DNA of 64,000 nucleotides from positions 1 through 64,000 of the forward strand of contig PNAJ01000142.1 of NCBI GenBank assembly GCA_003170295.1, in the 5' to 3' direction. Shown piece after piece: positions 1-64,000 of this stretch (position 1 is the stretch's first letter; every line of letters starts with the position of its first letter). This stretch comes from Bryobacterales bacterium (lineage in GTDB: Bacteria > Acidobacteriota > Terriglobia > Bryobacterales > Bryobacteraceae). A program made the position numbers and the translations under genes. The notes below the pieces were generated by a model. That model saw only the letters and a program-made list of their open reading frames with translations. It had not been told where the DNA came from and made no database searches.

Positions 1-1637
1 TAGAGGCGCTTGTGTTCGAGGAACAGCACCGGATCGTCGCAGCGGATCGCGGTGCGCAGCAGGCCGCAGGCGTCGAGCGCGTTCGACGGGAACACCACCC
101 GCAGGCCGGGGATGTGCGTGAACATCGATTCGCCCGACTGACTGTGATAAATCGCGCCGCCGTTTAAATATCCGCCGATGGCCACCCGAATCACCAGGGG
201 CGCGGAGAATCCGTTGTAGGAGCGCCATCGCAGCGAAGCGAGCTCATCGCGAATCTGCATCATCGCGGGCCAGATATAGTCGAAAAACTGAATTTCGATC
301 ACCGGTTTCATGCCGCGGGTCGCCATGCCGGTGGCCCGGCCTACGATGCCCGCTTCGGCGATGGGCGTGTTGAAGCATCGCGCCGAACCATAGGCGATCT
401 GAAGGCCTTGCGTCGCCTTGAAAACTCCACCTTTGCCCTTCACTTCGGCGAGACTGAGCTCGCGGCTGCAATCGGCCACGTCTTCGCCGAACACTATCAT
501 GCGCGCGTTACGCCGCATCTCTTCGTGCAGCGTGAGATTGATTTCGTCGACCATGGTGCGCGGTTCACCGGATAATTTCGGCGCGGCGTTGAACTCCTCA
601 GCCGTGGGATCGACGCGCTCGGAATAGAGAAAGCGCAGGGCGGAACCCTTGGGAGGCGGCGCGGCTTTCAGTACGCGGTCGGTGACCTCTTGAATCTCCA
701 TGTCGATTTCGTGGGTCAGCAGCTCGAGGCCGTGGCGATCGAGCACGCCATCGGCGATCAGCCGCTCCGAAAACGTCACGATGGGATCGCGTTTTGCTTC
801 GTCCGCCCGCTCGGCCTGGGTTTTGTAGAGCTTTTCGTCGTCGGAAAGCGAGTGCGAATAAGGGCGGATGCAAGTCGCGCGAATCAGCACCGGAGACTGC
901 TCCCGGCGGCAATGCGCGACGGCTTCGACCATGGTCGCGTGGCTCGCGTCGAAATCGGTGCCATCGCAATTGAAAATCTTCAGATTGGGAAATCCGCTGA
1001 CGACCTTCGAAATATCGCCGCCGGGCGTCTGCCGCTCGACCGGCGTGGAGATGGCGTAACCGTTATCCTCGACGAGAAAAACAATGGCGAGTTTTTCGAG
1101 GCACGCGATGTTCATCGCTTCCCAGAATTCGCCTTCGCTGGTGGCACCGTCACCGGTGGTGACGAGGGTGATCGCGTCCGATTGCGGATCGAGCCGGCGG
1201 CACGCGTCCGCGCATCCCACAGCCTGCACGAACTGGGTGCCGGTAGGCGAAGATCCGCTAACAAGATGCAGCCGGGGCGATCCCCAATGGGAAGGCATCT
1301 GGCGCCCGCCCGAAGCAGAATCGGCCTCCGCGCCGACGGCTTGCAGCAGCATGTCCTCGGACGTGACGCCGAGGGCGAGGCTCAGCGCGCGGTCGCGATA
1401 ATAAGTGTAGAACCAGTCATGACCGGGGCGTAGCGCAAGCCCGGCCGCTGCGCCGATGGCTTCGTGACCCGCGCCGCTGATCTGGAAATAAATCCGGTTC
1501 TGGCGTTTGAGAAGAATCTCCCGGTCGTCGATGCGGCGGGAGAGATACATGATGCGAAAAGCGTGGATCCGTTCGTCGCGCCCGAGCCTGGTGGGGAGTG
1601 CGCTGAGATCCGTTTGAGAAGATGTGCCGGTGAGCAT
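1..1637 (-). CDS. Fused alpha-beta E1 of a 2-oxo acid dehydrogenase complex (3' end outside window)
   Basis: Thiamine-diphosphate E1 component that would decarboxylate a 2-oxo acid (branched-chain or pyruvate) and pass the acyl group to a lipoyl E2. From the ATG at 1637 the frame runs 545 codons to the window edge without a stop. The first ~330 residues match the alpha subunit, with the TPP motif [13 protein letters not shown] near residue 160. From about residue 365 the beta subunit follows in the same frame (MIVFGEDVA, then [20 protein letters not shown]), so both subunits are one polypeptide. Fused E1 proteins of roughly 650-720 residues are known; about 120-170 residues should lie beyond the edge. 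Substrate cannot be decided from sequence alone. The start is the first ATG of the conserved region. Confidence 0.85.
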
Positions 1638-1681
1638 TGGACCGCTTCCAGTTTACCAGCAGTCAGACTCGAAACCCCTAC

Positions 1682-1705
1682 ACCGCTCCCTGTGGTCACG
1701 GCTCG
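1682..1705 (-). repeat. REP-like palindromic repeat, copy 1
   Basis: Read on the minus strand it begins CGAGCCGTGACC and ends CAGGGAGCGGT. It lies between the E1 gene and rlmD-like gene. Inner arms CCGY and GCGG can pair around a GA/GA mismatch and a CC/GG pair. Same family as the copies flanking the transposase at 50805-51290. Confidence 0.7.
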
Positions 1706-1716
1706 GTAGGCGTGCT

Positions 1717-2925
1717 TTAGCGACGCGATAACTGAACCACTGTCTCCAAGTGATACGTCTGCGGGAACAGGTCGATCAATGTCAGTTTGTCGATCGAATA
1801 ATCGGTAAGCCCAGCGATGTCGCGGGCGAGGGTTGCGGGGTCGCAGGAGACGATCGTCAGCTTGGGCGGTTTCAGGCGCGCCAAATGAGACACCACCGTT
1901 TTACCGAGCCCCGCGCGAGGCGGATCGGCGACCACAAAATCGGGAGTCGCGGTGAGGCGCGCAAGATGATCCTCGACGCGCCCTTGCACGTGCTGGATCA
2001 CCAGGCCCGCGTTCTGCGCGTTGACTTCCAGATCGCGCGCGGCTGTGACTCCCGCTTCGACCGCGGCTACTTTCAAGAATTTTCGCGCGAGCGGCAGCGC
2101 GAAGAGTCCGACGCCTGCGTACAGATCGAGCGCGGTTGCGCCGGAGGCGTCGCCAATTGCGGCTTCGACCAACTGATCGATCAAAAACCGGTTGACCTGG
2201 AAGAAAGAGCGCGGGCTGACGCGAAATGTTCCGAACGTCGTTGCGTATTCGAGCGCCACCGTCGACTGGCACCAATCGTAAAACGATTTCGCGACGGGAC
2301 GGTCGGTTTCGAGAACGTTGACCTGCACTTGTGTCTCGTCGGTAAACAGCTCGATCGAGTGGACGAAATTGGGAAAGCGCCGGTCCGGCAGACGGTCGCG
2401 CATTTCCGCAAGCGCCTGGTTCAATCGCGGCGATGAGATGGGACACTCGCCGTCGACGGGCACCAGATCGTGCGATCCGGGCGCGAGGTAACCGATTTTT
2501 CCATTCGCCAGATGAAACTGCGCGCGATTGCGATAGCGGAGCGCGGGTCCGCTAATTGTCGCGATCTCGCCTTCGAACTTGATTTTTCCGACGCGCCGCA
2601 ACTGCTCTCGCAAAATTTCGACTTTGCGCGCGAGCTGAAATTCGTAGGGCGCGTGCTGATAGTGGCAGCCGCCGCAGCGGGCAAATAAAGGACACGGCGC
2701 GGTGACACGTTCCGAGGCAGGCTGGACAATCTCCGCCAGCTCGGCGTGCATGTCGCCCTCTTTCAACTTTACTTTTGCGATTTCCCCCGGCAATGCAAAC
2801 GGCACGAAGACGACGCGGCCTTCGATGCGAGCCATGGCATCGCCGCCATAAACCCACTTGTCTATTGTTACTTCCCGAGTCACTTCGTTTAAGATGAAAG
2901 TTTCCCCCAAATATAATGAGACCAC
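1717..2925 (-). CDS. rlmD: 23S rRNA (uracil-5-)-methyltransferase, RlmD/RumA type
   Basis: SAM-dependent enzyme of the TrmA/RlmD family that makes 5-methyluridine in RNA. Seen in the 402-residue product: an N-terminal TRAM-like domain (about 15-70), Fe-S cysteines at 78, 84, 87 and 161 (CX5CGGC plus a distant Cys), the SAM motif LDLYAGVGLFALPLA (266-280), DPPRAGL (334-340) and the catalytic Cys361 in SCDPATLARD. The full frame overlaps the start of trpS on the other strand by 10 bases, so the true start may be a little further in, before the VYGGDAMARIEGR segment. rlmD versus a related rRNA/tRNA methylase is a family-level guess. Confidence 0.85.
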   Translation of the reverse strand: MVSLYLGETFILNEVTREVTIDKWVYGGDAMARIEGRVVFVPFALPGEIAKVKLKEGDMHAELAEIVQPASERVTAPCPLFARCGGCHYQHAPYEFQLARKVEILREQLRRVGKIKFEGEIATISGPALRYRNRAQFHLANGKIGYLAPGSHDLVPVDGECPISSPRLNQALAEMRDRLPDRRFPNFVHSIELFTDETQVQVNVLETDRPVAKSFYDWCQSTVALEYATTFGTFRVSPRSFFQVNRFLIDQLVEAAIGDASGATALDLYAGVGLFALPLARKFLKVAAVEAGVTAARDLEVNAQNAGLVIQHVQGRVEDHLARLTATPDFVVADPPRAGLGKTVVSHLARLKPPKLTIVSCDPATLARDIAGLTDYSIDKLTLIDLFPQTYHLETVVQLSRR

Positions 2926-3902
2926 GCGTATTATCAGGCATTCAGCCGACGGGCAGCCCGCACATTGGAAATTATCTCGGCGCGCTGAAGAACTGGGCCA
3001 AGATCCAGTATGACTACGATAGCATCTACTGCATCGTCGACCTGCATGCGGTCACGGTGTATCAGGATCCGGCCGAGCTGCGCGCGAAAATCGAAGAGCT
3101 TGCGGGCGTGCTACTCGCGATCGGGATCGACCCAACGCATTCGTCGTTGATCGTGCAATCGTCGGTGGCCGCGCACGCCGAGCTTGCCTGGATGCTGACT
3201 TGCGTCACGCCGATCGGCTGGCTGGAGCGAATGACGCAGTTCAAGGCGAAATCTGAAGCGCAGGAATCTATCGGCTCCGGCGTGATGCAGTATCCGGTGC
3301 TGATGGCTGCTGACATTTTGATTTATCAGGCCGCGATTGTGCCGGTCGGCGACGATCAATCGCAACATCTGGAATTGACGCGCGACATCGCGCAGCGATT
3401 CAATTCGCTCTACGGCGATACATTCGTTGTTCCCGAGACGCGGCTGCCAACCGTCGGCGCGCGCATTATGGGCCTCGACGAACCGGAAAAGAAGATGAGC
3501 AAATCCGCGGCCGGCAGCGGACACGCGGTAAGCCTGCTCGATCCGCCGGATGTGATTCGCAAGAAGATTCTGCGGGCGACCACGGATTCGAATCCGGCGG
3601 TCGATTTCGAGACGGCGGGCGCTGGCGTTCGCAATCTGTTGGCGATCTTCCAGGCGTTTACTGAATCGACCGACGAAGCGCTGCGCACACAGTTCAGCGG
3701 TATGCGTTACGGCGATTTGAAGAAGACCGTCGCGGAGGCGGTGATCGCCGCGCTCGAACCGATTCAGAAGCGCTATCGCGAGATCACGGCGGAGACGGGT
3801 TACATCGCGCGGGTGCTCGAAGAGGGAGCGGAGAAGGTCCGGCCCATCGCGAACGACACGGTGAAAAAAGCAAAACGCGCGATGGGTTTGTATACGCCGT
3901 GA
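2916..3902 (+). CDS. trpS: Tryptophanyl-tRNA synthetase
   Basis: Class Ic aminoacyl-tRNA synthetase charging tRNA-Trp in the cytoplasm. The 328-residue length is normal for bacterial TrpS. The HIGH-like motif is PHIGNYLG (15-22) and the KMSKS loop is intact at 193-197. The GVMQYPVLMAADILIYQA and VPVGDDQSQHLELTRDIA segments are typical of the family. It starts 10 bases inside the divergent methyltransferase frame and ends in a 4-base GTGA overlap with the next gene, so it is translationally coupled to the transporter. Confidence 0.97.
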   Translation: MRPRVLSGIQPTGSPHIGNYLGALKNWAKIQYDYDSIYCIVDLHAVTVYQDPAELRAKIEELAGVLLAIGIDPTHSSLIVQSSVAAHAELAWMLTCVTPIGWLERMTQFKAKSEAQESIGSGVMQYPVLMAADILIYQAAIVPVGDDQSQHLELTRDIAQRFNSLYGDTFVVPETRLPTVGARIMGLDEPEKKMSKSAAGSGHAVSLLDPPDVIRKKILRATTDSNPAVDFETAGAGVRNLLAIFQAFTESTDEALRTQFSGMRYGDLKKTVAEAVIAALEPIQKRYREITAETGYIARVLEEGAEKVRPIANDTVKKAKRAMGLYTP

Positions 3903-5158
3903 CCTTCGCGTCCTACTGGCATCTGCTGCGCGGGAACCGCAACATTCGCCTGCTGTGGACCGCGCAGATCGTCAGTGAAATCGGCGATTGGTTTTATTCC
4001 GTCGCCATCTTCAGCTTTCTTTTGGAACTCACCGGCAGCGCGCAGGTGGTGGCGTTTGCGTTCCTGATGCAAGTGTTGCCGCTATGCCTGATGACGCCTA
4101 CCGCGGGCGTGATCAACGACCGCATCAGCCGCCGTAAAGTAATGATGTTCGCCGATTGGGCGCGCGCGGGCATCGTGATCCTTATGATGCTGGTCCGCAC
4201 GCGCGGCCTTCTTCCACTGCTGTTTGTGCTGCTACTGCTTGAATCCGTCTGCCTGGCTTTATTCGAATCGGGGCCGCGCGCGGTGGTGCCGAATATCACC
4301 AAGGGCGACGAGATTCCGGTGGCGAACGCGCTTGCGTCGGCGACGTGGTCCATCAATTTCGCTGTGGGAGCCGGACTCGGTGGACTGGTGCTGGTGACGT
4401 TCGGGCGCGAGACGGTGTTCATTGTCAATTCGCTCTCCTTCGTGGCGTCGGCGCTGCTGATCCGCGCCATGAAATTCGCGGAGCCTCACGCCGACAACCT
4501 GCCGCCCTTGCGCGCTCGCGACCTGGTCTACTTTTCGCCGATCGCCGAGGGCATGCGATACGTCCGCCGCGATCCTAAACTGCGGGCGACGATTTTCGTG
4601 AAAGGCGCGATTGGGCTGATGGGATCGAATCTGGTGATCCTTCCGGTGCTGGGCGAGCGCGTATTTCACGTCCAGTGGCATGGGCTGAGCGCATCGCAGG
4701 CCGGAGCGCTGGGCATGAGCATGCTGTTCACGTCGCGCGGGTTCGGTGCGATTCTGGGATCGTTTCTGGGTGGGAATTTCGCGGGGATCGATAAAGTCCG
4801 CCTGCGATGGACTATTCTGGCGGGATTCGCGATGATCGCAGTGGGCTACATCGCGCTGGGCGCGGCTGGATCGATGGCGGTGGCGCTGGTCGCACTGGTG
4901 GTCGCCCACGCGGGCGCGTCGGCCAACTGGACCGCATCGAGCACGCTGCTGCAAACGCGTACCGACGACCGTTTTCGCGGACGCGTGTTCTCGGCGGAGT
5001 TTGCCTTCAACATGCTGGCTGTCTCCATCACGAGCTTCGCCGCCGGACAAGCCGTCGACCGGGGAATCGATGTGCGGACGGTCGCGATCGCCACGGGGGT
5101 TCTGATGCTGCTGCCCGCGGCAGTGTGGCTGATCGCGGGTCGCGCGTGGCGGGAATAA
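3899..5158 (+). CDS. MFS transporter
   Basis: Inner-membrane permease of 419 residues with about 12 hydrophobic segments. The cytoplasmic loop NDRISRRKVMMFADW after the second/third helix is the MFS motif A region (D-R-x-x-R-R). The layout resembles DHA3-type multidrug or siderophore exporters, but the substrate is unknown. It starts with GTG at 3899, overlapping the trpS stop (GTGA). It converges on a DUF3617 gene whose stop begins at the very next base. Confidence 0.85.
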   Translation: MTFASYWHLLRGNRNIRLLWTAQIVSEIGDWFYSVAIFSFLLELTGSAQVVAFAFLMQVLPLCLMTPTAGVINDRISRRKVMMFADWARAGIVILMMLVRTRGLLPLLFVLLLLESVCLALFESGPRAVVPNITKGDEIPVANALASATWSINFAVGAGLGGLVLVTFGRETVFIVNSLSFVASALLIRAMKFAEPHADNLPPLRARDLVYFSPIAEGMRYVRRDPKLRATIFVKGAIGLMGSNLVILPVLGERVFHVQWHGLSASQAGALGMSMLFTSRGFGAILGSFLGGNFAGIDKVRLRWTILAGFAMIAVGYIALGAAGSMAVALVALVVAHAGASANWTASSTLLQTRTDDRFRGRVFSAEFAFNMLAVSITSFAAGQAVDRGIDVRTVAIATGVLMLLPAAVWLIAGRAWRE

Positions 5159-5695
5159 TTACTCTTGCTTGCTACTCGGCTTCACATCACCGCACGATGA
5201 GTTGAGAAACCTGCCGGAGATGTTGACTTTCATCTCCATGTTTCGCCCGTTATTTCCGATTGTCGAGAGCACCAAGCCCTTCAAGTGGGAGGAGTCCACA
5301 GCCTCCACTTTGACCGTGCGAACGGTCTTGTTCCCGGGCGTATCGCACTCCAGCCTAACTTCCTGCTTGGTGCTTGTCGAGGTCATGATGGTTTGCTTAC
5401 AAGCCTTATCACCGTCGCTATAATCGAAAGCCCTCGTCAAGTCTTGCTTGGTAATGCAAGACTGCCTGGTTGACGTCTGGGATGCAGGAACGCTCTTCAT
5501 TGATGCCTCCAGTCGCGCTTTCTGTTCCGCCGTCATTTTAGCAAGGGCGTCGGCAGGGATCGGCAGCGTGCCGCTTCGCTCCCCAATGGTCGTGATTTCC
5601 CACAATCCGGTTTTCACATCAAGCGGTGTCAAATTGTCCGCCGCCCTGGAAACTCCGGCGCCCAGCATCAGCACCCACAGAACATTTTTGGTCAT
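5159..5695 (-). CDS. DUF3617 family exported protein
   Basis: Small secreted protein, about 178 residues from the ATG at 5695 (an upstream in-frame ATG at 5740 would add 15 residues ahead of the signal peptide). Signal peptide MTKNVLWVLMLGAGVSRAAD, then the DUF3617 pattern LDVKTGLWEIT near the N-terminus, paired cysteines in TRQSCITKQDL and DKACKQ, and two more in RLECDTPG and NSSCGDV. DUF3617 proteins are periplasmic and of unknown function. Its stop abuts the convergent MFS gene. Confidence 0.75.
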   Translation of the reverse strand: MTKNVLWVLMLGAGVSRAADNLTPLDVKTGLWEITTIGERSGTLPIPADALAKMTAEQKARLEASMKSVPASQTSTRQSCITKQDLTRAFDYSDGDKACKQTIMTSTSTKQEVRLECDTPGNKTVRTVKVEAVDSSHLKGLVLSTIGNNGRNMEMKVNISGRFLNSSCGDVKPSSKQE

Positions 5696-5797
5696 TAACG
5701 ATCTCCCCAATCCACATAGAATGGCACGAGCGCGATTCACGTGTAAAGCAGACGAGATTGACCCTCGCCCCTTCCGCGCGCTATGATTGTCACTTAG

Positions 5798-6067
5798 ATG
5801 GCAAACACAGTTTCATCCCTGAAGCGTGTGCGCATCACCGAGGGGCGAACGGAAGTGAACCGGATTCGCAGAACACGGTTGCGCCACCAGATTCGTTCTC
5901 TTCGCCGCCTGCTCGAAGCCAAGGACGCGAAAAGCGCCACGGCTATCGTGCCGAAGACGTTTTCCCTGATTGACCGCTCCGCCAAATGGGGCATCATCAA
6001 GAAGAACACGGCTGCGCGGTACAAGAGCCGCATCACGCTTCGTCTTCGTAAGCTGGCTGCTGCTTAA
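5798..6067 (+). CDS. rpsT: 30S ribosomal protein S20
   Basis: Eighty-nine residues, very basic, with the S20 pattern: [12 protein letters not shown] at the start, [27 protein letters not shown] near the end. Binds 16S rRNA in the body of the small subunit. It converges on holA, whose stop lies four bases beyond the rpsT stop; rpsT next to holA is a common arrangement. Confidence 0.95.
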
Positions 6068-6070
6068 GTT

Positions 6071-7135
6071 TCACGGCGTAGTAAGCGCGAGAATCATCTC
6101 TTCCATCACGATGCGGTCGTCTGGCCGTGCATCGCGAAGGGACCGGTCTGCCTCGAATAATCGCACCAGTGCGCGTTCCAGGCGCGCCTTCGGGAACGAC
6201 GAAACCGTCTGCTCGATTTGGCGGGCTCTCTCCGGCCACATCCGGGCGCCGATCTTGTTGAAATGCGCCTGAATTTGCCCCGCGCCGCGTAATCCTGCTT
6301 CGCGCGCCACCAGCGCCATCCGAAACTGAGTGCCTAAAAAAGTCAGCGCGAGCGGCATGTACTCGCCTTCGCGCGCCAGAGTGTCCAGGATTTCGAGTGC
6401 GCGGGTCCGATCGCCTCGGCCGAGCGCGGCGACCAGCGCGAAAACCGTGGTTTGCTGCGCATCGGGAACCAGCATCGCGATATCCTCCGCCGTTACTTTT
6501 CGCGACGTGCCCGCGTACAGCGACAACTTTTCGATCTCGACCGCGATCCGCGCCGCGTCGCCTCCGGTCGCTTCCAGCAGCAGAGCAAGCTCGCCCAGTC
6601 CGAGTTGCAAACCAATCTTCTTTGCGAGGGATTGCGCGAGCACGCGGGCCTCGGATGGGTCGAACGGGCGAAACTCCACTTGTTGAGGGACGCACGAATA
6701 ATACTTTTGGACGCGCTCGATTCTGGCTTTATCCTCGCCCTCAAAATCGTAGCGGCTCGATTCGATCACGATCACGGTGCCCGGCGTGGGATCGCTCAGG
6801 TACGCGGCAAGTTGGGAGGCGTCTGAAGAATCATCCTCGTCGTCGTCCGACGCCTTTGCCCTTCCGCGCGGCAGCGCCGCTTCCGCGCTCGCAATCCAGA
6901 TGACGCGCTTGGTGGCGAACAACGACATGGATCGGGCGTCATCGATTACGGATGCAAGGGGAATTTCGTCCAGATCGTGACGGGTCAGGCCCTCATCGCG
7001 CTCTTCCAAGGAGAGCGCGGCATCGAGCAGAGCGCGCCGGCAGCGCTCGCGCTGATACGCCTCCGGACCGAGGAATAAATACGCCGGCGCGGGTCCGTTC
7101 TTTTTTAGACGATCGAGAAACTGGTCGGGAGTCAT
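6071..7135 (-). CDS. holA: DNA polymerase III subunit delta
   Basis: Clamp-loader delta subunit, 354 residues, the usual length. N-terminal PAYLFLGPEAYQRERCRRALLDA is the family signature; the AAA-like domain I follows, then the helical domain with VFALVAALGRGDRTRALEILDTL and the C-terminal arginine-rich helix ARPDDRIVMEEMILAL. It opens the beta clamp as part of the gamma/tau complex. Its ATG overlaps the lptE stop by one base (TAATG), so lptE and holA are coupled. Confidence 0.92.
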   Translation of the reverse strand: MTPDQFLDRLKKNGPAPAYLFLGPEAYQRERCRRALLDAALSLEERDEGLTRHDLDEIPLASVIDDARSMSLFATKRVIWIASAEAALPRGRAKASDDDEDDSSDASQLAAYLSDPTPGTVIVIESSRYDFEGEDKARIERVQKYYSCVPQQVEFRPFDPSEARVLAQSLAKKIGLQLGLGELALLLEATGGDAARIAVEIEKLSLYAGTSRKVTAEDIAMLVPDAQQTTVFALVAALGRGDRTRALEILDTLAREGEYMPLALTFLGTQFRMALVAREAGLRGAGQIQAHFNKIGARMWPERARQIEQTVSSFPKARLERALVRLFEADRSLRDARPDDRIVMEEMILALTTP

Positions 7136-7644
7136 TAGAACTTCTCGAGGATCGCGCTCACCACTTGCCGCGATACTTGCAATGCGACGCGATTCAGCCC
7201 GGCGTCGCTCTCTTCGAAATACGCGATCGGGTCGACGCTGATCTCGTAGCGCTCGCGCGCGTCGAAGTTCGCATTGCTGTAGAGCACTTTCCCCGTCGCT
7301 CTCTCAGTGAAAGTGACGCTGAGAATCACGTGGATATCCGCGGCCGTGGCGCGTCCCGTCGCCGGATCGACCGTGGTCTGATTCGCCAAATAGTTCATTA
7401 CGGTGCCGCGCAGAGCCGCATCGGCAGCGTCGCAATCGGAAACGATGTGATAGCGCGTGCGAGAAATAAACTCGCGCGAGATCGCTTCCGGCAAACGGTC
7501 GGTCAGCTTGTAGCGCGACGACGCGTTCTTAAACGCCGGGATGCAGACGGTCTTGATCGTTTTCGGCATCAGGTCGGCGTGCCCGGAGACGTGATAGCCG
7601 CAAGAAGTCAGCGTAAGCGCGGAGGTAAAAAGCAGACCCTTCAT
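7135..7644 (-). CDS. lptE: LptE-like LPS-assembly lipoprotein
   Basis: Outer-membrane lipoprotein expected to plug the LptD barrel in LPS export. From the ATG at 7644 the product is 169 residues; this start forms an ATGA overlap with the stop of the upstream gene and places the lipobox LTSC correctly (SALTLTSCGYHVSG). The CGYHV start of the mature protein, IKTVCIPAFKNASSRYKLTDRLPEAISREF and the beta-rich remainder match the LptE/RlpB family. Position next to holA is the typical one. Confidence 0.85.
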   Translation of the reverse strand: MKGLLFTSALTLTSCGYHVSGHADLMPKTIKTVCIPAFKNASSRYKLTDRLPEAISREFISRTRYHIVSDCDAADAALRGTVMNYLANQTTVDPATGRATAADIHVILSVTFTERATGKVLYSNANFDARERYEISVDPIAYFEESDAGLNRVALQVSRQVVSAILEKF

Positions 7645-8630
7645 ACCCATTCCTTCATCACCGCGACCGCGTTTTCCGCTGACAATCGAAAATTATCGGC
7701 GGCCATCCAGAACCAGCAGGCGCGCGCCTGATTTGGATCCACCGCGATCGCGCCCACGCTCAGCCCATTCTGTCCCGCCACGCCGATATTGGTCGGCGGA
7801 TCGTCCGGCCGCACGTCGATTCCATCGCCATCGAGGGCTCGCTTCAACGCCTCGACGCCCGGATTCTCTTCAAACTCTACCCACACCGAAAAACTGTGGC
7901 CATGAAACACGGGCGCCTGGATCACGCGCAAAGACGGCATCGGGACGCCATCCCATGCGGCCAGAAGCGACGCCAAGTGCCGCTCGACTCGCTGCTCGAT
8001 TCCTTCCAGCGGCTCGTCCGCTTCCTCGCCGTAACGGGCGAGCATCGCAAACGCGAGCTGCGTATCGAACACGTCGGTCTTGAGTTTTTGGAAGGACAGA
8101 ACCGCGACGTTCTGCTGCTGCAGTTCGTCGAGTCCCTTTTGTCCGCGTTCGCTGGCCGGCTCGAATACATGCACGATGGACCGCCGCAGAGGGGCGCATT
8201 CCGCGAGCCGCGCGAGGAACATCGCGATTGCGATCGCCGCCGGATGGGCGATCACCTGCACCGCCGCAAGATTCTTCACGGGAGCTTTTTCGGCAAACGG
8301 CGCGCGCAGGCGAGCGGTCGGCTGTTCTTCGAGCGCCGACGTCAAATCGATCAACACGGTGTTCTTCGACGCGATCTTGAACGCCTTTCGGCTCGATGCG
8401 TGCGAGCCCGCGAGAAACGCCACCGCCGCGCCCTCGAAACTCGCAGCCGCGAGAGGGACCATCACCACCGGCTCTTCTTCCTCCGGAGCTAGCTGCTCCG
8501 CGATACCCGAAATCAATTCCACGCGCGGTGCGGGTCTTGTTTCGGCCAGCAATTCGCGCAGTTCGCGCGCCAGCAGTGTATCGCCGCCCACCACAGCGAC
8601 TAACGGCCGCACTAGAAAAGGCTCAGCCAA
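7641..8630 (-). CDS. Aspartate-semialdehyde-dehydrogenase-like protein lacking the catalytic Cys
   Basis: A 329-residue homologue of ASADH (Asd/Usg family). Recognisable blocks are VFEPASERGQKGLDEL (the equivalent of the Q-x-V/A-S-G-A-G segment), APVFHGHSFSVWVEFE and the C-terminal AADNFRLSAENAV. However, where active enzymes carry the nucleophilic Cys (N-P-x-C) this one reads AHPAAIA (129-135), and the nucleotide loop GATGxVG reads VGGDTLLA. It therefore resembles the E. coli Usg pseudoenzyme rather than true Asd. It lies between pssA (8-base overlap) and lptE (ATGA overlap), so it is coupled to envelope genes. Confidence 0.75.
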   Translation of the reverse strand: MAEPFLVRPLVAVVGGDTLLARELRELLAETRPAPRVELISGIAEQLAPEEEEPVVMVPLAAASFEGAAVAFLAGSHASSRKAFKIASKNTVLIDLTSALEEQPTARLRAPFAEKAPVKNLAAVQVIAHPAAIAIAMFLARLAECAPLRRSIVHVFEPASERGQKGLDELQQQNVAVLSFQKLKTDVFDTQLAFAMLARYGEEADEPLEGIEQRVERHLASLLAAWDGVPMPSLRVIQAPVFHGHSFSVWVEFEENPGVEALKRALDGDGIDVRPDDPPTNIGVAGQNGLSVGAIAVDPNQARACWFWMAADNFRLSAENAVAVMKEWV

Positions 8631-9522
8631 TTTGATGCTCCGGTTGCGGGGGCGGCGATTTGAATCTCCGCCTGAAGATGCCGCCGATGCGGATGACGAT
8701 GCCGCTCACCATGTAGCCTGCTGACATCGCGAGCAGCGCAGCCTGCGGGAAGCGCCAGATGAGAAAGATCACAGTGGCAAAAAGAATAATCGTCACAGGC
8801 GAGCGCGGGCGCGTCAGGCTCAGATCCTTGAAGCTCGGGTAGCGCCACGTGCTCACCATCAGGAAGGAGAGCAGCGCCAGTAAGACCAGCCAGGCAGCCG
8901 AAAATGTCCAAGCGCGCAGCGGCACACCGTCGGAGGCGAACACGACGCTGGCAACGACCGCCGCTCCCGATGGGATCGCCAGGCCGACGAAATATTTCCG
9001 GTCCGGCCGCCCAGGATTTTTTGGCATCGGATTCTTTTGAATATTGAAACGCGCCAGGCGCATCGCGCCGCACAGCAGAAAGATGAACGAGAAGAAATAT
9101 CCCGCGCTGTTCAGATACTCGAAAACTTTCGGATTGAGGGTCGTGACTGGCTCGACGAACCGCACTCCCCACACAAACGCCAATGCCGCAGGTGCAATGC
9201 CGAATGCGATGACGTCGGCGAGCGAATCCATCTCGCGCCCGAAATCGCTCACCGTATTCGTCATGCGCGCGATGCGTCCGTCGAGGCCGTCGAGGAAAAC
9301 CGCCAGTCCGATTGCGAGCGATGCTTTCACAAAATGCTGATTGGCGAGATTGGGGGAAGCTGAGGCCGTCACCATCTCCATCGCGCCCTGAAAAATTTCG
9401 ATCAGCGCGTAGAATCCGAAAAACACATTGCCCGCCGTGAATAGCGTCGGCAGCGCATAGGCCGCTCGACGCGGACGACGCTCCGGAGAGTTGGGATCGA
9501 CCAGGCGATCGCGCAGGCTCAC
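8623..9522 (-). CDS. pssA: CDP-diacylglycerol-serine O-phosphatidyltransferase
   Basis: Integral membrane enzyme making phosphatidylserine from CDP-DAG and serine. The CDP-alcohol phosphotransferase motif D-G-x2-A-R-x8-G-x3-D-x3-D is complete in DGLDGRIARMTNTVSDFG followed by REMDSLAD. I place the start at GTG 9522 because it gives a GTGA overlap with psd and 299 residues; the frame stays open 23 codons further. Psd directly upstream uses the product, so psd-pssA make phosphatidylethanolamine together. Confidence 0.9.
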   Translation of the reverse strand: MSLRDRLVDPNSPERRPRRAAYALPTLFTAGNVFFGFYALIEIFQGAMEMVTASASPNLANQHFVKASLAIGLAVFLDGLDGRIARMTNTVSDFGREMDSLADVIAFGIAPAALAFVWGVRFVEPVTTLNPKVFEYLNSAGYFFSFIFLLCGAMRLARFNIQKNPMPKNPGRPDRKYFVGLAIPSGAAVVASVVFASDGVPLRAWTFSAAWLVLLALLSFLMVSTWRYPSFKDLSLTRPRSPVTIILFATVIFLIWRFPQAALLAMSAGYMVSGIVIRIGGIFRRRFKSPPPQPEHQIG

Positions 9523-10130
9523 GATTTTTTCCTCGCAATCACGCTCGAACCGCCGGCGACGCGCTGACCCACGCGCACCACGACCTCCCATTCCGGACCC
9601 AGTTGCACATCGACGCGCGATCCGAACTTGATGAGTCCAATGCGCTCCCCCGCGGCCAAGATATCGCCGGGTTTTTTATAGCAAACGATGCGCCGCGCGA
9701 TCAATCCGGCGATCTGTTTGAACACCACACGCGTCGGCTCACCCGCGACCGTACCGTCCACCGTAATCGTGTTCTGTTCATTCGAATGGCTCGCCGCTTC
9801 TTTACTCGCGACCAGAAATTGCCCCTCCTGGTAGCGAATATCCGCGACGCGCCCGGGAATCGGCGTGCGATTCACATGCACATCGAACACGTTCAGAAAA
9901 ATGCTGATCCGCTGCCCGCCATTTTCCGGCTTCACGACGACCACTTTTCCGTCGGCGGGTGAAACGGCGACGGGTCCGGGAGGCACTTCACGATCCGGAT
10001 CGCGGAAAAAATACAAACAAAACGCCGCCAAAATGTAGAATGGCAGCGCCCAGTACCAAGCGGTGAGATACGTCACCACGCCCGCACCCGCGAGCAGCGC
10101 CGCAGAGTAATAGATACCGTAGATGACCAA
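9519..10130 (-). CDS. psd: Phosphatidylserine decarboxylase
   Basis: Short (203-residue) PSD of the type found with pssA. N-terminal membrane segments, then FFRDPDREVPPGPVAVSPADGKVV, which is diagnostic, NVFDVHVNRTPIPG, and the self-cleavage site FGS in IKFGSRVDVQLGP, where the Ser becomes the pyruvoyl group. Converts phosphatidylserine to phosphatidylethanolamine in the inner membrane. First gene of the pssA group reading leftward. Confidence 0.92.
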   Translation of the reverse strand: MVIYGIYYSAALLAGAGVVTYLTAWYWALPFYILAAFCLYFFRDPDREVPPGPVAVSPADGKVVVVKPENGGQRISIFLNVFDVHVNRTPIPGRVADIRYQEGQFLVASKEAASHSNEQNTITVDGTVAGEPTRVVFKQIAGLIARRIVCYKKPGDILAAGERIGLIKFGSRVDVQLGPEWEVVVRVGQRVAGGSSVIARKKS

Positions 10131-10157
10131 GTTAACTCCATTGTCGCACTACCCTTT

Positions 10158-10814
10158 TCAGTGATGTTCCATCCCTTGGACCACCACAATGATTCCGTTG
10201 GTAATAATCTGCACGCCGACGCACATCAGGATGAACGCCGAGAGGCGCAGCATCACCACAGTTCCGGTCGCACCTAAAAATCGAATCAGCGCAGCCGCGA
10301 ATCGGAAGCTGAAGTAGACCGTGAACGCCACCGCCGCCAGGCCCACCAGGCTGGCCAGCGCTCTCTGCCACAGAACCACGCCCGGTTCCTTGAGGCTCGC
10401 GCCGATCGTGATCGCCGCCGAGATCGTGCCGGGGCCCACCGTCAGAGGAAAGGTGAGCGGGTAAAACGCACGCGCCTCGACCTTTTTCACATCCGTTACC
10501 ACGGGGCTGGTTTTTTCCTCGGCATTGAGCAATTTCCAGCCGCTGGCAGCCACCAGCAGTCCCCCGCCGATCCTGACCGATGTCAGCGAAACGCCAAAAA
10601 AATCGAGCACGTAGGAGCCGATGAACGTCGCCGCAACGACGAGAACGAAGCTGCTGATGCCGATACTCCTTGCCATCTTTCGGCGCTCGTTTTCGGGGAT
10701 ACCGAGCGTCATCGAGTGAAAAATCGCGGCCGATCCCGCAGGATTGATCAGAGGCAGCAGCGTCGCCACGACTAAAACCACGATCCGCACCAGGATGCCG
10801 AACTGTTCCGCCAT
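10158..10814 (-). CDS. MarC family integral membrane protein
   Basis: About 218 residues with six hydrophobic segments and the MarC/NAAT pattern: LLPLINPAGSAAIFHSMT in the first, FPLTVGPGTISAAITIGA in the middle (the N/G-P-G repeat), and a C-terminal LSAFILMCVGVQIITNG. Start chosen at ATG 10814 (MAEQFGIL); the open frame extends 25 codons further but without family similarity. Function is not established; the old link to multiple antibiotic resistance was withdrawn for E. coli MarC. Confidence 0.85.
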   Translation of the reverse strand: MAEQFGILVRIVVLVVATLLPLINPAGSAAIFHSMTLGIPENERRKMARSIGISSFVLVVAATFIGSYVLDFFGVSLTSVRIGGGLLVAASGWKLLNAEEKTSPVVTDVKKVEARAFYPLTFPLTVGPGTISAAITIGASLKEPGVVLWQRALASLVGLAAVAFTVYFSFRFAAALIRFLGATGTVVMLRLSAFILMCVGVQIITNGIIVVVQGMEHH

Positions 10815-10986
10815 TCTTCTACTGTAGGCAAATCTTACCGTTAAAAAAGCGGCAAGATATTCCGGATCGCACACGCCGCCTGGCTGCAAGTCGATGAAGA
10901 AGGGTTAACGGCCCCACGACTGCACTACAGATTCGAGACTGGGCTCAGTTGACCCAGCGATCAACCTGAGAATAGGAGTAATTCTT

Positions 10987-11223
10987 ATGAATACAGACCA
11001 ATTCAGTGGTAAATGGAAACAGATGCAGGGCGCTGCGAAGCAGCAGTGGGGAAAACTGACCGATGACGATCTCGAAGTGATTGCCGGTAAACGCGACACT
11101 TTGGTCGGCAAGCTTCAGGAGCGCTATGGCATCGCGAAGGAAGACGCTCAGAAGAAGGCTGACGAATGGTTGAAATCTTACAAGACGGCTAACGAACACG
11201 CCCATCACGCTACCACCAAATAG
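10987..11223 (+). CDS. CsbD-like general stress protein
   Basis: Seventy-eight residues, strongly charged, beginning MNTDQFSGKWKQMQGAAKQQWGKLTDDDL, the CsbD family signature. Members are abundant under stress in many bacteria; the biochemical role is unknown. A good ribosome site, AGGAGT, sits 10 bases before the ATG. Transcribed alone, between marC and the RNB gene. Confidence 0.9.
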   Translation: MNTDQFSGKWKQMQGAAKQQWGKLTDDDLEVIAGKRDTLVGKLQERYGIAKEDAQKKADEWLKSYKTANEHAHHATTK

Positions 11224-11318
11224 CGGATTGCGGGGGACAAGGAGTGCGACACCCCCTTGTCCCCGCGCCTCCTGAGCGACGCCTCCGGAGTGACAATGTT
11301 ACCCTTCTCTCATCGCTC

Positions 11319-12761
11319 ATGAATCACCAAGACCTGCAAGCAGCCGCGCATGAGGAAATGCTCGGCAACGGCTTCCACCCCGATTTCCCTCCGCAAATCC
11401 AAACCCAAATCGCCTCGATCCGCGCCGCCGCACCCGCTGTTCCCGGGCCTGCTGTAAAGGATCTACGAAGCCTCCTGTGGTCGTCAATCGATAACGATAC
11501 TTCCCGAGACCTCGATCAAATCGAATACGCCGAGCGGCAGCCGGATGGCACCACCAGAGTGCTGATCGGCATAGCGGACGTCGATGGCTCCGTTCAAAAA
11601 GGCTCGCCCATCGATCTGCACGCTGCGGCCGAATGCGTCTCCGTCTACACCGGTGTCGAGACATTTCCGATGCTTCCTGAGGAGCTATCGACCGGGCTGA
11701 CGTCGTTGAACGAAAATGTTGACCGGGCATCGGTGGTCATCGAAATATCCGTGACCGCCGACGGAATCGTTCAATCCGGTCAAGCTTACCGCGCGCTGGT
11801 GCGGAATCGCGCGCAGTTAACGTATAGCGGCGTCGGACCATGGCTTGAGAACGGCAGCGCTCCGCCCAAGGTCGCCGCCTCGGCTGATTTGCAGCAGCAA
11901 CTCAAGCTTCAGGACGATGTCGCGCAGCGAATGCGCGCGGCCCGATTCACGAGCGGAGCCCTCTCGATCGATAGCATCGAGACAACGCCATCGATCGCGA
12001 ACGGCCAGGTCACCGGCCTCCAGATGATGCTGAAGAATCGCGCCACGGAGTTGATTGAGGATTTCATGATCGGCGCCAATGAGGTGATTGCCCGGCTGCT
12101 CTCCTCCCGCAATGTGGCTTCGATAAGACGAGTCGTGAAGACGCCGGAGCGGTGGCCTCGCATCGTGGAGCTCGCCGCCGCGCTCGGCGAAAAACTGCCG
12201 GAGGCGCCCGATTCCGCGGCGCTGAATAATTTCCTGATGAAGCGCAAAGCGGCCGACCCCGTGCATGCGCCCGACCTTTCGCTCTCAATCGTCAAGCTGA
12301 TGGGACCGGGCGAATACGTGGTGGAGCGGCCCGGCGATCCTCCGCAAGGCCACTTCGGTCTCGCGGTGCACGACTATACCCACGCCACCGCGCCGAATCG
12401 CCGCTTCGCGGATTTGGTAACACAGCGGTTAATCAAAGCGGGAGCCGCTGCGTACGGCGCCGCCGAGCTCGACGTCATCGCGCGCAACTGCACGCTGCGC
12501 GAGGATGCGGCGCGGAAGGTCGAGCGCATGATGAAGAAACGCATCGCCGCGGTGGTATTGAGCAATCGCATCGGAGAAGTTTTCAATGGCGTGGTCACCG
12601 GAGTGACCCCGAAGGGGACGTTTGTTCGCATCTTGAATCCCCCCGCCGAAGGTCGCGTCGTGCGAGGCGAGCAAGGACTCGATGTCGGCGATCAGGTGCA
12701 GGTGAAATTGCTGGAGACGGATGCGCAGCGGGGATTTATTGATTTCGGGCGCACAAGCTGA
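11319..12761 (+). CDS. RNB-domain 3'-5' exoribonuclease (RNase II/R family)
   Basis: Product of 480 residues from ATG 11319 (MNHQDLQAAAHEEM). The RNB catalytic domain starts near residue 55: SIDNDTSRDLDQIEYAE carries the metal-binding Asp ladder, but the last residue of the D-x5-D-x-D-D motif is Gln, as in the SIDNDDSRDLDQ subfamily. HDYTHATAPNRRFADLVTQRL is the conserved RNB C-terminal block, followed by an S1-like region with EVFNGVVTGVTPKGTFVRI. There are no N-terminal cold-shock domains, so it is shorter than RNase R. Degrades RNA hydrolytically from the 3' end. Confidence 0.85.
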   Translation: MNHQDLQAAAHEEMLGNGFHPDFPPQIQTQIASIRAAAPAVPGPAVKDLRSLLWSSIDNDTSRDLDQIEYAERQPDGTTRVLIGIADVDGSVQKGSPIDLHAAAECVSVYTGVETFPMLPEELSTGLTSLNENVDRASVVIEISVTADGIVQSGQAYRALVRNRAQLTYSGVGPWLENGSAPPKVAASADLQQQLKLQDDVAQRMRAARFTSGALSIDSIETTPSIANGQVTGLQMMLKNRATELIEDFMIGANEVIARLLSSRNVASIRRVVKTPERWPRIVELAAALGEKLPEAPDSAALNNFLMKRKAADPVHAPDLSLSIVKLMGPGEYVVERPGDPPQGHFGLAVHDYTHATAPNRRFADLVTQRLIKAGAAAYGAAELDVIARNCTLREDAARKVERMMKKRIAAVVLSNRIGEVFNGVVTGVTPKGTFVRILNPPAEGRVVRGEQGLDVGDQVQVKLLETDAQRGFIDFGRTS

Positions 12762-12791
12762 TCCTCCGAGGTCAGCCTGTGCGCCCGGCTG

Positions 12792-12956
12792 CTACACTCT
12801 GCGCGTCGTGTGCGCGATCAGAGACACCAGGAACAACACCAGAAAAATAACGAACAGAATCTTCGCGATTCCGGCCGCGGCTACCGCGATGCCGGTGAAA
12901 CCCAGGACCGCCGCGACCAAAGCGACGATAAAGAAGGTTAACGCCCAGTTCAACAT
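12792..12956 (-). CDS. DUF1328 small membrane protein
   Basis: A 54-residue protein beginning [20 protein letters not shown] and ending HTTRRV. Two hydrophobic segments separated by a Gly-Ile turn ([15 protein letters not shown]) match the DUF1328/YtjA family of tiny inner-membrane proteins. GGAGAATT precedes the ATG at 12956. It converges on the RNB gene. Function unknown. Confidence 0.85.
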
Positions 12957-13109
12957 TTAAATTCTCCTTCCAGAATCCAACACGAATCTTTGATGCACCT
13001 TCAGTGCCAATTTAGAAAGTCTTTAGATTCAACGAATCCTGGCTTTTCGTGAAGAAACTAGCTGCGCGAAATCGCAGATTTCGCAGCAACACGTCATAAT
13101 GTTTGCTTC

Positions 13110-13859
13110 ATGACCTACAAGTTGACTTTGGAATATGACGGCTCGAAATTCTCCGGTTGGCAGGTGCAAACGAACGCGCGCACCGTGCAAGGAGAATTGC
13201 AACGCGTTGCCGACGAATTGTTCGGAGTTGCCGTGGATGTCCAAGGCGCGGGCCGCACGGACGCTGGTGTTCATGCCTTGGGACAGGTGGCGCACATCAA
13301 AGTTCGCGATTCGCGCCGGAAATACACGCCTTCGCACTTGATGATCGAGCTGAACGACAAGCTGCCTTCGTCCATCGCCGTCGTCGAATGCGAGACTGTG
13401 CCGCAGACTTTCCACGCTCGCCACGATGCCACCTCGCGAGCGTATTTTTATCAGATCTCGATTCGGAAAGCCGCTCTCTCGAAGAAATTCGCGTGGTGGA
13501 TCAAGGAGCCTCTGGACATCAAAGCGATGCAAACCGCTGCCGAACTGATCGCAGGACGTCACAACTTCGTGCGATTCTGCGCCCCCGATCCATCGCGTCC
13601 GGGCGAGCCGACCACGGTGGTCGTGAACTCGGCCGAGGTCGGACTCGACGGTCACATGGTCGTATTTCGCATCGAAGCATCGCATTTCCTCTGGAAGATG
13701 GTTCGCCGGCTGACAGGAACGCTCGTTAAAGTCGGACTAGGCGAGATCACACTCGACCAATTCCGCAGTTTGCTCGCCGGGAAAAAAGACGCCAAGCTCG
13801 ACGTCGCATCGTGGACAGCGCCGTCGGCGGGATTGTTTCTCGAGGCAGTACGCTATTAA
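13110..13859 (+). CDS. truA: tRNA pseudouridine(38-40) synthase
   Basis: Modifies U38, U39 and U40 in the tRNA anticodon arm. 249 residues. MTYKLTLEYDGSKFSGWQVQ at the start and the catalytic Asp51 in GAGRTDAGVHALGQV are diagnostic; FHARHDATSRAYFYQI and FLWKMVRRLTGTLVKVGLG are further family blocks. Converges on the SDR gene with a four-base overlap of the 3' ends. Confidence 0.95.
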   Translation: MTYKLTLEYDGSKFSGWQVQTNARTVQGELQRVADELFGVAVDVQGAGRTDAGVHALGQVAHIKVRDSRRKYTPSHLMIELNDKLPSSIAVVECETVPQTFHARHDATSRAYFYQISIRKAALSKKFAWWIKEPLDIKAMQTAAELIAGRHNFVRFCAPDPSRPGEPTTVVVNSAEVGLDGHMVVFRIEASHFLWKMVRRLTGTLVKVGLGEITLDQFRSLLAGKKDAKLDVASWTAPSAGLFLEAVRY

Positions 13860-14584
13860 AGCATCGTCGGCATGATCTGCATCTCCGGCACCGCGGCGCG
13901 CGGTGGAAGCTTGGCGACGAACAGCACCGCTTCGGCGACGTCGTCGGCTTGCAGAGCCTTCGCGAGCATCTCCGGCGGAGGTTTCACCGGACGCTTCTCT
14001 AAAATCTCCGTATCGACCAGCCCCGGACAGACGACGCAGGTGCGGATGCCGTTTTCTTTTTCCTCCACGCGAATCGCATGCGCGAGGCCAAGCATCCCGC
14101 GTTTCGATGCCTGATACGCCGCGCCGGAAATATCGGGAACCAGCCCCGAGATCGACGCGATGTAAATCAGGTGTCCGCTCTTACGCTCGCGCATCGCGGG
14201 CAAGACCGCCCGTGTGGCGTAGTACGCTCCGTTGAGATTCACGCCGATTACTTCATCCCAGGTTTTTGTGCTGAGCCGAGTCATCGCGCGATCCGGCGTG
14301 TTGGTGCCGGTCGCGTAAACCAGGATGTCGATCTTTTCGAACTGCTCGACAGTCCGCGAAGCGAGTTCCTCCATCGCAGCCGCGTTCGTTGCATCCGCGG
14401 TGGAAATCCCGATCTCGATATTTTCTTCGGCAAGCTCATTTTGCAGGGCCTGCAGACGATCCTGGCGGCGAGCGGACGCCATGACGGTAGCGCCTTCGCG
14501 CGCGAACTGAACCGCGATCGACCGGCCAATTCCACTGGACGCTCCGACGACGAGTACGATTTGATTCTTGAGTGTGACGGGCAT
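13856..14584 (-). CDS. SDR family oxidoreductase
   Basis: NAD(P)-dependent short-chain dehydrogenase of 242 residues. Rossmann motif GASSGIGRSIA at about 13-23, NNA-equivalent region VYATGTNTPD, catalytic Ser in IASISGLV, and the YxxxK pair in AAYQASKRGM. I place the start at ATG 14584 because it overlaps the PQQ-dehydrogenase stop by one base (TAATG) and gives the normal N-terminus; the frame extends 41 codons upstream inside the neighbour. Third gene of the cytochrome / PQQ dehydrogenase operon, so it may act on the same alcohol or aldehyde. Confidence 0.85.
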   Translation of the reverse strand: MPVTLKNQIVLVVGASSGIGRSIAVQFAREGATVMASARRQDRLQALQNELAEENIEIGISTADATNAAAMEELASRTVEQFEKIDILVYATGTNTPDRAMTRLSTKTWDEVIGVNLNGAYYATRAVLPAMRERKSGHLIYIASISGLVPDISGAAYQASKRGMLGLAHAIRVEEKENGIRTCVVCPGLVDTEILEKRPVKPPPEMLAKALQADDVAEAVLFVAKLPPRAAVPEMQIMPTML

Positions 14585-16140
14585 TAAGGCTTCAGTATCG
14601 CAAACGCGAACAGCGTATCTCCCGCGCCGACAATCAAGTATTGTTTGCCATCGAGCAGGAACGTCATCGGCCCGTTGCTGACGTTCGAGCCGACGCGAAA
14701 ATGCCACAGAATTTTCCCCGTTGCTGGATCGTATGCAATCAGGTTGCCCGCTGGATCGCCCGTAAACAGGAGCTTTCCGGCGGTGGTCAGAATTCCCGCG
14801 CCGCCCAGGCCGCCTCCACCGGCGCCCTGATATTCATGGCTCCAGCGAATTTTGCCGGTCTGATAATCGATCGCTTCGAGCGCCGACTGGGAGAAAAGCG
14901 TCCGGCCCGATCCGCCGTAGCCTTCGGGTTTTTCATCGGTATCGGTGAGATAAGTGACGCTATACCCCTTGTTCGCGTTGACGTAGAAGAGCCCGGTATC
15001 GGGATCGAAACTCGGTGGAGGCCAGTTGGTGCCGCCGCCTCCCGGAATGTCGATCAGCGATCCGGCTTCCTTCGGTTCTTTCGCGACATCGGGAATCGGT
15101 TGCCCTTTTTGATCGACGCCCTTCGACCAGTTCACGCCGGTGAATCCGGCGGAGACCAGATTCTTTCCGTTGGTCCGGTCGAGCACGAAAAAATATCCAT
15201 TGCGCGCTGCCTGCGCCAGCAGCTTGCGCGGCTGGCCGTTGAATATCGCATCGAACAACACCGGCGTCTCGACGTTGTCCCAATCGTGCGTGTCGTGCGG
15301 CGATGCTTGAAAATACCAGACCAGTTTTCCCGTGTCGGGATTCAGCGCGACAATCGAACACGTGTACAAATTGTCGCCCTTGCGGCTCTGGCCCGCATAC
15401 ACCGGATTCGGATTACCCGTGCCCCAATAAAGCAGGTTTAACTCCGGATCGTAGGTGCCGGGAAGCCACGTCATGCCTCCGCCGTGTTCCATCGAACTTT
15501 TACTCGGCCACGTTTCCGAGCCTGGCTCGCCGGGGCGAGGCTCCGAATTCCAGCGCCATTGCAAATCGCCCGTTTCCGGATCGCGCGATTCCAAATAGCC
15601 GGGCACGTCCATCGCGTCGCCGCCCACGCCGATGATGACGCGCTTGCCGATCACCATCGCAGCCATGGTCGTGAAGTATTGCAGCTTCTCGTCGGCGACC
15701 TTTTTACGCCACCGCTCCTTGCCGTCTTTCGCGTTCAGCGAAATGAACCAGCCGTCGGGCGTCAGGAAATACAGCCAGTTGCCGTACATCCCGACGCCGC
15801 GATTGCCGACCAGATGCCCGCCGTGATCGACCCACGAATAATGCCACAACTCCTCGCCCGTGCGCGCGTTGACGGCCCAGACATGATCCGGCAATGTGAA
15901 GTAGAGGATGCCGTTGACTTCAATCGGTGTCGATTTGATCTGCGCATTTCCGACGCCACGCAGTGGCCCGACGTTGACGCGATACATCCACTGAAGCGCG
16001 AGCGATCCGACGTTCGATGAGTTGATCTGAGAAAGAGCGCTATACCGGCGTCCCGAAAAATCGCCGTTGTAAGTCGGCCAATCCTGCGCGATGGCCAGGG
16101 TTGCGGTGAAAAAGCCTCCCAGGAAAAAGCGAATCTTCAT
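14584..16140 (-). CDS. PQQ-dependent alcohol/sugar dehydrogenase-like quinoprotein
   Basis: Periplasmic eight-bladed propeller enzyme, 518 residues with signal peptide MKIRFFLGGFFTATLAIAQ. It starts WPTYNGDFSGRRYSALSQIN and has repeated AxDxxTGKxxW-type blade motifs (NARTGEELWHYSW, NPDTGKLVWYFQ, DYQTGKIRWSHEY, DPATGKILWHFRVG). I see no adjacent Cys-Cys pair, so it differs from classical methanol/ethanol dehydrogenases. The upstream cytochrome c overlaps it by four bases (ATGA) and is the probable electron acceptor. Confidence 0.88.
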   Translation of the reverse strand: MKIRFFLGGFFTATLAIAQDWPTYNGDFSGRRYSALSQINSSNVGSLALQWMYRVNVGPLRGVGNAQIKSTPIEVNGILYFTLPDHVWAVNARTGEELWHYSWVDHGGHLVGNRGVGMYGNWLYFLTPDGWFISLNAKDGKERWRKKVADEKLQYFTTMAAMVIGKRVIIGVGGDAMDVPGYLESRDPETGDLQWRWNSEPRPGEPGSETWPSKSSMEHGGGMTWLPGTYDPELNLLYWGTGNPNPVYAGQSRKGDNLYTCSIVALNPDTGKLVWYFQASPHDTHDWDNVETPVLFDAIFNGQPRKLLAQAARNGYFFVLDRTNGKNLVSAGFTGVNWSKGVDQKGQPIPDVAKEPKEAGSLIDIPGGGGTNWPPPSFDPDTGLFYVNANKGYSVTYLTDTDEKPEGYGGSGRTLFSQSALEAIDYQTGKIRWSHEYQGAGGGGLGGAGILTTAGKLLFTGDPAGNLIAYDPATGKILWHFRVGSNVSNGPMTFLLDGKQYLIVGAGDTLFAFAILKP

Positions 16141-16928
16141 TTGAGCGTCACCAGATACGACAGCAGATTGTGCATATCCTCGTCCGTGTATTTCGCCAGC
16201 AACTCGCGATGCCCCACCAGCGGATCTGGGATCTCGACCTTCACGCGGTCGCGCGGCCAGGAGTGATATTCGCCATCGGCATCGACCATCGAAACGTCGA
16301 AATCGTCGATGCGTTTCAATGTTCCCGTCAGCTTTTCACCGGTTGAAAGTGTGATCGTCGCCTTGGTGGATCTCGCGCCGCGCCCCCGCCCCGATGCAGG
16401 CCATAAAAAGGCCGCTTGCAAATCGACCGGAGCGAATTTCGTCGCGACGTGGGCAAGATCGCTTGCATGGCACGTTTTGCAATGAGCATTGAAATACGCC
16501 TCGCCCGCCTTCGCGTCGCCGACGACGATGTTTTGTACCTTATAGAGCCCTCGATTCACCGCGAGTTCAACGCGCATGTGCAGGAACTGCGCGATATCGG
16601 AAACTTGCGACGCCGTCATCGAGGCGAATGCGGGCATTCCCTTGTCTGGACGTCCCTGCAAAATCAGCGGTCCGATCAGATCGGCTTTTTCATCGTGTAG
16701 CACCAGGGGCGAGCGGACCAAATCCGGCCCTTCCGCGCCATTCGCCTTGAGCCCGTGGCAGAACGAGCAGTTGGGCGTATACAATTTTTCGCCCCGCTCC
16801 GCCGCCACCGGATCGGGCGGCGCACCAAGCCCGAGAAAATCCCTGGTTCCCTGGCCTCCGCGGCCTTGAGCCAGCACGTTCATCGCAAACACAGCGAGAA
16901 GTAAAACGAATCTGTTCACGCGATCCAT
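16137..16928 (-). CDS. Di-haem c-type cytochrome
   Basis: Exported electron carrier of about 263 residues from ATG 16928 (MDRVNRFVLLLAVFAMNVLAQ signal peptide). Two CXXCH haem sites: CSFCH near residue 55 and CKTCH near residue 150. Between the second haem and the C-terminus is a small beta domain, TLSTGEKLTGTLKRIDDFDV, of a kind seen after cytochromes in Acidobacteria and Planctomycetes. The C-terminal YTDEDMHNLLSYLVTLK is typical of cytochrome c ends. First gene of the operon with the PQQ dehydrogenase; likely passes its electrons to the respiratory chain. Confidence 0.88.
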   Translation of the reverse strand: MDRVNRFVLLLAVFAMNVLAQGRGGQGTRDFLGLGAPPDPVAAERGEKLYTPNCSFCHGLKANGAEGPDLVRSPLVLHDEKADLIGPLILQGRPDKGMPAFASMTASQVSDIAQFLHMRVELAVNRGLYKVQNIVVGDAKAGEAYFNAHCKTCHASDLAHVATKFAPVDLQAAFLWPASGRGRGARSTKATITLSTGEKLTGTLKRIDDFDVSMVDADGEYHSWPRDRVKVEIPDPLVGHRELLAKYTDEDMHNLLSYLVTLK

Positions 16929-16948
16929 ATTAGTACAATGAGTCACAG

Positions 16949-17731
16949 ATGAGCCGAATCATACTGATCGCCGCCGCGGCCTGCTCGCTCGCCGCCCAGC
17001 CGGTGTCCTCTTATCGTTACACCGTGAAGGGCGACGAGAAGACCATCGAAATTACCAACGTCAATTATGAGATCGCCGGCCGCGCCAATAATACCCTGGT
17101 CCTTCGCGAGACGACGCATTCCAAACAGGTGCTGGGCGACATCGGCATGGAGGCGTCGACGACGACCGAAGCATGGAAACTCGGAACCAATATAAAAGAG
17201 AAGCCTCTGTACTCGGTGTCAGTCGAAGGTTCGGAGAGTCGCGTCGTCGAGGACAACCTGTTCGTGGTGTCACGCGGCCTGGAAGAAGTGGAGTGGTGGT
17301 CCGTGTATCGACTCGCGAACGGCGCGCACCTGTTCGATACCTATGTGCCACTGGTCAAATTAGGCGAATGGGGAGAGCGGCGATATACGGGGCTTGAAGT
17401 CGCAGCGGACGATACAAAGGACGCTCGTCTCAAAGAAGCTCACGTGGTCGCCGTGCTCACCTACGCTTCCGACGAGAAGATCATTCGCGAGGCGCTGATC
17501 ACGTGCGACGATCCTAAGCAAGCGCAGCTCCTCAGATCCTTCGCGGATGAGACGCGCACCATGACGGCGCGCGGCGACAAGTCCGTAAGCTTGCGATTAT
17601 CGTTCACCACGAGCGGCGGTCCCGCGCCCGGGCCGGCGCTTTCGATTGTGATTCCGATTGCCTCCGACAATCTTGACCTAACCCACGCGCAACTCCCGCC
17701 ACACGTCCACATCGCCGCCTGGAAACGCTAG
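16949..17731 (+). CDS. Hypothetical exported protein
   Basis: 260 residues with a signal peptide (MSRIILIAAAACSLAAQPVS) and an all-beta-looking remainder: SSYRYTVKGDEKTIEITNVNYEIAGR, VEGSESRVVEDNLFVVSRGLEEVEWWSVYRL. I recognise no domain. It is divergent from the cytochrome gene with start codons about 20 bases apart, so the two share a very short promoter region, which is tight for two promoters. Codon use looks native. Confidence 0.7.
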   Translation: MSRIILIAAAACSLAAQPVSSYRYTVKGDEKTIEITNVNYEIAGRANNTLVLRETTHSKQVLGDIGMEASTTTEAWKLGTNIKEKPLYSVSVEGSESRVVEDNLFVVSRGLEEVEWWSVYRLANGAHLFDTYVPLVKLGEWGERRYTGLEVAADDTKDARLKEAHVVAVLTYASDEKIIREALITCDDPKQAQLLRSFADETRTMTARGDKSVSLRLSFTTSGGPAPGPALSIVIPIASDNLDLTHAQLPPHVHIAAWKR

Positions 17732-17797
17732 CGGATCCGGTCCGCATGGCCTTGTGGGGCGGGCTATTCAGCCGGCAGCCGCCTTCCAGTCGGCTTC

Positions 17798-18856
17798 TTA
17801 CTTGCTGTCCGCCAGCGCCATGACCGCGTACGCAGTCGCCGCATCGCTCATGAATTTTCCCGCATCGGAAGCGGGATCGCGCTGTTTGTTCAACGACGTC
17901 GCGGGCCAAAGACCCGCAACTTTATCCTGATTTCGCGCGAGCCATGTCAGCCCTCGCTCCAATTGCGCGCTGGTGCGAGGCACGCCCGCCTGTTCCAGAA
18001 CATACAAGACCAATCCAGTGCCGTACCCATCGCTGATCGATGGCAGCGCCGTCGAATCCCTCCGTTTCCATGTACTGAGGACCAGTGACGACGCGCTCCA
18101 TCCTCCGTCCTGCTGCTGCTTCGCGAGCAGTTCCTCGACGATCGCCTTCCGCTGTTCGGGCTTCAACAGCGCCGGTAATTTCGTCGACGCCCACAGCAGC
18201 ACCGTGCGATTCAGCAGCGATTGCGCGGCTTGCTCGCGCTGCAAATATTCGCTCAACAGCTTTACGTTTCCCTGAACCGACGCCTGATATTCCTTTGGCG
18301 TGCTCCCCACCGCGATCGCGGCGAGCGTCGCTCCCCAATATTGCGAATCGTCGGCCTCCCACGGCTCGTTGTGGAAATTCAGCCACGTAAACGCGCCTGT
18401 TTTCTCGCCCGTTTGCAGTTGAAGACTCCACATATTCTGGAGCGCGAGCTTGGTGTCGTCGTTCAATTTGCGATCGTTACTGACCAGAATCAGGGCGTTG
18501 AGCACAGCCTCGGTCCCTCGGGATTCCGCGGTCTTGGGATCTTTATCTTTATCCTTATAGAAAGGCTCCACCTCAGACCACATACGAACGCGCTTGGTGA
18601 CGTTCGCGAGCAACTGCCGCTCGCCCGTCGATGGAGCTTGCTCGGCAAGCGCGGACCGTAACGCAGGCCGGCCCAGCGCATAGGGCAGCGCCGTATGGCA
18701 GGAGATGCAAAACGTATCGTGATCCCGCTGTGCGGACTTCCAGCCGATCCACCAATCGGCGCGCTGATCCAAATACGCGGCCGCCCCCTTGGGACTCCAT
18801 TCATCGCTGGCCAGCAGCGGGACCGCGAAAATCGCTAGAGCAATCGTCGTCCTCAT
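17798..18856 (-). CDS. Exported protein with CXXCH motif and terpene-cyclase-like repeats
   Basis: 352 residues, signal peptide MRTTIALAIFAVPLLAS. A single haem-type motif CISCH sits near residue 50 (FCISCHTALPYALGRPAL). The rest is alpha-helical with QQDGGWSASSLVLSTWKR and DGYGTGLVLYVLEQAGVP, which resemble the QW/prenyltransferase repeats of squalene-hopene cyclase-like folds, but I see no DXDD catalytic motif. It may be a periplasmic haem protein with an alpha/alpha-toroid scaffold. Function unknown. It stands alone between the hypothetical exported gene and cbiM. Confidence 0.75.
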   Translation of the reverse strand: MRTTIALAIFAVPLLASDEWSPKGAAAYLDQRADWWIGWKSAQRDHDTFCISCHTALPYALGRPALRSALAEQAPSTGERQLLANVTKRVRMWSEVEPFYKDKDKDPKTAESRGTEAVLNALILVSNDRKLNDDTKLALQNMWSLQLQTGEKTGAFTWLNFHNEPWEADDSQYWGATLAAIAVGSTPKEYQASVQGNVKLLSEYLQREQAAQSLLNRTVLLWASTKLPALLKPEQRKAIVEELLAKQQQDGGWSASSLVLSTWKRRDSTALPSISDGYGTGLVLYVLEQAGVPRTSAQLERGLTWLARNQDKVAGLWPATSLNKQRDPASDAGKFMSDAATAYAVMALADSK

Positions 18857-18881
18857 CCCGATATTGTAGCCGGATTTGTGA

Positions 18882-18908
18882 GTGTCACGAATGTTATTGT
18901 TGTGCTAC
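18882..18908. promoter_or_regulatory. Imperfect dyad upstream of the Ni/Co transporter
   Basis: GTGTCAC, 13 bases, GTGCTAC, located 52 bases before the cbiM start. The half-sites are 5 of 7 complementary. It recalls the GTGTTAC-N14-GTAACAC type of NikR box described for other phyla, but the match is partial and the spacing is one base shorter. Offered as a possible metal-repressor operator only. Confidence 0.3.
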
Positions 18909-18959
18909 GGGAGTATTTTAAAACCGTCCAGCCGTGTCACTGCGTAATAAAGAGAGAGC

Positions 18960-20018
18960 ATGCACATCCCCGACGGATATCTGAGCCCCTCCACTTGCGC
19001 CACCTTATATGCGGGCGCGACTCCGTTCTGGTATGTCTCGCTCCAGAAAATGAAGCGGCGATTGAATTCGCAAGCTGTACCGTTGTTGTCGGTATTCGCA
19101 GCGTTTTCGTTCGTCATTATGATGTTCAATCTGCCTCTGCCCGGCGGCACCACCGGTCATGCAGTTGGGGTCGCGATCGCGGCCATTGTGCTGGGACCCT
19201 GGGGATCGATTCTTGCGATCTCGGTTGCGCTGGTGATTCAGGCGATCTTTTTCGGAGACGGAGGCATCACTGCCATCGGAGCAAACTGCTTCAATATGGC
19301 GATTGTCGGATCGCTGGTCGCCTACGCCGTGTATCGCCTCATCGCGGGTCGAACGCCCATCGAATCGCCGCGCCGTGTTGTTGCCGCCGCGATCGCGGGA
19401 TACTGCGCGATTAATGCGTCGGCGCTGATCGCGGCACTGGAGTTCGGAATCCAGCCGAGGCTGTTTCACGACGCGTCGGGCACGCCTCTTTACGCACCTT
19501 ATCCGCTGCATATTGCCGTGCCTGCCATGATGATCGGTCATCTGACTGTCGCGGGCCTCGCGGAGATGGTCGTGTCCGGAGGAGTGGTCGCATACTTGCA
19601 GCGCGCCGAGCCTGCGTTGCTAAAGACCACAGCTCCCGGCGCGAGCGTCGGCGGAGACGCCCTCGGATGGGCGAGTACGCGGCCGCTATGGATAGCGCTT
19701 GCGGTGCTGCTGATCCTGACACCGCTCGGAGTTCTAGCGGCGGGCGCAGCATGGGGAGAATGGGCACCCGAGGATTTTTCGACACAGAAAACGCGTCAGC
19801 AGATCGCGGCGGCATCGGGCAATCAGGCTCCGCCCGCGCAGGCTCCGGCAGGATTGCGAAAACTCGCGACCGTTTGGACCGCTCCCATGCCTCGCTACGC
19901 GCCTCCGATTTTGAAGAGTGCGCGGTTGGGTTACATTCTCTCGGCGATGGTGGGAACGGGATTGATCGTCCTGGCGTTTCTCGGCGGCGCGTGGATATTC
20001 ACACGGGTCCGGTCATGA
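18960..20018 (+). CDS. cbiM: ECF-type nickel/cobalt transporter, substrate-binding membrane subunit CbiM/NikM with C-terminal extension
   Basis: 352 residues. The N-terminus MHIPDGYLSP is diagnostic: in this family Met1 and His2 bind the metal. Multiple transmembrane segments follow, with FNLPLPGGTTGHAVGVAIAAIVLGPWGSIL and DGGITAIGANCFNMAIVG. After about residue 225 a CbiN/PDGLE-like segment is fused (ALAVLLILTPLGVLA, AWGEWAPEDF), ending in one more membrane helix, so no separate cbiN is needed. Ends in an ATGA overlap with cbiQ. Cobalt versus nickel cannot be told from this; no cobalamin genes are in the window. Confidence 0.9.
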   Translation: MHIPDGYLSPSTCATLYAGATPFWYVSLQKMKRRLNSQAVPLLSVFAAFSFVIMMFNLPLPGGTTGHAVGVAIAAIVLGPWGSILAISVALVIQAIFFGDGGITAIGANCFNMAIVGSLVAYAVYRLIAGRTPIESPRRVVAAAIAGYCAINASALIAALEFGIQPRLFHDASGTPLYAPYPLHIAVPAMMIGHLTVAGLAEMVVSGGVVAYLQRAEPALLKTTAPGASVGGDALGWASTRPLWIALAVLLILTPLGVLAAGAAWGEWAPEDFSTQKTRQQIAAASGNQAPPAQAPAGLRKLATVWTAPMPRYAPPILKSARLGYILSAMVGTGLIVLAFLGGAWIFTRVRS

Positions 20019-20812
20019 CGTTCGTCGAGCGGACCATCCGCAGTTTATCGGAGGGCATGAATTTCGCCGCCCTTGCTGACGATTCGGCCCGATCGAACGG
20101 CATGCTGCAACGCGTCGATCCGCGAATCAAAGTGGTCGGCATGCTGGCGATGATCGTCTCCGTTGCGGTGACACACAGTCTGCTCACGATTGCGAGCGTA
20201 TTTCTCATCGCCCTATCTCTCGCAGCCGCGTCGCGTATTTCTCCGCTCGATCTCGCGCGATGGGTTTGGTTTCCGGTGCTGTTGTTCACCGGCTGCATTG
20301 CTCTGCCAGCAATTTTCATCACGCACGGCGAGCCAGTCCACGCGGGCTGGCCGGTCACGACGCAGGGAGTTCGCACCGCGAGCTTCCTTCTGCTGCGCGC
20401 CGAGACCGCGGTCAGCCTTTCGACATTGCTGGTTCTGACCACGCGATGGGCGCATATTCTGAAGGCTCTGCGCGTGCTGCGGCTCCCCATAGTTTTCGTC
20501 GTGATTCTGGGGATGACGTATCGCTATCTTTTTCTAATCCTCGAAACTGCGCTCGACATGTTCGAATCGCGGGAGAGCCGCACGGTGGGCGTATTGGACG
20601 GTCCAGACCGGCGGCGTCTGGCGGCGGCGACCGTCGGAGTGCTACTCAGCAAGAGCTACCATCTGAGCGCGGACGTGCATCTGGCCATGCAATCGCGCGG
20701 TTTTCGCGGCGAGGTTTACATGCTCGACGATTTTGCGATCCGGCACATCGATTGGTGCTGGCTGTTCCTTTTTATCTCCGTCGCCGCGACCGTCATTTGG
20801 GTGGGACGCTAA
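20015..20812 (+). CDS. cbiQ: ECF transporter transmembrane protein CbiQ/NikQ
   Basis: 265 residues from ATG 20015. The T-component of the energy-coupling-factor transporter that couples CbiM to the ATPase. Family features are DPRIKVVGMLAMIVSVAV near residue 33, TRWAHILKALRVLRLP (coupling helix region) and the C-terminal AMQSRGFRGE with the A-x-x-x-R-G/A-F motif that docks on the ATPase. Four-base overlap with cbiM and one-base overlap (TAATG) with cbiO. Confidence 0.92.
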   Translation: MTFVERTIRSLSEGMNFAALADDSARSNGMLQRVDPRIKVVGMLAMIVSVAVTHSLLTIASVFLIALSLAAASRISPLDLARWVWFPVLLFTGCIALPAIFITHGEPVHAGWPVTTQGVRTASFLLLRAETAVSLSTLLVLTTRWAHILKALRVLRLPIVFVVILGMTYRYLFLILETALDMFESRESRTVGVLDGPDRRRLAAATVGVLLSKSYHLSADVHLAMQSRGFRGEVYMLDDFAIRHIDWCWLFLFISVAATVIWVGR

Positions 20813-21597
20813 TGTTTCGAGTCGAGAACGTGACATTTCGATATGGCTCGGTAGTCGCTCTGGAGAACGTCTCGCTCGTGATTGAAGAAGGAAAACGAGT
20901 CGCGCTGCTCGGTGCGAACGGGTCTGGAAAGTCGACGCTGTTGCGGATGCTCGATGGGCTCTGCTTTCCAGAATCAGGAACAATTTCGTTTCGCGGCGAG
21001 AACATCGATCCGTTGAGCTTGGAAGACGACACGTTCGCGCTTGCGTTCCGCCGCCGCGTGGGGCTGGTGTTTCAGAACCCCGACGTGCAGCTTTTCAATC
21101 CGACCGTGTTCGACGAAGTCGCGTTCGGACCCCTGCAAATGCGCTGGTCCAAGGACGAAATTCGGCAGCGCGTCGAAGGGACGCTCGACACGATGGAGAT
21201 CCGGCACTTGAAGGACCGCCCGCCGCATCGGCTTTCGGGCGGCGAGAAAAAGCGCGTCGCGATCGCCTCCGTGCTGGTGCTCGATCCCGAGGTGTTGCTG
21301 CTCGACGAGCCGACCGGCGCGCTCGACCCGCGCAGCCAGAGTCAGATTATCGATCTGTTGATCGGCTGGGGCGATGGAAAGAAGACCGTGATCACCGCCA
21401 CGCACGATCTCGGCCTTGTAGAAGACATCGCCGACGACTGCTTTCTGCTCCAAAGCGGCAAGGTCGTCGCCCACGGAGCGCCTGCCGGGATTTTGAACGA
21501 TGAAGCGTTACTGCGTGGCAGCAATTTGATTCACGAGCATCGCCACGCGCACCCGGCACTTGGAATTCACACGCATCCCCATACTCATCGCACGTGA
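20812..21597 (+). CDS. cbiO: ECF transporter ATPase CbiO/NikO with histidine-rich tail
   Basis: 261 residues. Walker A GANGSGKS (34-41), Q-loop Gln88, signature LSGGEKK (141-147), Walker B VLLLDEP (161-167), switch His198. Energises uptake of Ni or Co by CbiMQ. The last 21 residues contain eight histidines (H241 to H259, mostly alternating), a tail not needed for ATPase function and likely to bind the transported metal on the cytoplasmic side. Start is set by the TAATG junction with cbiQ. Confidence 0.92.
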   Translation: MFRVENVTFRYGSVVALENVSLVIEEGKRVALLGANGSGKSTLLRMLDGLCFPESGTISFRGENIDPLSLEDDTFALAFRRRVGLVFQNPDVQLFNPTVFDEVAFGPLQMRWSKDEIRQRVEGTLDTMEIRHLKDRPPHRLSGGEKKRVAIASVLVLDPEVLLLDEPTGALDPRSQSQIIDLLIGWGDGKKTVITATHDLGLVEDIADDCFLLQSGKVVAHGAPAGILNDEALLRGSNLIHEHRHAHPALGIHTHPHTHRT

Positions 21598-21889
21598 TGA
21601 ATTTCACCGATCCAAAAATTGAGACCCTGCACAAATACCGTCGCTGTGATGCGATCGCCGGCATGCAGAGCATCAAACTCAACCTGATCCTTGACGGGAT
21701 AGTCCATGGTCATGGCTTCCATCCAGCCTTCGATTTTTTGACCATCGATCTTGCGATGTGCGCCTTCGGATCGAGCGAGACGATCGCGCCATCGAGCTTG
21801 TACTGCTCGATGGGCGCGAACCCATGCTTATCCGTGCAGGCGCACAGCGCAAGCGCGAGCAGTAATATAGAAAGGAATTTATGCGGCAT
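21585..21889 (-). pseudogene. CusF-like copper-binding lipoprotein with a frameshift
   Basis: After AGGAGG the ATG at 21889 opens a lipoprotein (MPHKFLSILLLALALCACTD, lipobox LCAC). The frame continues to LDGAIVSLDPKAH and then stops after 59 residues. Shifting frame by one base within about 21735-21750 restores the rest of the family: KIDGQKIEGWMEAMTMDYPV, then DALHAGDRITATVFV, ending GEIHHVR at 21585. WMEAMTMDYPV is the copper-binding core of CusF-like domains (Met-rich E-A-M-T-M). So one base is missing, by mutation or sequencing error. Its 5' end overlaps the divergent nucleoside hydrolase start by nine bases and its 3' end overlaps cbiO by 13. Confidence 0.7.
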
Positions 21890-22831
21890 CTCCTCCTATT
21901 ATTGCTGGCCTGCGGCACATCGTTCGCACAAGTGCCTGTGATTTTCGATACCGACATGGGCAACGACATCGACGATGCGCTAGCGCTCGCGCTGCTGCAT
22001 TCGCTCGAGAGCCGCGGCGAATGCCGGATTATCGCCGTCACGATCACAAAAGATAATCCGTGGGCCGCGCCTTACATCGATTTGGTGAACACGTTCTACC
22101 GCCGCCCCGAAATTCCCATCGGAATGGTGAAAGGCAGTGGTGTCACTCCGGAGGCGAGCGCCATGATCCAGGTTCCCTCGGAGCGCAAGCGTCCCGATGG
22201 GTCGTTTGTCTACCCTCACAAAGTCTTGAGCGGCGCGGACGCTCCGGATGCGGTCGCTGTCCTGCGCAAGGCTCTCGAGGCCGAGCCGGATCACAGCGTG
22301 GTGATCGTCCAAGTTGGATTTAGCACGAATCTGGCGCATTTGCTCAACGATTCGGCTGAATTGGTGGCTCGCAAGGTGAAGCTGCTGGTGATGATGGCCG
22401 GCGATTTCGCCAAGCGCAATCCCGAATACAACATTAAGATGGATATTCCGTCGGCGCAAAAACTGCTTCGCGATTGGCCGACGCCGATCGTCGCGAGTGG
22501 ATTTGAAATAGGGAACTCGATGCTGTTTCCCGCGTCGAGTATCGGGAGAGACTTCCCTGCCGATCATCCGGTCGCCGATGCGTATCGGAACTACAAAAGA
22601 TTTCCGTACGACCGGCCGACGTGGGATATTACGGCCGCGCTCTACGCGGTCCGGCCGAACGACGGATATTTTTCGTTGTCGGAACCCGGTTCGATCAACG
22701 TGGATGCATCCGGCGTGACTACCTTGGTTCCCGCCGCCAATGGAAAGCATCGCTATATGGTGATGAACGACCTGCAGCGAGGGCGGGCGCTCGAAGCGAT
22801 GATGCTGCTCAGCAGTCAGCCGGTTCGCTGA
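21881..22831 (+). CDS. Exported nucleoside hydrolase
   Basis: 316 residues. Signal peptide MRHLLLLLLACGTSFAQ, followed at once by the calcium site of inosine-uridine-preferring nucleoside hydrolases, DTDMGNDIDDALA (23-35). VEPDHSVVIVQVGFSTNLAHLL and the late block YFSLSEPGSINV fit the family. Would split ribonucleosides into base and ribose, here outside the cytoplasm, which points to nucleoside scavenging. Followed by strong hairpins that may end transcription. Confidence 0.85.
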   Translation: MRHLLLLLLACGTSFAQVPVIFDTDMGNDIDDALALALLHSLESRGECRIIAVTITKDNPWAAPYIDLVNTFYRRPEIPIGMVKGSGVTPEASAMIQVPSERKRPDGSFVYPHKVLSGADAPDAVAVLRKALEAEPDHSVVIVQVGFSTNLAHLLNDSAELVARKVKLLVMMAGDFAKRNPEYNIKMDIPSAQKLLRDWPTPIVASGFEIGNSMLFPASSIGRDFPADHPVADAYRNYKRFPYDRPTWDITAALYAVRPNDGYFSLSEPGSINVDASGVTTLVPAANGKHRYMVMNDLQRGRALEAMMLLSSQPVR

Positions 22832-22860
22832 ATCCCCGCCCTCACGGGACGGGGTTATAA

Positions 22861-22880
22861 CCCCTGGCGTGAGCCAGGGG
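22861..22880. terminator. Hairpin after the nucleoside hydrolase gene
   Basis: CCCCTGGC, loop GTGA, GCCAGGGG: an eight-base-pair GC-rich stem with a GNRA-like loop, 29 bases after the stop codon. No T-tract follows, so termination is plausible but not shown. Confidence 0.5.
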
Positions 22881-22913
22881 ATTCACCATCGCGATTTACA
22901 GGATACTAGATGT

Positions 22914-23000
22914 CCCCCTCCTTTACAGTCGGGGTTCGGTGTCAGCGCAATCTCGTTTGTCAGCAGTACTCCCCACCGAATCCTGACCGTCAGGAAGGGG
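22914..23000. repeat. Degenerate copy of the long inverted repeat found before kdsA
   Basis: Left arm starts CCCCCTCC and ends GGTTCGGTG; right arm starts CACCGAATCCTGACC and ends CAGGAAGGGG. The arms are imperfect here but match the perfect element at 29887-29963 in order and sequence. Lies between two convergent genes. Confidence 0.7.
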
Positions 23001-23031
23001 ATGCCAGTCACGATTTCTCTGCGACAGGACA

Positions 23032-24231
23032 CTACTGTTTGGTCTTGTCGACCACGACCGCGCCCGCCTTCATGACCCAGCGGACCTTCTGAATCGCGAC
23101 GTCGATGTTTTCGAGCGGATTGCCGTCAATGGCGGCGATATCGGCTAGATAACCGGGCTTCAGCCGTCCCAACTTATCGTCGACTCCCAACAGTTGCGCG
23201 GCATCGACCGTCGCGGTTTTGAGCGCTTGCTCTGGCGTCATGCCCGCCTTGACGAACCAGCCCAGCTCGCGCGTGTTCTCTCCGAACATCGTATACACCG
23301 CGTCCGATCCCATCGCGAAACGCACGCCCGCGCGAAATGCTTTCTTCGCCGTTTCCAGATTGCGCGCGATGAAATCGTTCAGCGGACCAGTGGCGCCCTC
23401 CGGATAGCGGAGCATCTGCGCGTTGTCGACGTAATAGCGATTGTGATCGATGGTCGGCACGTAGAAAATTTTCTTGCGCGCCATTAGCGCGATGGTTTCG
23501 TCGTCCATGTCGGCGGCATGCTCCACCGAATCCGCACCGGCGCGAACCGCATCGCGAGCGCCTGCCGGACCATACGCATGAATCGCGATTCGCTTCCCCA
23601 GCGCATGCGCGGCGTCGACCGCGGCCTTCATCTCTTCATAAATGAACGTCTGGTCTCCCGAAACATCCTGGCCCGATCCGGTCGACCCGTACATCTTAAT
23701 CACGTCGGCGCCCGCGCCCACTTGCTGGCGCACCACCTTGAGAACTTCCGCCACTCCGTCGGCCGTACCGGGACCGCCGCCGCGGCCTCCGCGCGTGATG
23801 AAGAGTCCGTAGCCGGAGACGAACATGCGCGGACCGGTCATCAATCCCGCGTTGATCAGGTCGCGCATGGCGATATCGGCGTAGTCGCTCGCACCCAGAT
23901 TGCGGACCGTGGTCACGCCGCTTTCGAGCGTCTTTTTCGCGTTGTCCTGGGAAAGATAAACCGCCGCCGCGCCGCGTCCCGCTTGCGTCAGACGATTCGC
24001 TTCGAGCACGTAGGTCAAGTGAGTATGGACGTCGATCATTCCGGGCACCGCAGTATAACGCGTCAAGTCGATTGCGTCGCCATCGCGCGCGCCCACGCTC
24101 TTGATGCGGTCTTTCTCGACTACGATGACCGCGTTGGTCAGCAGTTTTTCGCCATCCCAGACGCGTCCAAATCGATACGCCTGAGCGTGAATCGAGCCAG
24201 CGAGCAATGCGAATGCGAGGAGCCTGATCAT
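23032..24231 (-). CDS. Exported amidohydrolase
   Basis: 399 residues, signal peptide MIRLLAFALLAGSIHAQ. Metal ligands of the amidohydrolase superfamily are seen in VPGMIDVHTHLTYV (HxH), IAIHAYG and DSVEHAADMDDE, and GVRFAMGSDA supplies the late Asp. C-terminal LDDKLGRLKPGYLADIAAIDGNPLENI is typical of imidazolonepropionase/Xaa-Pro-dipeptidase-like secreted members. Substrate unknown, perhaps a peptide or cyclic amide. Its ATG overlaps the stop of the small upstream gene (ATGA). Confidence 0.85.
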   Translation of the reverse strand: MIRLLAFALLAGSIHAQAYRFGRVWDGEKLLTNAVIVVEKDRIKSVGARDGDAIDLTRYTAVPGMIDVHTHLTYVLEANRLTQAGRGAAAVYLSQDNAKKTLESGVTTVRNLGASDYADIAMRDLINAGLMTGPRMFVSGYGLFITRGGRGGGPGTADGVAEVLKVVRQQVGAGADVIKMYGSTGSGQDVSGDQTFIYEEMKAAVDAAHALGKRIAIHAYGPAGARDAVRAGADSVEHAADMDDETIALMARKKIFYVPTIDHNRYYVDNAQMLRYPEGATGPLNDFIARNLETAKKAFRAGVRFAMGSDAVYTMFGENTRELGWFVKAGMTPEQALKTATVDAAQLLGVDDKLGRLKPGYLADIAAIDGNPLENIDVAIQKVRWVMKAGAVVVDKTKQ

Positions 24232-24425
24232 CGGTCCATTCTATCCGCCCAACGAAGATAGCGAATCAGCTCGCGACGCTCGCGCCAGGCGATCCTGCAA
24301 AAATCCCGCGCGGTGATCCGATCGGCGTGCATGCCCCAGTACGTTTCCATGCGCCAGCACAAATAAGGACTGCGCCACGGACGCAGGCGGTACCCTTTCG
24401 AGAGCCGCCAGGCGATCCGCAACAT
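24228..24425 (-). CDS. Small basic protein in operon
   Basis: 65 residues, rich in Arg and Trp: LRPWRSPYLCWRMETYWGMHAD and WRERRELIRYLRWADRM. No known domain. It is likely real because it fits exactly between its neighbours: its ATG overlaps the VWFA stop by one base (TAATG) and its stop overlaps the amidohydrolase start (ATGA). From memory similar short proteins occur in other Acidobacteria, but I cannot check this here. Confidence 0.65.
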   Translation of the reverse strand: MLRIAWRLSKGYRLRPWRSPYLCWRMETYWGMHADRITARDFCRIAWRERRELIRYLRWADRMDR

Positions 24426-25378
24426 TACTTTTCGCCGGGACCCGAGTGCTTGCCCGGTTTCGCGGGAGCGGCGGGATTGGCGAAATAGCCGTTGCGCGTG
24501 CGCACCGTGGGATTGCCCGGCGCTTTCACCGTTACCCTAATCGTGCGGAACGAGCCGTCGAGCGCGGCGTTGGTCGGCGAATACGCCAGAATGTACTGAT
24601 TCCGAATCTCACGTGCGATCTGCGGCGTGATGCTCTCGACCTCGGCCAGCGTTTTGGGATAATAATCGAGCCCGCCGGAAGCCTCAGCCAGCGCTTTGAG
24701 CGCTCGCTTGGCGGCACGGCCTTCGCGCGGCTCCTCATCGGCCAGGAGTCCGATGCAGTAAATCAGCACCTCGCTTTGCCGGGCCTTGCGCACCAGTTGC
24801 TCCAATGTTTCGGTGCTGGTGTTGTCGTTGCCGTCGGTGATCACCAGCAGAACCTTCTTAGTCTTCTTGCCGTTTTCCTTGGCGTAATCGATCGACATGC
24901 TGATCGCATCGCGCATCGCGGTGCCACCGCGGGTATCGATCTTGTCCAGTACCTGTTCGAGCTTTTTTATATTGTTGGTGAACGGCGCGTCGAGGAACGC
25001 CTGATCGTTGAAATCCACAATGAAGACCTCATCCTGCGGATTCGACGCTTTAATCAGTTCGAGCGCGGCCGCGGCCACTTTCGGGCGCTTCTCACGCATG
25101 CTGCCGCTGTTGTCGATGATGATTCCCATCGACACGGGCACGTCTTCACGATTGAAAATCTTTAGCGGCTGCTCGACGTTATTCTCGAATACTTTAAACC
25201 CAGACTGGGGAATGTTGGTCACCAGCCTGCCGCTCTTATCCAGCACGCTGGCATGCAGAACGACGAGTTGCGTGTCTAACTTGAATGTGGCGGTGTCGTC
25301 CTGCGCCGGAGGCGGTGTCTGCGCCGAGAGAATCGCGGCGGCTGCCACCGTAAAAAAAACGTTACTGCGTAGGTGCAT
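24425..25378 (-). CDS. VWFA-related secreted protein (acidobacterial type)
   Basis: 317 residues. Signal peptide ending SAQ, then a short beta domain (FKLDTQLVVLHASVLDKSGRLVTNI) and a von Willebrand A domain with the MIDAS motif DNSGSM (about 94-99), RGGTAMRDAIS and LVITDGNDNTST. This is the architecture of the VWFA-related family expanded in Acidobacteria, function unknown, presumably extracellular adhesion or complex assembly. The start lies 17 bases inside the end of the paralogous gene upstream. Confidence 0.88.
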   Translation of the reverse strand: MHLRSNVFFTVAAAAILSAQTPPPAQDDTATFKLDTQLVVLHASVLDKSGRLVTNIPQSGFKVFENNVEQPLKIFNREDVPVSMGIIIDNSGSMREKRPKVAAAALELIKASNPQDEVFIVDFNDQAFLDAPFTNNIKKLEQVLDKIDTRGGTAMRDAISMSIDYAKENGKKTKKVLLVITDGNDNTSTETLEQLVRKARQSEVLIYCIGLLADEEPREGRAAKRALKALAEASGGLDYYPKTLAEVESITPQIAREIRNQYILAYSPTNAALDGSFRTIRVTVKAPGNPTVRTRNGYFANPAAPAKPGKHSGPGEK

Positions 25379-26336
25379 AGTATCCAGTTCGGAACGCTGG
25401 CTTCAACGGAGGCAACCCTACCGTCTTTACCAGCTTAACCTGGACGCGTCTATATTTTCCATCCTTCACCAAATTTTTGGGCGTATAGCCGAGCACGTAT
25501 TGATTCCGCAATTCAAGTCCGATCTTGGCCGCCACATCCGGAAGCTCCGCCAGATTGTCCACGCCGAAATCCTTGCCGCCGGTCTGCTCGGCGAGTTCGC
25601 GCAGGAGGCCCGGTCCGCCCATCTCTTCCGGCGTCCGGCCGCGCGAGGCCATGGGTTCGTAAATGCCGATGGCGTAGATTTGCACGTCCGATTCGCGAAC
25701 GGCGTTGCGAACCTCGCTCTCGGTATAGCGGCTGGAATTGTCGCCGCCGTCTGAAATAATGAGGATCGCCTTGCGCGGATTGCGGGCCTTTTTCATATGA
25801 TTCATCGCCATGTAGACGCCATCGAGCAGCGCGGTGCGGCCCTTGGCGTTCATGAACGTGAGGCGATTCTGAATCTCCTCGGTGTCGGGCGTCATGGGGA
25901 CCACCAGCTCCGGACGATCGTTAAAACAGATCAGGAAGAACTCGTCCTCCGGATTCGCGGTCTTGAGGAACTGCGATACGGCCTGCCGGGATTTCATGAG
26001 TTTGCTGCCCATGCTGCCGCTGGTATCGAACACGATGCCAACCGACAGCGGCGCATCCTCACTCGAAAACTGAGTGATCACCTGCTCGGTTTTGTCCTCG
26101 AAGAGCTTGAAATTCTCCTTGTCCAGGCCGGTGACGAACCGGCTCATGGGATCGGTGACCGCCACCGGAATCAGCACCAGCGTGGTATCCACGCGGATGT
26201 TGGCCTTGCGATCGATCGATGTTTCCGTGGGGGCCACGGCGGCGCCCTTGATGCGCGGCTTGATATCGATCGGCGGTTGCTGCGCGAGCGCAGCCGTTAA
26301 AACAGTTATGAGTCCGAGCGTTGGAGCGGAACGCAT
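25362..26336 (-). CDS. VWFA-related secreted protein, second paralogue
   Basis: 324 residues, paralogous to the next gene. N-terminal signal sequence (APTLGLITVLTAALAQ), beta segment VDTTLVLIPVAVTDPMSRFVTGLDKENFKLFED, then a VWA domain with MIDAS DTSGSM (about 112-117), GRTALLDGVY and LIISDGGDNSSR. Its end overlaps the following VWFA gene by 17 bases. The pair, the small basic protein and the amidohydrolase read as one operon. Confidence 0.88.
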   Translation of the reverse strand: MRSAPTLGLITVLTAALAQQPPIDIKPRIKGAAVAPTETSIDRKANIRVDTTLVLIPVAVTDPMSRFVTGLDKENFKLFEDKTEQVITQFSSEDAPLSVGIVFDTSGSMGSKLMKSRQAVSQFLKTANPEDEFFLICFNDRPELVVPMTPDTEEIQNRLTFMNAKGRTALLDGVYMAMNHMKKARNPRKAILIISDGGDNSSRYTESEVRNAVRESDVQIYAIGIYEPMASRGRTPEEMGGPGLLRELAEQTGGKDFGVDNLAELPDVAAKIGLELRNQYVLGYTPKNLVKDGKYRRVQVKLVKTVGLPPLKPAFRTGYYAPTQ

Positions 26337-26748
26337 CGAATCCTCCTCGAATCTGCCATAAGTATACCAGCGGTTTGCAAGTGTTGGCCCAGGGCGAATT
26401 GTAAAAAAACTGCGAACATATTCGGTGACCGGCTCCCGGTGAAAAGGGCCGAAAAAGCCGCCCGCGTTAAAATAACGCGGGGATAACGCTGGGTTGTCCG
26501 TCGACGCCTTTTGAAGACGTGAATCTCACGAATACTCCTCAAGCTCAGTTTAAGCCCTGGGGGGAGGGTTTTCGGCGTTTGAAAGCTTCTTGTAGGCGAT
26601 AGGCAGTGAGTTAGGGGCGCGGCGAAAGCGCGGAGAGCCGCCTCGAAAGGCGGCTGCAGCCAGGAATGGCCGCCCTACAAGCGCCCGGAACAAGGATTGG
26701 CGTCGGGCGAATTGCAAAAACTGCGACAATGGGAGGGACGAGGCCAGT
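26337..26748. other. Gene-free stretch with two perfect hairpins
   Basis: Divergent promoter region of the VWFA operon and the TA remnant. It holds a perfect palindrome CCCGCGTTA-AAA-TAACGCGGG at 26461-26481 and a second hairpin AGCCGCCT-CGAA-AGGCGGCT at 26636-26655 that looks like a dispersed repeat. Open frames here lack any recognisable protein and I do not accept them. Confidence 0.5.
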
Positions 26749-27006
26749 ATGACGATCACCCCAAAACAGGAGCAGGAGCGGATTCTGACCGAAGCAATCC
26801 AGGCGGGGTTTATCCATAGCCCTGAGGACGCGTTGGACATCGGTCTGGAGACGCTGCGGAGCAAACTAGCGGTGAGCCGGGAATCCGAGACGGCCGAGGA
26901 ATGGATTGCGAAATTCAATGCCTGGGCTGACAGCCATTCGACATCGACTGTGCTTTCCGATGAAGCGATGAGCCGCGAATCGATTTATCGCGATCGCGGC
27001 CTGTAG
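26749..27006 (+). CDS. Putative antitoxin of a VapBC-like pair
   Basis: 85 residues, acidic and helical: MTITPKQEQERILTEAIQ followed by GFIHSPEDALDIGLETL, ending EEWIAKFNAWADSHS and a tail with SRESIYRDRGL. The tail, with S-x-E-S-I-Y-x-D-R-G, is typical of antitoxins paired with PIN toxins. The next gene, one base downstream, is a broken PIN toxin. The antitoxin itself looks intact, so it is an orphan. Confidence 0.7.
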   Translation: MTITPKQEQERILTEAIQAGFIHSPEDALDIGLETLRSKLAVSRESETAEEWIAKFNAWADSHSTSTVLSDEAMSRESIYRDRGL

Positions 27007-27394
27007 ATGGCTGTGCTGCTCGACACGAACATTCTTCTGCGCTTAGTCCAGTCGTTTCATCCGCACTTCTCATTGACCAAGAGGCAATGACCGTCGCAGT
27101 TCAAAATCTAATCGAATTCTGGGTCGTCGCGACTCGACCCACAAGAGAAAATTCGCGGCAAGAGAAATTGCCGTATTCAAGGATCGCTTTCAGATTCTAT
27201 CGGAGAGCGACTTGATCTTCCCGCAGTGGGAACGACTGATGAGCACCTATCGCGTCTCCGGGAAGAACGCGCACGATGCCCGATCGGTCGCGGTGATGGT
27301 AGTAAATCGGATCGACAAAATCCTAACCTTCGACACCGGGGACTTTACCCGGTTCAGCGAGATTCGAGCGCTGCATCCGCAGTCTGTGCGCTGA
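27007..27394 (+). pseudogene. Broken VapC-type PIN toxin
   Basis: Starts directly after the antitoxin stop with MAVLLDTNILLRLVQ, the first PIN strand with its Asp, but stops after 27 residues. Fragments continue in other frames: QNLIEFWVVATRPT (contains the conserved Glu), AAREIAVFKDRFQIL and, from 27212, FPQWERLMSTYRVSGKNAHDARSVAVM and ILTFDTGDFTRFSEI with the remaining Asp residues. Several small deletions have destroyed the gene. Confidence 0.8.
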
Positions 27395-27430
27395 GCTACC
27401 AACTCATCCTCTAACTTGCTAGAATCGAGT

Positions 27431-29873
<2,443 letters not shown>

Positions 29874-29886
29874 CCGAGACTGCCGC

Positions 29887-29963
29887 GTCCCCTCCCTGAC
29901 GGTCAGGGTTCGGTGCGAATGCTTGATAACTCCCCACCGAACCCTGACCGTCAGGGAGGGGAC
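29887..29963. repeat. Perfect 29-bp inverted repeat ending at the kdsA start codon
   Basis: Left arm 29887-29915 starts GTCCCCTCCC; right arm 29935-29963 is its exact reverse complement and ends AGGGAGGGGAC, one base before the kdsA ATG. The loop is 19 bases. Each arm also contains the small palindrome CCCTGACGGTCAGGG. The kdsA ribosome site (GGGAGGGG) is inside the right arm. A degenerate copy is at 22914-23000. Confidence 0.9.
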
Positions 29964-30752
29964 ATGCTGAAATCATTGCCCGGCATGGATATTGGTGACG
30001 GGCTCGCGCTGATTGCCGGGCCTTGCGTGATTGAGAGCGAAGAACACGTTCACTTTCTGGCGCAGGAAATCAAGAAAATCGTCGGAGCATTCATTTTTAA
30101 GGCGTCCTTCGATAAAGCCAACCGGTCGAGCGTGACGGCTTATCGAGGTCCGGGCCTCAAAGAAGGGCTGCGCATCCTGAAACGTGTCCGCGATGCGGGG
30201 TTTCCGGTGTTGACGGATATTCACGAGCCCTCGCAGGCCGCGCTGGCGGCGGAATCGGTCGACATTTTGCAGATCCCGGCTTTTTTGTGCCGCCAAACGG
30301 ACCTATTAGTCGAGGCCGGGCGCACGGGGAAAATCGTCAATATCAAAAAAGGCCAGTTCGTTTCGCCACACGATATCCGGCTCGCGGCGGAGAAGGTCGC
30401 GTCGACAGGGAATAGCAAGATTCTGTTGACAGAGCGCGGCGCGACATTCGGGTATAACAATCTGGTGGTCGACATGCGGTCGATTCCGATCATGCGCGGA
30501 TTCGGATGGCCGGTGGTGTTCGATGCGACGCATAGCGTGCAGCTTCCGGGCTCGGCAGGCAGCGGTTCTGGCGGGCAGCCGCAGTTCATTGAACCTTTGG
30601 CGAGCGCAGCGGTGGCGGCTGGAGCGGACGCGGTCTTCATGGAAGTGCACGAGGCTCCGGAACGCGCGTTGTCGGACGGCGCGAACGCACTGCGGCTGGA
30701 TGTTCTTGCTCCGCTATGGGCAAAGCTGTTGCGTATTCGCGCCGCGCTGTGA
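29964..30752 (+). CDS. kdsA: 3-deoxy-8-phosphooctulonate synthase (Kdo-8-P synthase)
   Basis: 262 residues from ATG 29964; condenses arabinose-5-phosphate with phosphoenolpyruvate in Kdo synthesis. ALIAGPCVIESEEHVHFLA, FKASFDKANRSS, YRGPGLKEGLRIL, IPAFLCRQTDLL and ATHSVQLPG are family blocks. An upstream in-frame ATG at 29913 would put the inverted repeat inside the protein, so I reject it. The start has a strong ribosome site that the inverted repeat could hide in a long hairpin. Confidence 0.95.
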   Translation: MLKSLPGMDIGDGLALIAGPCVIESEEHVHFLAQEIKKIVGAFIFKASFDKANRSSVTAYRGPGLKEGLRILKRVRDAGFPVLTDIHEPSQAALAAESVDILQIPAFLCRQTDLLVEAGRTGKIVNIKKGQFVSPHDIRLAAEKVASTGNSKILLTERGATFGYNNLVVDMRSIPIMRGFGWPVVFDATHSVQLPGSAGSGSGGQPQFIEPLASAAVAAGADAVFMEVHEAPERALSDGANALRLDVLAPLWAKLLRIRAAL

Positions 30753-30772
30753 GCCGCTTCGTCAAGCGGCTC
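30751..30772 (+). terminator. Hairpin overlapping the kdsA stop codon
   Basis: GAGCCGCTT, loop CGTC, AAGCGGCTC: nine perfect base pairs beginning inside the TGA stop. No T-run follows, so Rho-independent termination would be weak; it may instead protect the 3' end. Confidence 0.5.
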
Positions 30773-31078
30773 GAATATTGAAGGACATATTCATCGGAGC
30801 TCCGTCCGTTTAATTAGCGCATACGGTAATGCCGCGCAGTATCGCTCGCTGCCCGCGCTAACCGTTATAACGTCGGTCGATGAGGTTGCCTAGGTCACTC
30901 ACGCTCCGGTGGGCTGGGCGCCGATCAGAGCGCCAACCTCTCGATTGCAGGATAGCGGCGCAAAGTGGGAAGCACGACGGATGAAAGCGGTAAACGCTGG
31001 GGAAGAAAGAAAAAAGAGGTTCACGCAAAGACGGGAAGCTCCCAAAGTCAAGCCCATGATAAAATTTTCGCGTTACTT
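30773..31078 (+). other. Non-coding stretch before the DUF486 gene
   Basis: No convincing gene. A folded element is possible at 30882-30940, where GAGGTTG and CAACCTC enclose GGCGC...GCGCC. An open frame continuous with the DUF486 gene starts at GTG 30965, but its first 38 codons do not look like the family. Confidence 0.35.
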
Positions 31079-31411
31079 ATGATCACCGTTATCCTGTTGA
31101 TAATCTCGAACGCCTTCATGACGTTTGCATGGTACGGACACTTAAAGCACCGATCCATGCCCCTTGTTTCAGCAATCGTAGTGAGTTGGCTGATTGCATT
31201 TGGGGAGTACTGTTTTCAAGTGCCAGCGAATAGAATTGGCTATGGGCAGTTCACGGGCTACCAGCTAAAAGTGATCCAGGAGTGTATAACGTTGGTGGTT
31301 TTCACCGTCTTCGCGTACTTCTACCTGGGGGAGCCGGTGCGTTGGAATTACGCGGCGTCGTTCCTCTGCGTCCTGGGGGCTGTAGGGTTTGCTTTCTGGG
31401 GAAAGGGATGA
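31079..31411 (+). CDS. DUF486 family small membrane protein
   Basis: 110 residues from ATG 31079, the usual size for DUF486, with four membrane helices. ISNAFMTFAWYGHLKHR, AFGEYCFQVPANRIGYGQFTGYQLKVIQECITLVVF and YLGEPVRWNYAASF are the conserved blocks; the family belongs to the drug/metabolite transporter superfamily. A longer form from GTG 30965 adds a charged 38-residue leader and cannot be excluded. Neither start has a clear ribosome site. Substrate unknown. Confidence 0.8.
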   Translation: MITVILLIISNAFMTFAWYGHLKHRSMPLVSAIVVSWLIAFGEYCFQVPANRIGYGQFTGYQLKVIQECITLVVFTVFAYFYLGEPVRWNYAASFLCVLGAVGFAFWGKG

Positions 31412-31461
31412 CGGCCGACCGGTTGCACACTTTGGCGCCGAACTGCGTCTAAGATATTGAT

Positions 31462-31918
<457 letters not shown>

Positions 31919-31926
<8 letters not shown>

Positions 31927-33118
31927 ATTCGGAGGCGCCCGCGCGCGCTGCCGCGGCCATCTCGCGAAGCCAATTGGCGGAATCTTTACTATGCAATTGG
32001 TCCAATAGGCTGGCGCGGTATTCCATGTTCGTCGCCAGTTCCGAGGCGCGCTCCGGGCCGCAGGATTCCCAGATTTTGGCGGCAAGCTCCAGTTCGAAGA
32101 TGGCGTCGGGATAACGGCCTGACGATTCTTCGATGTGGGCCACCGTTTCGTAGGCAACCGCGAGGCGGGCGCCCTTTTTTCGCTTAAACGTGCCGATCGA
32201 CATGGCGAGCAGCTCGCGGGCGCGGCAATAGTTTCCCCAATTGATATACAGGCGGGCGACGTCGAACTGCATCTCAGCCAGTTCCTCCTGGTTGGTGCCG
32301 CAGTTGCGATCCTTCAGCTCCAGCGCGCGTTCGTAGTAGGTGGCGGCGGAGTCGATATCCCCGGTTTCTTCATACGAACCGGCGAGGTTCTGCAGATCGC
32401 GGATGGCCTCCGGGGAATCGGGGCCAATTTCCTGTTGATGAATCCGCAAGGCCCGGCTGAGATAGAAGCGAGCCTCCTCATGACGGCCCTCGGCGCGATA
32501 GCGGATGCCGGCTGAGCTCAACACGCCTCCCGTTTCGAGATGATCTTCACCGAAGGTCTGTTCGTGCAGTTCGACGGCTTTTTTGAGCGCGGGAATCCCA
32601 TCTTGCCCTTGCAGATCGCGGACGATTCCGAGGCGATAAACTCGGCGGGCCATGCGGGTGGGGTCGGGGTGAGGCATGGACGCCTCAATCCGAACGCCCT
32701 CTTCGATCAGGATTTGCATGGCGCGGTAATTGCCGCGGTCGTGAAACACTTCGGCGAGCGCGTCGAGGCACTGGACGTACCCGGAGGGATTGGAAACGCG
32801 GGCAGTCAAATCGAGGGCGGCTCGGATCGTGGCCTCTGCCTCGTCGAGCTTTGTGGGCTTCTCGGGGCCCTGTTTTCGTTGTGCTTCCGCCAACTGCAAC
32901 CGGAGCCGGATGCGGGTGCTGGGGGAACCGCCGCGGGCTTCGTATTCGGCGAGGGCGACGGTCAGATGAGCTTCAGCCTCGGCGAAATTGTGGGCTTTCA
33001 GTTGGCGGTCACCCTCGACCCGGTTGAATTTACGCTCTTTATGCCATTGCTCGACGTGAGGCGCGGCCCAGGCAACCAACTTCGCAGAAGTTTTAAGCTT
33101 GAGCCACAATTCAAGCAT
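31919..33118 (-). CDS. Tetratricopeptide-repeat protein
   Basis: 399 residues, almost entirely TPR-like helices: AHNFAEAEAHLTVALAEYEARGGSP, HLETGGVLSSAGIRYRAEGRHEEARFYLSRAL, DLQNLAGSYEETGDIDSAATYYERALEL. No signal peptide. Probably a cytoplasmic scaffold; partner unknown. A GGAGG ribosome site (AGGGTTACCTCC read on the + strand) precedes the ATG at 33118. Confidence 0.8.
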
Positions 33119-33327
33119 GGAGGTAACCCTTTTGACATCGGTGGGCTAAGGACTAGACTTTAGGGTCTAAGGGGAATATTCAAAAACTTGAGGTTTCGCC
33201 TAGGTATTAAGAATGGCGTATGCCATGGTCGAAAGTCTTAAGGTGAGGGGCTTCTGGCGCGCTAAATAGTGGATTCAGGGGCGCTACTTCGGGTAGAGTA
33301 ACGGGTTAGAACAACGAACGACTAATA

Positions 33328-35241
33328 ATGACGGGGATTACACGACTGCTATATACGTTGACGGCCCTGGCCGGGTTTGGGTTACAGGGGCAGGATTTGA
33401 GCGCCGTCTCCGGCGCAAATTGCACCTTTAAACAGAATCCGGCAAAGTTTCAAGGGCAGACGGCGCGGGCGATCAAAGCCATCAACGATCAGTTGTCGGC
33501 GCTGGATAAAGCTCGGAAGATGAGCGCGGACCCGGTTTTAGCGCCGATCGATCCGGCCACGGTTCCTCACGCGAACTTCATTGACGATCAAATTTTCCCC
33601 GCGATGTCGGCAGCAGGCGTGCAATCGGCGCCGGTCGCAGGCGATGAAGAATTTTTCCGCCGCATCAATCTGGACCTGACCGGAAGGATTCCGTTGCCCG
33701 CCGACATTCTGGCGTTTGAGGCGGACCAGACCGCGAACAAACGGTCGATCCTGATCGAGAAGCTGCTGGCTTCGAGCGCGTTCACCGATAAATGGACCAT
33801 GTGGCTGGGCGATCTGCTGCAAAACAACGCGTCGGCGGTGGCGATCAACCGCAACGTGAACGGCCGGAACGCGTTTTACCAGTACATTTTTAACGCCGTG
33901 CAGTTTGGCGGATCCTTCAAAGAAATGGCGTATGAGATTGTCACGGCGACGGGCAACAGCTACGATTCGCCGAGCCCCGCGGGATTCGTCCTCAACGGCT
34001 TCGCTCCGGGCGGTCCGAACCAGGACACCTACGATATGACTCTGGTGAAAAGCGCGCAGGCTTTCCTGGGCCTGGATCATTACGATTGCCTGCTGTGCCA
34101 CAACGGCCGAGGGCATCTGGACGCACTGAGTTTATGGGGATCGCAGCAAACGCGGTCGCAGGCGGAACAGATGGCGGCGTTTTTTGCGCGCGTGAACCGG
34201 CCTCTATTTACCTTCCCGACTGGAACGTCGACTGCCGACCAGCAGGCCAATTTCTACTATCAAAGCTGGATCGTTGGCGACAACACGACGGCGGCCTACG
34301 CACTGCCGACCAATTACGGGAATCGTCCGAATCGTTCACTCATCGGCACGTCGACCACGGCGACGCCTGTTTATCGCACCGGGGAGACGCCGGCAGCGGC
34401 AGCCTGGCGCGCCGAATTCGCAACGTCGATGGTGAACGATCCGTTGTTCTCCATCAATTTCGCGAACCGTTTGTGGAAAGCGATGTTCAATCTGGGGCAG
34501 GTGGATACAGTGGATACGCTCGATCCGGCGCGCCTGGATCCGAACAATCCTCCGCCCGCGCCGTGGGGCTTCCAGGCGTTCAATCCGGCGTTGCTCAGCC
34601 AGCTCGCGGACGTATTCGCGAGATCGAATTACGATCTCAGAGGGATGCTGCGGTTCATCGCGAATTCCTCGGCGTATCAATTGAGTTCGGAATATCCGGG
34701 GACCTGGGATCCGAATAACGTGGGGTTGTTCGCGCGGCATTACCCGCGGCGGCTGTGGGGTGAAGAAGTTCACGACGCGATCGCGCAGTCGACGGGCGTA
34801 TTCGCAAAGTACACACCGCGAGGGTTCACGGCTCCGGTAGTGTGGGCGATGCAGATGCCCGACACATCGGAGCCGTCGAGCAATACCAACAACGCCAGCA
34901 CGTTCATGAATTATTTCCTGCGCGGAAATCGCGACAACGTTCCGCGCGCGACAGACCCCACGACTTTGCAATCGGGCGCGCTGATGAACGACGGCTTCAT
35001 CAACGCCAAGTTCCACATGGCCCAATCGCCGAATTTGCAGGCTGTGGCCAAGCTAACCACCGCAACGGCGCAGGTGCAGCAACTGTATCTGACGTATCTC
35101 AGCAGAATGCCGAGCGCGTCGGAGAATACGGCAGCCGTGGCGTATCTGAGCGCGGCAGCCACCGCGGCGGCGAAAAACGCGGCGCTGGAGGATCTGGCGT
35201 GGTCGCTGATCAACAAGCTGGAATTTGTGTTCAGTTATTAG
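33328..35241 (+). CDS. DUF1549/DUF1553 domain exported protein
   Basis: 637 residues. Signal-like N-terminus, then the DUF1549 (PSCyt2) pattern: EEFFRRINLDLTGRIPLPADILAFEAD, and later DUF1553 (PSD1) with FANRLWKAMFNLG and YPRRLWGEEVHDAIAQSTGV. The single CLLCHNGRGH near residue 250 is a haem-type CXXCH. Such proteins pair with DUF1501 proteins in Planctomycetes and Acidobacteria; a role in polysaccharide or sulfatase-related metabolism has been suggested but is not proven. Nine bases separate it from the DUF1501 gene. Confidence 0.85.
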   Translation: MTGITRLLYTLTALAGFGLQGQDLSAVSGANCTFKQNPAKFQGQTARAIKAINDQLSALDKARKMSADPVLAPIDPATVPHANFIDDQIFPAMSAAGVQSAPVAGDEEFFRRINLDLTGRIPLPADILAFEADQTANKRSILIEKLLASSAFTDKWTMWLGDLLQNNASAVAINRNVNGRNAFYQYIFNAVQFGGSFKEMAYEIVTATGNSYDSPSPAGFVLNGFAPGGPNQDTYDMTLVKSAQAFLGLDHYDCLLCHNGRGHLDALSLWGSQQTRSQAEQMAAFFARVNRPLFTFPTGTSTADQQANFYYQSWIVGDNTTAAYALPTNYGNRPNRSLIGTSTTATPVYRTGETPAAAAWRAEFATSMVNDPLFSINFANRLWKAMFNLGQVDTVDTLDPARLDPNNPPPAPWGFQAFNPALLSQLADVFARSNYDLRGMLRFIANSSAYQLSSEYPGTWDPNNVGLFARHYPRRLWGEEVHDAIAQSTGVFAKYTPRGFTAPVVWAMQMPDTSEPSSNTNNASTFMNYFLRGNRDNVPRATDPTTLQSGALMNDGFINAKFHMAQSPNLQAVAKLTTATAQVQQLYLTYLSRMPSASENTAAVAYLSAAATAAAKNAALEDLAWSLINKLEFVFSY

Positions 35242-35250
35242 GAGTCTCCT

Positions 35251-36603
35251 ATGAAAGATCAATTCGGCAACGAACAAAACCGGCCGGTGGGGCTCCGCTT
35301 CTGGAAACGCCCGATTGTGAACCGCAGAATGTTTTTCCGGCACGCGGCGTCGGCGGTGGGCGGCTATATGCTGCTGCCGTCTCCTCAAGCCAAGGCGGCG
35401 ATCGCGCCGGTGGGCACGGCGAAGAACGTGATTTTCGTATTAATGACCGGCGCTCCGGCGCATGTCGATACCTTCGACCTGAAGGTCGGTCCCTGGACGC
35501 CCGCGTTCATGGCTCCTAATACCTACAACGGGATTGCGTTTCCGCAGGGCCTCATGCCGAATCTGGCGAACACCATCGGAGACATTGCGCTGGTGCGGTC
35601 GATTCGCGCGCACGCCACGGCGCATAGCCTGGCGCAAACCTGGGTGCAAATCGGCCGGAACCCGATCCAGGGGTTGAATACGATCGCTCCGCATATCGGT
35701 TCGGTGGTGTCGCTCGAGTTAGGCGATCCCAAAGCGACCATGCCTCCGTTCATTTCGCTGAATGCTGCGAATGGTCCATCCAACGGATTTCTTCCGCCCT
35801 CGGATGCACCGTTTTATGTCAGCCCGAGCGGGAATGGTTTGGCCAACACGGCGCATCCCGACGGCCAGGCCGCCTACAATCGTCGCTTCGGCCTGCTGAC
35901 CCAACTGGATGCGGACATGATCGCAAACGAGCCGCTGGGCAATGGTCCGGCGGAGCTCGAAGTGTTCCGCGAAAAGGCGAATGCGATGATGTATAACCCG
36001 GCGATCGGGAGTATCTTCACGTTCGACCAAACTACTCGGAATACTTACGGCAATACGAGTTTCGGAAACGCCTGCATCACGGCGCGCAATCTATTGCGGG
36101 CCAACAATGGAGCACGGTTCATCCAGATCAGCTTCGGAAGCTGGGACCATCACGGCAACATCTACACTCCCAATACCAATCTGCAATCGATGGCGAGGCA
36201 GTTTGACGCGGGGATCGCGGCGCTGATTCAGGATCTGAAAAACGACGGCAATTTCGGCAATACGATGATCGTCGCGTTCGGCGAGTTCGGACGCACAGTG
36301 GGTCCTCTGAACCAGAACGCGGGCCGCGACCATCACGTACAGCAGGCGGCGATGTTCGCGGGCGCGCAAGTCAAGGGCGGCCAAGCCATCGGTGCGACCA
36401 ATGCCGCCGGCGACGATGTCAGCGATCCCGGCTGGTCGCAGCAGCGGTACATCTGGCCGGAAGATATCGAAGCGACGATCTACTCCGCGCTGGGGATCGA
36501 TTGGACCAAGGTGATCCACGGATCGAACCTGGGCCGAGGCTTCGAATACGTGCCGCAGCAGGACCCGGTGCAGTATTATCCCGTGAACGAGCTGTGGGGA
36601 TGA
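35251..36603 (+). CDS. DUF1501 domain exported protein
   Basis: 450 residues. Tat/Sec-like leader with FFRHAASAVGGYMLLP, then KNVIFVLMTGAPAHVDTFDLKVG at the start of the DUF1501 (sulfatase-like alkaline-phosphatase fold) domain, SFGSWDHHGNIYTPN, IVAFGEFGRTVGPLNQNAGRDHH and a C-terminal YSALGIDWTKVIHG. The D-HH and GRDHH groups look like metal ligands of the fold. Partner of the DUF1549/1553 gene; the two make an operon. Enzymatic activity unproven. Confidence 0.88.
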   Translation: MKDQFGNEQNRPVGLRFWKRPIVNRRMFFRHAASAVGGYMLLPSPQAKAAIAPVGTAKNVIFVLMTGAPAHVDTFDLKVGPWTPAFMAPNTYNGIAFPQGLMPNLANTIGDIALVRSIRAHATAHSLAQTWVQIGRNPIQGLNTIAPHIGSVVSLELGDPKATMPPFISLNAANGPSNGFLPPSDAPFYVSPSGNGLANTAHPDGQAAYNRRFGLLTQLDADMIANEPLGNGPAELEVFREKANAMMYNPAIGSIFTFDQTTRNTYGNTSFGNACITARNLLRANNGARFIQISFGSWDHHGNIYTPNTNLQSMARQFDAGIAALIQDLKNDGNFGNTMIVAFGEFGRTVGPLNQNAGRDHHVQQAAMFAGAQVKGGQAIGATNAAGDDVSDPGWSQQRYIWPEDIEATIYSALGIDWTKVIHGSNLGRGFEYVPQQDPVQYYPVNELWG

Positions 36604-36664
36604 GTTGATAACGGCCAAGTCACGCCCGGCGCGTCTTGTGGCGACGCCGGAAGCGGCGCAGTAC

Positions 36665-36708
36665 GCACCACACTGGTGCACTCCTGATATTCTGAGAATA
36701 TGGCAACG
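36665..36708 (+). repeat. 44-bp direct repeat, copy A
   Basis: Holds the palindrome GCACCA-CAC-TGGTGC and the near-palindrome ATATTCTGAGAATAT, then ATGGCAACG. Differs from copy B (37426-37469) by one base. In copy B the ATG begins the RHH antitoxin gene; here the gene body is missing and the following 24 bases resemble the sequence after that gene (37807 onward). Confidence 0.85.
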
Positions 36709-36783
36709 GTCTTGTCCGTCCCTCCGGCCCATCCCATCCGGCCCGTAATTGACTTAGTTCACTTCATAGTTCAGAATATAGTT

Positions 36784-37023
36784 GTGAAGCGAGTCAACAT
36801 CCACGACGCAAAAACCAATCTATCGCGCTATTTAGCGGAACTGACGCCCGGCGAGGCGTTGGTGCTTTCGAACCGAAATCAGCCGGTGGCGGAACTCCGA
36901 TTGCTTCGCAAGAAGGCGGTCCGTAAGCCGCGGATCGGCGCAGCCAAGGGCGAATTCGTAGTCCCCGATTCGTTCTTCGAGCCCTTGCCCGACGAGATCC
37001 TGAAAGCCTTCCGTGGCAAATGA
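36784..37023 (+). CDS. Phd/YefM-type antitoxin
   Basis: 79 residues from GTG 36784: VKRVNIHDAKTNLSRYLAELTPGEALVLSNRNQPVAELRLL is the DNA-binding N-terminus of Phd antitoxins; the tail (FVVPDSFFEPLPDEILKAFRGK) should block the toxin. The frame is open back to 36700, but that part comes from the repeat. Stop and toxin start overlap (ATGA), the classic coupled arrangement. Confidence 0.88.
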   Translation: MKRVNIHDAKTNLSRYLAELTPGEALVLSNRNQPVAELRLLRKKAVRKPRIGAAKGEFVVPDSFFEPLPDEILKAFRGK

Positions 37024-37406
37024 AACTTCTGGTAGACACGTGCACATTTCTCTGGATCGCTTCTGAGTCTCCGCGGCTGAGCAAGACCGCTGCCGCCGTC
37101 TTTCTGGATCGGAACAACGAACGTTACCTGAGTGCCGCCTCTGCCTGGGAAATCGGCATCAAACACGCTGCCGGGCGTCTTCCCCTTCCTGAACGACCGG
37201 ACATCTTTGTCCCGATGGTCCGCGATGCGAGCGGTATTATCGCACTGGACATCGATGAGGAATCCGCCCTACACGCAGGCAGGCTGCCTGGGCTCCACTG
37301 GGATCCGTTCGATCGAATGCTGGTTGCGCAGGCCGTCGTCCATGGGATGACGATTCTTACGCCTGACTCGGAGATCGAACAGTATGCAGTGCGCGTCTTA
37401 TGGTGA
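37020..37406 (+). CDS. PIN-domain toxin (VapC-like)
   Basis: 128 residues. Acidic residues of the PIN RNase site are all present: Asp6 (LLVDTCTFLWI), Glu44 (SAWEIGIK), Asp95/Asp98 (WDPFDRMLVAQA) and Asp116 (ILTPDSEI). Predicted ribonuclease inhibited by the Phd antitoxin that overlaps it by four bases. The whole module is flanked by the 44-bp direct repeats. Confidence 0.9.
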   Translation: MKLLVDTCTFLWIASESPRLSKTAAAVFLDRNNERYLSAASAWEIGIKHAAGRLPLPERPDIFVPMVRDASGIIALDIDEESALHAGRLPGLHWDPFDRMLVAQAVVHGMTILTPDSEIEQYAVRVLW

Positions 37407-37425
37407 CAAGCGGTTGGAGTAGAGC

Positions 37426-37469
37426 GCACCACACTGGTGCACTCCTGGTATTCTGAGAATATGGCAACG
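37426..37469 (+). repeat. 44-bp direct repeat, copy B (promoter and start of the RHH gene)
   Basis: Same as copy A except G for A at one position. The palindromes GCACCA-CAC-TGGTGC and GTATTCTGAGAATAT lie just before the ATG at 37461 and could be the operator of the autoregulated antitoxin. Confidence 0.85.
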
Positions 37470-37754
37470 AGGAGCAAGTCGGCAAAATCTGTTCGGCAAA
37501 GCGTCACGATACCAGCGACCTTGGCGGCGGATGTGCGCCGCGTTGCGAAGGAGCGCCACGTGACCATGAGCCGGGCCTTGGTGGTGCTGGCCGAGCGTGG
37601 AGTTCGCGCCGAGGCGGAGGCGAAGCAGCAGCTCAAGGCCGCTTATCGGAACTTCGTTGAGGAAGTGGAACCGGAGCGTAAGAATGAGGCCGGGCGCGAC
37701 CTGATCCGTGTAATTTTCGGGAAGGATTCCGTCGCCGAAGATTCAGTTTTCTGA
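37461..37754 (+). CDS. Ribbon-helix-helix antitoxin-like protein
   Basis: 97 residues: KSVRQSVTIPATLAADVRRVAKERHVTMSRALVVLAERGVRAE is an RHH/CopG-type DNA-binding fold (beta strand RQSVTIP, then two helices). The rest is a charged helix. No toxin follows, so it is an orphan antitoxin or a regulator. Start ATG 37461 lies in the repeat. Confidence 0.75.
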   Translation: MATRSKSAKSVRQSVTIPATLAADVRRVAKERHVTMSRALVVLAERGVRAEAEAKQQLKAAYRNFVEEVEPERKNEAGRDLIRVIFGKDSVAEDSVF

Positions 37755-37803
37755 TCTTCCGCGTGGGTCTGGCAGCACTTGCTTCAAAGAGTCGATGAAC
37801 GGC

Positions 37804-37823
37804 GGGACGGTCTCGTCCGTCCC
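37804..37823. terminator. Hairpin after the RHH gene
   Basis: GGGACGG, loop TCTCGT, CCGTCCC, 49 bases after the stop. It lies between two convergent genes. The sequence is also a dispersed element: part of it recurs after the ATG of repeat copy A. Confidence 0.45.
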
Positions 37824-37840
37824 TAAGGCCCCGTTTGTCC

Positions 37841-38638
37841 CTAGGGCACGACTGCGAGTGTGTAGTATTGCGGCATCGCGGGGCTACTTTCGATCACGTT
37901 GAATCCATATTCCCCTGCAGGAAGCGCCTTGACCGATATTTTAAGAATATTTCCGGCCGCACGTGAAATAGTCGCCGAGACATCCGCACCGGTTTTAGGC
38001 TTGTTTTTGGTCCAAACACCGTAGTATGTGATATTGAGCTCGGTGCGCTCGCGCTTCCCCTTGTTGCTGACGAATGCGTGCAGTTGGCCAACCATCCCCG
38101 AAAGGTCGGCGTTGTCCGGCAGGTACCTCAGAGCGTTGGACCCACCTGGGATTCGCAGTAAGAAGGTAAAGTGGTCAGATGCCTTTATTTGAGTGGCGGA
38201 ACCACCGCCATTAATATCGACCACAACCTTTGCTCCACCAAAGCCTGCGAGCTTAGATTTCCCGCGCATCATGCCCGTTTCTGCCGACAAGGGTTTAAGT
38301 TGGTTGCTGGCCTCGTCGAATAGGTAAAATACACCTTCACGTTCCGGCTCGGGCACAGCCGGCTCCGAGCTGGGAGGCTCAACGTTCGTCATCTTATCGG
38401 TCATCGCCTGTATCACTCGGTTTGAGACGCCCGCCCTTTTCAATCGTGCCAGATCATCCGTCCCGAGTGAGTATTGTCCGTCGGACCTCTTAATCATGGT
38501 TAGAATCGTTTCCTCGGCCGCGCCGCTACCAACCATCTGAATGACCGAACTATTGGTGAGCTTTAGAGGCTGGCTGCTTGCACAGAGTCCCTGCAATAGA
38601 AGCAGCGCACAAAAAAATCTCCGGGTGAATGGTGACAT
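37841..38638 (-). CDS. Hypothetical exported protein
   Basis: About 265 residues from ATG 38638. Signal peptide MSPFTRRFFCALLLLQGLCASSQ, then a short helical module, LTNSSVIQMVGSGAAEETILTMIKRS followed by LARLKRAGVSNRVIQAM, seen in several Acidobacterial exported proteins, a Pro/Glu linker and a beta-rich C-terminal domain (FYLFDEASNQLKPLSAETG through YGFNVIESSPAMPQYYTLAV). Function unknown. Confidence 0.75.
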   Translation of the reverse strand: MSPFTRRFFCALLLLQGLCASSQPLKLTNSSVIQMVGSGAAEETILTMIKRSDGQYSLGTDDLARLKRAGVSNRVIQAMTDKMTNVEPPSSEPAVPEPEREGVFYLFDEASNQLKPLSAETGMMRGKSKLAGFGGAKVVVDINGGGSATQIKASDHFTFLLRIPGGSNALRYLPDNADLSGMVGQLHAFVSNKGKRERTELNITYYGVWTKNKPKTGADVSATISRAAGNILKISVKALPAGEYGFNVIESSPAMPQYYTLAVVP

Positions 38639-38696
38639 TCGTTCAAGCACTCCTTTCGTAATTAGAACCTTCTGCTGCGGGCAAGCATGTTCGGGT

Positions 38697-38942
38697 AGAG
38701 TGGAATTCTATCACATCGCCGATCCGAATCTGATGCTTCGCAAAGACATGCTTCGCAAAGACCGCGTGGTCGACGGTGAGCAACGTTGGCATGGGATCGG
38801 CGCCGTACGGAAGGCTGCGCTGCTCGTAGTGCATGTATATCGTGAGGAGAACCCAAATGGCGAAGAAATTATCCGGATCATCTCAGCCCGGGAAGCTGAT
38901 CCGCGCGAGCGCCGAGTCTGTCTGGAACAAGCCCCTTACTGA
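38697..38942 (+). pseudogene. BrnT toxin remnant, N-terminus missing
   Basis: The C-terminal two thirds of a BrnT-type RNase toxin is readable: VEFYHIADPNLMLRKDML, RKDRVVDGEQRWHGIGAV, VVHVYREENPNGEEIIRIISAREADPRERR. The WDPxKAxxNxxKHGV N-terminus is gone. A 15-base tandem duplication (ATGCTTCGCAAAGAC at 38733-38747 and 38748-38762) inserts MLRKD twice. The BrnA antitoxin overlaps downstream. Confidence 0.75.
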
Positions 38943-39186
38943 GCGCCAGAAGGCGACCCTAGAGGGCGTTCGAAAGAGACAGAAGCGAGCGGACGCGGCT
39001 GTGATCGACTATTCCGATATTCCGGCGCTCACGGATAAGTAGCTCAGCCAGTTCCGGCGTCCTCCCAAGAAACTGGTGGCCGTGCGTCTGGATGCCGACG
39101 TATTCGAGTGGCTCCAGCAATACGGCGCCGGCTACTCCACGCGCATCAATAACGTTCTTCGGGTGGTGATGTCGCGGGCACGCTGA
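38857..39186 (+). pseudogene. BrnA-type antitoxin with an in-frame amber stop
   Basis: Opens at ATG 38857 (MAKKLSGSSQPGKLIRASAE) and reads to a TAG at 39040-39042 (61 residues). In the same frame the family continues without interruption: LSQFRRPPKKLVAVRLDADV, FEWLQQYGAGYSTRINNVLRVVMSRAR, stop at 39184-39186. BrnA needs this RHH half to bind DNA. A single CAG-to-TAG change would explain it. The toxin is also broken. Confidence 0.8.
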
Positions 39187-39207
39187 AATCTGGGATAATA
39201 ATCTTCG

Positions 39208-39789
39208 GTGTCCCGCTTCAAGGAGTTGGAGTCCCGGCTCGAAAGTACGGAACAGCAGCTCCGTCTTCTCCAAAAAATATCCCGGTTCATGGTCCGCGAT
39301 ATCGGGCTCGCCGAGTCGTTTCACGGAGTGGTCGAACTGGTGGTCGAGTTCATGGAGTGCGACTCCTGCCTGCTCTATCTACTCGAGCGCGACGAACTGG
39401 TGCTGTGCGCGTCGAATAATCCGCGTCCCGACACCATCGGAAAAGTGCGCCTTAAACTCGGAGAAGGCCTGACCGGATGGGTGGCGCGGGAGCGCCGTCT
39501 GCTCTCGATTTCCCGCGAAGCCTACCTCGATCCGCGATTCAAACTGTTCACCGACCTGCCGGAGGACACCTTCGATGCTTTTCTTTCCGCCCCGGTCATC
39601 GTGCGCAACCGCGTCGCCGGCGTCATCAACGTCCAGCACCGCCAACCGCATTTTCACACCGGCGGCGAAATGGAATTGTTGACTACCGTCGGAGAACAGG
39701 TGGGTTGTCTGGCCGCGCTCGCCGTCGTCGACACTTTGCGGTTACAATCGATGAGCGTCATGGACCTGGTGATGGCTCCTCGAGGATGA
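39208..39789 (+). CDS. GAF-domain protein
   Basis: 193 residues. Short coiled coil at the start (FKELESRLESTEQQLRLLQKI), then one GAF domain: VELVVEFMECDSCLLYLLERDELVLCAS, RLKLGEGLTGWVARERRLLSI and SAPVIVRNRVAGVINVQHRQP. No output domain, so it probably senses a ligand and acts through a partner. Its stop overlaps the next start (ATGA). Confidence 0.85.
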   Translation: MSRFKELESRLESTEQQLRLLQKISRFMVRDIGLAESFHGVVELVVEFMECDSCLLYLLERDELVLCASNNPRPDTIGKVRLKLGEGLTGWVARERRLLSISREAYLDPRFKLFTDLPEDTFDAFLSAPVIVRNRVAGVINVQHRQPHFHTGGEMELLTTVGEQVGCLAALAVVDTLRLQSMSVMDLVMAPRG

Positions 39790-40928
39790 TGAAAAAATTT
39801 CTTCTGTGCTGCGCATTGATCCTGCCGGCCACCGCACAAAAGTGGAAGATCCAATATTTCTACGATGAGCTGAAATCGGAGTTGGAGATCACCGATCTCG
39901 CGTTTCCCTCCGCCCAGCGTGGCATCGCGGTCGGCACTATTTACGAAAAGGGGAGCGGTCACGAGAAGTACACCGCGCTGGTCACGAGCGACGGCGGCCT
40001 GCACTGGTCGCTCGAGACCTTGAAGGAATATCCGCGCTCGATTTTCTTTCTGAACGATTCGATCGGCTGGATGGTCACCGATAAGGGTTTGTGGTTCACC
40101 GAGGAGTCCGGCCGGACCTGGAAGAAGCTGAGCGAGCAAATCAAACCAGACAAGAACCTGATGCCGCAGACGACCATCGGCCTGCTGCTGCGGGTATGGT
40201 TTCTCGATGCGAAGCACGGTTTCGGCGTGGGCCTGCAAAAGACCATCGTTGAGACCACGGACGGCGGACGCACCTGGAACCCGGTCGAAGCCGCCGCGAA
40301 ACCTGCCGGCAATCCGGCCTACACCGCGTACACCCACATCGTGTTCGCCAACGCGAGGCGAGGCGTGATTGCCGGTGGTTCCCAACCTCCGCGGCGCGAA
40401 GAAGGCATGCGCGGCTCGCTGCCTGCATGGATGGACCCGGAGCGCGCATCGAAACGGAAGCAGGTCCCGACGCTTACGTTACTCGCCCAGACCAGCGACG
40501 GCGGCGCCACCTGGGACCCGACCACCGCTCCGCTGTTCGGAACGATTACCAGCTTACGGTTCACGGGAACGGATGGGTTGATGGTCATGGGGTTCAGCGA
40601 ATCGTTCCAGTGGCCGTCGGACGTGTACCGCCTCGCGAACAAGGATACAGGCCGCGTGTTTCGCGAAAAAACTCCGCGCGTGATGGACGCCGCGCTCTAT
40701 CCCGGCCCGCACATTTATCTCGCAGGAGTCGAGCCAACCGGGAAAATGAACACCGCCACGATTCCCGGCAAGGTCAAGATTCTCGAAAGCAGCGACTTCA
40801 AGACCTGGACCGAAATGCCGGTCGATTATAAGGCTGCGGCCAGGTCCGTGATCATTGCCGGACCCGATCGGGACCACGTTTGGGTGGCCACCGATACCGG
40901 GATGATCCTGACGCTCGCGCGGCCGTAA
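39786..40928 (+). CDS. Exported Ycf48/BNR-like beta-propeller protein
   Basis: 380 residues from ATG 39786. Signal peptide MMKKFLLCCALILPATAQ, then repeated blade motifs of the type SDGGxHW: VTSDGGLHWSLETL, FTEESGRTWKKLSEQ, ETTDGGRTWNPVEA, QTSDGGATWDPTT. Asp-box/Ycf48-like propellers are structural or assembly factors. Coupled to the GAF gene by a four-base overlap, an odd pairing of a cytoplasmic sensor with an exported protein. Confidence 0.82.
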   Translation: MMKKFLLCCALILPATAQKWKIQYFYDELKSELEITDLAFPSAQRGIAVGTIYEKGSGHEKYTALVTSDGGLHWSLETLKEYPRSIFFLNDSIGWMVTDKGLWFTEESGRTWKKLSEQIKPDKNLMPQTTIGLLLRVWFLDAKHGFGVGLQKTIVETTDGGRTWNPVEAAAKPAGNPAYTAYTHIVFANARRGVIAGGSQPPRREEGMRGSLPAWMDPERASKRKQVPTLTLLAQTSDGGATWDPTTAPLFGTITSLRFTGTDGLMVMGFSESFQWPSDVYRLANKDTGRVFREKTPRVMDAALYPGPHIYLAGVEPTGKMNTATIPGKVKILESSDFKTWTEMPVDYKAAARSVIIAGPDRDHVWVATDTGMILTLARP

Positions 40929-40930
40929 AT

Positions 40931-41884
40931 CTATTCGGGTGGCCCGTAGAGAATCAATTGAATGGGGCGCTCCACCGGAGTCGGGCTGCCGTTGCTCTTA
41001 TTCGCCGCCGCCAGCAACGATTCGGGGCTGAGGCTGAATAGCACCAGGGCCTGAATGTTGGCGGTCGGCCCGCCGCCCGACTGGAGCTTCTTTATCTCGT
41101 CGTTAATCAGGCTCCCCTTCGCAGTCACGAGGCGGACTGGGACGCTGTCGACCTCGCCGTCCATGCGGAAACTGCCTCCCGCGTCCGCCCTGATCGAATT
41201 CGGGTCGATCGCCAGATCGAGCACCGTGAAGTTTCCGATTGTACCTGCGCTGAAACTGATATCCGCGAACTTGCCGTTGGTGGTTACCGTAACGGCCAGC
41301 TGTTGAACGATCTTGAGTGCGGTCGATTCGGACAGACCGCCCTGAAAACCACCCGCGAAAATGTTCGGCGCGAAGTCGAACGTGCCGCTGGCGGAGACCA
41401 GTTCGGTGAGCGGATGCAGCTCCACAGCGTGGTTGGGATTGGAAGCGCCGCCGCCGATCAGATGCTCCGGCCAGATGCGCGGAACCCCCGAAGCGGTGAC
41501 CGAAGTACCGGTGATTTTATCCCCAAAATCGGTCCAGTCCTTATTATTCTGTGGGGTATTGGGCAGCAAAGGTTGCACGCACGCGTTCATCGGCTCGAGA
41601 ACCAGGCCATCGGGATCGCCCGCAAAACTAATAGTGTGCGCGCCAAGGTGCATCTCACAATCGCTGGCAACCGGATGGACAGCGGAGTGGCCTTCAATAT
41701 GGACCGAATCGAGCGTCACCACCACCGCCTGCGACCAATCCTGCAGACTGCTGAGCGGGATCGTGAACTGTTTGGCGCCGGCTGTTTTTGCGATGGCCGG
41801 CGCCGGCGCCGCGGGAGTCCGAACGGCCTCGTTGATAAGGCCGATGGCAAGTGGGAGAACGGCAAGTGCATGCATCGGTTTCAT
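40931..41884 (-). CDS. Hypothetical protein of a three-gene membrane cassette
   Basis: 317 residues with a hydrophobic N-terminus (MHALAVLPLAIGLINEAV), so probably exported or membrane-anchored. The rest is beta-rich: FTIPLSSLQDWSQAVVVTLDSVHIEGH, two cysteines in ASDCEMHLG and MNACVQPL, and a C-terminal ALVLFSLSPESLLAAANKSNG. No domain recognised. Third gene of the operon with the two membrane proteins at 41901-42893; 16 bases separate it from the second. Confidence 0.7.
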   Translation of the reverse strand: MKPMHALAVLPLAIGLINEAVRTPAAPAPAIAKTAGAKQFTIPLSSLQDWSQAVVVTLDSVHIEGHSAVHPVASDCEMHLGAHTISFAGDPDGLVLEPMNACVQPLLPNTPQNNKDWTDFGDKITGTSVTASGVPRIWPEHLIGGGASNPNHAVELHPLTELVSASGTFDFAPNIFAGGFQGGLSESTALKIVQQLAVTVTTNGKFADISFSAGTIGNFTVLDLAIDPNSIRADAGGSFRMDGEVDSVPVRLVTAKGSLINDEIKKLQSGGGPTANIQALVLFSLSPESLLAAANKSNGSPTPVERPIQLILYGPPE

Positions 41885-41900
41885 AAGAAATCCGCGGGGC

Positions 41901-42536
41901 TCAGGCGAGCGTGATCTTCACTACGGCGTCCTCAAATCCAGGCGAGGTCACGCGGAGAGTGACCGTTTTCTCCATGGCTGAGACCGGACCGGAGGGCGGA
42001 TTATATCGAACCCGGTCTGGAGGGAGCGGTGTCAACGAACCGAGTGCGGGCGCCTCCAGAGACCACTGAAGAGGCGGCGCCGGAGCTCCTGGCGCCGCAT
42101 TGGCCGCGGCGGCGGTGAACACCTGCGTATCCGCCGGAGTGGCTTGCGCGAAAGTTGCTGGCGTAACAACCAGCGCCGGGACCGCTTTTTTAAGACCGGC
42201 CGGATCCGAAAACTGGATTCCCTTGCTCACCAGGTACGAAGTGCCGCTGATGCCGAGCAGAGTGAGAATCTGATCGGGGATGGTCGCAGGAAACGCGGGT
42301 CCATGAGGACCGCCGATGATCACCAGGAAAAGGCTCATTGCGATGACCACGGTGAAGATCAGAAGCTGGAGCCGGGACATGCTCGCGTCTCCGTTCGGCT
42401 CCGAGATCAGCATGTTGATGTTAATCTTCTCCTGCCAGATTCGCCATATAATGATCAGGCCAACCAGGCCGACAAAGCCGACAATAACGTATCCAGCGGC
42501 GAGCGCTAAGCTCTGTCCAACAGGGGGAGTGGGCAT
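41901..42536 (-). CDS. Membrane protein of the three-gene cassette, larger paralogue
   Basis: 211 residues. Three hydrophobic segments: LAAGYVIVGFVGLVGLIIIW, LLIFTVVIAMSLFLVIIGG and one around TLLGISGTSYLVSKG, then an Ala/Pro linker and a small beta domain (TVTLRVTSPGFEDAVVKITL) that looks Ig-like. The middle part (SRLQLLIFTVV then LTLLGISGTSYLVSKG) is similar to the smaller protein encoded immediately before it. Its ATG follows that gene's stop directly (TAAATG). Function unknown. Confidence 0.75.
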   Translation of the reverse strand: MPTPPVGQSLALAAGYVIVGFVGLVGLIIIWRIWQEKININMLISEPNGDASMSRLQLLIFTVVIAMSLFLVIIGGPHGPAFPATIPDQILTLLGISGTSYLVSKGIQFSDPAGLKKAVPALVVTPATFAQATPADTQVFTAAAANAAPGAPAPPLQWSLEAPALGSLTPLPPDRVRYNPPSGPVSAMEKTVTLRVTSPGFEDAVVKITLA

Positions 42537-42893
42537 TTATGTTTTCTCCTTTTTCGGGGTGGTCACCGATTGGAAGGCGGCCCAACCCTTGCCGCCGAGA
42601 TAAAGAGCATTACTCAATCCGAGCAATTCGAGCGATCCGTTCGGCAGCGTGGGCATTTGACCCGTCACCGTATGAACCGCATTCAGAAGGTATTGGAAAG
42701 CAATCCATAGGGTCGCGAGCAGCAATTGCACCCGCTCCGGACTGAAGTACGGAACGCCATCGCGCCGCCCGTACAACAGATGGTTCAAGTTGATCCCGCC
42801 CGTGAGGAATCTCAGCGCAATCGTCACCGCGAGACCGCCCACGATGAGAATTACTTCCCATTTAGCGAGCCAGATTAGCAAAGAATAAGACAA
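42537..42893 (-). CDS. Membrane protein of the three-gene cassette, smaller paralogue
   Basis: 118 residues with three hydrophobic segments: EVILIVGGLAVTIALRFL, VQLLLATLWIAFQYLLNAV and LELLGLSNALYLGGKGW. The pattern R-x-Q-L-L, hydrophobic helix, P-x-x-P/N, L-x-L-L-G-x-S, Y-L-x-x-K-G is shared with the next gene, so the two are paralogues and may form a complex. First gene of the operon; it diverges from the candidate RNA gene at 43214. Confidence 0.75.
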   Translation of the reverse strand: MSYSLLIWLAKWEVILIVGGLAVTIALRFLTGGINLNHLLYGRRDGVPYFSPERVQLLLATLWIAFQYLLNAVHTVTGQMPTLPNGSLELLGLSNALYLGGKGWAAFQSVTTPKKEKT

Positions 42894-43180
42894 CGAATCC
42901 TCCGCCAGTCGCCGGGAAAATCAACTGTTTATCTGAATATCTCGATAAGGCTACTGCATTTTTAAACGAAATACAATAGTTAATGGCGGAGTATTTTCCA
43001 TTCCCGGTGCGGGAACTGACTTCCCACTGCTTCCGCTATGCCTCCACCCAAGCTTGAATACAAAACAGATTCGCTCAGCGCTGTTTTATCCACAATTGAT
43101 CCACGGGCCGGCCCTCACAACTAGTTGATTACAAAGCAAATATTTCTTGATGGAAACGCCCGCGCCGAATCGCTTTTTAC
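42894..43180. other. Divergent intergenic region with two hairpins
   Basis: AT-richer than its surroundings. Holds a perfect palindrome TTCCCG-GTG-CGGGAA at 43001-43015 and a nested hairpin at 43062-43087 (AAAACAG, CGC-TCA-GCG, CTGTTTT) that could end transcription from either side. No gene seen. Confidence 0.45.
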
Positions 43181-43209
43181 TTGACTGTAACTGAGTCTCG
43201 GCGCATTAT
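43181..43209 (+). promoter_or_regulatory. Sigma70-like promoter of the candidate RNA
   Basis: TTGACT (43181-43186), 17-base spacer, CATTAT (43204-43209). The -35 box matches five of six and the -10 box four of six consensus bases at the ideal spacing. Predicted transcription start about 43214-43217, exactly where the RNA's closing helix begins. Confidence 0.6.
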
Positions 43210-43213
43210 GACT

Positions 43214-43830
43214 ATGGTTCCAAGAGGTTCGAAGGACAGCGAGCCTGGCGGGAAGTAGCGGATCTGGAACGATGATCCGGAGCGCATGGGGTAAGTAATT
43301 ATTCAAGCGCGACGGGGAGCGAAGGAAGATCGGGCGACTCGCGAGGGCAAGCCTTAATGTTTGGAATCGGGCTGGGCGCTACGATCCGAAGGGATTGAAA
43401 AATCCCGACGGGGAGCGGAGGCCTGACAACAGGCGTTGAGTTCCGAGATCGGACTTAGCAACGGGTTGCGAGCGGTGATCGTACCCCAGGCGGCAATAAA
43501 AAAGCCAAACGGGGACGGGAGTTCAAGACCGAACGGGCTGAGAAAAGTTTCGGAATCGTTTCGAAGATGCAAGGCCAGGAACGTTGACCCGGCCGCGGAG
43601 GTTTGCCGCAAGGCAGATCGTCGCTGACGGAGAGCGAAAGGCCGTATCGAGAAGCGGGTTTCTACCGGAACGGGACAGCGGACGCGCACCGAAGCATCGA
43701 TCCGAGGCCGGATAAAACCAGCCGTGGGGAGCTAAGGGGCCTAACGTCACGCCGTTTCCGGATGCCATGTTCTAGTCGTGCATGCCGACTGGAGAACGAG
43801 TTGACTAACGGGTCACTTGGAACCATTTTT
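43214..43830 (+). ncRNA. Candidate large structured non-coding RNA (~615 nt)
   Basis: No acceptable protein in six frames. The first 11 bases (ATGGTTCCAAG, 43214-43224) are exactly complementary to 43816-43826, which run into TTTTT (43826-43830), so ends pair and a T-tract follows. Hairpins inside: CGGATC/GATCCG (43259-43279), GGGATT-GAAA-AATCCC (43391-43406), GCCTG-ACAA-CAGGC (43421-43434), a bulged stem at 43435-43462, GGGT...ACCC (43463-43486), TGCC-GCAA-GGCA (43604-43615), GTTTC-TACC-GGAAC (43658-43671), ATCCG-AGGC-CGGAT (43700-43713) and GTTCTAGTCG with CGACTggAGAAC (43769-43797). Two loops are GNRA tetraloops. CGACGGGGAGCG occurs twice (43310, 43406). Loops are purine-rich on this strand. 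I cannot assign it to a family. Confidence 0.6.
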
Positions 43831-43906
43831 CGTTCACTTGACCCACCTGCCGCGCAACTCCTCCATCTTTCACGAACTTGACCATGCGTAAATTCTGCTG
43901 CGGCAA

Positions 43907-44296
43907 CTAAGGTAGCGACTGCTTGGCCTGCTCTTCGGCGTCGGGAGCATCCCCCGCGCGCCAACTATGCTTTTCCTTGCACGGACGGAAACTGGCGAAA
44001 TTGCAGCGGCACGCGGGACAGCGGTAAGGGGTAGCTCCGCAACGAAGCATGAAAACGGTCCAGCGAGGCGGATGATAGTACTGCTCGCTCCATGTTGTAA
44101 GTTCCTGGCGATAGCACCGCGGACACCGGGCGTACTTCCAGGCTCCCGCCGCCCACACGCTGGTCTTCCAACGATTGCGGCAACGGCGGCACCGCAGCGG
44201 GTAGATTCCGAACAGCGCGCGAACTTCCTCCCCAAAACTCTGCTTGTGCGAGACCCGAACATCGCGTGTGCCACATTTGGGACAAGAGAGTTGCAT
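43907..44296 (-). CDS. Small zinc-ribbon protein
   Basis: 129 residues with four zinc-knuckle pairs: CPKCGTRDVRV near the start, LRCRRCRNRW, CPRCYRQEL and YRCPACRCNFASF, which suggests two zinc ribbons (each made from two knuckles). Hydrophobic content is low in most of it, with one short non-polar piece (WTVFMLRCG). It could bind nucleic acid or be a membrane-associated ribbon protein. It converges on the candidate RNA, 77 bases from its end. No function assigned. Confidence 0.75.
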   Translation of the reverse strand: MQLSCPKCGTRDVRVSHKQSFGEEVRALFGIYPLRCRRCRNRWKTSVWAAGAWKYARCPRCYRQELTTWSEQYYHPPRWTVFMLRCGATPYRCPACRCNFASFRPCKEKHSWRAGDAPDAEEQAKQSLP

Positions 44297-44364
44297 TAAT
44301 CGCAGACCGCCAAACGACTACCTTGTTAGAAGTATAAACCGAATCACTCAAATCCAACTAGTCC

Positions 44365-45234
44365 TCATAGGACTTTTTCAATCTCACGCACCCGGGCCGC
44401 CACGTACGCGCTGGTATACGCCGAAAACGCCTGCTGTAACCGGTCGCGTACCCGGCGCCCGTGCTGGATCTTCAAACCTTCCACCGACGCGACTGGCATC
44501 AGATCCCTCGTCGTCGACGTGATGAATACTTCATCGGCAGATTCCAGGTCGGATGGTAGGAGTATTTTTTCCGATGCAGTAAGCCCTTGGACCTCAATCT
44601 CTTTGAGCAGCAACGCTCGGGTAATGCCCGGCAGGCATCCGGAGGAAAGCGGCGGCGTCCATGCGTGACCGTCCTTTACAATGAAGATGTTCGCCGAATT
44701 GCACTCAGCCACCTCCCCGCGTTCATTGAGCAGCACCACCTCGTCGAAGCCCTGTTCATGAGCGCGCTCATACCGCGTCAGATTCTCCGACCAGGAAAGG
44801 TATTTCGTCCCCGCAAATTCGCTAGCCGCATGTCGCGCGTTCGGTACGATGCCGAGTTTCACCGCGTCGCCCCAATCGTTCAGCGGAGCCGTAAACGCGA
44901 TGGTATCGAAAGCTCGCTCCGCCGGCCCTTCCCACATGCCTCCGCGATTGCGGACAATCATAACCCGCAAGGTCGAATTCGAGGCATGATTTGCGTCGAT
45001 CAATCGATAAAGCCGTTCTTCGAGCCACTTCGCGTTGTCAGGAAACGGCACCCGCATCCGCGCCGCATCGCGCTCCATCCGCGCCCAATGCCGCTCCCAG
45101 CAAAACATCACGCCATCCTTGACGCGAATGGTAGAGAACACACCCCATCCGTTCATCAAGCCGACCTGTCCCGGCGAAACGATACGGTCCCCTGTGTCGC
45201 GAATGTCGTCGTTGTGAAGCAGGAAGCGGTGCAT
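44365..45234 (-). CDS. PLP-dependent class IV aminotransferase
   Basis: 289 residues of the branched-chain aminotransferase / D-amino-acid transaminase / aminodeoxychorismate lyase family. Family blocks: GQVGLMNGWGVFSTIRVKDG, the PLP-lysine in GTKYLSW, EVAECNSANIFIVKDG (E-x-x-x-x-N) and SSGCLPGITRALLL. IlvE, DAAT and PabC activities cannot be separated by eye. Stands in its own unit, three bases before a small HTH-like gene. Confidence 0.85.
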   Translation of the reverse strand: MHRFLLHNDDIRDTGDRIVSPGQVGLMNGWGVFSTIRVKDGVMFCWERHWARMERDAARMRVPFPDNAKWLEERLYRLIDANHASNSTLRVMIVRNRGGMWEGPAERAFDTIAFTAPLNDWGDAVKLGIVPNARHAASEFAGTKYLSWSENLTRYERAHEQGFDEVVLLNERGEVAECNSANIFIVKDGHAWTPPLSSGCLPGITRALLLKEIEVQGLTASEKILLPSDLESADEVFITSTTRDLMPVASVEGLKIQHGRRVRDRLQQAFSAYTSAYVAARVREIEKVL

Positions 45235-45237
45235 GAT

Positions 45238-45468
45238 TTATTTTACGCGCTGTGCAAGAGCACGTCGAACAGCGGTTGGATTCCGGCGAGCGAACTCGCC
45301 TTGTCCGAGACCGCTTCGCTCGCGGATCGCCCGAACGTCGATAGGGTCGGGAACGTCGTAGTGGTAAACCCACAATTTCCGGTTGCCTTCGAGGTATTCC
45401 CGGAACTCGGTGAGTCCCTTCAGGATGCTGCGTCCACGCGCGGTTTGCAACTTCGCTTTCTTCGCCAT
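45238..45468 (-). CDS. HTH-type antitoxin with its recognition helix deleted
   Basis: 76 residues. The start (ARGRSILKGLTEFREYLEG) and VPDPIDVRAIRERSGLGQGEFARR match HigA/NadS-type antitoxins, but the expected NPRTLQDWEQGR-like turn and recognition helix is missing: GQGEFAR runs straight into RNPTAVRRALAQ, the normal C-terminus. About 30 residues are lost in frame, so it should no longer bind DNA. No toxin gene adjoins. Best read as a degenerate remnant. Confidence 0.65.
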   Translation of the reverse strand: MAKKAKLQTARGRSILKGLTEFREYLEGNRKLWVYHYDVPDPIDVRAIRERSGLGQGEFARRNPTAVRRALAQRVK

Positions 45469-45512
45469 AGTCCAAATTCATCATACCCGCCCATGGCGAA
45501 CCAGTACTCTAG

Positions 45513-45535
45513 CGAGCCGCGACCGCAGGAAGCGG
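45513..45535 (+). repeat. REP-like palindromic repeat, copy 2
   Basis: Begins CGAGCCGCGACC and ends GCAGGAAGCGG; one mismatch in the right arm compared with the copies around the transposase. Lies between two divergent small genes. Confidence 0.7.
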
Positions 45536-45554
45536 AGCTTAGTAGGATTGTAGA

Positions 45555-45821
45555 ATGCGCGGAATGGAAGTTCACCTCAACGGAAACAAACAGTGTACAG
45601 CCGGCATCGGCATCGACGGTGTTCTCAGTACGATCATAAACGTCGTTGGACGAGCGGAGGTCTACTACGAAATGGGATCCGCGTTGGCGGCATCGAAATT
45701 TCTAATTTGGGCAAAGAGCGAGCTTCGCGTCGGAGATGAAATCACGATCCGGATCGTTGAGCGCGAAGCGTTCGATTCGCCCATCGAACGAAAAACGGAG
45801 GCCGAAGCTTTAGGGAATTAG
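45555..45821 (+). CDS. Hypothetical small protein
   Basis: 88 residues (or 85 from ATG 45564): MEVHLNGNKQCTAGIGIDG, then a stretch LIWAKSELRVGDEITIRIVE that looks beta-structured. No domain recognised. It converges on the ABC binding-protein gene with 12 bases of 3' overlap. Likely real by codon use, but unproven. Confidence 0.5.
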   Translation: MRGMEVHLNGNKQCTAGIGIDGVLSTIINVVGRAEVYYEMGSALAASKFLIWAKSELRVGDEITIRIVEREAFDSPIERKTEAEALGN

Positions 45822-46778
45822 TTCGTTGGTGTACGTCTTCCCCAAATCGATCTTCGTATTTCGCACCGCCTCCACCGAAACGCTCATCACTTTCTGAACC
45901 GCCTCGACAGCCTCAGCCGTAAATTTCCCGTCGGCCGACAACATCCCTTGCGCCGTCCGCAATACCTCAACATCCGTCTGCACATCCTCCGTGCGAAACG
46001 ACGCCGGCATCTTCGCGCGAATCTCCTCCGTTGTGTGCGAGCGCATCCAGGAAAGCGTCCGGGTGATCGCGAGCGCAAGCTCCTTCGCCGTCTCCCGATT
46101 CTTCTCGACCCACTCCGCCTTCGAATAAAGGACTGCCGACGGATAGCTCTCGACTCCGAACACGGCGCGCACTCCCTCCGCCGTTCGCGTATCGGCGAGA
46201 ATATGCAGCCCTGGCATCTGTTTGCGCACGATGGCGAGCGCCGGGTCCGTCATGATCGCCGCGTCAACCTTATTATGTGTAACCGCTCCCACCGCGGTCG
46301 CGCTCATGCCGATCGACGCGTTGCTCACGTCCTCCGGCTTCAGGCCATGCGCCACCAGAACATAGTTGAGGAACATGTGCGTCGAGGAGCCGGGCGCGGA
46401 AACACCGACCGTCTTTCCCTTCAGATCCTCAATGCGGCCGATGGTGGGCGACACCAGAACCAGCCCGGGGTAGCGCAGCATCGCGACAAAGGCCCGCAAA
46501 TCCTTGCCCTGGGCGGCCATCTGAATGGTGTGGTCGTAAAATCCGCAGACCACGTCCGTGCTTCCGCCCATCAGCGCTTCGAGCGACTTCGCTCCACCCG
46601 GAAAATCGAGCAGTGTGACATCGAGCCCCGCTTCCTTATAGAAGCCAAGCTCTTGGGCGAGGGTCGCCGGCAGATAAATCAGCTGGGCCTGCCCGCCGAT
46701 CGCGATCCGCACTCCCGCTTCTTTGCGGCCGCTGCATCCGGCGAGCAACAGAAAGCAGAGAACGATTCGCGTAAGCAC
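45810..46778 (-). CDS. ABC transporter substrate-binding lipoprotein (NitT/TauT/SsuA type)
   Basis: 322 residues. Lipobox LLAGC (MLTRIVLCFLLLAGCSGRK). The mature protein shows the NMT1/SsuA-like pattern: IAIGGQAQLIYLPATLAQELGFYKEAGLDVTLLDFPGG, ALMGGSTDVVCGFYDHT and GKTVGVSAPGSSTHMFLNYVL. Would bind nitrate, sulfonates or a thiamine precursor. No permease or ATPase genes lie next to it, so it must use components encoded elsewhere. Confidence 0.85.
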   Translation of the reverse strand: MLTRIVLCFLLLAGCSGRKEAGVRIAIGGQAQLIYLPATLAQELGFYKEAGLDVTLLDFPGGAKSLEALMGGSTDVVCGFYDHTIQMAAQGKDLRAFVAMLRYPGLVLVSPTIGRIEDLKGKTVGVSAPGSSTHMFLNYVLVAHGLKPEDVSNASIGMSATAVGAVTHNKVDAAIMTDPALAIVRKQMPGLHILADTRTAEGVRAVFGVESYPSAVLYSKAEWVEKNRETAKELALAITRTLSWMRSHTTEEIRAKMPASFRTEDVQTDVEVLRTAQGMLSADGKFTAEAVEAVQKVMSVSVEAVRNTKIDLGKTYTNELIP

Positions 46779-46808
46779 TTTTCGATACTATACAACCTTA
46801 ATAAGAAG

Positions 46809-47192
46809 CTACCAGGATCTTCTCCGTCTGACGGCGTGATAGAGAACCAGCAACACCACGGAACCGACAACCGCCACGAACAGACTGTAGAGGTTGAGTC
46901 CGCTCACCCCAGGGGCGCCGAAAATGTGGAATAGATAGCCACCGGCAAAAGCGCCGACAACACCCAACAGGATGTCGAGCAGGATGCCCTCGCCTCTCCT
47001 GTTTACGATCTTGCTGCCGATAAACCCTGCGATCAGGCCGAGAACGATCCAGGCAAGAAAGGACATGTTTTGGTCCGACAGACCCGTCAGCGTGCGTAGG
47101 GAACGAGAGGACTGGCCGTAAGCGCAGGTTCCCCATGTGGAAAAGAGCGCCAACAGAAGTGAGATGTGAGGTGTTTTTTTCAGTTGAATCAT
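46809..47192 (-). CDS. GlsB/YeaQ/YmgE family membrane protein with exported leader
   Basis: The family core is MSFLAWIVLGLIAGFIGSKIVNRRGEGILLDILLGVVGAFAGGYLF (85 residues from ATG 47066). The frame is open upstream to ATG 47192, which has an AGGAAAG ribosome site and would add the signal-like MIQLKKTPHISLLLALFSTWGTCAYGQ. The inner ATG has no ribosome site, so I prefer the long form. Family members are stress-associated inner-membrane proteins of unknown function. Confidence 0.75.
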   Translation of the reverse strand: MIQLKKTPHISLLLALFSTWGTCAYGQSSRSLRTLTGLSDQNMSFLAWIVLGLIAGFIGSKIVNRRGEGILLDILLGVVGAFAGGYLFHIFGAPGVSGLNLYSLFVAVVGSVVLLVLYHAVRRRRSW

Positions 47193-47345
47193 ATTTTCAC
47201 CGCTTTCCTGGTTAGACAACAACGACAGACAACAACGACAGACAACAGCCGCGCCTGACGCTCGGTCAATGCAGGTGTAGGTCCAAAGGGTTTTCCCGTG
47301 CCAAAGGGTTTTTCCATGGGAGGATCAGCGGTTGGATTGGCGCGC

Positions 47346-47365
47346 TGTGACCATACCCGGTCACA
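47346..47365. promoter_or_regulatory. Palindrome upstream of the indolepyruvate oxidoreductase
   Basis: TGTGACC, six bases, GGTCACA: a perfect seven-base inverted repeat 41 bases before the start codon. Size and position suit a GntR- or TetR-type operator; spacing is not that of a CRP site. Confidence 0.45.
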
Positions 47366-47406
47366 TGACCAATTGTCGTTACCCTGTGATACGATACAAC
47401 GTTGGC

Positions 47407-50400
47407 ATGCTCCTCTCCGACAAGTACACCGTTGAGCGAGGCAGCGATTACCTCACAGGCATCCAGGCGCTGGTTCGATTGCCCATGGATCAGATGCGCC
47501 GCGACCGTCGCGCGGGCCTGAAAACAGGCGCTTTTATCTCGGGTTACGAAGGCTCTCCGCTTGGCGGATACGACCTCGCGCTCGCCCGTTCGAAGAAGCT
47601 GCTCGACGAACATGGCATCCATTTTCATCCCGGATTGAACGAGGATCTTGCCGCGACCTCCGTCATGGGCAGCCAGATTTTCGACGTAGCCGGCAAAGCC
47701 AATGTCGACGGCGTTTTAGGCATCTGGTATGGAAAAGGACCCGGCGTCGACCGCAGCGGCGACATCTTCCGGCACGCAAATTTAGCGGGTACTGGGAAAA
47801 ATTGCGCAGCCCTGGTCCTCGCGGGCGACGATCATGGCTGCAAAAGCTCGACCATCCCTCATCAAAGCGATTTCAGTCTCCTGAACGCGGGAATTCCGTT
47901 CTTATTCCCCGGTAATGTGCAGGAAATCATCGATTATGGACTCTTAGCAGTCGCTATTTCACGCTTTTCCGGCGCTTGGGTGGGTTTAAAACTCGTGACC
48001 GACGTGTGCGACGGCGGAGCCACTGTAATCGTCGATCCCGACCAGCCACAAATCCGCATTCCCGGATTTGTTCAAGGAACGCCTTATCAAAAAACCGTCG
48101 ACGCCCGCCTGGTCCCGCCGATCACTCTCGCGCTCGAATACGAAGTGAATGCGCGACGCTTGCAAGCGGTTCTCGAGTTCGCCCGCTTGAACAAAGTGAA
48201 TCGTTGGCACGGCAAGAAACAAGGCGCATGGCTCGGGCTCGCGAGCGCGGGAAAAGCCTATTACGATTTGGCGCAAGCGCTGCGCGATCTCGGCATAGGT
48301 GACACCGAATTGGAGGACCTCGGAATCCGCGTAGCGAAGTTCGGCATGACCTTCCCGCTCGATCAGGAATTCGCGCGCGAGTTCGCCGACGGTCTCGATA
48401 CCATCCTCGTCGTCGAAGAAAAACGCAGTTTCCTAGAATTGCAGTTGCGCGACGCCCTCTATGCCACCGCCGCCCGCCCGGCGATTCTCGGCAAGATCGA
48501 TGCCCAAGGCGCGCCGCTCTTCTTACCCTCAGGCGAGCTCGACCCCGATAAAATCGCCCGAGTCGTGGGCGGAGTACTAGCGAAGCGCCGTACGACTGAA
48601 AAAGTGGTTGCGCGCGTTCAGTTTCTCGAAGACATCGCCCAAAAGCCTCGCGACCAGCCCCTGTCGATTCGCGCTTCGAACTTCTGCTCCGGCTGTCCCC
48701 ACAATCGATCGACCCTGCTGCTCGAAGGACAGATCGGCGGCGGCGGCATCGGATGCCACACCATGGCGATGCGCCTCACCGACTCCGGCCGCGCGTTTTC
48801 CTATCTGACGCATATGGGCGGCGAAGGCGCCCCGTGGATCGGCATGGCCCCGTTTGTCGGCCACGATCACGTCTTTCAAAACATCGGCGACGGGACGTTC
48901 TTCCACTCCGGCTCCCTCGCCGTGCAGGCCCTCGTCGCAAGCGGCCTCAACATCACCTACAAGATTCTCTACAACGGCCACGTCTCGATGACCGGCGGAC
49001 AGGACGCAATCGGCGCTCTCCCCGTCCCGCAGCTAACGAAAAAGCTAGAAGCCGAAGGCGTGCGCCGGACCATCGTTCTCACCGAAGACCGCACCCGCTA
49101 TCAATATGTAGACCTCGCCTCCAATGCCGAGCTGCGCGATCGCTCAGAGCTTGAGAAAACCCTCGCGGAACTGGCGCAAGAAAAAGGCGTCACCGCCATG
49201 ATCTACGACCAGGAGTGCATGGCTGAGGTCCGCCGCAAACGCTCCCGCGGGAAATATGCCGAGCCCGTCAAGCGCCTCATGATCCACGAAGAAGTCTGCG
49301 AAGGCTGCGGCGATTGCGTGAAACAATCCAATTGCATGAGCCTCAACCCGGTCGCGACCGAGCTGGGCCAGAAGATGCGCATCCATCAGTCGTCCTGTAA
49401 TAAGGATTACTCGTGCGCCCTCGGCGATTGCCCGTCGTTCGTCACAGTGAAAATCAAGGAAGGCACTGGTCTTCGCCGCAAGACTCTGCCCAAGCTCCCA
49501 GACGCCGAAGTCCCCGCGCCCCGCGAAATTGCGGCGGTGGGCGAAGGCTATCGCATCGTCTGTCCCGGTATCGGCGGCACTGGAGTCGTGACCATCAACG
49601 CTCTCCTCGCCACCGCCGCTTGGATCGACGGCCTCTATGTAACCACGCTCGATCAAACCGGCACCGCGCAAAAGGGCGGAGCAGTCGTCTCGCACATTAT
49701 GCTGAGCCGCCGTCCCGTCGAAGCCCCGGCGCGCACCAACACCGGAAACGCCGACGTGATTCTCGGATTCGACCTGATCGGCGTCGCCAATGCCGACCTC
49801 TTGAAAACCGCCTCTCCCGACAAAACCACGGCGGTGCTGAACACCAACGTCACCCCGACCATCGACACCATTCGCTCCCGCACCCCGATTGCAGGTCCCG
49901 AACGCATGTTAGAAGCGGTGCAAATCGTCACCCGCCGCGGCCGCAACATCGTGGTCGACGCCACTCGTCTCGCGGAGGGACTCTTCGGCAGCCACATGGC
50001 CGTGAACCTGTTTATGCTGGGCGTCGCGTGGCAAGGCGGTCTGATCCCTCTCACCCTCGCCGCGATCGAGCAAGCGGTGCGCCTCAACGGCGTCGATATC
50101 GAAAAAAATCTGCAAGTCTTCACCTGGGGCCGCAAATATTATCACGATGCCGCGTCGGTCGAGCAGTTGCTGTCACCCAAGTTCCAGCCCATCGCCGAGT
50201 TCGATCGCGTCGCCGAACTGACCGCGTATCAGAACGCCGCCTACGCCAAACAATTTTCCGATTTTGTCGCCGATGTCGAGCGGCGCGCCCCCGCGCTGGC
50301 CGAACCCGTAGCCCGCGGCTTGTACAAATTGATGGCGTACAAAGACGAGTATGAGGTCGCGCGTCTCCTCACCAAGCCGTCTTTCGAAAACCAAATCCGG

Positions 50401-50772
50401 GAAACCTGGACCGAAGTGGAATCGATCTCCTATAACCTGCATCCTCCACTCCTCCGGAAAATCTTCAAGAAGAAGATCGCGTTAGGCCCCTGGTTCCGCC
50501 GGCCTCTGAAAATGTTAGCCGCAATGAAAGGACTCCGCGGCGGCCCGCTCGATATTTTCGGACGCTCCCGGCACCGCCGGATGGAGCGCGAACTAATCGG
50601 TTGGTATCGCCAGTTGATCCTGCAGGTAATCGAGCAAAACCATCCCCGAGCCCTCGAAATCGCCGCTATGCCCGACCAGATCCGCGGCTACGAGCAGATT
50701 AAGGAAGCGAGCATCGCGCAGACAAATAAACGCGCGGCAGAGATGTTGCAAGAACAACTGATAAACAGATAG
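47407..50772 (+). CDS. Indolepyruvate:ferredoxin oxidoreductase, alpha and beta/gamma fused
   Basis: 1121 residues from ATG 47407. N-terminus MLLSDKYTVERGSDYLTGIQALVRLP and ISGYEGSPLGGYD belong to the alpha domain; TPP-binding part has GDGTFFHSG and YNGHVSMTGGQD. EEVCEGCGDCVKQSNCMSL is a [4Fe-4S] cluster site (about 650). The C-terminal catalytic beta/gamma domain begins VCPGIGGTGVVTINALLATA. Oxidatively decarboxylates aryl or branched 2-oxo acids from amino-acid breakdown, giving acyl-CoA and reduced ferredoxin. Long single-chain forms are known in proteobacteria. Confidence 0.9.
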   Translation: MLLSDKYTVERGSDYLTGIQALVRLPMDQMRRDRRAGLKTGAFISGYEGSPLGGYDLALARSKKLLDEHGIHFHPGLNEDLAATSVMGSQIFDVAGKANVDGVLGIWYGKGPGVDRSGDIFRHANLAGTGKNCAALVLAGDDHGCKSSTIPHQSDFSLLNAGIPFLFPGNVQEIIDYGLLAVAISRFSGAWVGLKLVTDVCDGGATVIVDPDQPQIRIPGFVQGTPYQKTVDARLVPPITLALEYEVNARRLQAVLEFARLNKVNRWHGKKQGAWLGLASAGKAYYDLAQALRDLGIGDTELEDLGIRVAKFGMTFPLDQEFAREFADGLDTILVVEEKRSFLELQLRDALYATAARPAILGKIDAQGAPLFLPSGELDPDKIARVVGGVLAKRRTTEKVVARVQFLEDIAQKPRDQPLSIRASNFCSGCPHNRSTLLLEGQIGGGGIGCHTMAMRLTDSGRAFSYLTHMGGEGAPWIGMAPFVGHDHVFQNIGDGTFFHSGSLAVQALVASGLNITYKILYNGHVSMTGGQDAIGALPVPQLTKKLEAEGVRRTIVLTEDRTRYQYVDLASNAELRDRSELEKTLAELAQEKGVTAMIYDQECMAEVRRKRSRGKYAEPVKRLMIHEEVCEGCGDCVKQSNCMSLNPVATELGQKMRIHQSSCNKDYSCALGDCPSFVTVKIKEGTGLRRKTLPKLPDAEVPAPREIAAVGEGYRIVCPGIGGTGVVTINALLATAAWIDGLYVTTLDQTGTAQKGGAVVSHIMLSRRPVEAPARTNTGNADVILGFDLIGVANADLLKTASPDKTTAVLNTNVTPTIDTIRSRTPIAGPERMLEAVQIVTRRGRNIVVDATRLAEGLFGSHMAVNLFMLGVAWQGGLIPLTLAAIEQAVRLNGVDIEKNLQVFTWGRKYYHDAASVEQLLSPKFQPIAEFDRVAELTAYQNAAYAKQFSDFVADVERRAPALAEPVARGLYKLMAYKDEYEVARLLTKPSFENQIRETWTEVESISYNLHPPLLRKIFKKKIALGPWFRRPLKMLAAMKGLRGGPLDIFGRSRHRRMERELIGWYRQLILQVIEQNHPRALEIAAMPDQIRGYEQIKEASIAQTNKRAAEMLQEQLINR

Positions 50773-50781
50773 CCTAGACCA

Positions 50782-50805
50782 CGAGCCGCGACCACAGGGA
50801 GCGGT
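50782..50805 (+). repeat. REP-like palindromic repeat, copy 3 (at the 3' end of the transposase)
   Basis: CGAGCCGCGACC followed by ACAGGGAGCGGT. Ends at the last base of the transposase stop codon. Identical, with its TAGACCA leader, to copy 4 at the other side of the gene. Confidence 0.85.
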
Positions 50806-51290
50806 CATGCCTCATAAACAGCCATCGGCTCTCCCTGTTTATCAATCACGTACTGGATCGCAGCTAAAACGGCCTCGCGCGTAGACAGCCACCGAGTACT
50901 TCCATGCCGAGCCCATCGCTTTCGATCTGCCCCGTCAAATCCAAGCTGATTGAGTCGCCGGCTGGCGTAAGATTTCAGGTCATTCATAACTCTTTCCGGA
51001 AGAGCCTCCGCCTCAACAATTGCGTGAACGTGACTCGTCCGCACATGGGCAGCCAGCAAAATCCATTGGCGATCCGAGCAGCGTTCCGTCAAAGCCGCCA
51101 GGACTGCCAGCCGACGGCTTTCGTCCATCGAATACCTCGTTTGATCCATCTGCAACAGCTCCGCGGCAACTCTCTTAGGGTCAGGCGCTGCCAGACGGCT
51201 CCCCGTCAGATTGTGCTTTCGATCCACCGAACCCGTCGCATCGCCATGCAGGTGACACCCATAGCACGCGAACGTAATGAGATAAATCAT
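50805..51290 (-). CDS. RAYT-type (Y1/IS200-like) REP-associated transposase
   Basis: 161 residues. The Y1 transposase core is present: histidine pair in AAHVRTSHVHAIVEA (H87 and H89, the HUH motif) and the catalytic tyrosine candidate Tyr108 in LKSYASRRLN. WARHGSTRWLSTREAVLAAIQYVIDKQG is a conserved C-terminal block. The gene stands alone, with identical REP copies on either side, and no IS-type inverted repeats, all typical of domesticated RAYTs that act on REP sequences rather than moving themselves. Confidence 0.85.
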   Translation of the reverse strand: MIYLITFACYGCHLHGDATGSVDRKHNLTGSRLAAPDPKRVAAELLQMDQTRYSMDESRRLAVLAALTERCSDRQWILLAAHVRTSHVHAIVEAEALPERVMNDLKSYASRRLNQLGFDGADRKRWARHGSTRWLSTREAVLAAIQYVIDKQGEPMAVYEA

Positions 51291-51322
51291 CGCAGCACCC
51301 CGATAACAGAAAGCTTAGACCA

Positions 51323-51346
51323 CGAGCCGCGACCACAGGGAGCGGT
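51323..51346 (+). repeat. REP-like palindromic repeat, copy 4 (5' side of the transposase)
   Basis: CGAGCCGCGACC followed by ACAGGGAGCGGT, 32 bases upstream of the transposase start. First half of an inverted pair with 51375-51398. Confidence 0.85.
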
Positions 51347-51374
51347 CATCCCCGTTAGCAGCCATCACCACGGA

Positions 51375-51398
51375 ACCGCTTCCTATGGTCGCGGCTCG
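51375..51398 (-). repeat. REP-like palindromic repeat, copy 5, inverted
   Basis: Read on the minus strand CGAGCCGCGACC followed by ATAGGAAGCGGT (two differences). With copy 4 it forms a BIME-like inverted pair 28 bases apart. Confidence 0.8.
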
Positions 51399-51579
51399 CA
51401 AGAGGGTTGCTTTAGTACTCTTGTGCCACAAATAACCCACGGATCGCCTAAATTAGCACTATTTGTACTTAGTTGCGTGAATTCCTGTAAAGTTACTCCG
51501 GTAACCACTTGAAGCTGGTGCCATCATACGGTACCCTAAATGAAACCGCTGTAAGCTATTTGGTTTGGGGGTAAAATTT

Positions 51580-54500
51580 ATGATGCACTGCGTAAGCTCT
51601 AGAAACGTATTGTTCTCCCGGCGGCTTTCCGCCTTCTTCCTCGCCTTGGTCGTGCTGCTGGCTGTAAGTTCAGCACCGGCACAGGTATTGACCGGAACGC
51701 TAACCGGCACCGTTACGGATTCCACCGACGCGGTGGTGCCCAACGCTGCGATTACCGTCACGAATCTGGATACTGGTCTGGTAACAAAAGAGAAGACCGA
51801 CGCGGCCGGCATCTACGTCGCGAACGGCCTGCCGAACGGCTTTTACAAAGTGGCCGTGGAGTTTCCCGGTTTCTCAAGAACCGAGATGGAACGCGTGGAA
51901 GTCTTCGTTTCGCAGACGTCGCGCGCTAATTTGAAGCTCCAGATCGCCAGGACCGGCACCGAAGTCGTGGTGGAGGCGCAGCAGACCTCGGTGCAGTCGG
52001 ATTCGGCCGAGCTGAAGAACTCGGTGGAAGCCGTGCAGCTCGATACCATCCCGCTGCCCACCCGCAACCCGCTCGACCTGGTGAAGATGTTCGCCGGTAT
52101 TCTGACGCCGCCCACCACCGCCGTCACCGGCGGCGACGCGTTCGTCCACGGTCTGCGCGGCAACGATACCAACCTCACGCAGGATGGCATCAACGTCCAG
52201 GACAACTTCGTCAAGACCAGCGCCTTTTTTGCGATCAGCGCACCGGTCGCCGATACCATCGAGGAGATCAACGTCAGCGTCGGCGGCATCGGAACGGACG
52301 GCGGATTCGGCGCAGCGCAGGTTTCCATGGTCACCAAGAAGGGCACCAACCAGTATCACGGAACGGTCTATTGGTACCAGCGCACCAGCTTCCTGAACGC
52401 CAACACCTGGTTCAATAACGAAACCGGCGTGAAGCGGCCCTTCCAGTTGCAGAATCACATCGGCGCCACCATCGGCGGCCCGGCCAGTATCCCCAAACTC
52501 TATAACGGAAAGAACAAGACTTTTTTCTTCTTCGCCTACGAAGCCTACCGCGAACCGCGCTCCTCGCCAACCACGCGCACGGTGGAGACGCCCTCGGCCG
52601 AGCAGGGCTTGTTCACGTATACACCTTCGGGTGGCGCGCCTCAAACGGTCAACCTCCTGAACATTGGAACCATCGGGAATACGGGCATCAAGCCGGTCAT
52701 CAATTCGCAATCGTTTGGCGTCTATACCACCGTCGTGCCGCAATCCGGTTATACCGACGCGGGATGCGGTAGCGGGGACGGGGTCAATATTCGCTGCCTC
52801 AGTTTTAATGAGTCGGGTGTCAACAATCAGGACCGCTACACGATCCGCATGGACCAGCAGATCGGCCAGAGGAACTCGGTTCAGTTCATCTGGAACCGCG
52901 CGAATTTCAACACGTCGCCGGATTTCTTGAACGGCAATCAGCCGCCGTTCATCGGCGCACCCTGGTCTGGCGGACAGATCTCCGCGCGCGAGGATTTTGT
53001 TTGGGCCTGGAACACCACCATCAGCCCAACCATGAACAACGAAGTCCGCATCGGATACCAGCACGCGCCCGTCGGTTTCGCCTACGGATATAACTTCTCG
53101 AATACGGGCGGCAATCAGATTGCCTACGCGACGGTAACCAGTCCGATCATGACATCCACGAATTTCCCTCAGGGCCGCAATACTCCCGTGCAGCAGTACC
53201 TCGATAATCTTGGCTGGGTTAAGGGCAACCACCAGATGCGGTTCGGGGGCGAATATCGGCGGGATCTCGCGACCAGCTACTTGTATAACACTGTGTATCC
53301 GCGCGTGATTATCGGCGCGGGCACGAACCTCAACGCTTCGAATCCGGACAACCTCAGCACCGCCACATTGCCCGGCATCAGCGCCGCGGAATTGAACCTC
53401 GCGCAGGCGATCTTCGGGAATGATACCGGCTTGCTTGGCAACATCAGCCAGGGATTCAACCACACGTCTCCCACCTCCGGTTATGCATCGGGTATTCCGG
53501 AGATATACACGCCGATTCAACAGAACTTCGCGTTCTATGGGCAGGACTCCTGGAAGGTGAGACGGAATCTGACGGTCACCTACGGCGTACGCTGGGAATA
53601 CCAGGGACCGTATGACGCGCGCAACGGCTTGGTGCTGCTGCCGCAGAGCAACCTCTCCGGTTTGTTCGGTCCGACGCCGATCACCGGTTCGCCCGTCAAC
53701 AATCTCTTCCAGCCGGGCAACGTCAACGCGGCTACCGACACCCTCCTGACGCTTCAGGGCGGCAGCAACGGTTCGCCGGTCGCCAAGCGGGATCTGAATA
53801 ATTTCGGGCCGTACGCGGGTATCGCTTATACGCCCTTCGCCGATGGCAAAACGGTGATCCGCGCCCACTTCGCGCAGCACTATGTTCAGGACGGATTCAC
53901 GTTCTACACCCCTGCCACCACCGCGAACACCGGCCTGTTCAGCACGTTTACAAATAATGTGCCGACCGGTGTTTACAACAATACCGGTCTTCCTTATCCA
54001 ACGCCGCCGGCCGGCTCGGGCGGGTTCCCGGTTTCGCAGCTTTCCAATTGGCTGAGCAGCCAGACGTCGGTGACGAATTACGATCACAGTCTCGTGACTC
54101 CGTACGTGCTCGACTTCGGTCTCGGGATTCAGCGCGAGTTGTGGAAGAAGTACACCATGGAAGTCCGCTACGTCGGCAACCATGCGGTTAAGCAATATCG
54201 CAATTGGAACATCAATGAGCTGGACCTCAATTACAACGGCTTGGTGAATGAATTCAACAACGCTCTAACCAATTACAACATCGATAATGCAAACGGCTTG
54301 AAGGGTACATTCGCCAACAACAATCTGCCCGGGCAGGTTGCCACTCCTATACTCGATAAACTGTTCGCTGGCCTCGCCACCGCCTCCGCCTACGGCAGCA
54401 GCGGTTTCATCACGAACCTGACGCAGAACAACATTCAATCGATGTTCAACACCATCCGCACCTCGCCCACCTACCGCGTGAATGTCACGGGGGCGAACGG

Positions 54501-55422
54501 CCTGGGCGCAGCCAACGGCATTCCGCTGAACTTCTTCGTGGCGAATCCCTGGGCCAATAATGCCCTTCAGTACAATAATGCGGGCTGGTCCGCTTACGAC
54601 GGCCTGGAAGTGGAAGTTCGCCGGCGTTATTCCAACGGGTTCTTCCTGCTGGCCAATTACGGCTTCAGCAAGGTGCTGGCGGACACCACCTTCGGGCAGT
54701 CGCAGAGCGAAGGCCAGAACTATCAATCGCTACAGAACACGGCCCTCGACAAATTCGTGTCGGCGATCAACGTGCGGCATTCCTTCGGCATGACCACTTC
54801 CTATCCGCTGCCATTCGGTCGCGGCAAGAAGTTCGGCTCGGGTATGAACAGAGCCTTCGACTATATCGTCGGCGGCTGGACCATCAATGGAAATACCCAC
54901 TGGTCGGTCGGAGCGCCGTTGACAATCTCCTCGAACCGCAATACCAACGGGTCGGGAATTGCGGAGACGCCGGTCCTGAAGAACATGACGCTCCAGCAGT
55001 TGCAGAACAACATCGGTGTGTACCGCACCGGAAACGGCGTTTACTATATCAATCCGAACTCGGGACTCTTTACCATCAAGGGAACCGGGAGCACCGCCAA
55101 CTTCTGCACGGCAGGACAGACCACGCCTTGCTGGGCCGAGCCGGCTCCCGGAGGTTATGGGAACCTGCCTTACAACGGATTTGAAGGGCCCCACTTCTTC
55201 GATCAGGATCTTTCGATGATCAAGGACATCCAGTTGTTCGAGCGCCTGCATTTCCAGGCAAGGCTCGAAGCGTTCGACGTCTTCAACAACGCGAATTTCG
55301 CGGGGCCGAGTTTGTCGACGGATTCGACTACCTTCGGGCAGTTGACCTCGACGTTCGATACCGCCCGCGGAGGCGGTGTGACTTCGCGCATCGTTCAGTG
55401 GTCGATGAAATTCATCTTCTAG
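51580..55422 (+). CDS. TonB-dependent receptor with carboxypeptidase-regulatory-like domain
   Basis: 1280 residues from ATG 51580. Signal peptide to SSAPAQ, then the Ig-like CarboxypepD_reg domain (about 35-115): GTLTGTVTDSTDAVVPNAAI, TDAAGIYVANGLPNGFYKV. Plug domain follows (RNPLDLVKMFAGILTP, HGLRGNDTNLTQDGINVQDN), then a long beta-barrel with FAFYGQDSWKVRRNLTVTYGVRWEYQG and a C-terminal aromatic end (QWSMKFIF). This is the Oar/cirA-like type expanded in Acidobacteria; ligand probably a polysaccharide or peptide. Transcribed alone, preceded by the REP pair. Confidence 0.92.
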   Translation: MMHCVSSRNVLFSRRLSAFFLALVVLLAVSSAPAQVLTGTLTGTVTDSTDAVVPNAAITVTNLDTGLVTKEKTDAAGIYVANGLPNGFYKVAVEFPGFSRTEMERVEVFVSQTSRANLKLQIARTGTEVVVEAQQTSVQSDSAELKNSVEAVQLDTIPLPTRNPLDLVKMFAGILTPPTTAVTGGDAFVHGLRGNDTNLTQDGINVQDNFVKTSAFFAISAPVADTIEEINVSVGGIGTDGGFGAAQVSMVTKKGTNQYHGTVYWYQRTSFLNANTWFNNETGVKRPFQLQNHIGATIGGPASIPKLYNGKNKTFFFFAYEAYREPRSSPTTRTVETPSAEQGLFTYTPSGGAPQTVNLLNIGTIGNTGIKPVINSQSFGVYTTVVPQSGYTDAGCGSGDGVNIRCLSFNESGVNNQDRYTIRMDQQIGQRNSVQFIWNRANFNTSPDFLNGNQPPFIGAPWSGGQISAREDFVWAWNTTISPTMNNEVRIGYQHAPVGFAYGYNFSNTGGNQIAYATVTSPIMTSTNFPQGRNTPVQQYLDNLGWVKGNHQMRFGGEYRRDLATSYLYNTVYPRVIIGAGTNLNASNPDNLSTATLPGISAAELNLAQAIFGNDTGLLGNISQGFNHTSPTSGYASGIPEIYTPIQQNFAFYGQDSWKVRRNLTVTYGVRWEYQGPYDARNGLVLLPQSNLSGLFGPTPITGSPVNNLFQPGNVNAATDTLLTLQGGSNGSPVAKRDLNNFGPYAGIAYTPFADGKTVIRAHFAQHYVQDGFTFYTPATTANTGLFSTFTNNVPTGVYNNTGLPYPTPPAGSGGFPVSQLSNWLSSQTSVTNYDHSLVTPYVLDFGLGIQRELWKKYTMEVRYVGNHAVKQYRNWNINELDLNYNGLVNEFNNALTNYNIDNANGLKGTFANNNLPGQVATPILDKLFAGLATASAYGSSGFITNLTQNNIQSMFNTIRTSPTYRVNVTGANGLGAANGIPLNFFVANPWANNALQYNNAGWSAYDGLEVEVRRRYSNGFFLLANYGFSKVLADTTFGQSQSEGQNYQSLQNTALDKFVSAINVRHSFGMTTSYPLPFGRGKKFGSGMNRAFDYIVGGWTINGNTHWSVGAPLTISSNRNTNGSGIAETPVLKNMTLQQLQNNIGVYRTGNGVYYINPNSGLFTIKGTGSTANFCTAGQTTPCWAEPAPGGYGNLPYNGFEGPHFFDQDLSMIKDIQLFERLHFQARLEAFDVFNNANFAGPSLSTDSTTFGQLTSTFDTARGGGVTSRIVQWSMKFIF

Positions 55423-55449
55423 AATAGTTCTGAACCTTCCGCTCCCTAC

Positions 55450-55473
55450 CGAGCCGTGACCGCAGGGAGCGGT
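55450..55473 (+). repeat. REP-like palindromic repeat, copy 6
   Basis: CGAGCCGTGACC followed by GCAGGGAGCGGT, 28 bases after the receptor stop, between two convergent genes. Confidence 0.75.
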
Positions 55474-55525
55474 GTAATTATGGTCGATTAAGGCTTCATC
55501 AAGCCTCGTTTCGAGCCATCTAAGG

Positions 55526-56617
55526 TCAATTAAGCTCGATTATAGTGGCGGTCGCCATGCCGAAGCCGATACACATCGACTGCAGGCCATACCGGCCGCC
55601 ATTTTTTTCGAGGATGTTTACGAGCTTCGTCATCAGCACCGCACCTGTGGCCCCCAAAGGGTGGCCGTGTGCAATCGCTCCGCCCTGGATATTCAAGCGT
55701 CCCGGAGGCGGCTGAATCTCCCGCGACCACACGATGGGCACGACCGCAAAGGCTTCGTTGATCTCAAAAGCGTCTATATCCGACGCTTCTAACCCCGCCA
55801 TTTTGAGAGCTTTCTGTGTTGCAGCGATGGGTCCAGTGAGCATCAGCTCTGGATCGCTGCCGACCACGGCCCGTGCAACAATGCGGGCTCGTTTTCGAAG
55901 GCCGAATTTCTCCGCCGCCGCACCGCTCGCAAGCAAAACCGCCGCCGCGCCATCGGAGATCTGACTTGAGTTTGCAGCAGTTACCACACCATCGGGCCGA
56001 AAAACAGGCTTGAGCGCCCGCATTCGCGCCACATCTGGATTCGCGCGGACCCCTTCATCGCGATTAAGGCCGTTTATGGGAAATATTTGCTTGCTGATAT
56101 CCGCGGCCGAAGCGCGGCAATGGCTTTCGACGGCGAAGTCGTCCATCTCCTCGCGCGAAATGTCCCATTTTTCCGCGATCATCTCGGCGGAGATCCCCTG
56201 ATGCAGCAATGGGATGGGAAAATTGGCGCGAAATTCTTCCGTCAGCGCGGCGTCCGTGCCCATCGGGACTCGACTCATCGATTCAACGCCGCATCCGATG
56301 GCGATTTCCATATCGCCCGCGGCGATGGCTTGCGCCGCGAAATGAATCGCCTGCTGCCCCGATCCGCAAAAGCGATTCAATTGAAGCGCTGGCGTTTCAA
56401 CGGGATATCCAGCCTTCAGTCCCGCGAGGCGGCCGATGTTGGTGCCTTGTTCTCCCGTCGCGGTGACGCATCCGCAAATAATGTCTTCCACCGGATACGA
56501 TTTGAAAGCGCTCAACGTGTGAGCCAGCAAATCGACGGGATGGATGCCGTGCAGCGCTCCGTCCGGTTTTCCGCGCCCAATGGGAGTGCGGATGGCATCT
56601 ACTATAAACACATCCAT
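55526..56617 (-). CDS. Acetyl-CoA acyltransferase (thiolase)
   Basis: 363 residues. Nucleophile Cys84 in NRFCGSGQQA, GGAIAHGHPLGATGA with the catalytic His, and the late Cys in SMCIGFGMATA. Begins MDVFIVDAIRTPIGRGKPDG. A little shorter than the usual ~390 residues; the loss is in the loop region before residue 80 and around 150. Degradative versus biosynthetic role is open. Its ATG follows the LptFG stop directly (TAAATG), so it is coupled to an LPS exporter gene, an unusual pairing. Confidence 0.9.
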   Translation of the reverse strand: MDVFIVDAIRTPIGRGKPDGALHGIHPVDLLAHTLSAFKSYPVEDIICGCVTATGEQGTNIGRLAGLKAGYPVETPALQLNRFCGSGQQAIHFAAQAIAAGDMEIAIGCGVESMSRVPMGTDAALTEEFRANFPIPLLHQGISAEMIAEKWDISREEMDDFAVESHCRASAADISKQIFPINGLNRDEGVRANPDVARMRALKPVFRPDGVVTAANSSQISDGAAAVLLASGAAAEKFGLRKRARIVARAVVGSDPELMLTGPIAATQKALKMAGLEASDIDAFEINEAFAVVPIVWSREIQPPPGRLNIQGGAIAHGHPLGATGAVLMTKLVNILEKNGGRYGLQSMCIGFGMATATIIELN

Positions 56618-58972
56618 TTATGTCCTCATGCGAACCAGGAAATACAATCCGGCTAGTGAGAATATCACGTCCGGCGACCACGCGGCCATCTGCGGAGGCA
56701 GCTGGCCCAAAGCGCCAACCTGTTCAAATAGTTTGTCTACGGACCAATAAGCGATCGCCAAGGCAAGACTGACTCCCACTCCGGCCATGGCGCCGCGATT
56801 GCCGGCTAGAAACGCGAACGGGATCGACACCATTGCCATGATGAAGGCGAACATCGGCACCGAGAATTTTTTATTGAGCTGTACTTGCAGCGATACCGTG
56901 TCGAAGCCTTTTTTCTGCAGGTCGGCGATGTAGGATTGCAGCTCCTCGAAATTCATCTGCCGCGATTGCTTGGCTTCGCGGAGGAAGTAATCGGGTTTTT
57001 CTTCCAGCTCGGAAAAGTACTTGCTCGTGAACGCATCGAACCTGGTGGTGCGAGTGCCTTGGATATCGACATACCAGCCGTTGAGAAACTCCCACTTGTT
57101 GAGGGTCGGCTCCCAGCGCGCGCGCTTGGCGAAAATGTGGCGCTTCAAGCGAAACGGCGTGGGGTCGATTTCGTAAACATTGACGCCGCTCATCAAACGC
57201 GAGGCTGGATCGAAGTACTCGTAGTAGTAAATGCGGTTGTGCTCGGTATTGATCCACTTGCGGTCCGGCCTCAGGTAGGTTTGCGGAGGCTTGCCCTTGA
57301 TGACGGAGCGAAGCTGATCCTGACGGCGATCGGAGTCGGGAACCCAGAAATGATCGAACGCGAAAAGTCCGCCGCTCAAGCACAGGCAGGCGGTGAGGAT
57401 GGGCACGGCCAGGCGATGAGCGCTGATGCCGCAGGCCTTGAACGCCGTAATTTCGTTGTGCTTACTAAGAATGGCGAAGACCACCAGAACGGCCGCCAGA
57501 ACACCGATGGGCGTGAAATCGTAGATCAGGCGCGGCGTCAGGAAGAGGTGGTATTGGAGGATGGTCTTGACTCCGATGCCGTTGCGAATGATGTCGCTCA
57601 AGAGCTGGAAGAATTCGAAAATATGAAAGATCGCCACGAAGGTGACGAGCAGCATCAGAAAGTAGAACAGAAAACTGGCAAGTACATAGCCGTCGATAAT
57701 CTGAGGAACCAAAGGGAAGCGCCGCATCAGCATCTTGGCCTGTTGGCGGTCCAAAGCTCGTTGCGTCCGCTGCTGCTGCGAGGTGCGGCTGAAGGTGCGA
57801 ATGTAGAGCAGGATGCGGCCTAGAACGTCGCGATCGCCCGGCTTTTCGAGGCGCAGAAGCATCGCGATGCCGAAGAGGGCGAAAAGCAGATCGGGCAGCC
57901 ACACCGCCAACGCGGGCGACAGCTTGCCCTGATGCGAGAATTTCACCAGTGTCCCCAAACCGATGTAGTAGATCAGAGCCAGGGCAACGGTGAGCACGAC
58001 GGCTCCGGATTTTCCGGCGCGGCGCGTGGTGATGCCGAGCGGAACGCCCGCGAGCGACAGCAGAATGCAAGCCAAGGGCAGTGCGAAGCGCGTGTTGAAT
58101 TCAATCCGGGCGTCGAGCTTCGCGGTGTTGTCGAGAGCGGGAGTGCGGTACGCCATGCGGTAGAGAGGCCGCGTGTCCATCTCCATGACCGGCCTCGAAA
58201 TGGTGGCGGCCTTGGGTTTCTCCGCGTACAGTGCTTGATCGCCCTGGCCGGAATACTCGCTGATGTGATAATCGCCAGGATCCTTGCCCGCTTCGTAGGT
58301 GCTGCCGTTGAGAAGTGAAAGCTGGAGGCGGTTGGCGGAGGGGTCGGGCATGGCAATCGCTTCGGGCGCGAGCGTGATGATGGGATTGTCGCCGCGCTCC
58401 GCGGCGGAGGGCCCGCGCTCGCCCGGCGGAGTCACGTCGGCGACGAAGATCTGACGCCAGCGGGAAGGAGGGCCGATAATCACGTCGCCGACATAGAGGA
58501 CCTTGTTAGGGAACTGTTCTTCGAACACGCGCGGCTGCACGTCCGCGGTGAGCTCGCTCGCGATCAGAATGTTCTTGATGCGAAGCTCTTCGCGGAGCGA
58601 CCATGGCGTCAGCCAGAGCGATGCGGCGGCGGCGCAACACATGGCCAGAACGCCGAACAGCATAATCGAGGGGACGACGCGCCGGCCGGGAACGCCCGCG
58701 GCACGCATGGCGGTGATCTCTCCGTCGGCCGACATGCGGCTGAGGGTGACGAGGGTCCCGATGAGCACTCCAAGAGGGATCGCGAACGGAAGCATCACAG
58801 GGAAGACCAGTGCGAACAGATACGCCACTGTTTTGGGAGGGCCGGAGGTGCGGACCAGGAATTCGAACAGGTGTCCGGCTTGTTGGAGGAAGAGGACGAA
58901 GGTGAAGAGGGCCGCGCCCAGGATCGCGGTGACGAAGATTTCGCGAAAAATGGTGCGACTGATCAGACGCAT
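56618..58972 (-). CDS. LptF-LptG fusion, LPS export permease
   Basis: 784 residues in place of two ~370-residue proteins. The first half (MRLISRTIFREIFVTAILGAALFTFVLFLQQAGHLFEFL, MSADGEITAMRAAGVPGRRVVPSIM) is LptF-like; the second, from about 405 (RRFPLVPQIIDGYVLASFLFYFLMLLVTFVAIFHIFEF, LSKHNEITAFKACGISAHRLAVPIL), is LptG-like. Each half has its own six-helix set and periplasmic beta-jellyroll. Both coupling-helix motifs (E-I-T-A-x-K/R-A-x-G) are present. Would form the LptB2FG extractor as one chain, with LptE encoded at 7135-7644. Confidence 0.88.
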   Translation of the reverse strand: MRLISRTIFREIFVTAILGAALFTFVLFLQQAGHLFEFLVRTSGPPKTVAYLFALVFPVMLPFAIPLGVLIGTLVTLSRMSADGEITAMRAAGVPGRRVVPSIMLFGVLAMCCAAAASLWLTPWSLREELRIKNILIASELTADVQPRVFEEQFPNKVLYVGDVIIGPPSRWRQIFVADVTPPGERGPSAAERGDNPIITLAPEAIAMPDPSANRLQLSLLNGSTYEAGKDPGDYHISEYSGQGDQALYAEKPKAATISRPVMEMDTRPLYRMAYRTPALDNTAKLDARIEFNTRFALPLACILLSLAGVPLGITTRRAGKSGAVVLTVALALIYYIGLGTLVKFSHQGKLSPALAVWLPDLLFALFGIAMLLRLEKPGDRDVLGRILLYIRTFSRTSQQQRTQRALDRQQAKMLMRRFPLVPQIIDGYVLASFLFYFLMLLVTFVAIFHIFEFFQLLSDIIRNGIGVKTILQYHLFLTPRLIYDFTPIGVLAAVLVVFAILSKHNEITAFKACGISAHRLAVPILTACLCLSGGLFAFDHFWVPDSDRRQDQLRSVIKGKPPQTYLRPDRKWINTEHNRIYYYEYFDPASRLMSGVNVYEIDPTPFRLKRHIFAKRARWEPTLNKWEFLNGWYVDIQGTRTTRFDAFTSKYFSELEEKPDYFLREAKQSRQMNFEELQSYIADLQKKGFDTVSLQVQLNKKFSVPMFAFIMAMVSIPFAFLAGNRGAMAGVGVSLALAIAYWSVDKLFEQVGALGQLPPQMAAWSPDVIFSLAGLYFLVRMRT

Positions 58973-59012
58973 GAAATTACTAGTGTATTGCGTCTCACAG
59001 ATTGGGCCGTAT

Positions 59013-59116
59013 GTGGGGCGGACGCCCTCGTCCGCGCCGGACCCCCTGGTCCGGCTGTCCGGCTACAGCCAGAGGCCGACGGGGGCGTCGGCCGCGGACC
59101 AGGGGGTCCGCCCCAC
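59013..59116. repeat. Palindromic intergenic element, ~104 bp
   Basis: Terminal inverted repeat GTGGGGCGGAC at 59013-59023 and GTCCGCCCCAC at 59106-59116. Inside, CGGACCCCCTGGTCC (59038-59052) has a reverse-complement partner near 59096-59110, and GGACG-CCCT-CGTCC forms a small hairpin. It lies between the LptFG start and the TldE-like gene end. No coding capacity; looks like a MITE- or REP-type dispersed element. Confidence 0.75.
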
Positions 59117-59173
59117 CTTACGATGCACTTCACTAGCGGGCTCGGAAGTGCACCAGTGTGGAGAGGCATGGAA

Positions 59174-60958
59174 TTACTGAGAAGGGCCGGGGGGCGGGAC
59201 CACTGGTAATTTCGGCAACTGGTCCTGCGGCACTTCGAACTCGATTTCTTCAAACAGAAGAGCCGGGGCGACGATCGAGGTGGGGGCCAGCATTCCTCCC
59301 ACGCCGAACATGGCGAGCGGGGCGCCGTTGTTGACGAAATCGAAAAGCGCTGTTTCCTGGGACGCGGCGAGAACGTCGCGCAGCGAACGGGTCGAAACGC
59401 CTCGGAAGCGGAGGCCGCGCACCAGTTCCTCCCGGCCATCGGCATAGACGCGATAGACCAGCACCGGCGGACTGAGAGGGCGAACCGAGCCGCCGGATTG
59501 CGCTCCGCTCTGCGCCAGGGCCTGCAATTCATTGCGCCCGGCGGAGAACGGATAATCCAGCTTGCGAACCAGCATTCCGTAGGGCTTGTTGCGCTCCTTG
59601 CACATATCGATCAACTTTTTCTTCAGCGACGGGAGAGATTCGTTTTGCGACGTTTTTACGAACAGGTTGCCGATGGCGGCTGCGCGCGCGCCGTAATTTC
59701 CGAGCAGGCGTGCATGGCCGTTGGATGTAGCGGAGCTTTTAATCGGCTGGCGCGTGGTGAGGAAACTCTTGAGCACGCCCTTCTCGACCACCGAAACGGC
59801 TTTGCCCGGCACGCCTTCGAGATCGAACTGGTAGAAGCCGACGAGGGGCTTGCCTTGCCAGGCGGATTGCGCCGGATCGTCGACAATATCCACCCAATCG
59901 GGAAAAATGCGCGAGCCGATTTTGGTATCGAGCTCGCTGGGAACAAAGTTAATATTGCGGCCGGGCTCGGCCAGAGGCTTGCGCGGCGCGCGGAGATTAT
60001 CGCCCAGCAATTGCGCGAGAAGCTGCGCGGCGGCTTGCGGCTCAAACAATGTAGGACCGGAAAACGATTCGCCGACCGGAGAATGCGCGAGCGCACGGAT
60101 GTTTTCAGCGACTGCGGTCAGCCCTTTTCGCATTTCCGCTTCCGAGGGAAGCTTGTCGATATCGAGCGACTGGAAGGACACGGCATCCCGCACCATCATT
60201 CCATCCGGCGCCTGGCCTTCGGCGCGGGCGTACAGCCGCGCGAGGCTGTCGTCATAACGAATCGAGGCGCCTTCGTTGGTGAGCAGGTAGGTGACTCCAT
60301 CGAGAATCTGCAGATCGACGCCGGAGGCCATCACCTCGGGAACCGCGCCGAACAGCGCGGACAGTTTTGCGGTGCGCGCGGTCCAGGCCGCATCGTCGAC
60401 CTTGCGGCGCGTGATTTTCGCCAGGCTTTTCACCGGCGCGACGCGGGAAAAATCGGGAAGCTGATCGGTCTGCGCGGCAGCGGAGTTTAGCGCGGCACGC
60501 TTGCGGGACATGGACTCCACCGCGGTTTTATAGGCTGTGTCTGTCGAGAGCCACAACGCGTCGCGCAGCGCCAGATAATCGTCGTCGAGCGGGAAAGACG
60601 TATCGAAGCGCGCTCCGGTATAACGGCCGCTGAAAATGTGGCCGGTGTCGTCGAAATCGTAACTGCCGACGCGCACCTCGATTTGGGGCGAGCGGAAGCG
60701 GACACGCGAAGTCGAGATGGGCGACCCCAGCACGGCGGCGACTTGAAACTGGCTGGTATCGGTGAGGTCGTAGCTGAAAAAATACGGCGCATCGTCGCCG
60801 CCGCCGATGACGCGAAGCTCGCGCGAGCGGTCGAGCTCGTCGCGCATGGCGCGCAGGATGACATCGTTGTCGTCTTTTTCAGAGGAGGTTTTTTGGGGAA
60901 GCAGCAACGCAGCGGATGCGGCCAGCAAGCTGGAAATAGCAAGAACGCGAGCGATCAT
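59174..60958 (-). CDS. Exported TldE/PmbA-like protein without the metal site
   Basis: 594 residues with a signal peptide (MIARVLAISSLLAASAALLLPQ). Same fold as its neighbour: RAMRDELDRSRELRVIGGGDDAPYFFSYDLTD, SFSGPTLFEPQAAAQLLAQLLGDNL and LRFRGVSTRSLRDVLAAS. Where TldD has HExxxH, this protein reads PQAAAQLLAQ, so it is the inactive partner, as TldE/PmbA is to TldD. Its ATG overlaps the stop of the TldD-like gene by one base (TAATG). Confidence 0.85.
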   Translation of the reverse strand: MIARVLAISSLLAASAALLLPQKTSSEKDDNDVILRAMRDELDRSRELRVIGGGDDAPYFFSYDLTDTSQFQVAAVLGSPISTSRVRFRSPQIEVRVGSYDFDDTGHIFSGRYTGARFDTSFPLDDDYLALRDALWLSTDTAYKTAVESMSRKRAALNSAAAQTDQLPDFSRVAPVKSLAKITRRKVDDAAWTARTAKLSALFGAVPEVMASGVDLQILDGVTYLLTNEGASIRYDDSLARLYARAEGQAPDGMMVRDAVSFQSLDIDKLPSEAEMRKGLTAVAENIRALAHSPVGESFSGPTLFEPQAAAQLLAQLLGDNLRAPRKPLAEPGRNINFVPSELDTKIGSRIFPDWVDIVDDPAQSAWQGKPLVGFYQFDLEGVPGKAVSVVEKGVLKSFLTTRQPIKSSATSNGHARLLGNYGARAAAIGNLFVKTSQNESLPSLKKKLIDMCKERNKPYGMLVRKLDYPFSAGRNELQALAQSGAQSGGSVRPLSPPVLVYRVYADGREELVRGLRFRGVSTRSLRDVLAASQETALFDFVNNGAPLAMFGVGGMLAPTSIVAPALLFEEIEFEVPQDQLPKLPVVPPPGPSQ

Positions 60959-62619
60959 TATTTTTGACCCTCCGCGGACGGACGCGAAAGATAGGGCGGG
61001 CGATCCTGGGAGCGTTCCTTGCGCTGGATTTCGATCGTCGAGACGAGCAACGCGGGCGCGACGGCGGAGACTGGGACGTTGCCCGATTCGGCGCCGCAGA
61101 TGCCGTTAAAAACGTCCATCTTGTCGGAGGTCGCCATGATTTTCTCGAAGCTGGCGAGAGGCGTGCCGACGATATCGGCGCCGCGAATCAGCTCGTCCGG
61201 CCGGCCGTCGGCGAAGACGCGATAGACCACCAGAGGAATCACGGTGAAGGCCTGCAAACCGCGGCTCGCGGTGGTGGTGTAGCCTCCGGTGACCTGATCG
61301 AAATAGAGCCCGTAAGGCTTGTTCTGCTTCTTCACTTCCTCGATTAGCATTTTGCGAAGCTCGGCGTCGGTTACCTTGTTGGTGGATTCGACGATCAGAT
61401 TCGATTGGCGCGAAACCACTTCATTGCCCGGCGAACGGCGGCCGTGACCGTTGGAGTTCGGGAAACCTTCAATAGGCGAGCGCGACATCAGGAACGCTTT
61501 GAGAATCCCGTTGTCGACCGCGACGATGCGGCGCGCCTTCACGCCCTCATCGTCATATTGGTACGTCCCGTTGAGCGCGATACCGTTGTATTCGGCGCGC
61601 GTGGGATCGAAAATTACGGAGAGAAAGGTAGGAAGCACCGGCTTGCCGACGCTCTTGGTGAAGGTCTGGCCCTCGGTTTCGTCCTTTTGACGATGGCCCT
61701 CAATGCGGTGGCCGAAAATCTCATGAAAAAATACGCCGGCGGCGCGGCCGGATAAGATGGCTGGTCCCACAAAGGGATCGGCGGGCGGGGCGTGCAACAG
61801 GTCGGTGAGATTTTTCCCGGCGCGTTCGACGGCGGCGAGAATTTCCGCATCCTTCGGAAGCGTGGAGGGATCGCCGGTCTCAAAGGTTTCGAGCGACGCG
61901 AGATCCATACCGTCGGTCGCCTTGCCTCGGGCGGTGATCATGACGCGGGCAAAGAGGCGGCCGGATTCGACGCGCGTGCCCTCCGAGGTGACGACCGTGG
62001 TCATGATGCGCTGCGCCTCCACCGCGACATTGGAGTTGATGGCTCCAGGATATTTCGACATTTCGGTGGACACTTTGCGCAGGCGGGCGCCCCATTCGGA
62101 GGCATTGAACTTGAGCTTGGAAGGGGCGGAGAACGACGTCTGCGGCTGCTCGGACGAGAAATCGTCGGAACCGTCAGTGGCGGCGGAGCGAAGCTTTTCG
62201 TCGGCCTTGATGCGGATCAGGCGCTGGGCGACGCCGCGATAGACGCGGTCGGTGGTGAGCCAGAGAGTTTTGCGAATGGCCTCGGGGTTATCGTCGAGGG
62301 CGATTCGGGTCGCGAGCGTGAAACGCGGACGGTCGCCCGGGACGCGGCGGTAATTATCGAACTTCGGGGTACCGGCGCGGATGGTGGTGTCGAGAATCCG
62401 GTCGTGATTATGATTCTGGCCGTCGAGGGATCCGCGGCTGGCCAGGATCACGTCGGATTCCTGGTCGGTGATTTCGTAGCCGAGGAAATAGGGGACGGGG
62501 TCGGCCTTCTGCTTGAGGGCAGTAAAGTTCCGTTCCAGTTCGTCGGAAAGAATTTTTACGAGCGGCGACTGAGCGTAGGCGCAGGTCGCAAGAAAAGAAA
62601 CAACAACTAGAGTCCGCAC
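60958..62619 (-). CDS. Exported TldD-like metalloprotease
   Basis: 553 residues with signal peptide MRTLVVVSFLATCAYAQ. Zinc motif HEIFGH in AGVFFHEIFGHRIEGHRQKDE (about 305-325) fits the TldD HExxxH pattern; VVDNGILKAFLMSRSPIEGF and VYRVFADGRPDELIRGADIVGTP are further family blocks. Together with the TldE-like gene it should form a heterodimeric protease, here in the periplasm; the E. coli pair is cytoplasmic and matures microcin B17. Substrate unknown. Confidence 0.88.
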   Translation of the reverse strand: MRTLVVVSFLATCAYAQSPLVKILSDELERNFTALKQKADPVPYFLGYEITDQESDVILASRGSLDGQNHNHDRILDTTIRAGTPKFDNYRRVPGDRPRFTLATRIALDDNPEAIRKTLWLTTDRVYRGVAQRLIRIKADEKLRSAATDGSDDFSSEQPQTSFSAPSKLKFNASEWGARLRKVSTEMSKYPGAINSNVAVEAQRIMTTVVTSEGTRVESGRLFARVMITARGKATDGMDLASLETFETGDPSTLPKDAEILAAVERAGKNLTDLLHAPPADPFVGPAILSGRAAGVFFHEIFGHRIEGHRQKDETEGQTFTKSVGKPVLPTFLSVIFDPTRAEYNGIALNGTYQYDDEGVKARRIVAVDNGILKAFLMSRSPIEGFPNSNGHGRRSPGNEVVSRQSNLIVESTNKVTDAELRKMLIEEVKKQNKPYGLYFDQVTGGYTTTASRGLQAFTVIPLVVYRVFADGRPDELIRGADIVGTPLASFEKIMATSDKMDVFNGICGAESGNVPVSAVAPALLVSTIEIQRKERSQDRPPYLSRPSAEGQK

Positions 62620-62662
62620 TTACATATAAGGATATCAGGCTCGCGAAGTTAGGCTGGAGAAG

Positions 62663-63367
62663 TTAAGCTGGAATAGACACGAGTCCCCGATCCTTCAATC
62701 CGCTGAGTGCGAGGCCATAGCGGCCGCGGACGCCGGTTTTTTCGAAAATATGCTTGAGATGGATCTTGACGGTCCCCGGGCGGATGCCGAGATCCGTGGC
62801 GATTTCTTTGTTTTTGAAGCCCTGCTCGACCAGTTCGAGTACCTGCTGCTCGCGCGAGGTCAATTCGCTGCGGGGATAGCGATCGGCGCGGGCGGAATCG
62901 CGAAATACACAATCCTCCATCCAACTGCGGCCCAGCGCGACCGTTCGCAGGCAGGCGAGGACCACGGGAATCTCGGCGGTTTTTCTCAAGATTCCTTTCG
63001 CACCGGCTTGCAGGAAGCGCAGTGCCTCGGCCTCGGTGACGGAGACGCCCCAGATCACAATTGCCGTGGGATGGATGCTCGGGTCCCGAAGTTCACTGGC
63101 CTTCAGGTCCGTGAGCCATTCGAGGATCGCTTGAATCCCGAACGCTTTATCCAGCATCATCACGTCGGGGGAGGTGCGGCGCACTACGTCCAGAGCTTGT
63201 GCGAGCGAATCGGACACTTCGGCGAACACCAAATCAGGGGAGCCGGCCAGCAAGGTCCGGACGCCTTCCGCGGTCACGGGTTGCGTGTCGCAGACGCAGA
63301 CTTTTTTAATGGGCGAGAACTGGTGCCTGTTCGTCGTGGGTGCGGTGATCTCTGTCAAGTTGGTCAT
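62663..63367 (-). CDS. NarL/FixJ-type response regulator
   Basis: 234 residues. Receiver domain from about 20 to 140 with the phospho-acceptor Asp73 (VMMLDKAF) and an acidic-like start VCVCDTQPVTAEGVRTLL; C-terminal LuxR-type HTH: LTSREQQVLELVEQGFKNKEIATDLGIRPGTVKIHLKHIFEKTGV. No kinase adjoins. It is divergent from the CpaE-like gene. The KxxS/T region reads FLQAGAKGILRKT, normal for the family. Confidence 0.9.
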   Translation of the reverse strand: MTNLTEITAPTTNRHQFSPIKKVCVCDTQPVTAEGVRTLLAGSPDLVFAEVSDSLAQALDVVRRTSPDVMMLDKAFGIQAILEWLTDLKASELRDPSIHPTAIVIWGVSVTEAEALRFLQAGAKGILRKTAEIPVVLACLRTVALGRSWMEDCVFRDSARADRYPRSELTSREQQVLELVEQGFKNKEIATDLGIRPGTVKIHLKHIFEKTGVRGRYGLALSGLKDRGLVSIPA

Positions 63368-63573
63368 TCACTCTTCCTCTTCATGCTGAACCTTTTTAAC
63401 GGAATAGTACGCCCCAGAAAGTAAAACGGAACGGTCTAAACCGGTGTTGGAACCCTCATCGTCCGGTGGTATCACTTTGTTAGTACAAGGAGGGGCGGAT
63501 GGCTCTCATGTTATGATCGCTTGTAGCCGATTTACTACTTTGGAACCTTTCCCAAAGTGGTCCAATAGTCACC

Positions 63574-64000
63574 ATGCCCAAAAGTGAGGTCCCCTCAGCA
63601 TCCTCGAAGCGGGCTGTAGTCATTAGTCCGAATTCGCGGATGGCGGATGAATTGTCTCCGCTCCTAACGACCCATCTACCGGGCGTGCCATCGAGCCATG
63701 TCCGCGGGTATCCTTCGCCGAGGGACCTGGGGGGAGCGATCGGCGGCGGCGGGCTGCACCTGTGTTTTCTCGACGTGGTGACGGATCCTGAGCAGGCTCT
63801 ACAACTTCTGGGCGAAATGGCCCGCATGGGACCATCCATTCAAGTGATCGCTCTGTTAGCGGGCAACGATCCGGACGCGATGCTGCGCTGCCTGCGCGGA
63901 GGGGCGGTCGACTTCCTGATCCAGCCATTTACCCCCGAACAAGTCGAGGGGGTACTCGCGAAGCTGGCTCGTACGCTACCGTCGGAAGGCGGGGGGAAGG
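63574..64000 (+). CDS. CpaE-like protein, receiver-like N-terminus (cut by window edge)
   Basis: 142 codons from ATG 63574 to the window end, no stop. SSKRAVVISPNSRMADELSPL, HLCFLDVVTDPEQALQLLGEMARMGPSIQVIALLAGNDPDAMLRCLRGGAVDFLIQPF matches the atypical receiver domain that precedes the MinD/ParA-like ATPase in CpaE/TadZ pilus-assembly proteins. The ATPase part is outside the window. Alternative: another receiver-domain protein. Would localise a Tad/Flp pilus machine. Confidence 0.65.
   Translation, partial: MPKSEVPSASSKRAVVISPNSRMADELSPLLTTHLPGVPSSHVRGYPSPRDLGGAIGGGGLHLCFLDVVTDPEQALQLLGEMARMGPSIQVIALLAGNDPDAMLRCLRGGAVDFLIQPFTPEQVEGVLAKLARTLPSEGGGK

Follow-up and report, generated by a model that had tools for sequence, protein, structure and literature searches.

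A conserved RNA of about 600 nt in Bryobacterales with five predicted kink-turns and a palindromic, possibly dimerising loop

Background

Large, ornate bacterial RNAs such as OLE, ROOL and GOLLD are few, and each of them has been hard to explain. These three are all found in Rfam 15 together with the raiA motif RNA and HEARO, which are also large classes of bacterial non-coding RNA. GOLLD is encoded by phages and prophages. Outside the ribosome, kink-turns usually number one or two per RNA.

OLE RNA, a Gram-positive family, is approximately 600 nt long and ornate. The passages on it in PMC9723947 describe a kink-turn that is bound by YbxF/OapC, and according to those in PMC12286853 it homodimerises through a symmetric kissing loop whose palindrome changes from one version to another. 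In the same part of PMC12286853, ROOL and GOLLD are presented as large self-assembling RNAs, ROOL as phage/prophage encoded and raiA as a monomer. Loop L21a of GOLLD covaries at adjacent bases, and the argument for kissing loops in OLE and GOLLD is that such bases cannot pair with each other in one chain (PMC12286853). A standard simple kink-turn, as outlined in PMC4316175, has a C-helix pair, a bulge of three nucleotides, the pairs G1b.A1n and A2b.G2n and the NC helix, and kink-turns serve protein binding or tertiary contacts. The Solibacter-1 motif is a candidate RNA of the bacterial group to which the RNA described here belongs; the table row in PMC2864571, on which our comparison is based, lists it for Solibacter usitatus only, with RNA status '?' and no Rfam entry, and the two may be identical.

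Comparison with described RNAs

The window, i.e. the whole stretch of 64,000 nt that was analysed, belongs to a genome of 6.2 Mb in 168 contigs, which is 82.9% complete and holds one copy of the RNA. The candidate RNA covers positions 43216-43824 of the forward strand, 609 nt with the closing helix included, and position 1 of the RNA numbering is 43216. An initial annotation of this DNA had proposed a non-coding RNA of ~615 nt, possibly of a new family, which is supported by strong covariation, the lack of a conserved protein frame and Rfam scores below the cut-offs.

The cmscan search named in that annotation was carried out for the whole window, where no Rfam 15 family reached its gathering cut-off. 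For the region 42950-44050 at E<=10, the sole match was CRISPR-DR20 on the minus strand (E 2.9, 16.6 bits, cut-off 42); OLE, ROOL, GOLLD, raiA and HEARO gave no match at this level. The likeness to OLE, ROOL and GOLLD which had been suggested is borne out in size and style, but not as family membership. RNase P RNA (RF00010) was found in 13 of 13 genomes, and the host genome carries a normal one on contig C166 while the window is on C63, which rules out this identity. No description of the RNA was found in the titles and abstracts of the open-licence literature searched.

The RNA exceeds ~500 nt, is non-coding, has many covarying helices and has its own predicted promoter. As a kind, it appears to join the large ornate bacterial RNAs, to which it would add one more, and its family appears new; that it is a new structured RNA family we regard as practically certain. 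Its plan of five kink-turns and a self-complementary loop is unusual, and about a hundred copies are readable (80 plus 18 hold-outs).

Data sets

The main set consisted of 80 non-redundant copies of 579-642 nt, obtained from 85 by removing five near-identical ones. Four false reverse-strand matches (three mismatches) and the partial copy L028 were left out. The set was limited to copies having both ends found 560-720 nt apart, together with L017 and L020, which were added by hand; it leans to full-length copies.

Two covariance models were used, R1 covering the 5' 121 positions of the RNA and R2 the 3' 65 positions, the latter including loop F (listed below) and four of its stem pairs. R2 was built without four atypical rows and then without 20 of the remaining 76 (author's choice). 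Twenty additional sequences were fetched among the R2 matches, and were thereby selected for the 3' end including loop F and not for the arms. Following removal of L178, a duplicate of L130, and of the truncated L179, a set of 18 hold-outs remained, 492-655 nt long and having 64-83% identity to the nearest copy used. L164 and L177 are only 492-493 nt long and arm C is missing from L149, L160 and L164; it seems that an arm, when lost, goes as a complete module.

Promoter and ends

The following features define the ends of the RNA:

43181..43209, + strand: predicted promoter, TTGACT (-35) at 43181-43186, 17-nt spacer, CATTAT (-10) at 43204-43209; predicted start at G43216
43216..43224, + strand: closing helix P1, 5' strand GGUUCCAAG, pairing with 43816-43824
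43816..43824, + strand: closing helix P1, 3' strand CUUGGAACC, from the structure counts
43825..43830, + strand: A plus T-tract directly 3' of the closing helix, from the T-count in the copies

The TTGACT-N17-CATTAT element reported earlier is present at 43181-43209. A TTGAC with an xAxxxT at a spacing of 17 or 18 nt was found in 75 of the 76 copies having enough upstream sequence, and the distance from the end of the -10 box to RNA position 1, the first G of GGUUCC, is 6 nt in 74 of these 76. This G is therefore the expected start site.

Two further claims about the ends hold exactly. The 11 bases ATGGTTCCAAG at 43214-43224 are the reverse complement of CTTGGAACCAT at 43816-43826, and the latter leads straight into TTTTT, ending at 43830. 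At least 6 T are found within 10 nt after the closing helix in 71 of 76 copies. No local terminator hairpin precedes the T-tract, and 0 terminator-like sites were found in the window stretch. For this reason the partner strand of the helix would, if termination is intrinsic, be supplied by the 5' end of the RNA itself. A T-tract after a helix whose other strand lies 600 nt upstream makes 43815-43830 a possible long-range terminator which would report the completion of folding.

Secondary structure and covariation

Seven hairpin loops (P2 and A-F) make up the conserved structure, with helix P3 enclosing three of the arms:

43225..43246, + strand: hairpin P2; 85.2% of cells paired, 2/7 pairs change on both sides, end pairs weakly supported
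43248..43342, + strand: arm A with predicted kink-turn A; C43270, loop 43271-43273, GA 43274-43275 / GA 43317-43318, G43319
43349..43352, + strand: helix P3, 5' strand, pairing with 43658-43661 and enclosing arms B, C and D
43353..43440, + strand: arm B with predicted kink-turn B; C43379, loop 43380-43382, GA 43383-43384 / GA 43413-43414, G43415
43446..43550, + strand: arm C with predicted kink-turn C; C43473, loop 43474-43476, GA 43477-43478 / GA 43519-43520, G43521
43557..43656, + strand: arm D with predicted kink-turn D; C43582, loop 43583-43585, GA 43586-43587 / GA 43632-43633, G43634
43608-43611, + strand: GNRA tetraloop of arm D, GNRA in 71/80 copies
43658..43661, + strand: helix P3, 3' strand, from the structure counts
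43662..43764, + strand: arm E with predicted kink-turn E; C43695, loop 43696-43698, GA 43699-43700 / GA 43729-43730, G43731
43769..43797, + strand: hairpin F, whose loop of 7 nt (43779-43785) includes the palindrome GCAUGC (43780-43785) and is proposed to form a kissing dimer

The structure was assembled from the stems found by covariation, the closing helix, P2 and the helices of the kink-turns, giving 134 pairs. In the 80 copies 87.5% of 10607 cells are paired, compared to 36.0-47.2% in slid controls. These 134 pairs were derived from the same 80 rows as were scored, which the 18 hold-outs answer in part: 80.4% of their cells are paired, against 36.6-47.2% when slid. The fold energy of the single sequence has a z of -5.6 relative to 20 shuffles.

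Changes on both sides occur at 109 of the 134 pairs, and the covariation score is 0.488 versus at most 0.143 in slid and 0.204 in shuffled controls. Among the top 50 covarying column pairs 34 are canonical, the corresponding number being 1-8 in 10 tree-aware null alignments. When all column pairs were compared with the tree-aware null only 4 reached E < 0.05, all of them canonical and in proposed helices. The covariation which the initial annotation had named as a check is thus strong in homologues, as measured by the top 50 pairs, the changes on both sides and the hold-outs.

The individual helices differ in their support. P1 is paired in 99.9% of cells, and its covariation is small because it is nearly invariant, while P3 is paired in 96.3% with changes on both sides at 4/4 pairs. 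In arm A the covarying stems are 33-36/124-127, 48-50/109-111 and 61-69/93-101 (RNA numbering). Stems are weak in arm C and at the tip of arm D, with 63.8%, 67.5% and 55.7% of cells paired.

Some details reported from the single sequence had to be adjusted. Internal hairpins are present, but the count of at least nine was too high. The 16-base direct repeat is found at 43310-43325 and 43406-43421 with 15 of 16 bases alike. As for the GAAA and GCAA tetraloops, a GNRA loop is conserved in arm D, but in the other arms it is found in 16-40 of 80 copies.

Coding potential

The ORF-poor stretch of ~1 kb noted earlier was recovered, as the gene caller places no gene between 42893 and 43907 in the window and a mechanical ORF list for this interval contains only open frames of at most 111 amino acids. 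A protein-coding gene, or a GC-rich spacer folding by chance, could nevertheless be argued from the minus strand, which has long stop-free stretches (median 154 codons), and from a crude gene caller, which in 42 of 85 loci called open frames that overlap the RNA. Against this, the 49 gene calls over the RNA share no common frame, being spread across all six (minus 13, 13 and 9; plus 7, 4 and 3). Substitutions by position modulo 3 are 887/874/865, i.e. without codon-position bias, and most gaps break the frame (gap lengths modulo 3: 622 of remainder 1, 225 of remainder 2 and 111 of remainder 0). No protein frame is conserved across the homologues, a finding which the initial annotation would have taken against an RNA gene had it turned out otherwise. 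A protein gene was ruled out on these counts, and as both the gene and the spacer are contradicted by the covariation, we give this explanation next to no weight.

Kink-turns

The five arms A-E share one plan: a closing pair, mostly C-G, a bulge of 3 nt, a GA with a GA opposite and then a helix. All five thus have the sequence features of the standard simple kink-turn (PMC4316175). The tandem G.A/A.G is kept in 80 (A), 75 (B), 70 (C), 73 (D) and 72 (E) of the 80 copies and in 15, 16, 8, 16 and 13 of the 18 hold-outs, respectively. Counting only kink-turns with both flanking pairs, 39 of the 80 copies have five, 28 have four, 12 have three and 1 has two, so that at least four are present in 67. 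A common register is used in 370 of 400 cells, against at most 185 of 400 when either strand is moved by as many as four bases. In single sequences, a kink-turn pattern is not a discriminating criterion (mean 6.26 matches versus 3.33 in shuffles), and the case for the kink-turns therefore rests on their position across homologues. Judged by this fixed position, an array of five kink-turns is very probable.

Arm C is the most variable and least kept of the arms, and is missing in a few copies. The C-helix of arm A has one Watson-Crick pair followed by a purine-rich internal loop. A second, conserved purine-rich internal loop lies just below the kink-turn in arms A (43266-43269/43320-43323) and D (43578-43581/43636-43639).

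The tandem G.A and register counts served as a test of the likeness to Kt-7. Kt-7 and the kink-turn of the SAM-I riboswitch also have a 3-nt bulge followed by G.A and A.G (PMC4316175); the RNA described here differs from both in its five predicted kink-turns in one chain and one register.

Five sites in one register, with U prevailing at bulge position L3 of arms A (76/80), B (55/80), D (63/80) and E (55/80), could suggest a scaffold for protein assembly, in which the kink-turns bind one small kink-turn-binding protein to give a multi-protein particle. There is a precedent in the binding of YbxF/OapC to OLE RNA, as described in the relevant passages of PMC9723947. However, the L7Ae family (PF01248) gave 0 matches in 61 genomes, among them 28 or 29 with a DNA match to the RNA, while a control search gave PF01248 matches in 7 of 14 named genomes. 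L7Ae sites were rejected on this basis, and the scaffold, for which another kink-binding protein would have to be assumed, is in our view unlikely. Since no L7Ae-family protein was found in the 61 genomes, the predicted kinks are probably architectural; they are more likely to act as hinges in tertiary folding, or to be bound by some other protein. With such an array in genomes that lack a detectable L7Ae family, it would become possible to test whether kink-turns serve natural RNAs as an independent building system.

CsrB-type RNAs titrate CsrA through repeated GGA motifs. GGGGAG is repeated in the RNA and CsrA (PF02599) is found in 27 of the 61 genomes, the host included, which would fit a CsrA sponge. 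However, six genomes that are at least 92% complete (G010, G013, G018, G020, G025 and G034) carry the RNA without a CsrA match, and the GGA motifs lie within the kink-turn strands, where the GA opposite is equally conserved, and not in hairpin loops. As CsrA does not follow the distribution of the RNA and the GGA motifs lie outside the hairpin loops, the CsrB-type sponge was rejected and we hold it to be highly improbable.

The palindromic loop

An automatic loop finder gave 50 of 80 palindromic loops, as it chose alternative stems, and was replaced by a count in fixed columns. By this count the hexamer of loop F is palindromic in 72 of 79 rows and occurs in five versions: GCAUGC (64), GCUAGC (5), GUAUAC (1), UCAUGA (1) and ACAUGU (1). 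Three further rows have GUAUGC, which is self-complementary with wobbles. The next-best windows of six columns reach 21/79, in a window overlapping the hexamer itself, and 15/80. Palindromes other than GCAUGC were observed 8 times, compared to a mean of 0.46 and a maximum of 5 in 2000 column shuffles, and GCUAGC requires three changes on the tree. Among the hold-outs 11 of 18 are palindromic (GCAUGC 5, GCUAGC 5, GCGCGC 1) and 7 are not.

The hexamer is unique within the molecule in 69 of the 72 palindromic RNAs, so that an exact partner is mostly not available in its own chain. The adjacent bases A567 and U568 swap together, and by the argument used for the OLE and GOLLD kissing loops in the cited part of PMC12286853 this points to pairing between two molecules. 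A palindromic loop covarying at adjacent bases is what would be expected in sequence of a symmetric kissing loop. We consider a homodimer formed by loop F to be somewhat more probable than not; the RNA would in this differ from the monomeric raiA.

A monomeric ribozyme or ligand-binding RNA, in which the palindrome has a different use, e.g. base-pairing to some other RNA of the cell, would agree with the conserved blocks that exist outside the named pairs and with the 7 of 18 hold-outs in which the palindrome is not kept. It agrees poorly with a loop that switches among the self-complementary hexamers GCAUGC, GCUAGC, GUAUAC, UCAUGA, ACAUGU and GCGCGC, since pairing with an external partner whose sequence is fixed would not lead to switching from palindrome to palindrome. 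Such a monomer seems to us rather doubtful, though less so than the protein scaffold.

In L173-L175 (genus g35) the tandem G.A is kept in all five arms and the palindrome is lost (GCAGAC, GCAGAC and UCAGAA). These copies form a natural test group for dimerisation.

Proposed mode of action

As a whole, the observations are best explained by a free, trans-acting RNA with five kinked arms that homodimerises through loop F, which we consider likely. A sigma-70-type promoter of its own would give a free RNA of ~600 nt acting in trans, neither a messenger nor a cis-regulator of a fixed neighbour. Pairing of the 5' and 3' ends would close the molecule, and arm A, a block within P3 that comprises arms B, C and D, then arm E and hairpin F would radiate from junctions. 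Each of arms A-E has its predicted kink-turn in a common register, and this turn may bend the distal half of its arm inwards to the core; tertiary contacts would hold the whole as a compact body. The palindromic loop F, being exposed, could pair with its counterpart on a second molecule, and the resulting symmetric dimer would be the working unit, i.e. a scaffold, a catalytic RNA or an RNA-protein particle. A trans-acting dimeric RNA machine or scaffold is the most likely reading.

As the 5' end is the only partner strand for the helix before the T-tract, release of the RNA may be coupled to its folding. More tentatively, five kinked arms, a palindromic-loop dimer without an L7Ae-type protein and release coupled to folding might together represent a new class of RNA object. 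The RNA is a compact and well-conserved target for cryo-EM.

Distribution and genomic context

Within the order Bryobacterales 250 genomes were sampled, and R1 matched 141 of them, corresponding to 60 of 84 genera. In a sample of the phylum it matched 3 of 297 genomes, namely the host genome, one congener and one weak match of 26 bits. R2 matched 57 of 399 genomes of the class, 56 in the family of the window and one weakly. Several genomes, G023, G064, G113, G144, G207 and others, have two or three R1 matches each. A DNA search gave matches in 29 of 61 genomes, the host included, of which the match in G038 covers 24 bases only and is probably due to chance; 24 of the 27 other loci read align over nearly the full length with 60-77% identity.

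A single-pattern search of a named genome collection returned 95 stretches, and among the 80 listed nearly all carry the names Bryobacterales, Solibacter, Terriglobia or Acidobacteria in their titles. Two copies, L067 and L126, come from MAGs titled Bradyrhizobium sp. LY.7 and Acidimicrobiia bacterium, which are probably misnamed or mixed. The same exact pattern had no match in viral contigs, and blastn gave none against phages or against plasmids; a phage or plasmid RNA was rejected on these grounds, and the RNA differs in this respect from ROOL, described as phage/prophage encoded in the part of PMC12286853 cited above. No recurrent mobile gene beside the RNA was noticed in passing among the neighbouring gene calls.

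In the window the RNA is flanked by a gene of 118 amino acids at 42537-42893 and a zinc-ribbon gene at 43907-44296, both on the minus strand. Downstream of the RNA a zinc-ribbon gene is found in 25 of 85 loci and a class IV aminotransferase gene in 36. The congeners G001, G007, G014 and G015 (completeness 93-99%) are without the RNA and retain the aminotransferase and zinc-ribbon genes, their loci extending 1.0-1.1 kb beyond the pair. A link to one neighbour gene was therefore rejected, as this pair stays without the RNA and other copies of the RNA adjoin a different gene; the changing neighbours argue against a role in cis.

Upstream, a divergent glycosyltransferase-9 gene is present in 13 of 85 loci, never together with the YCF48-like gene that ends at most 400 nt upstream on the same strand in 34 of 85. 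In the window the YCF48-like gene (to 40928) is separated from the RNA by three minus-strand genes without Pfam match (40931-42893), and because the YCF48-like gene adjoins the RNA in those 34 loci, the three genes seem to have been inserted later, in the lineage of the window.
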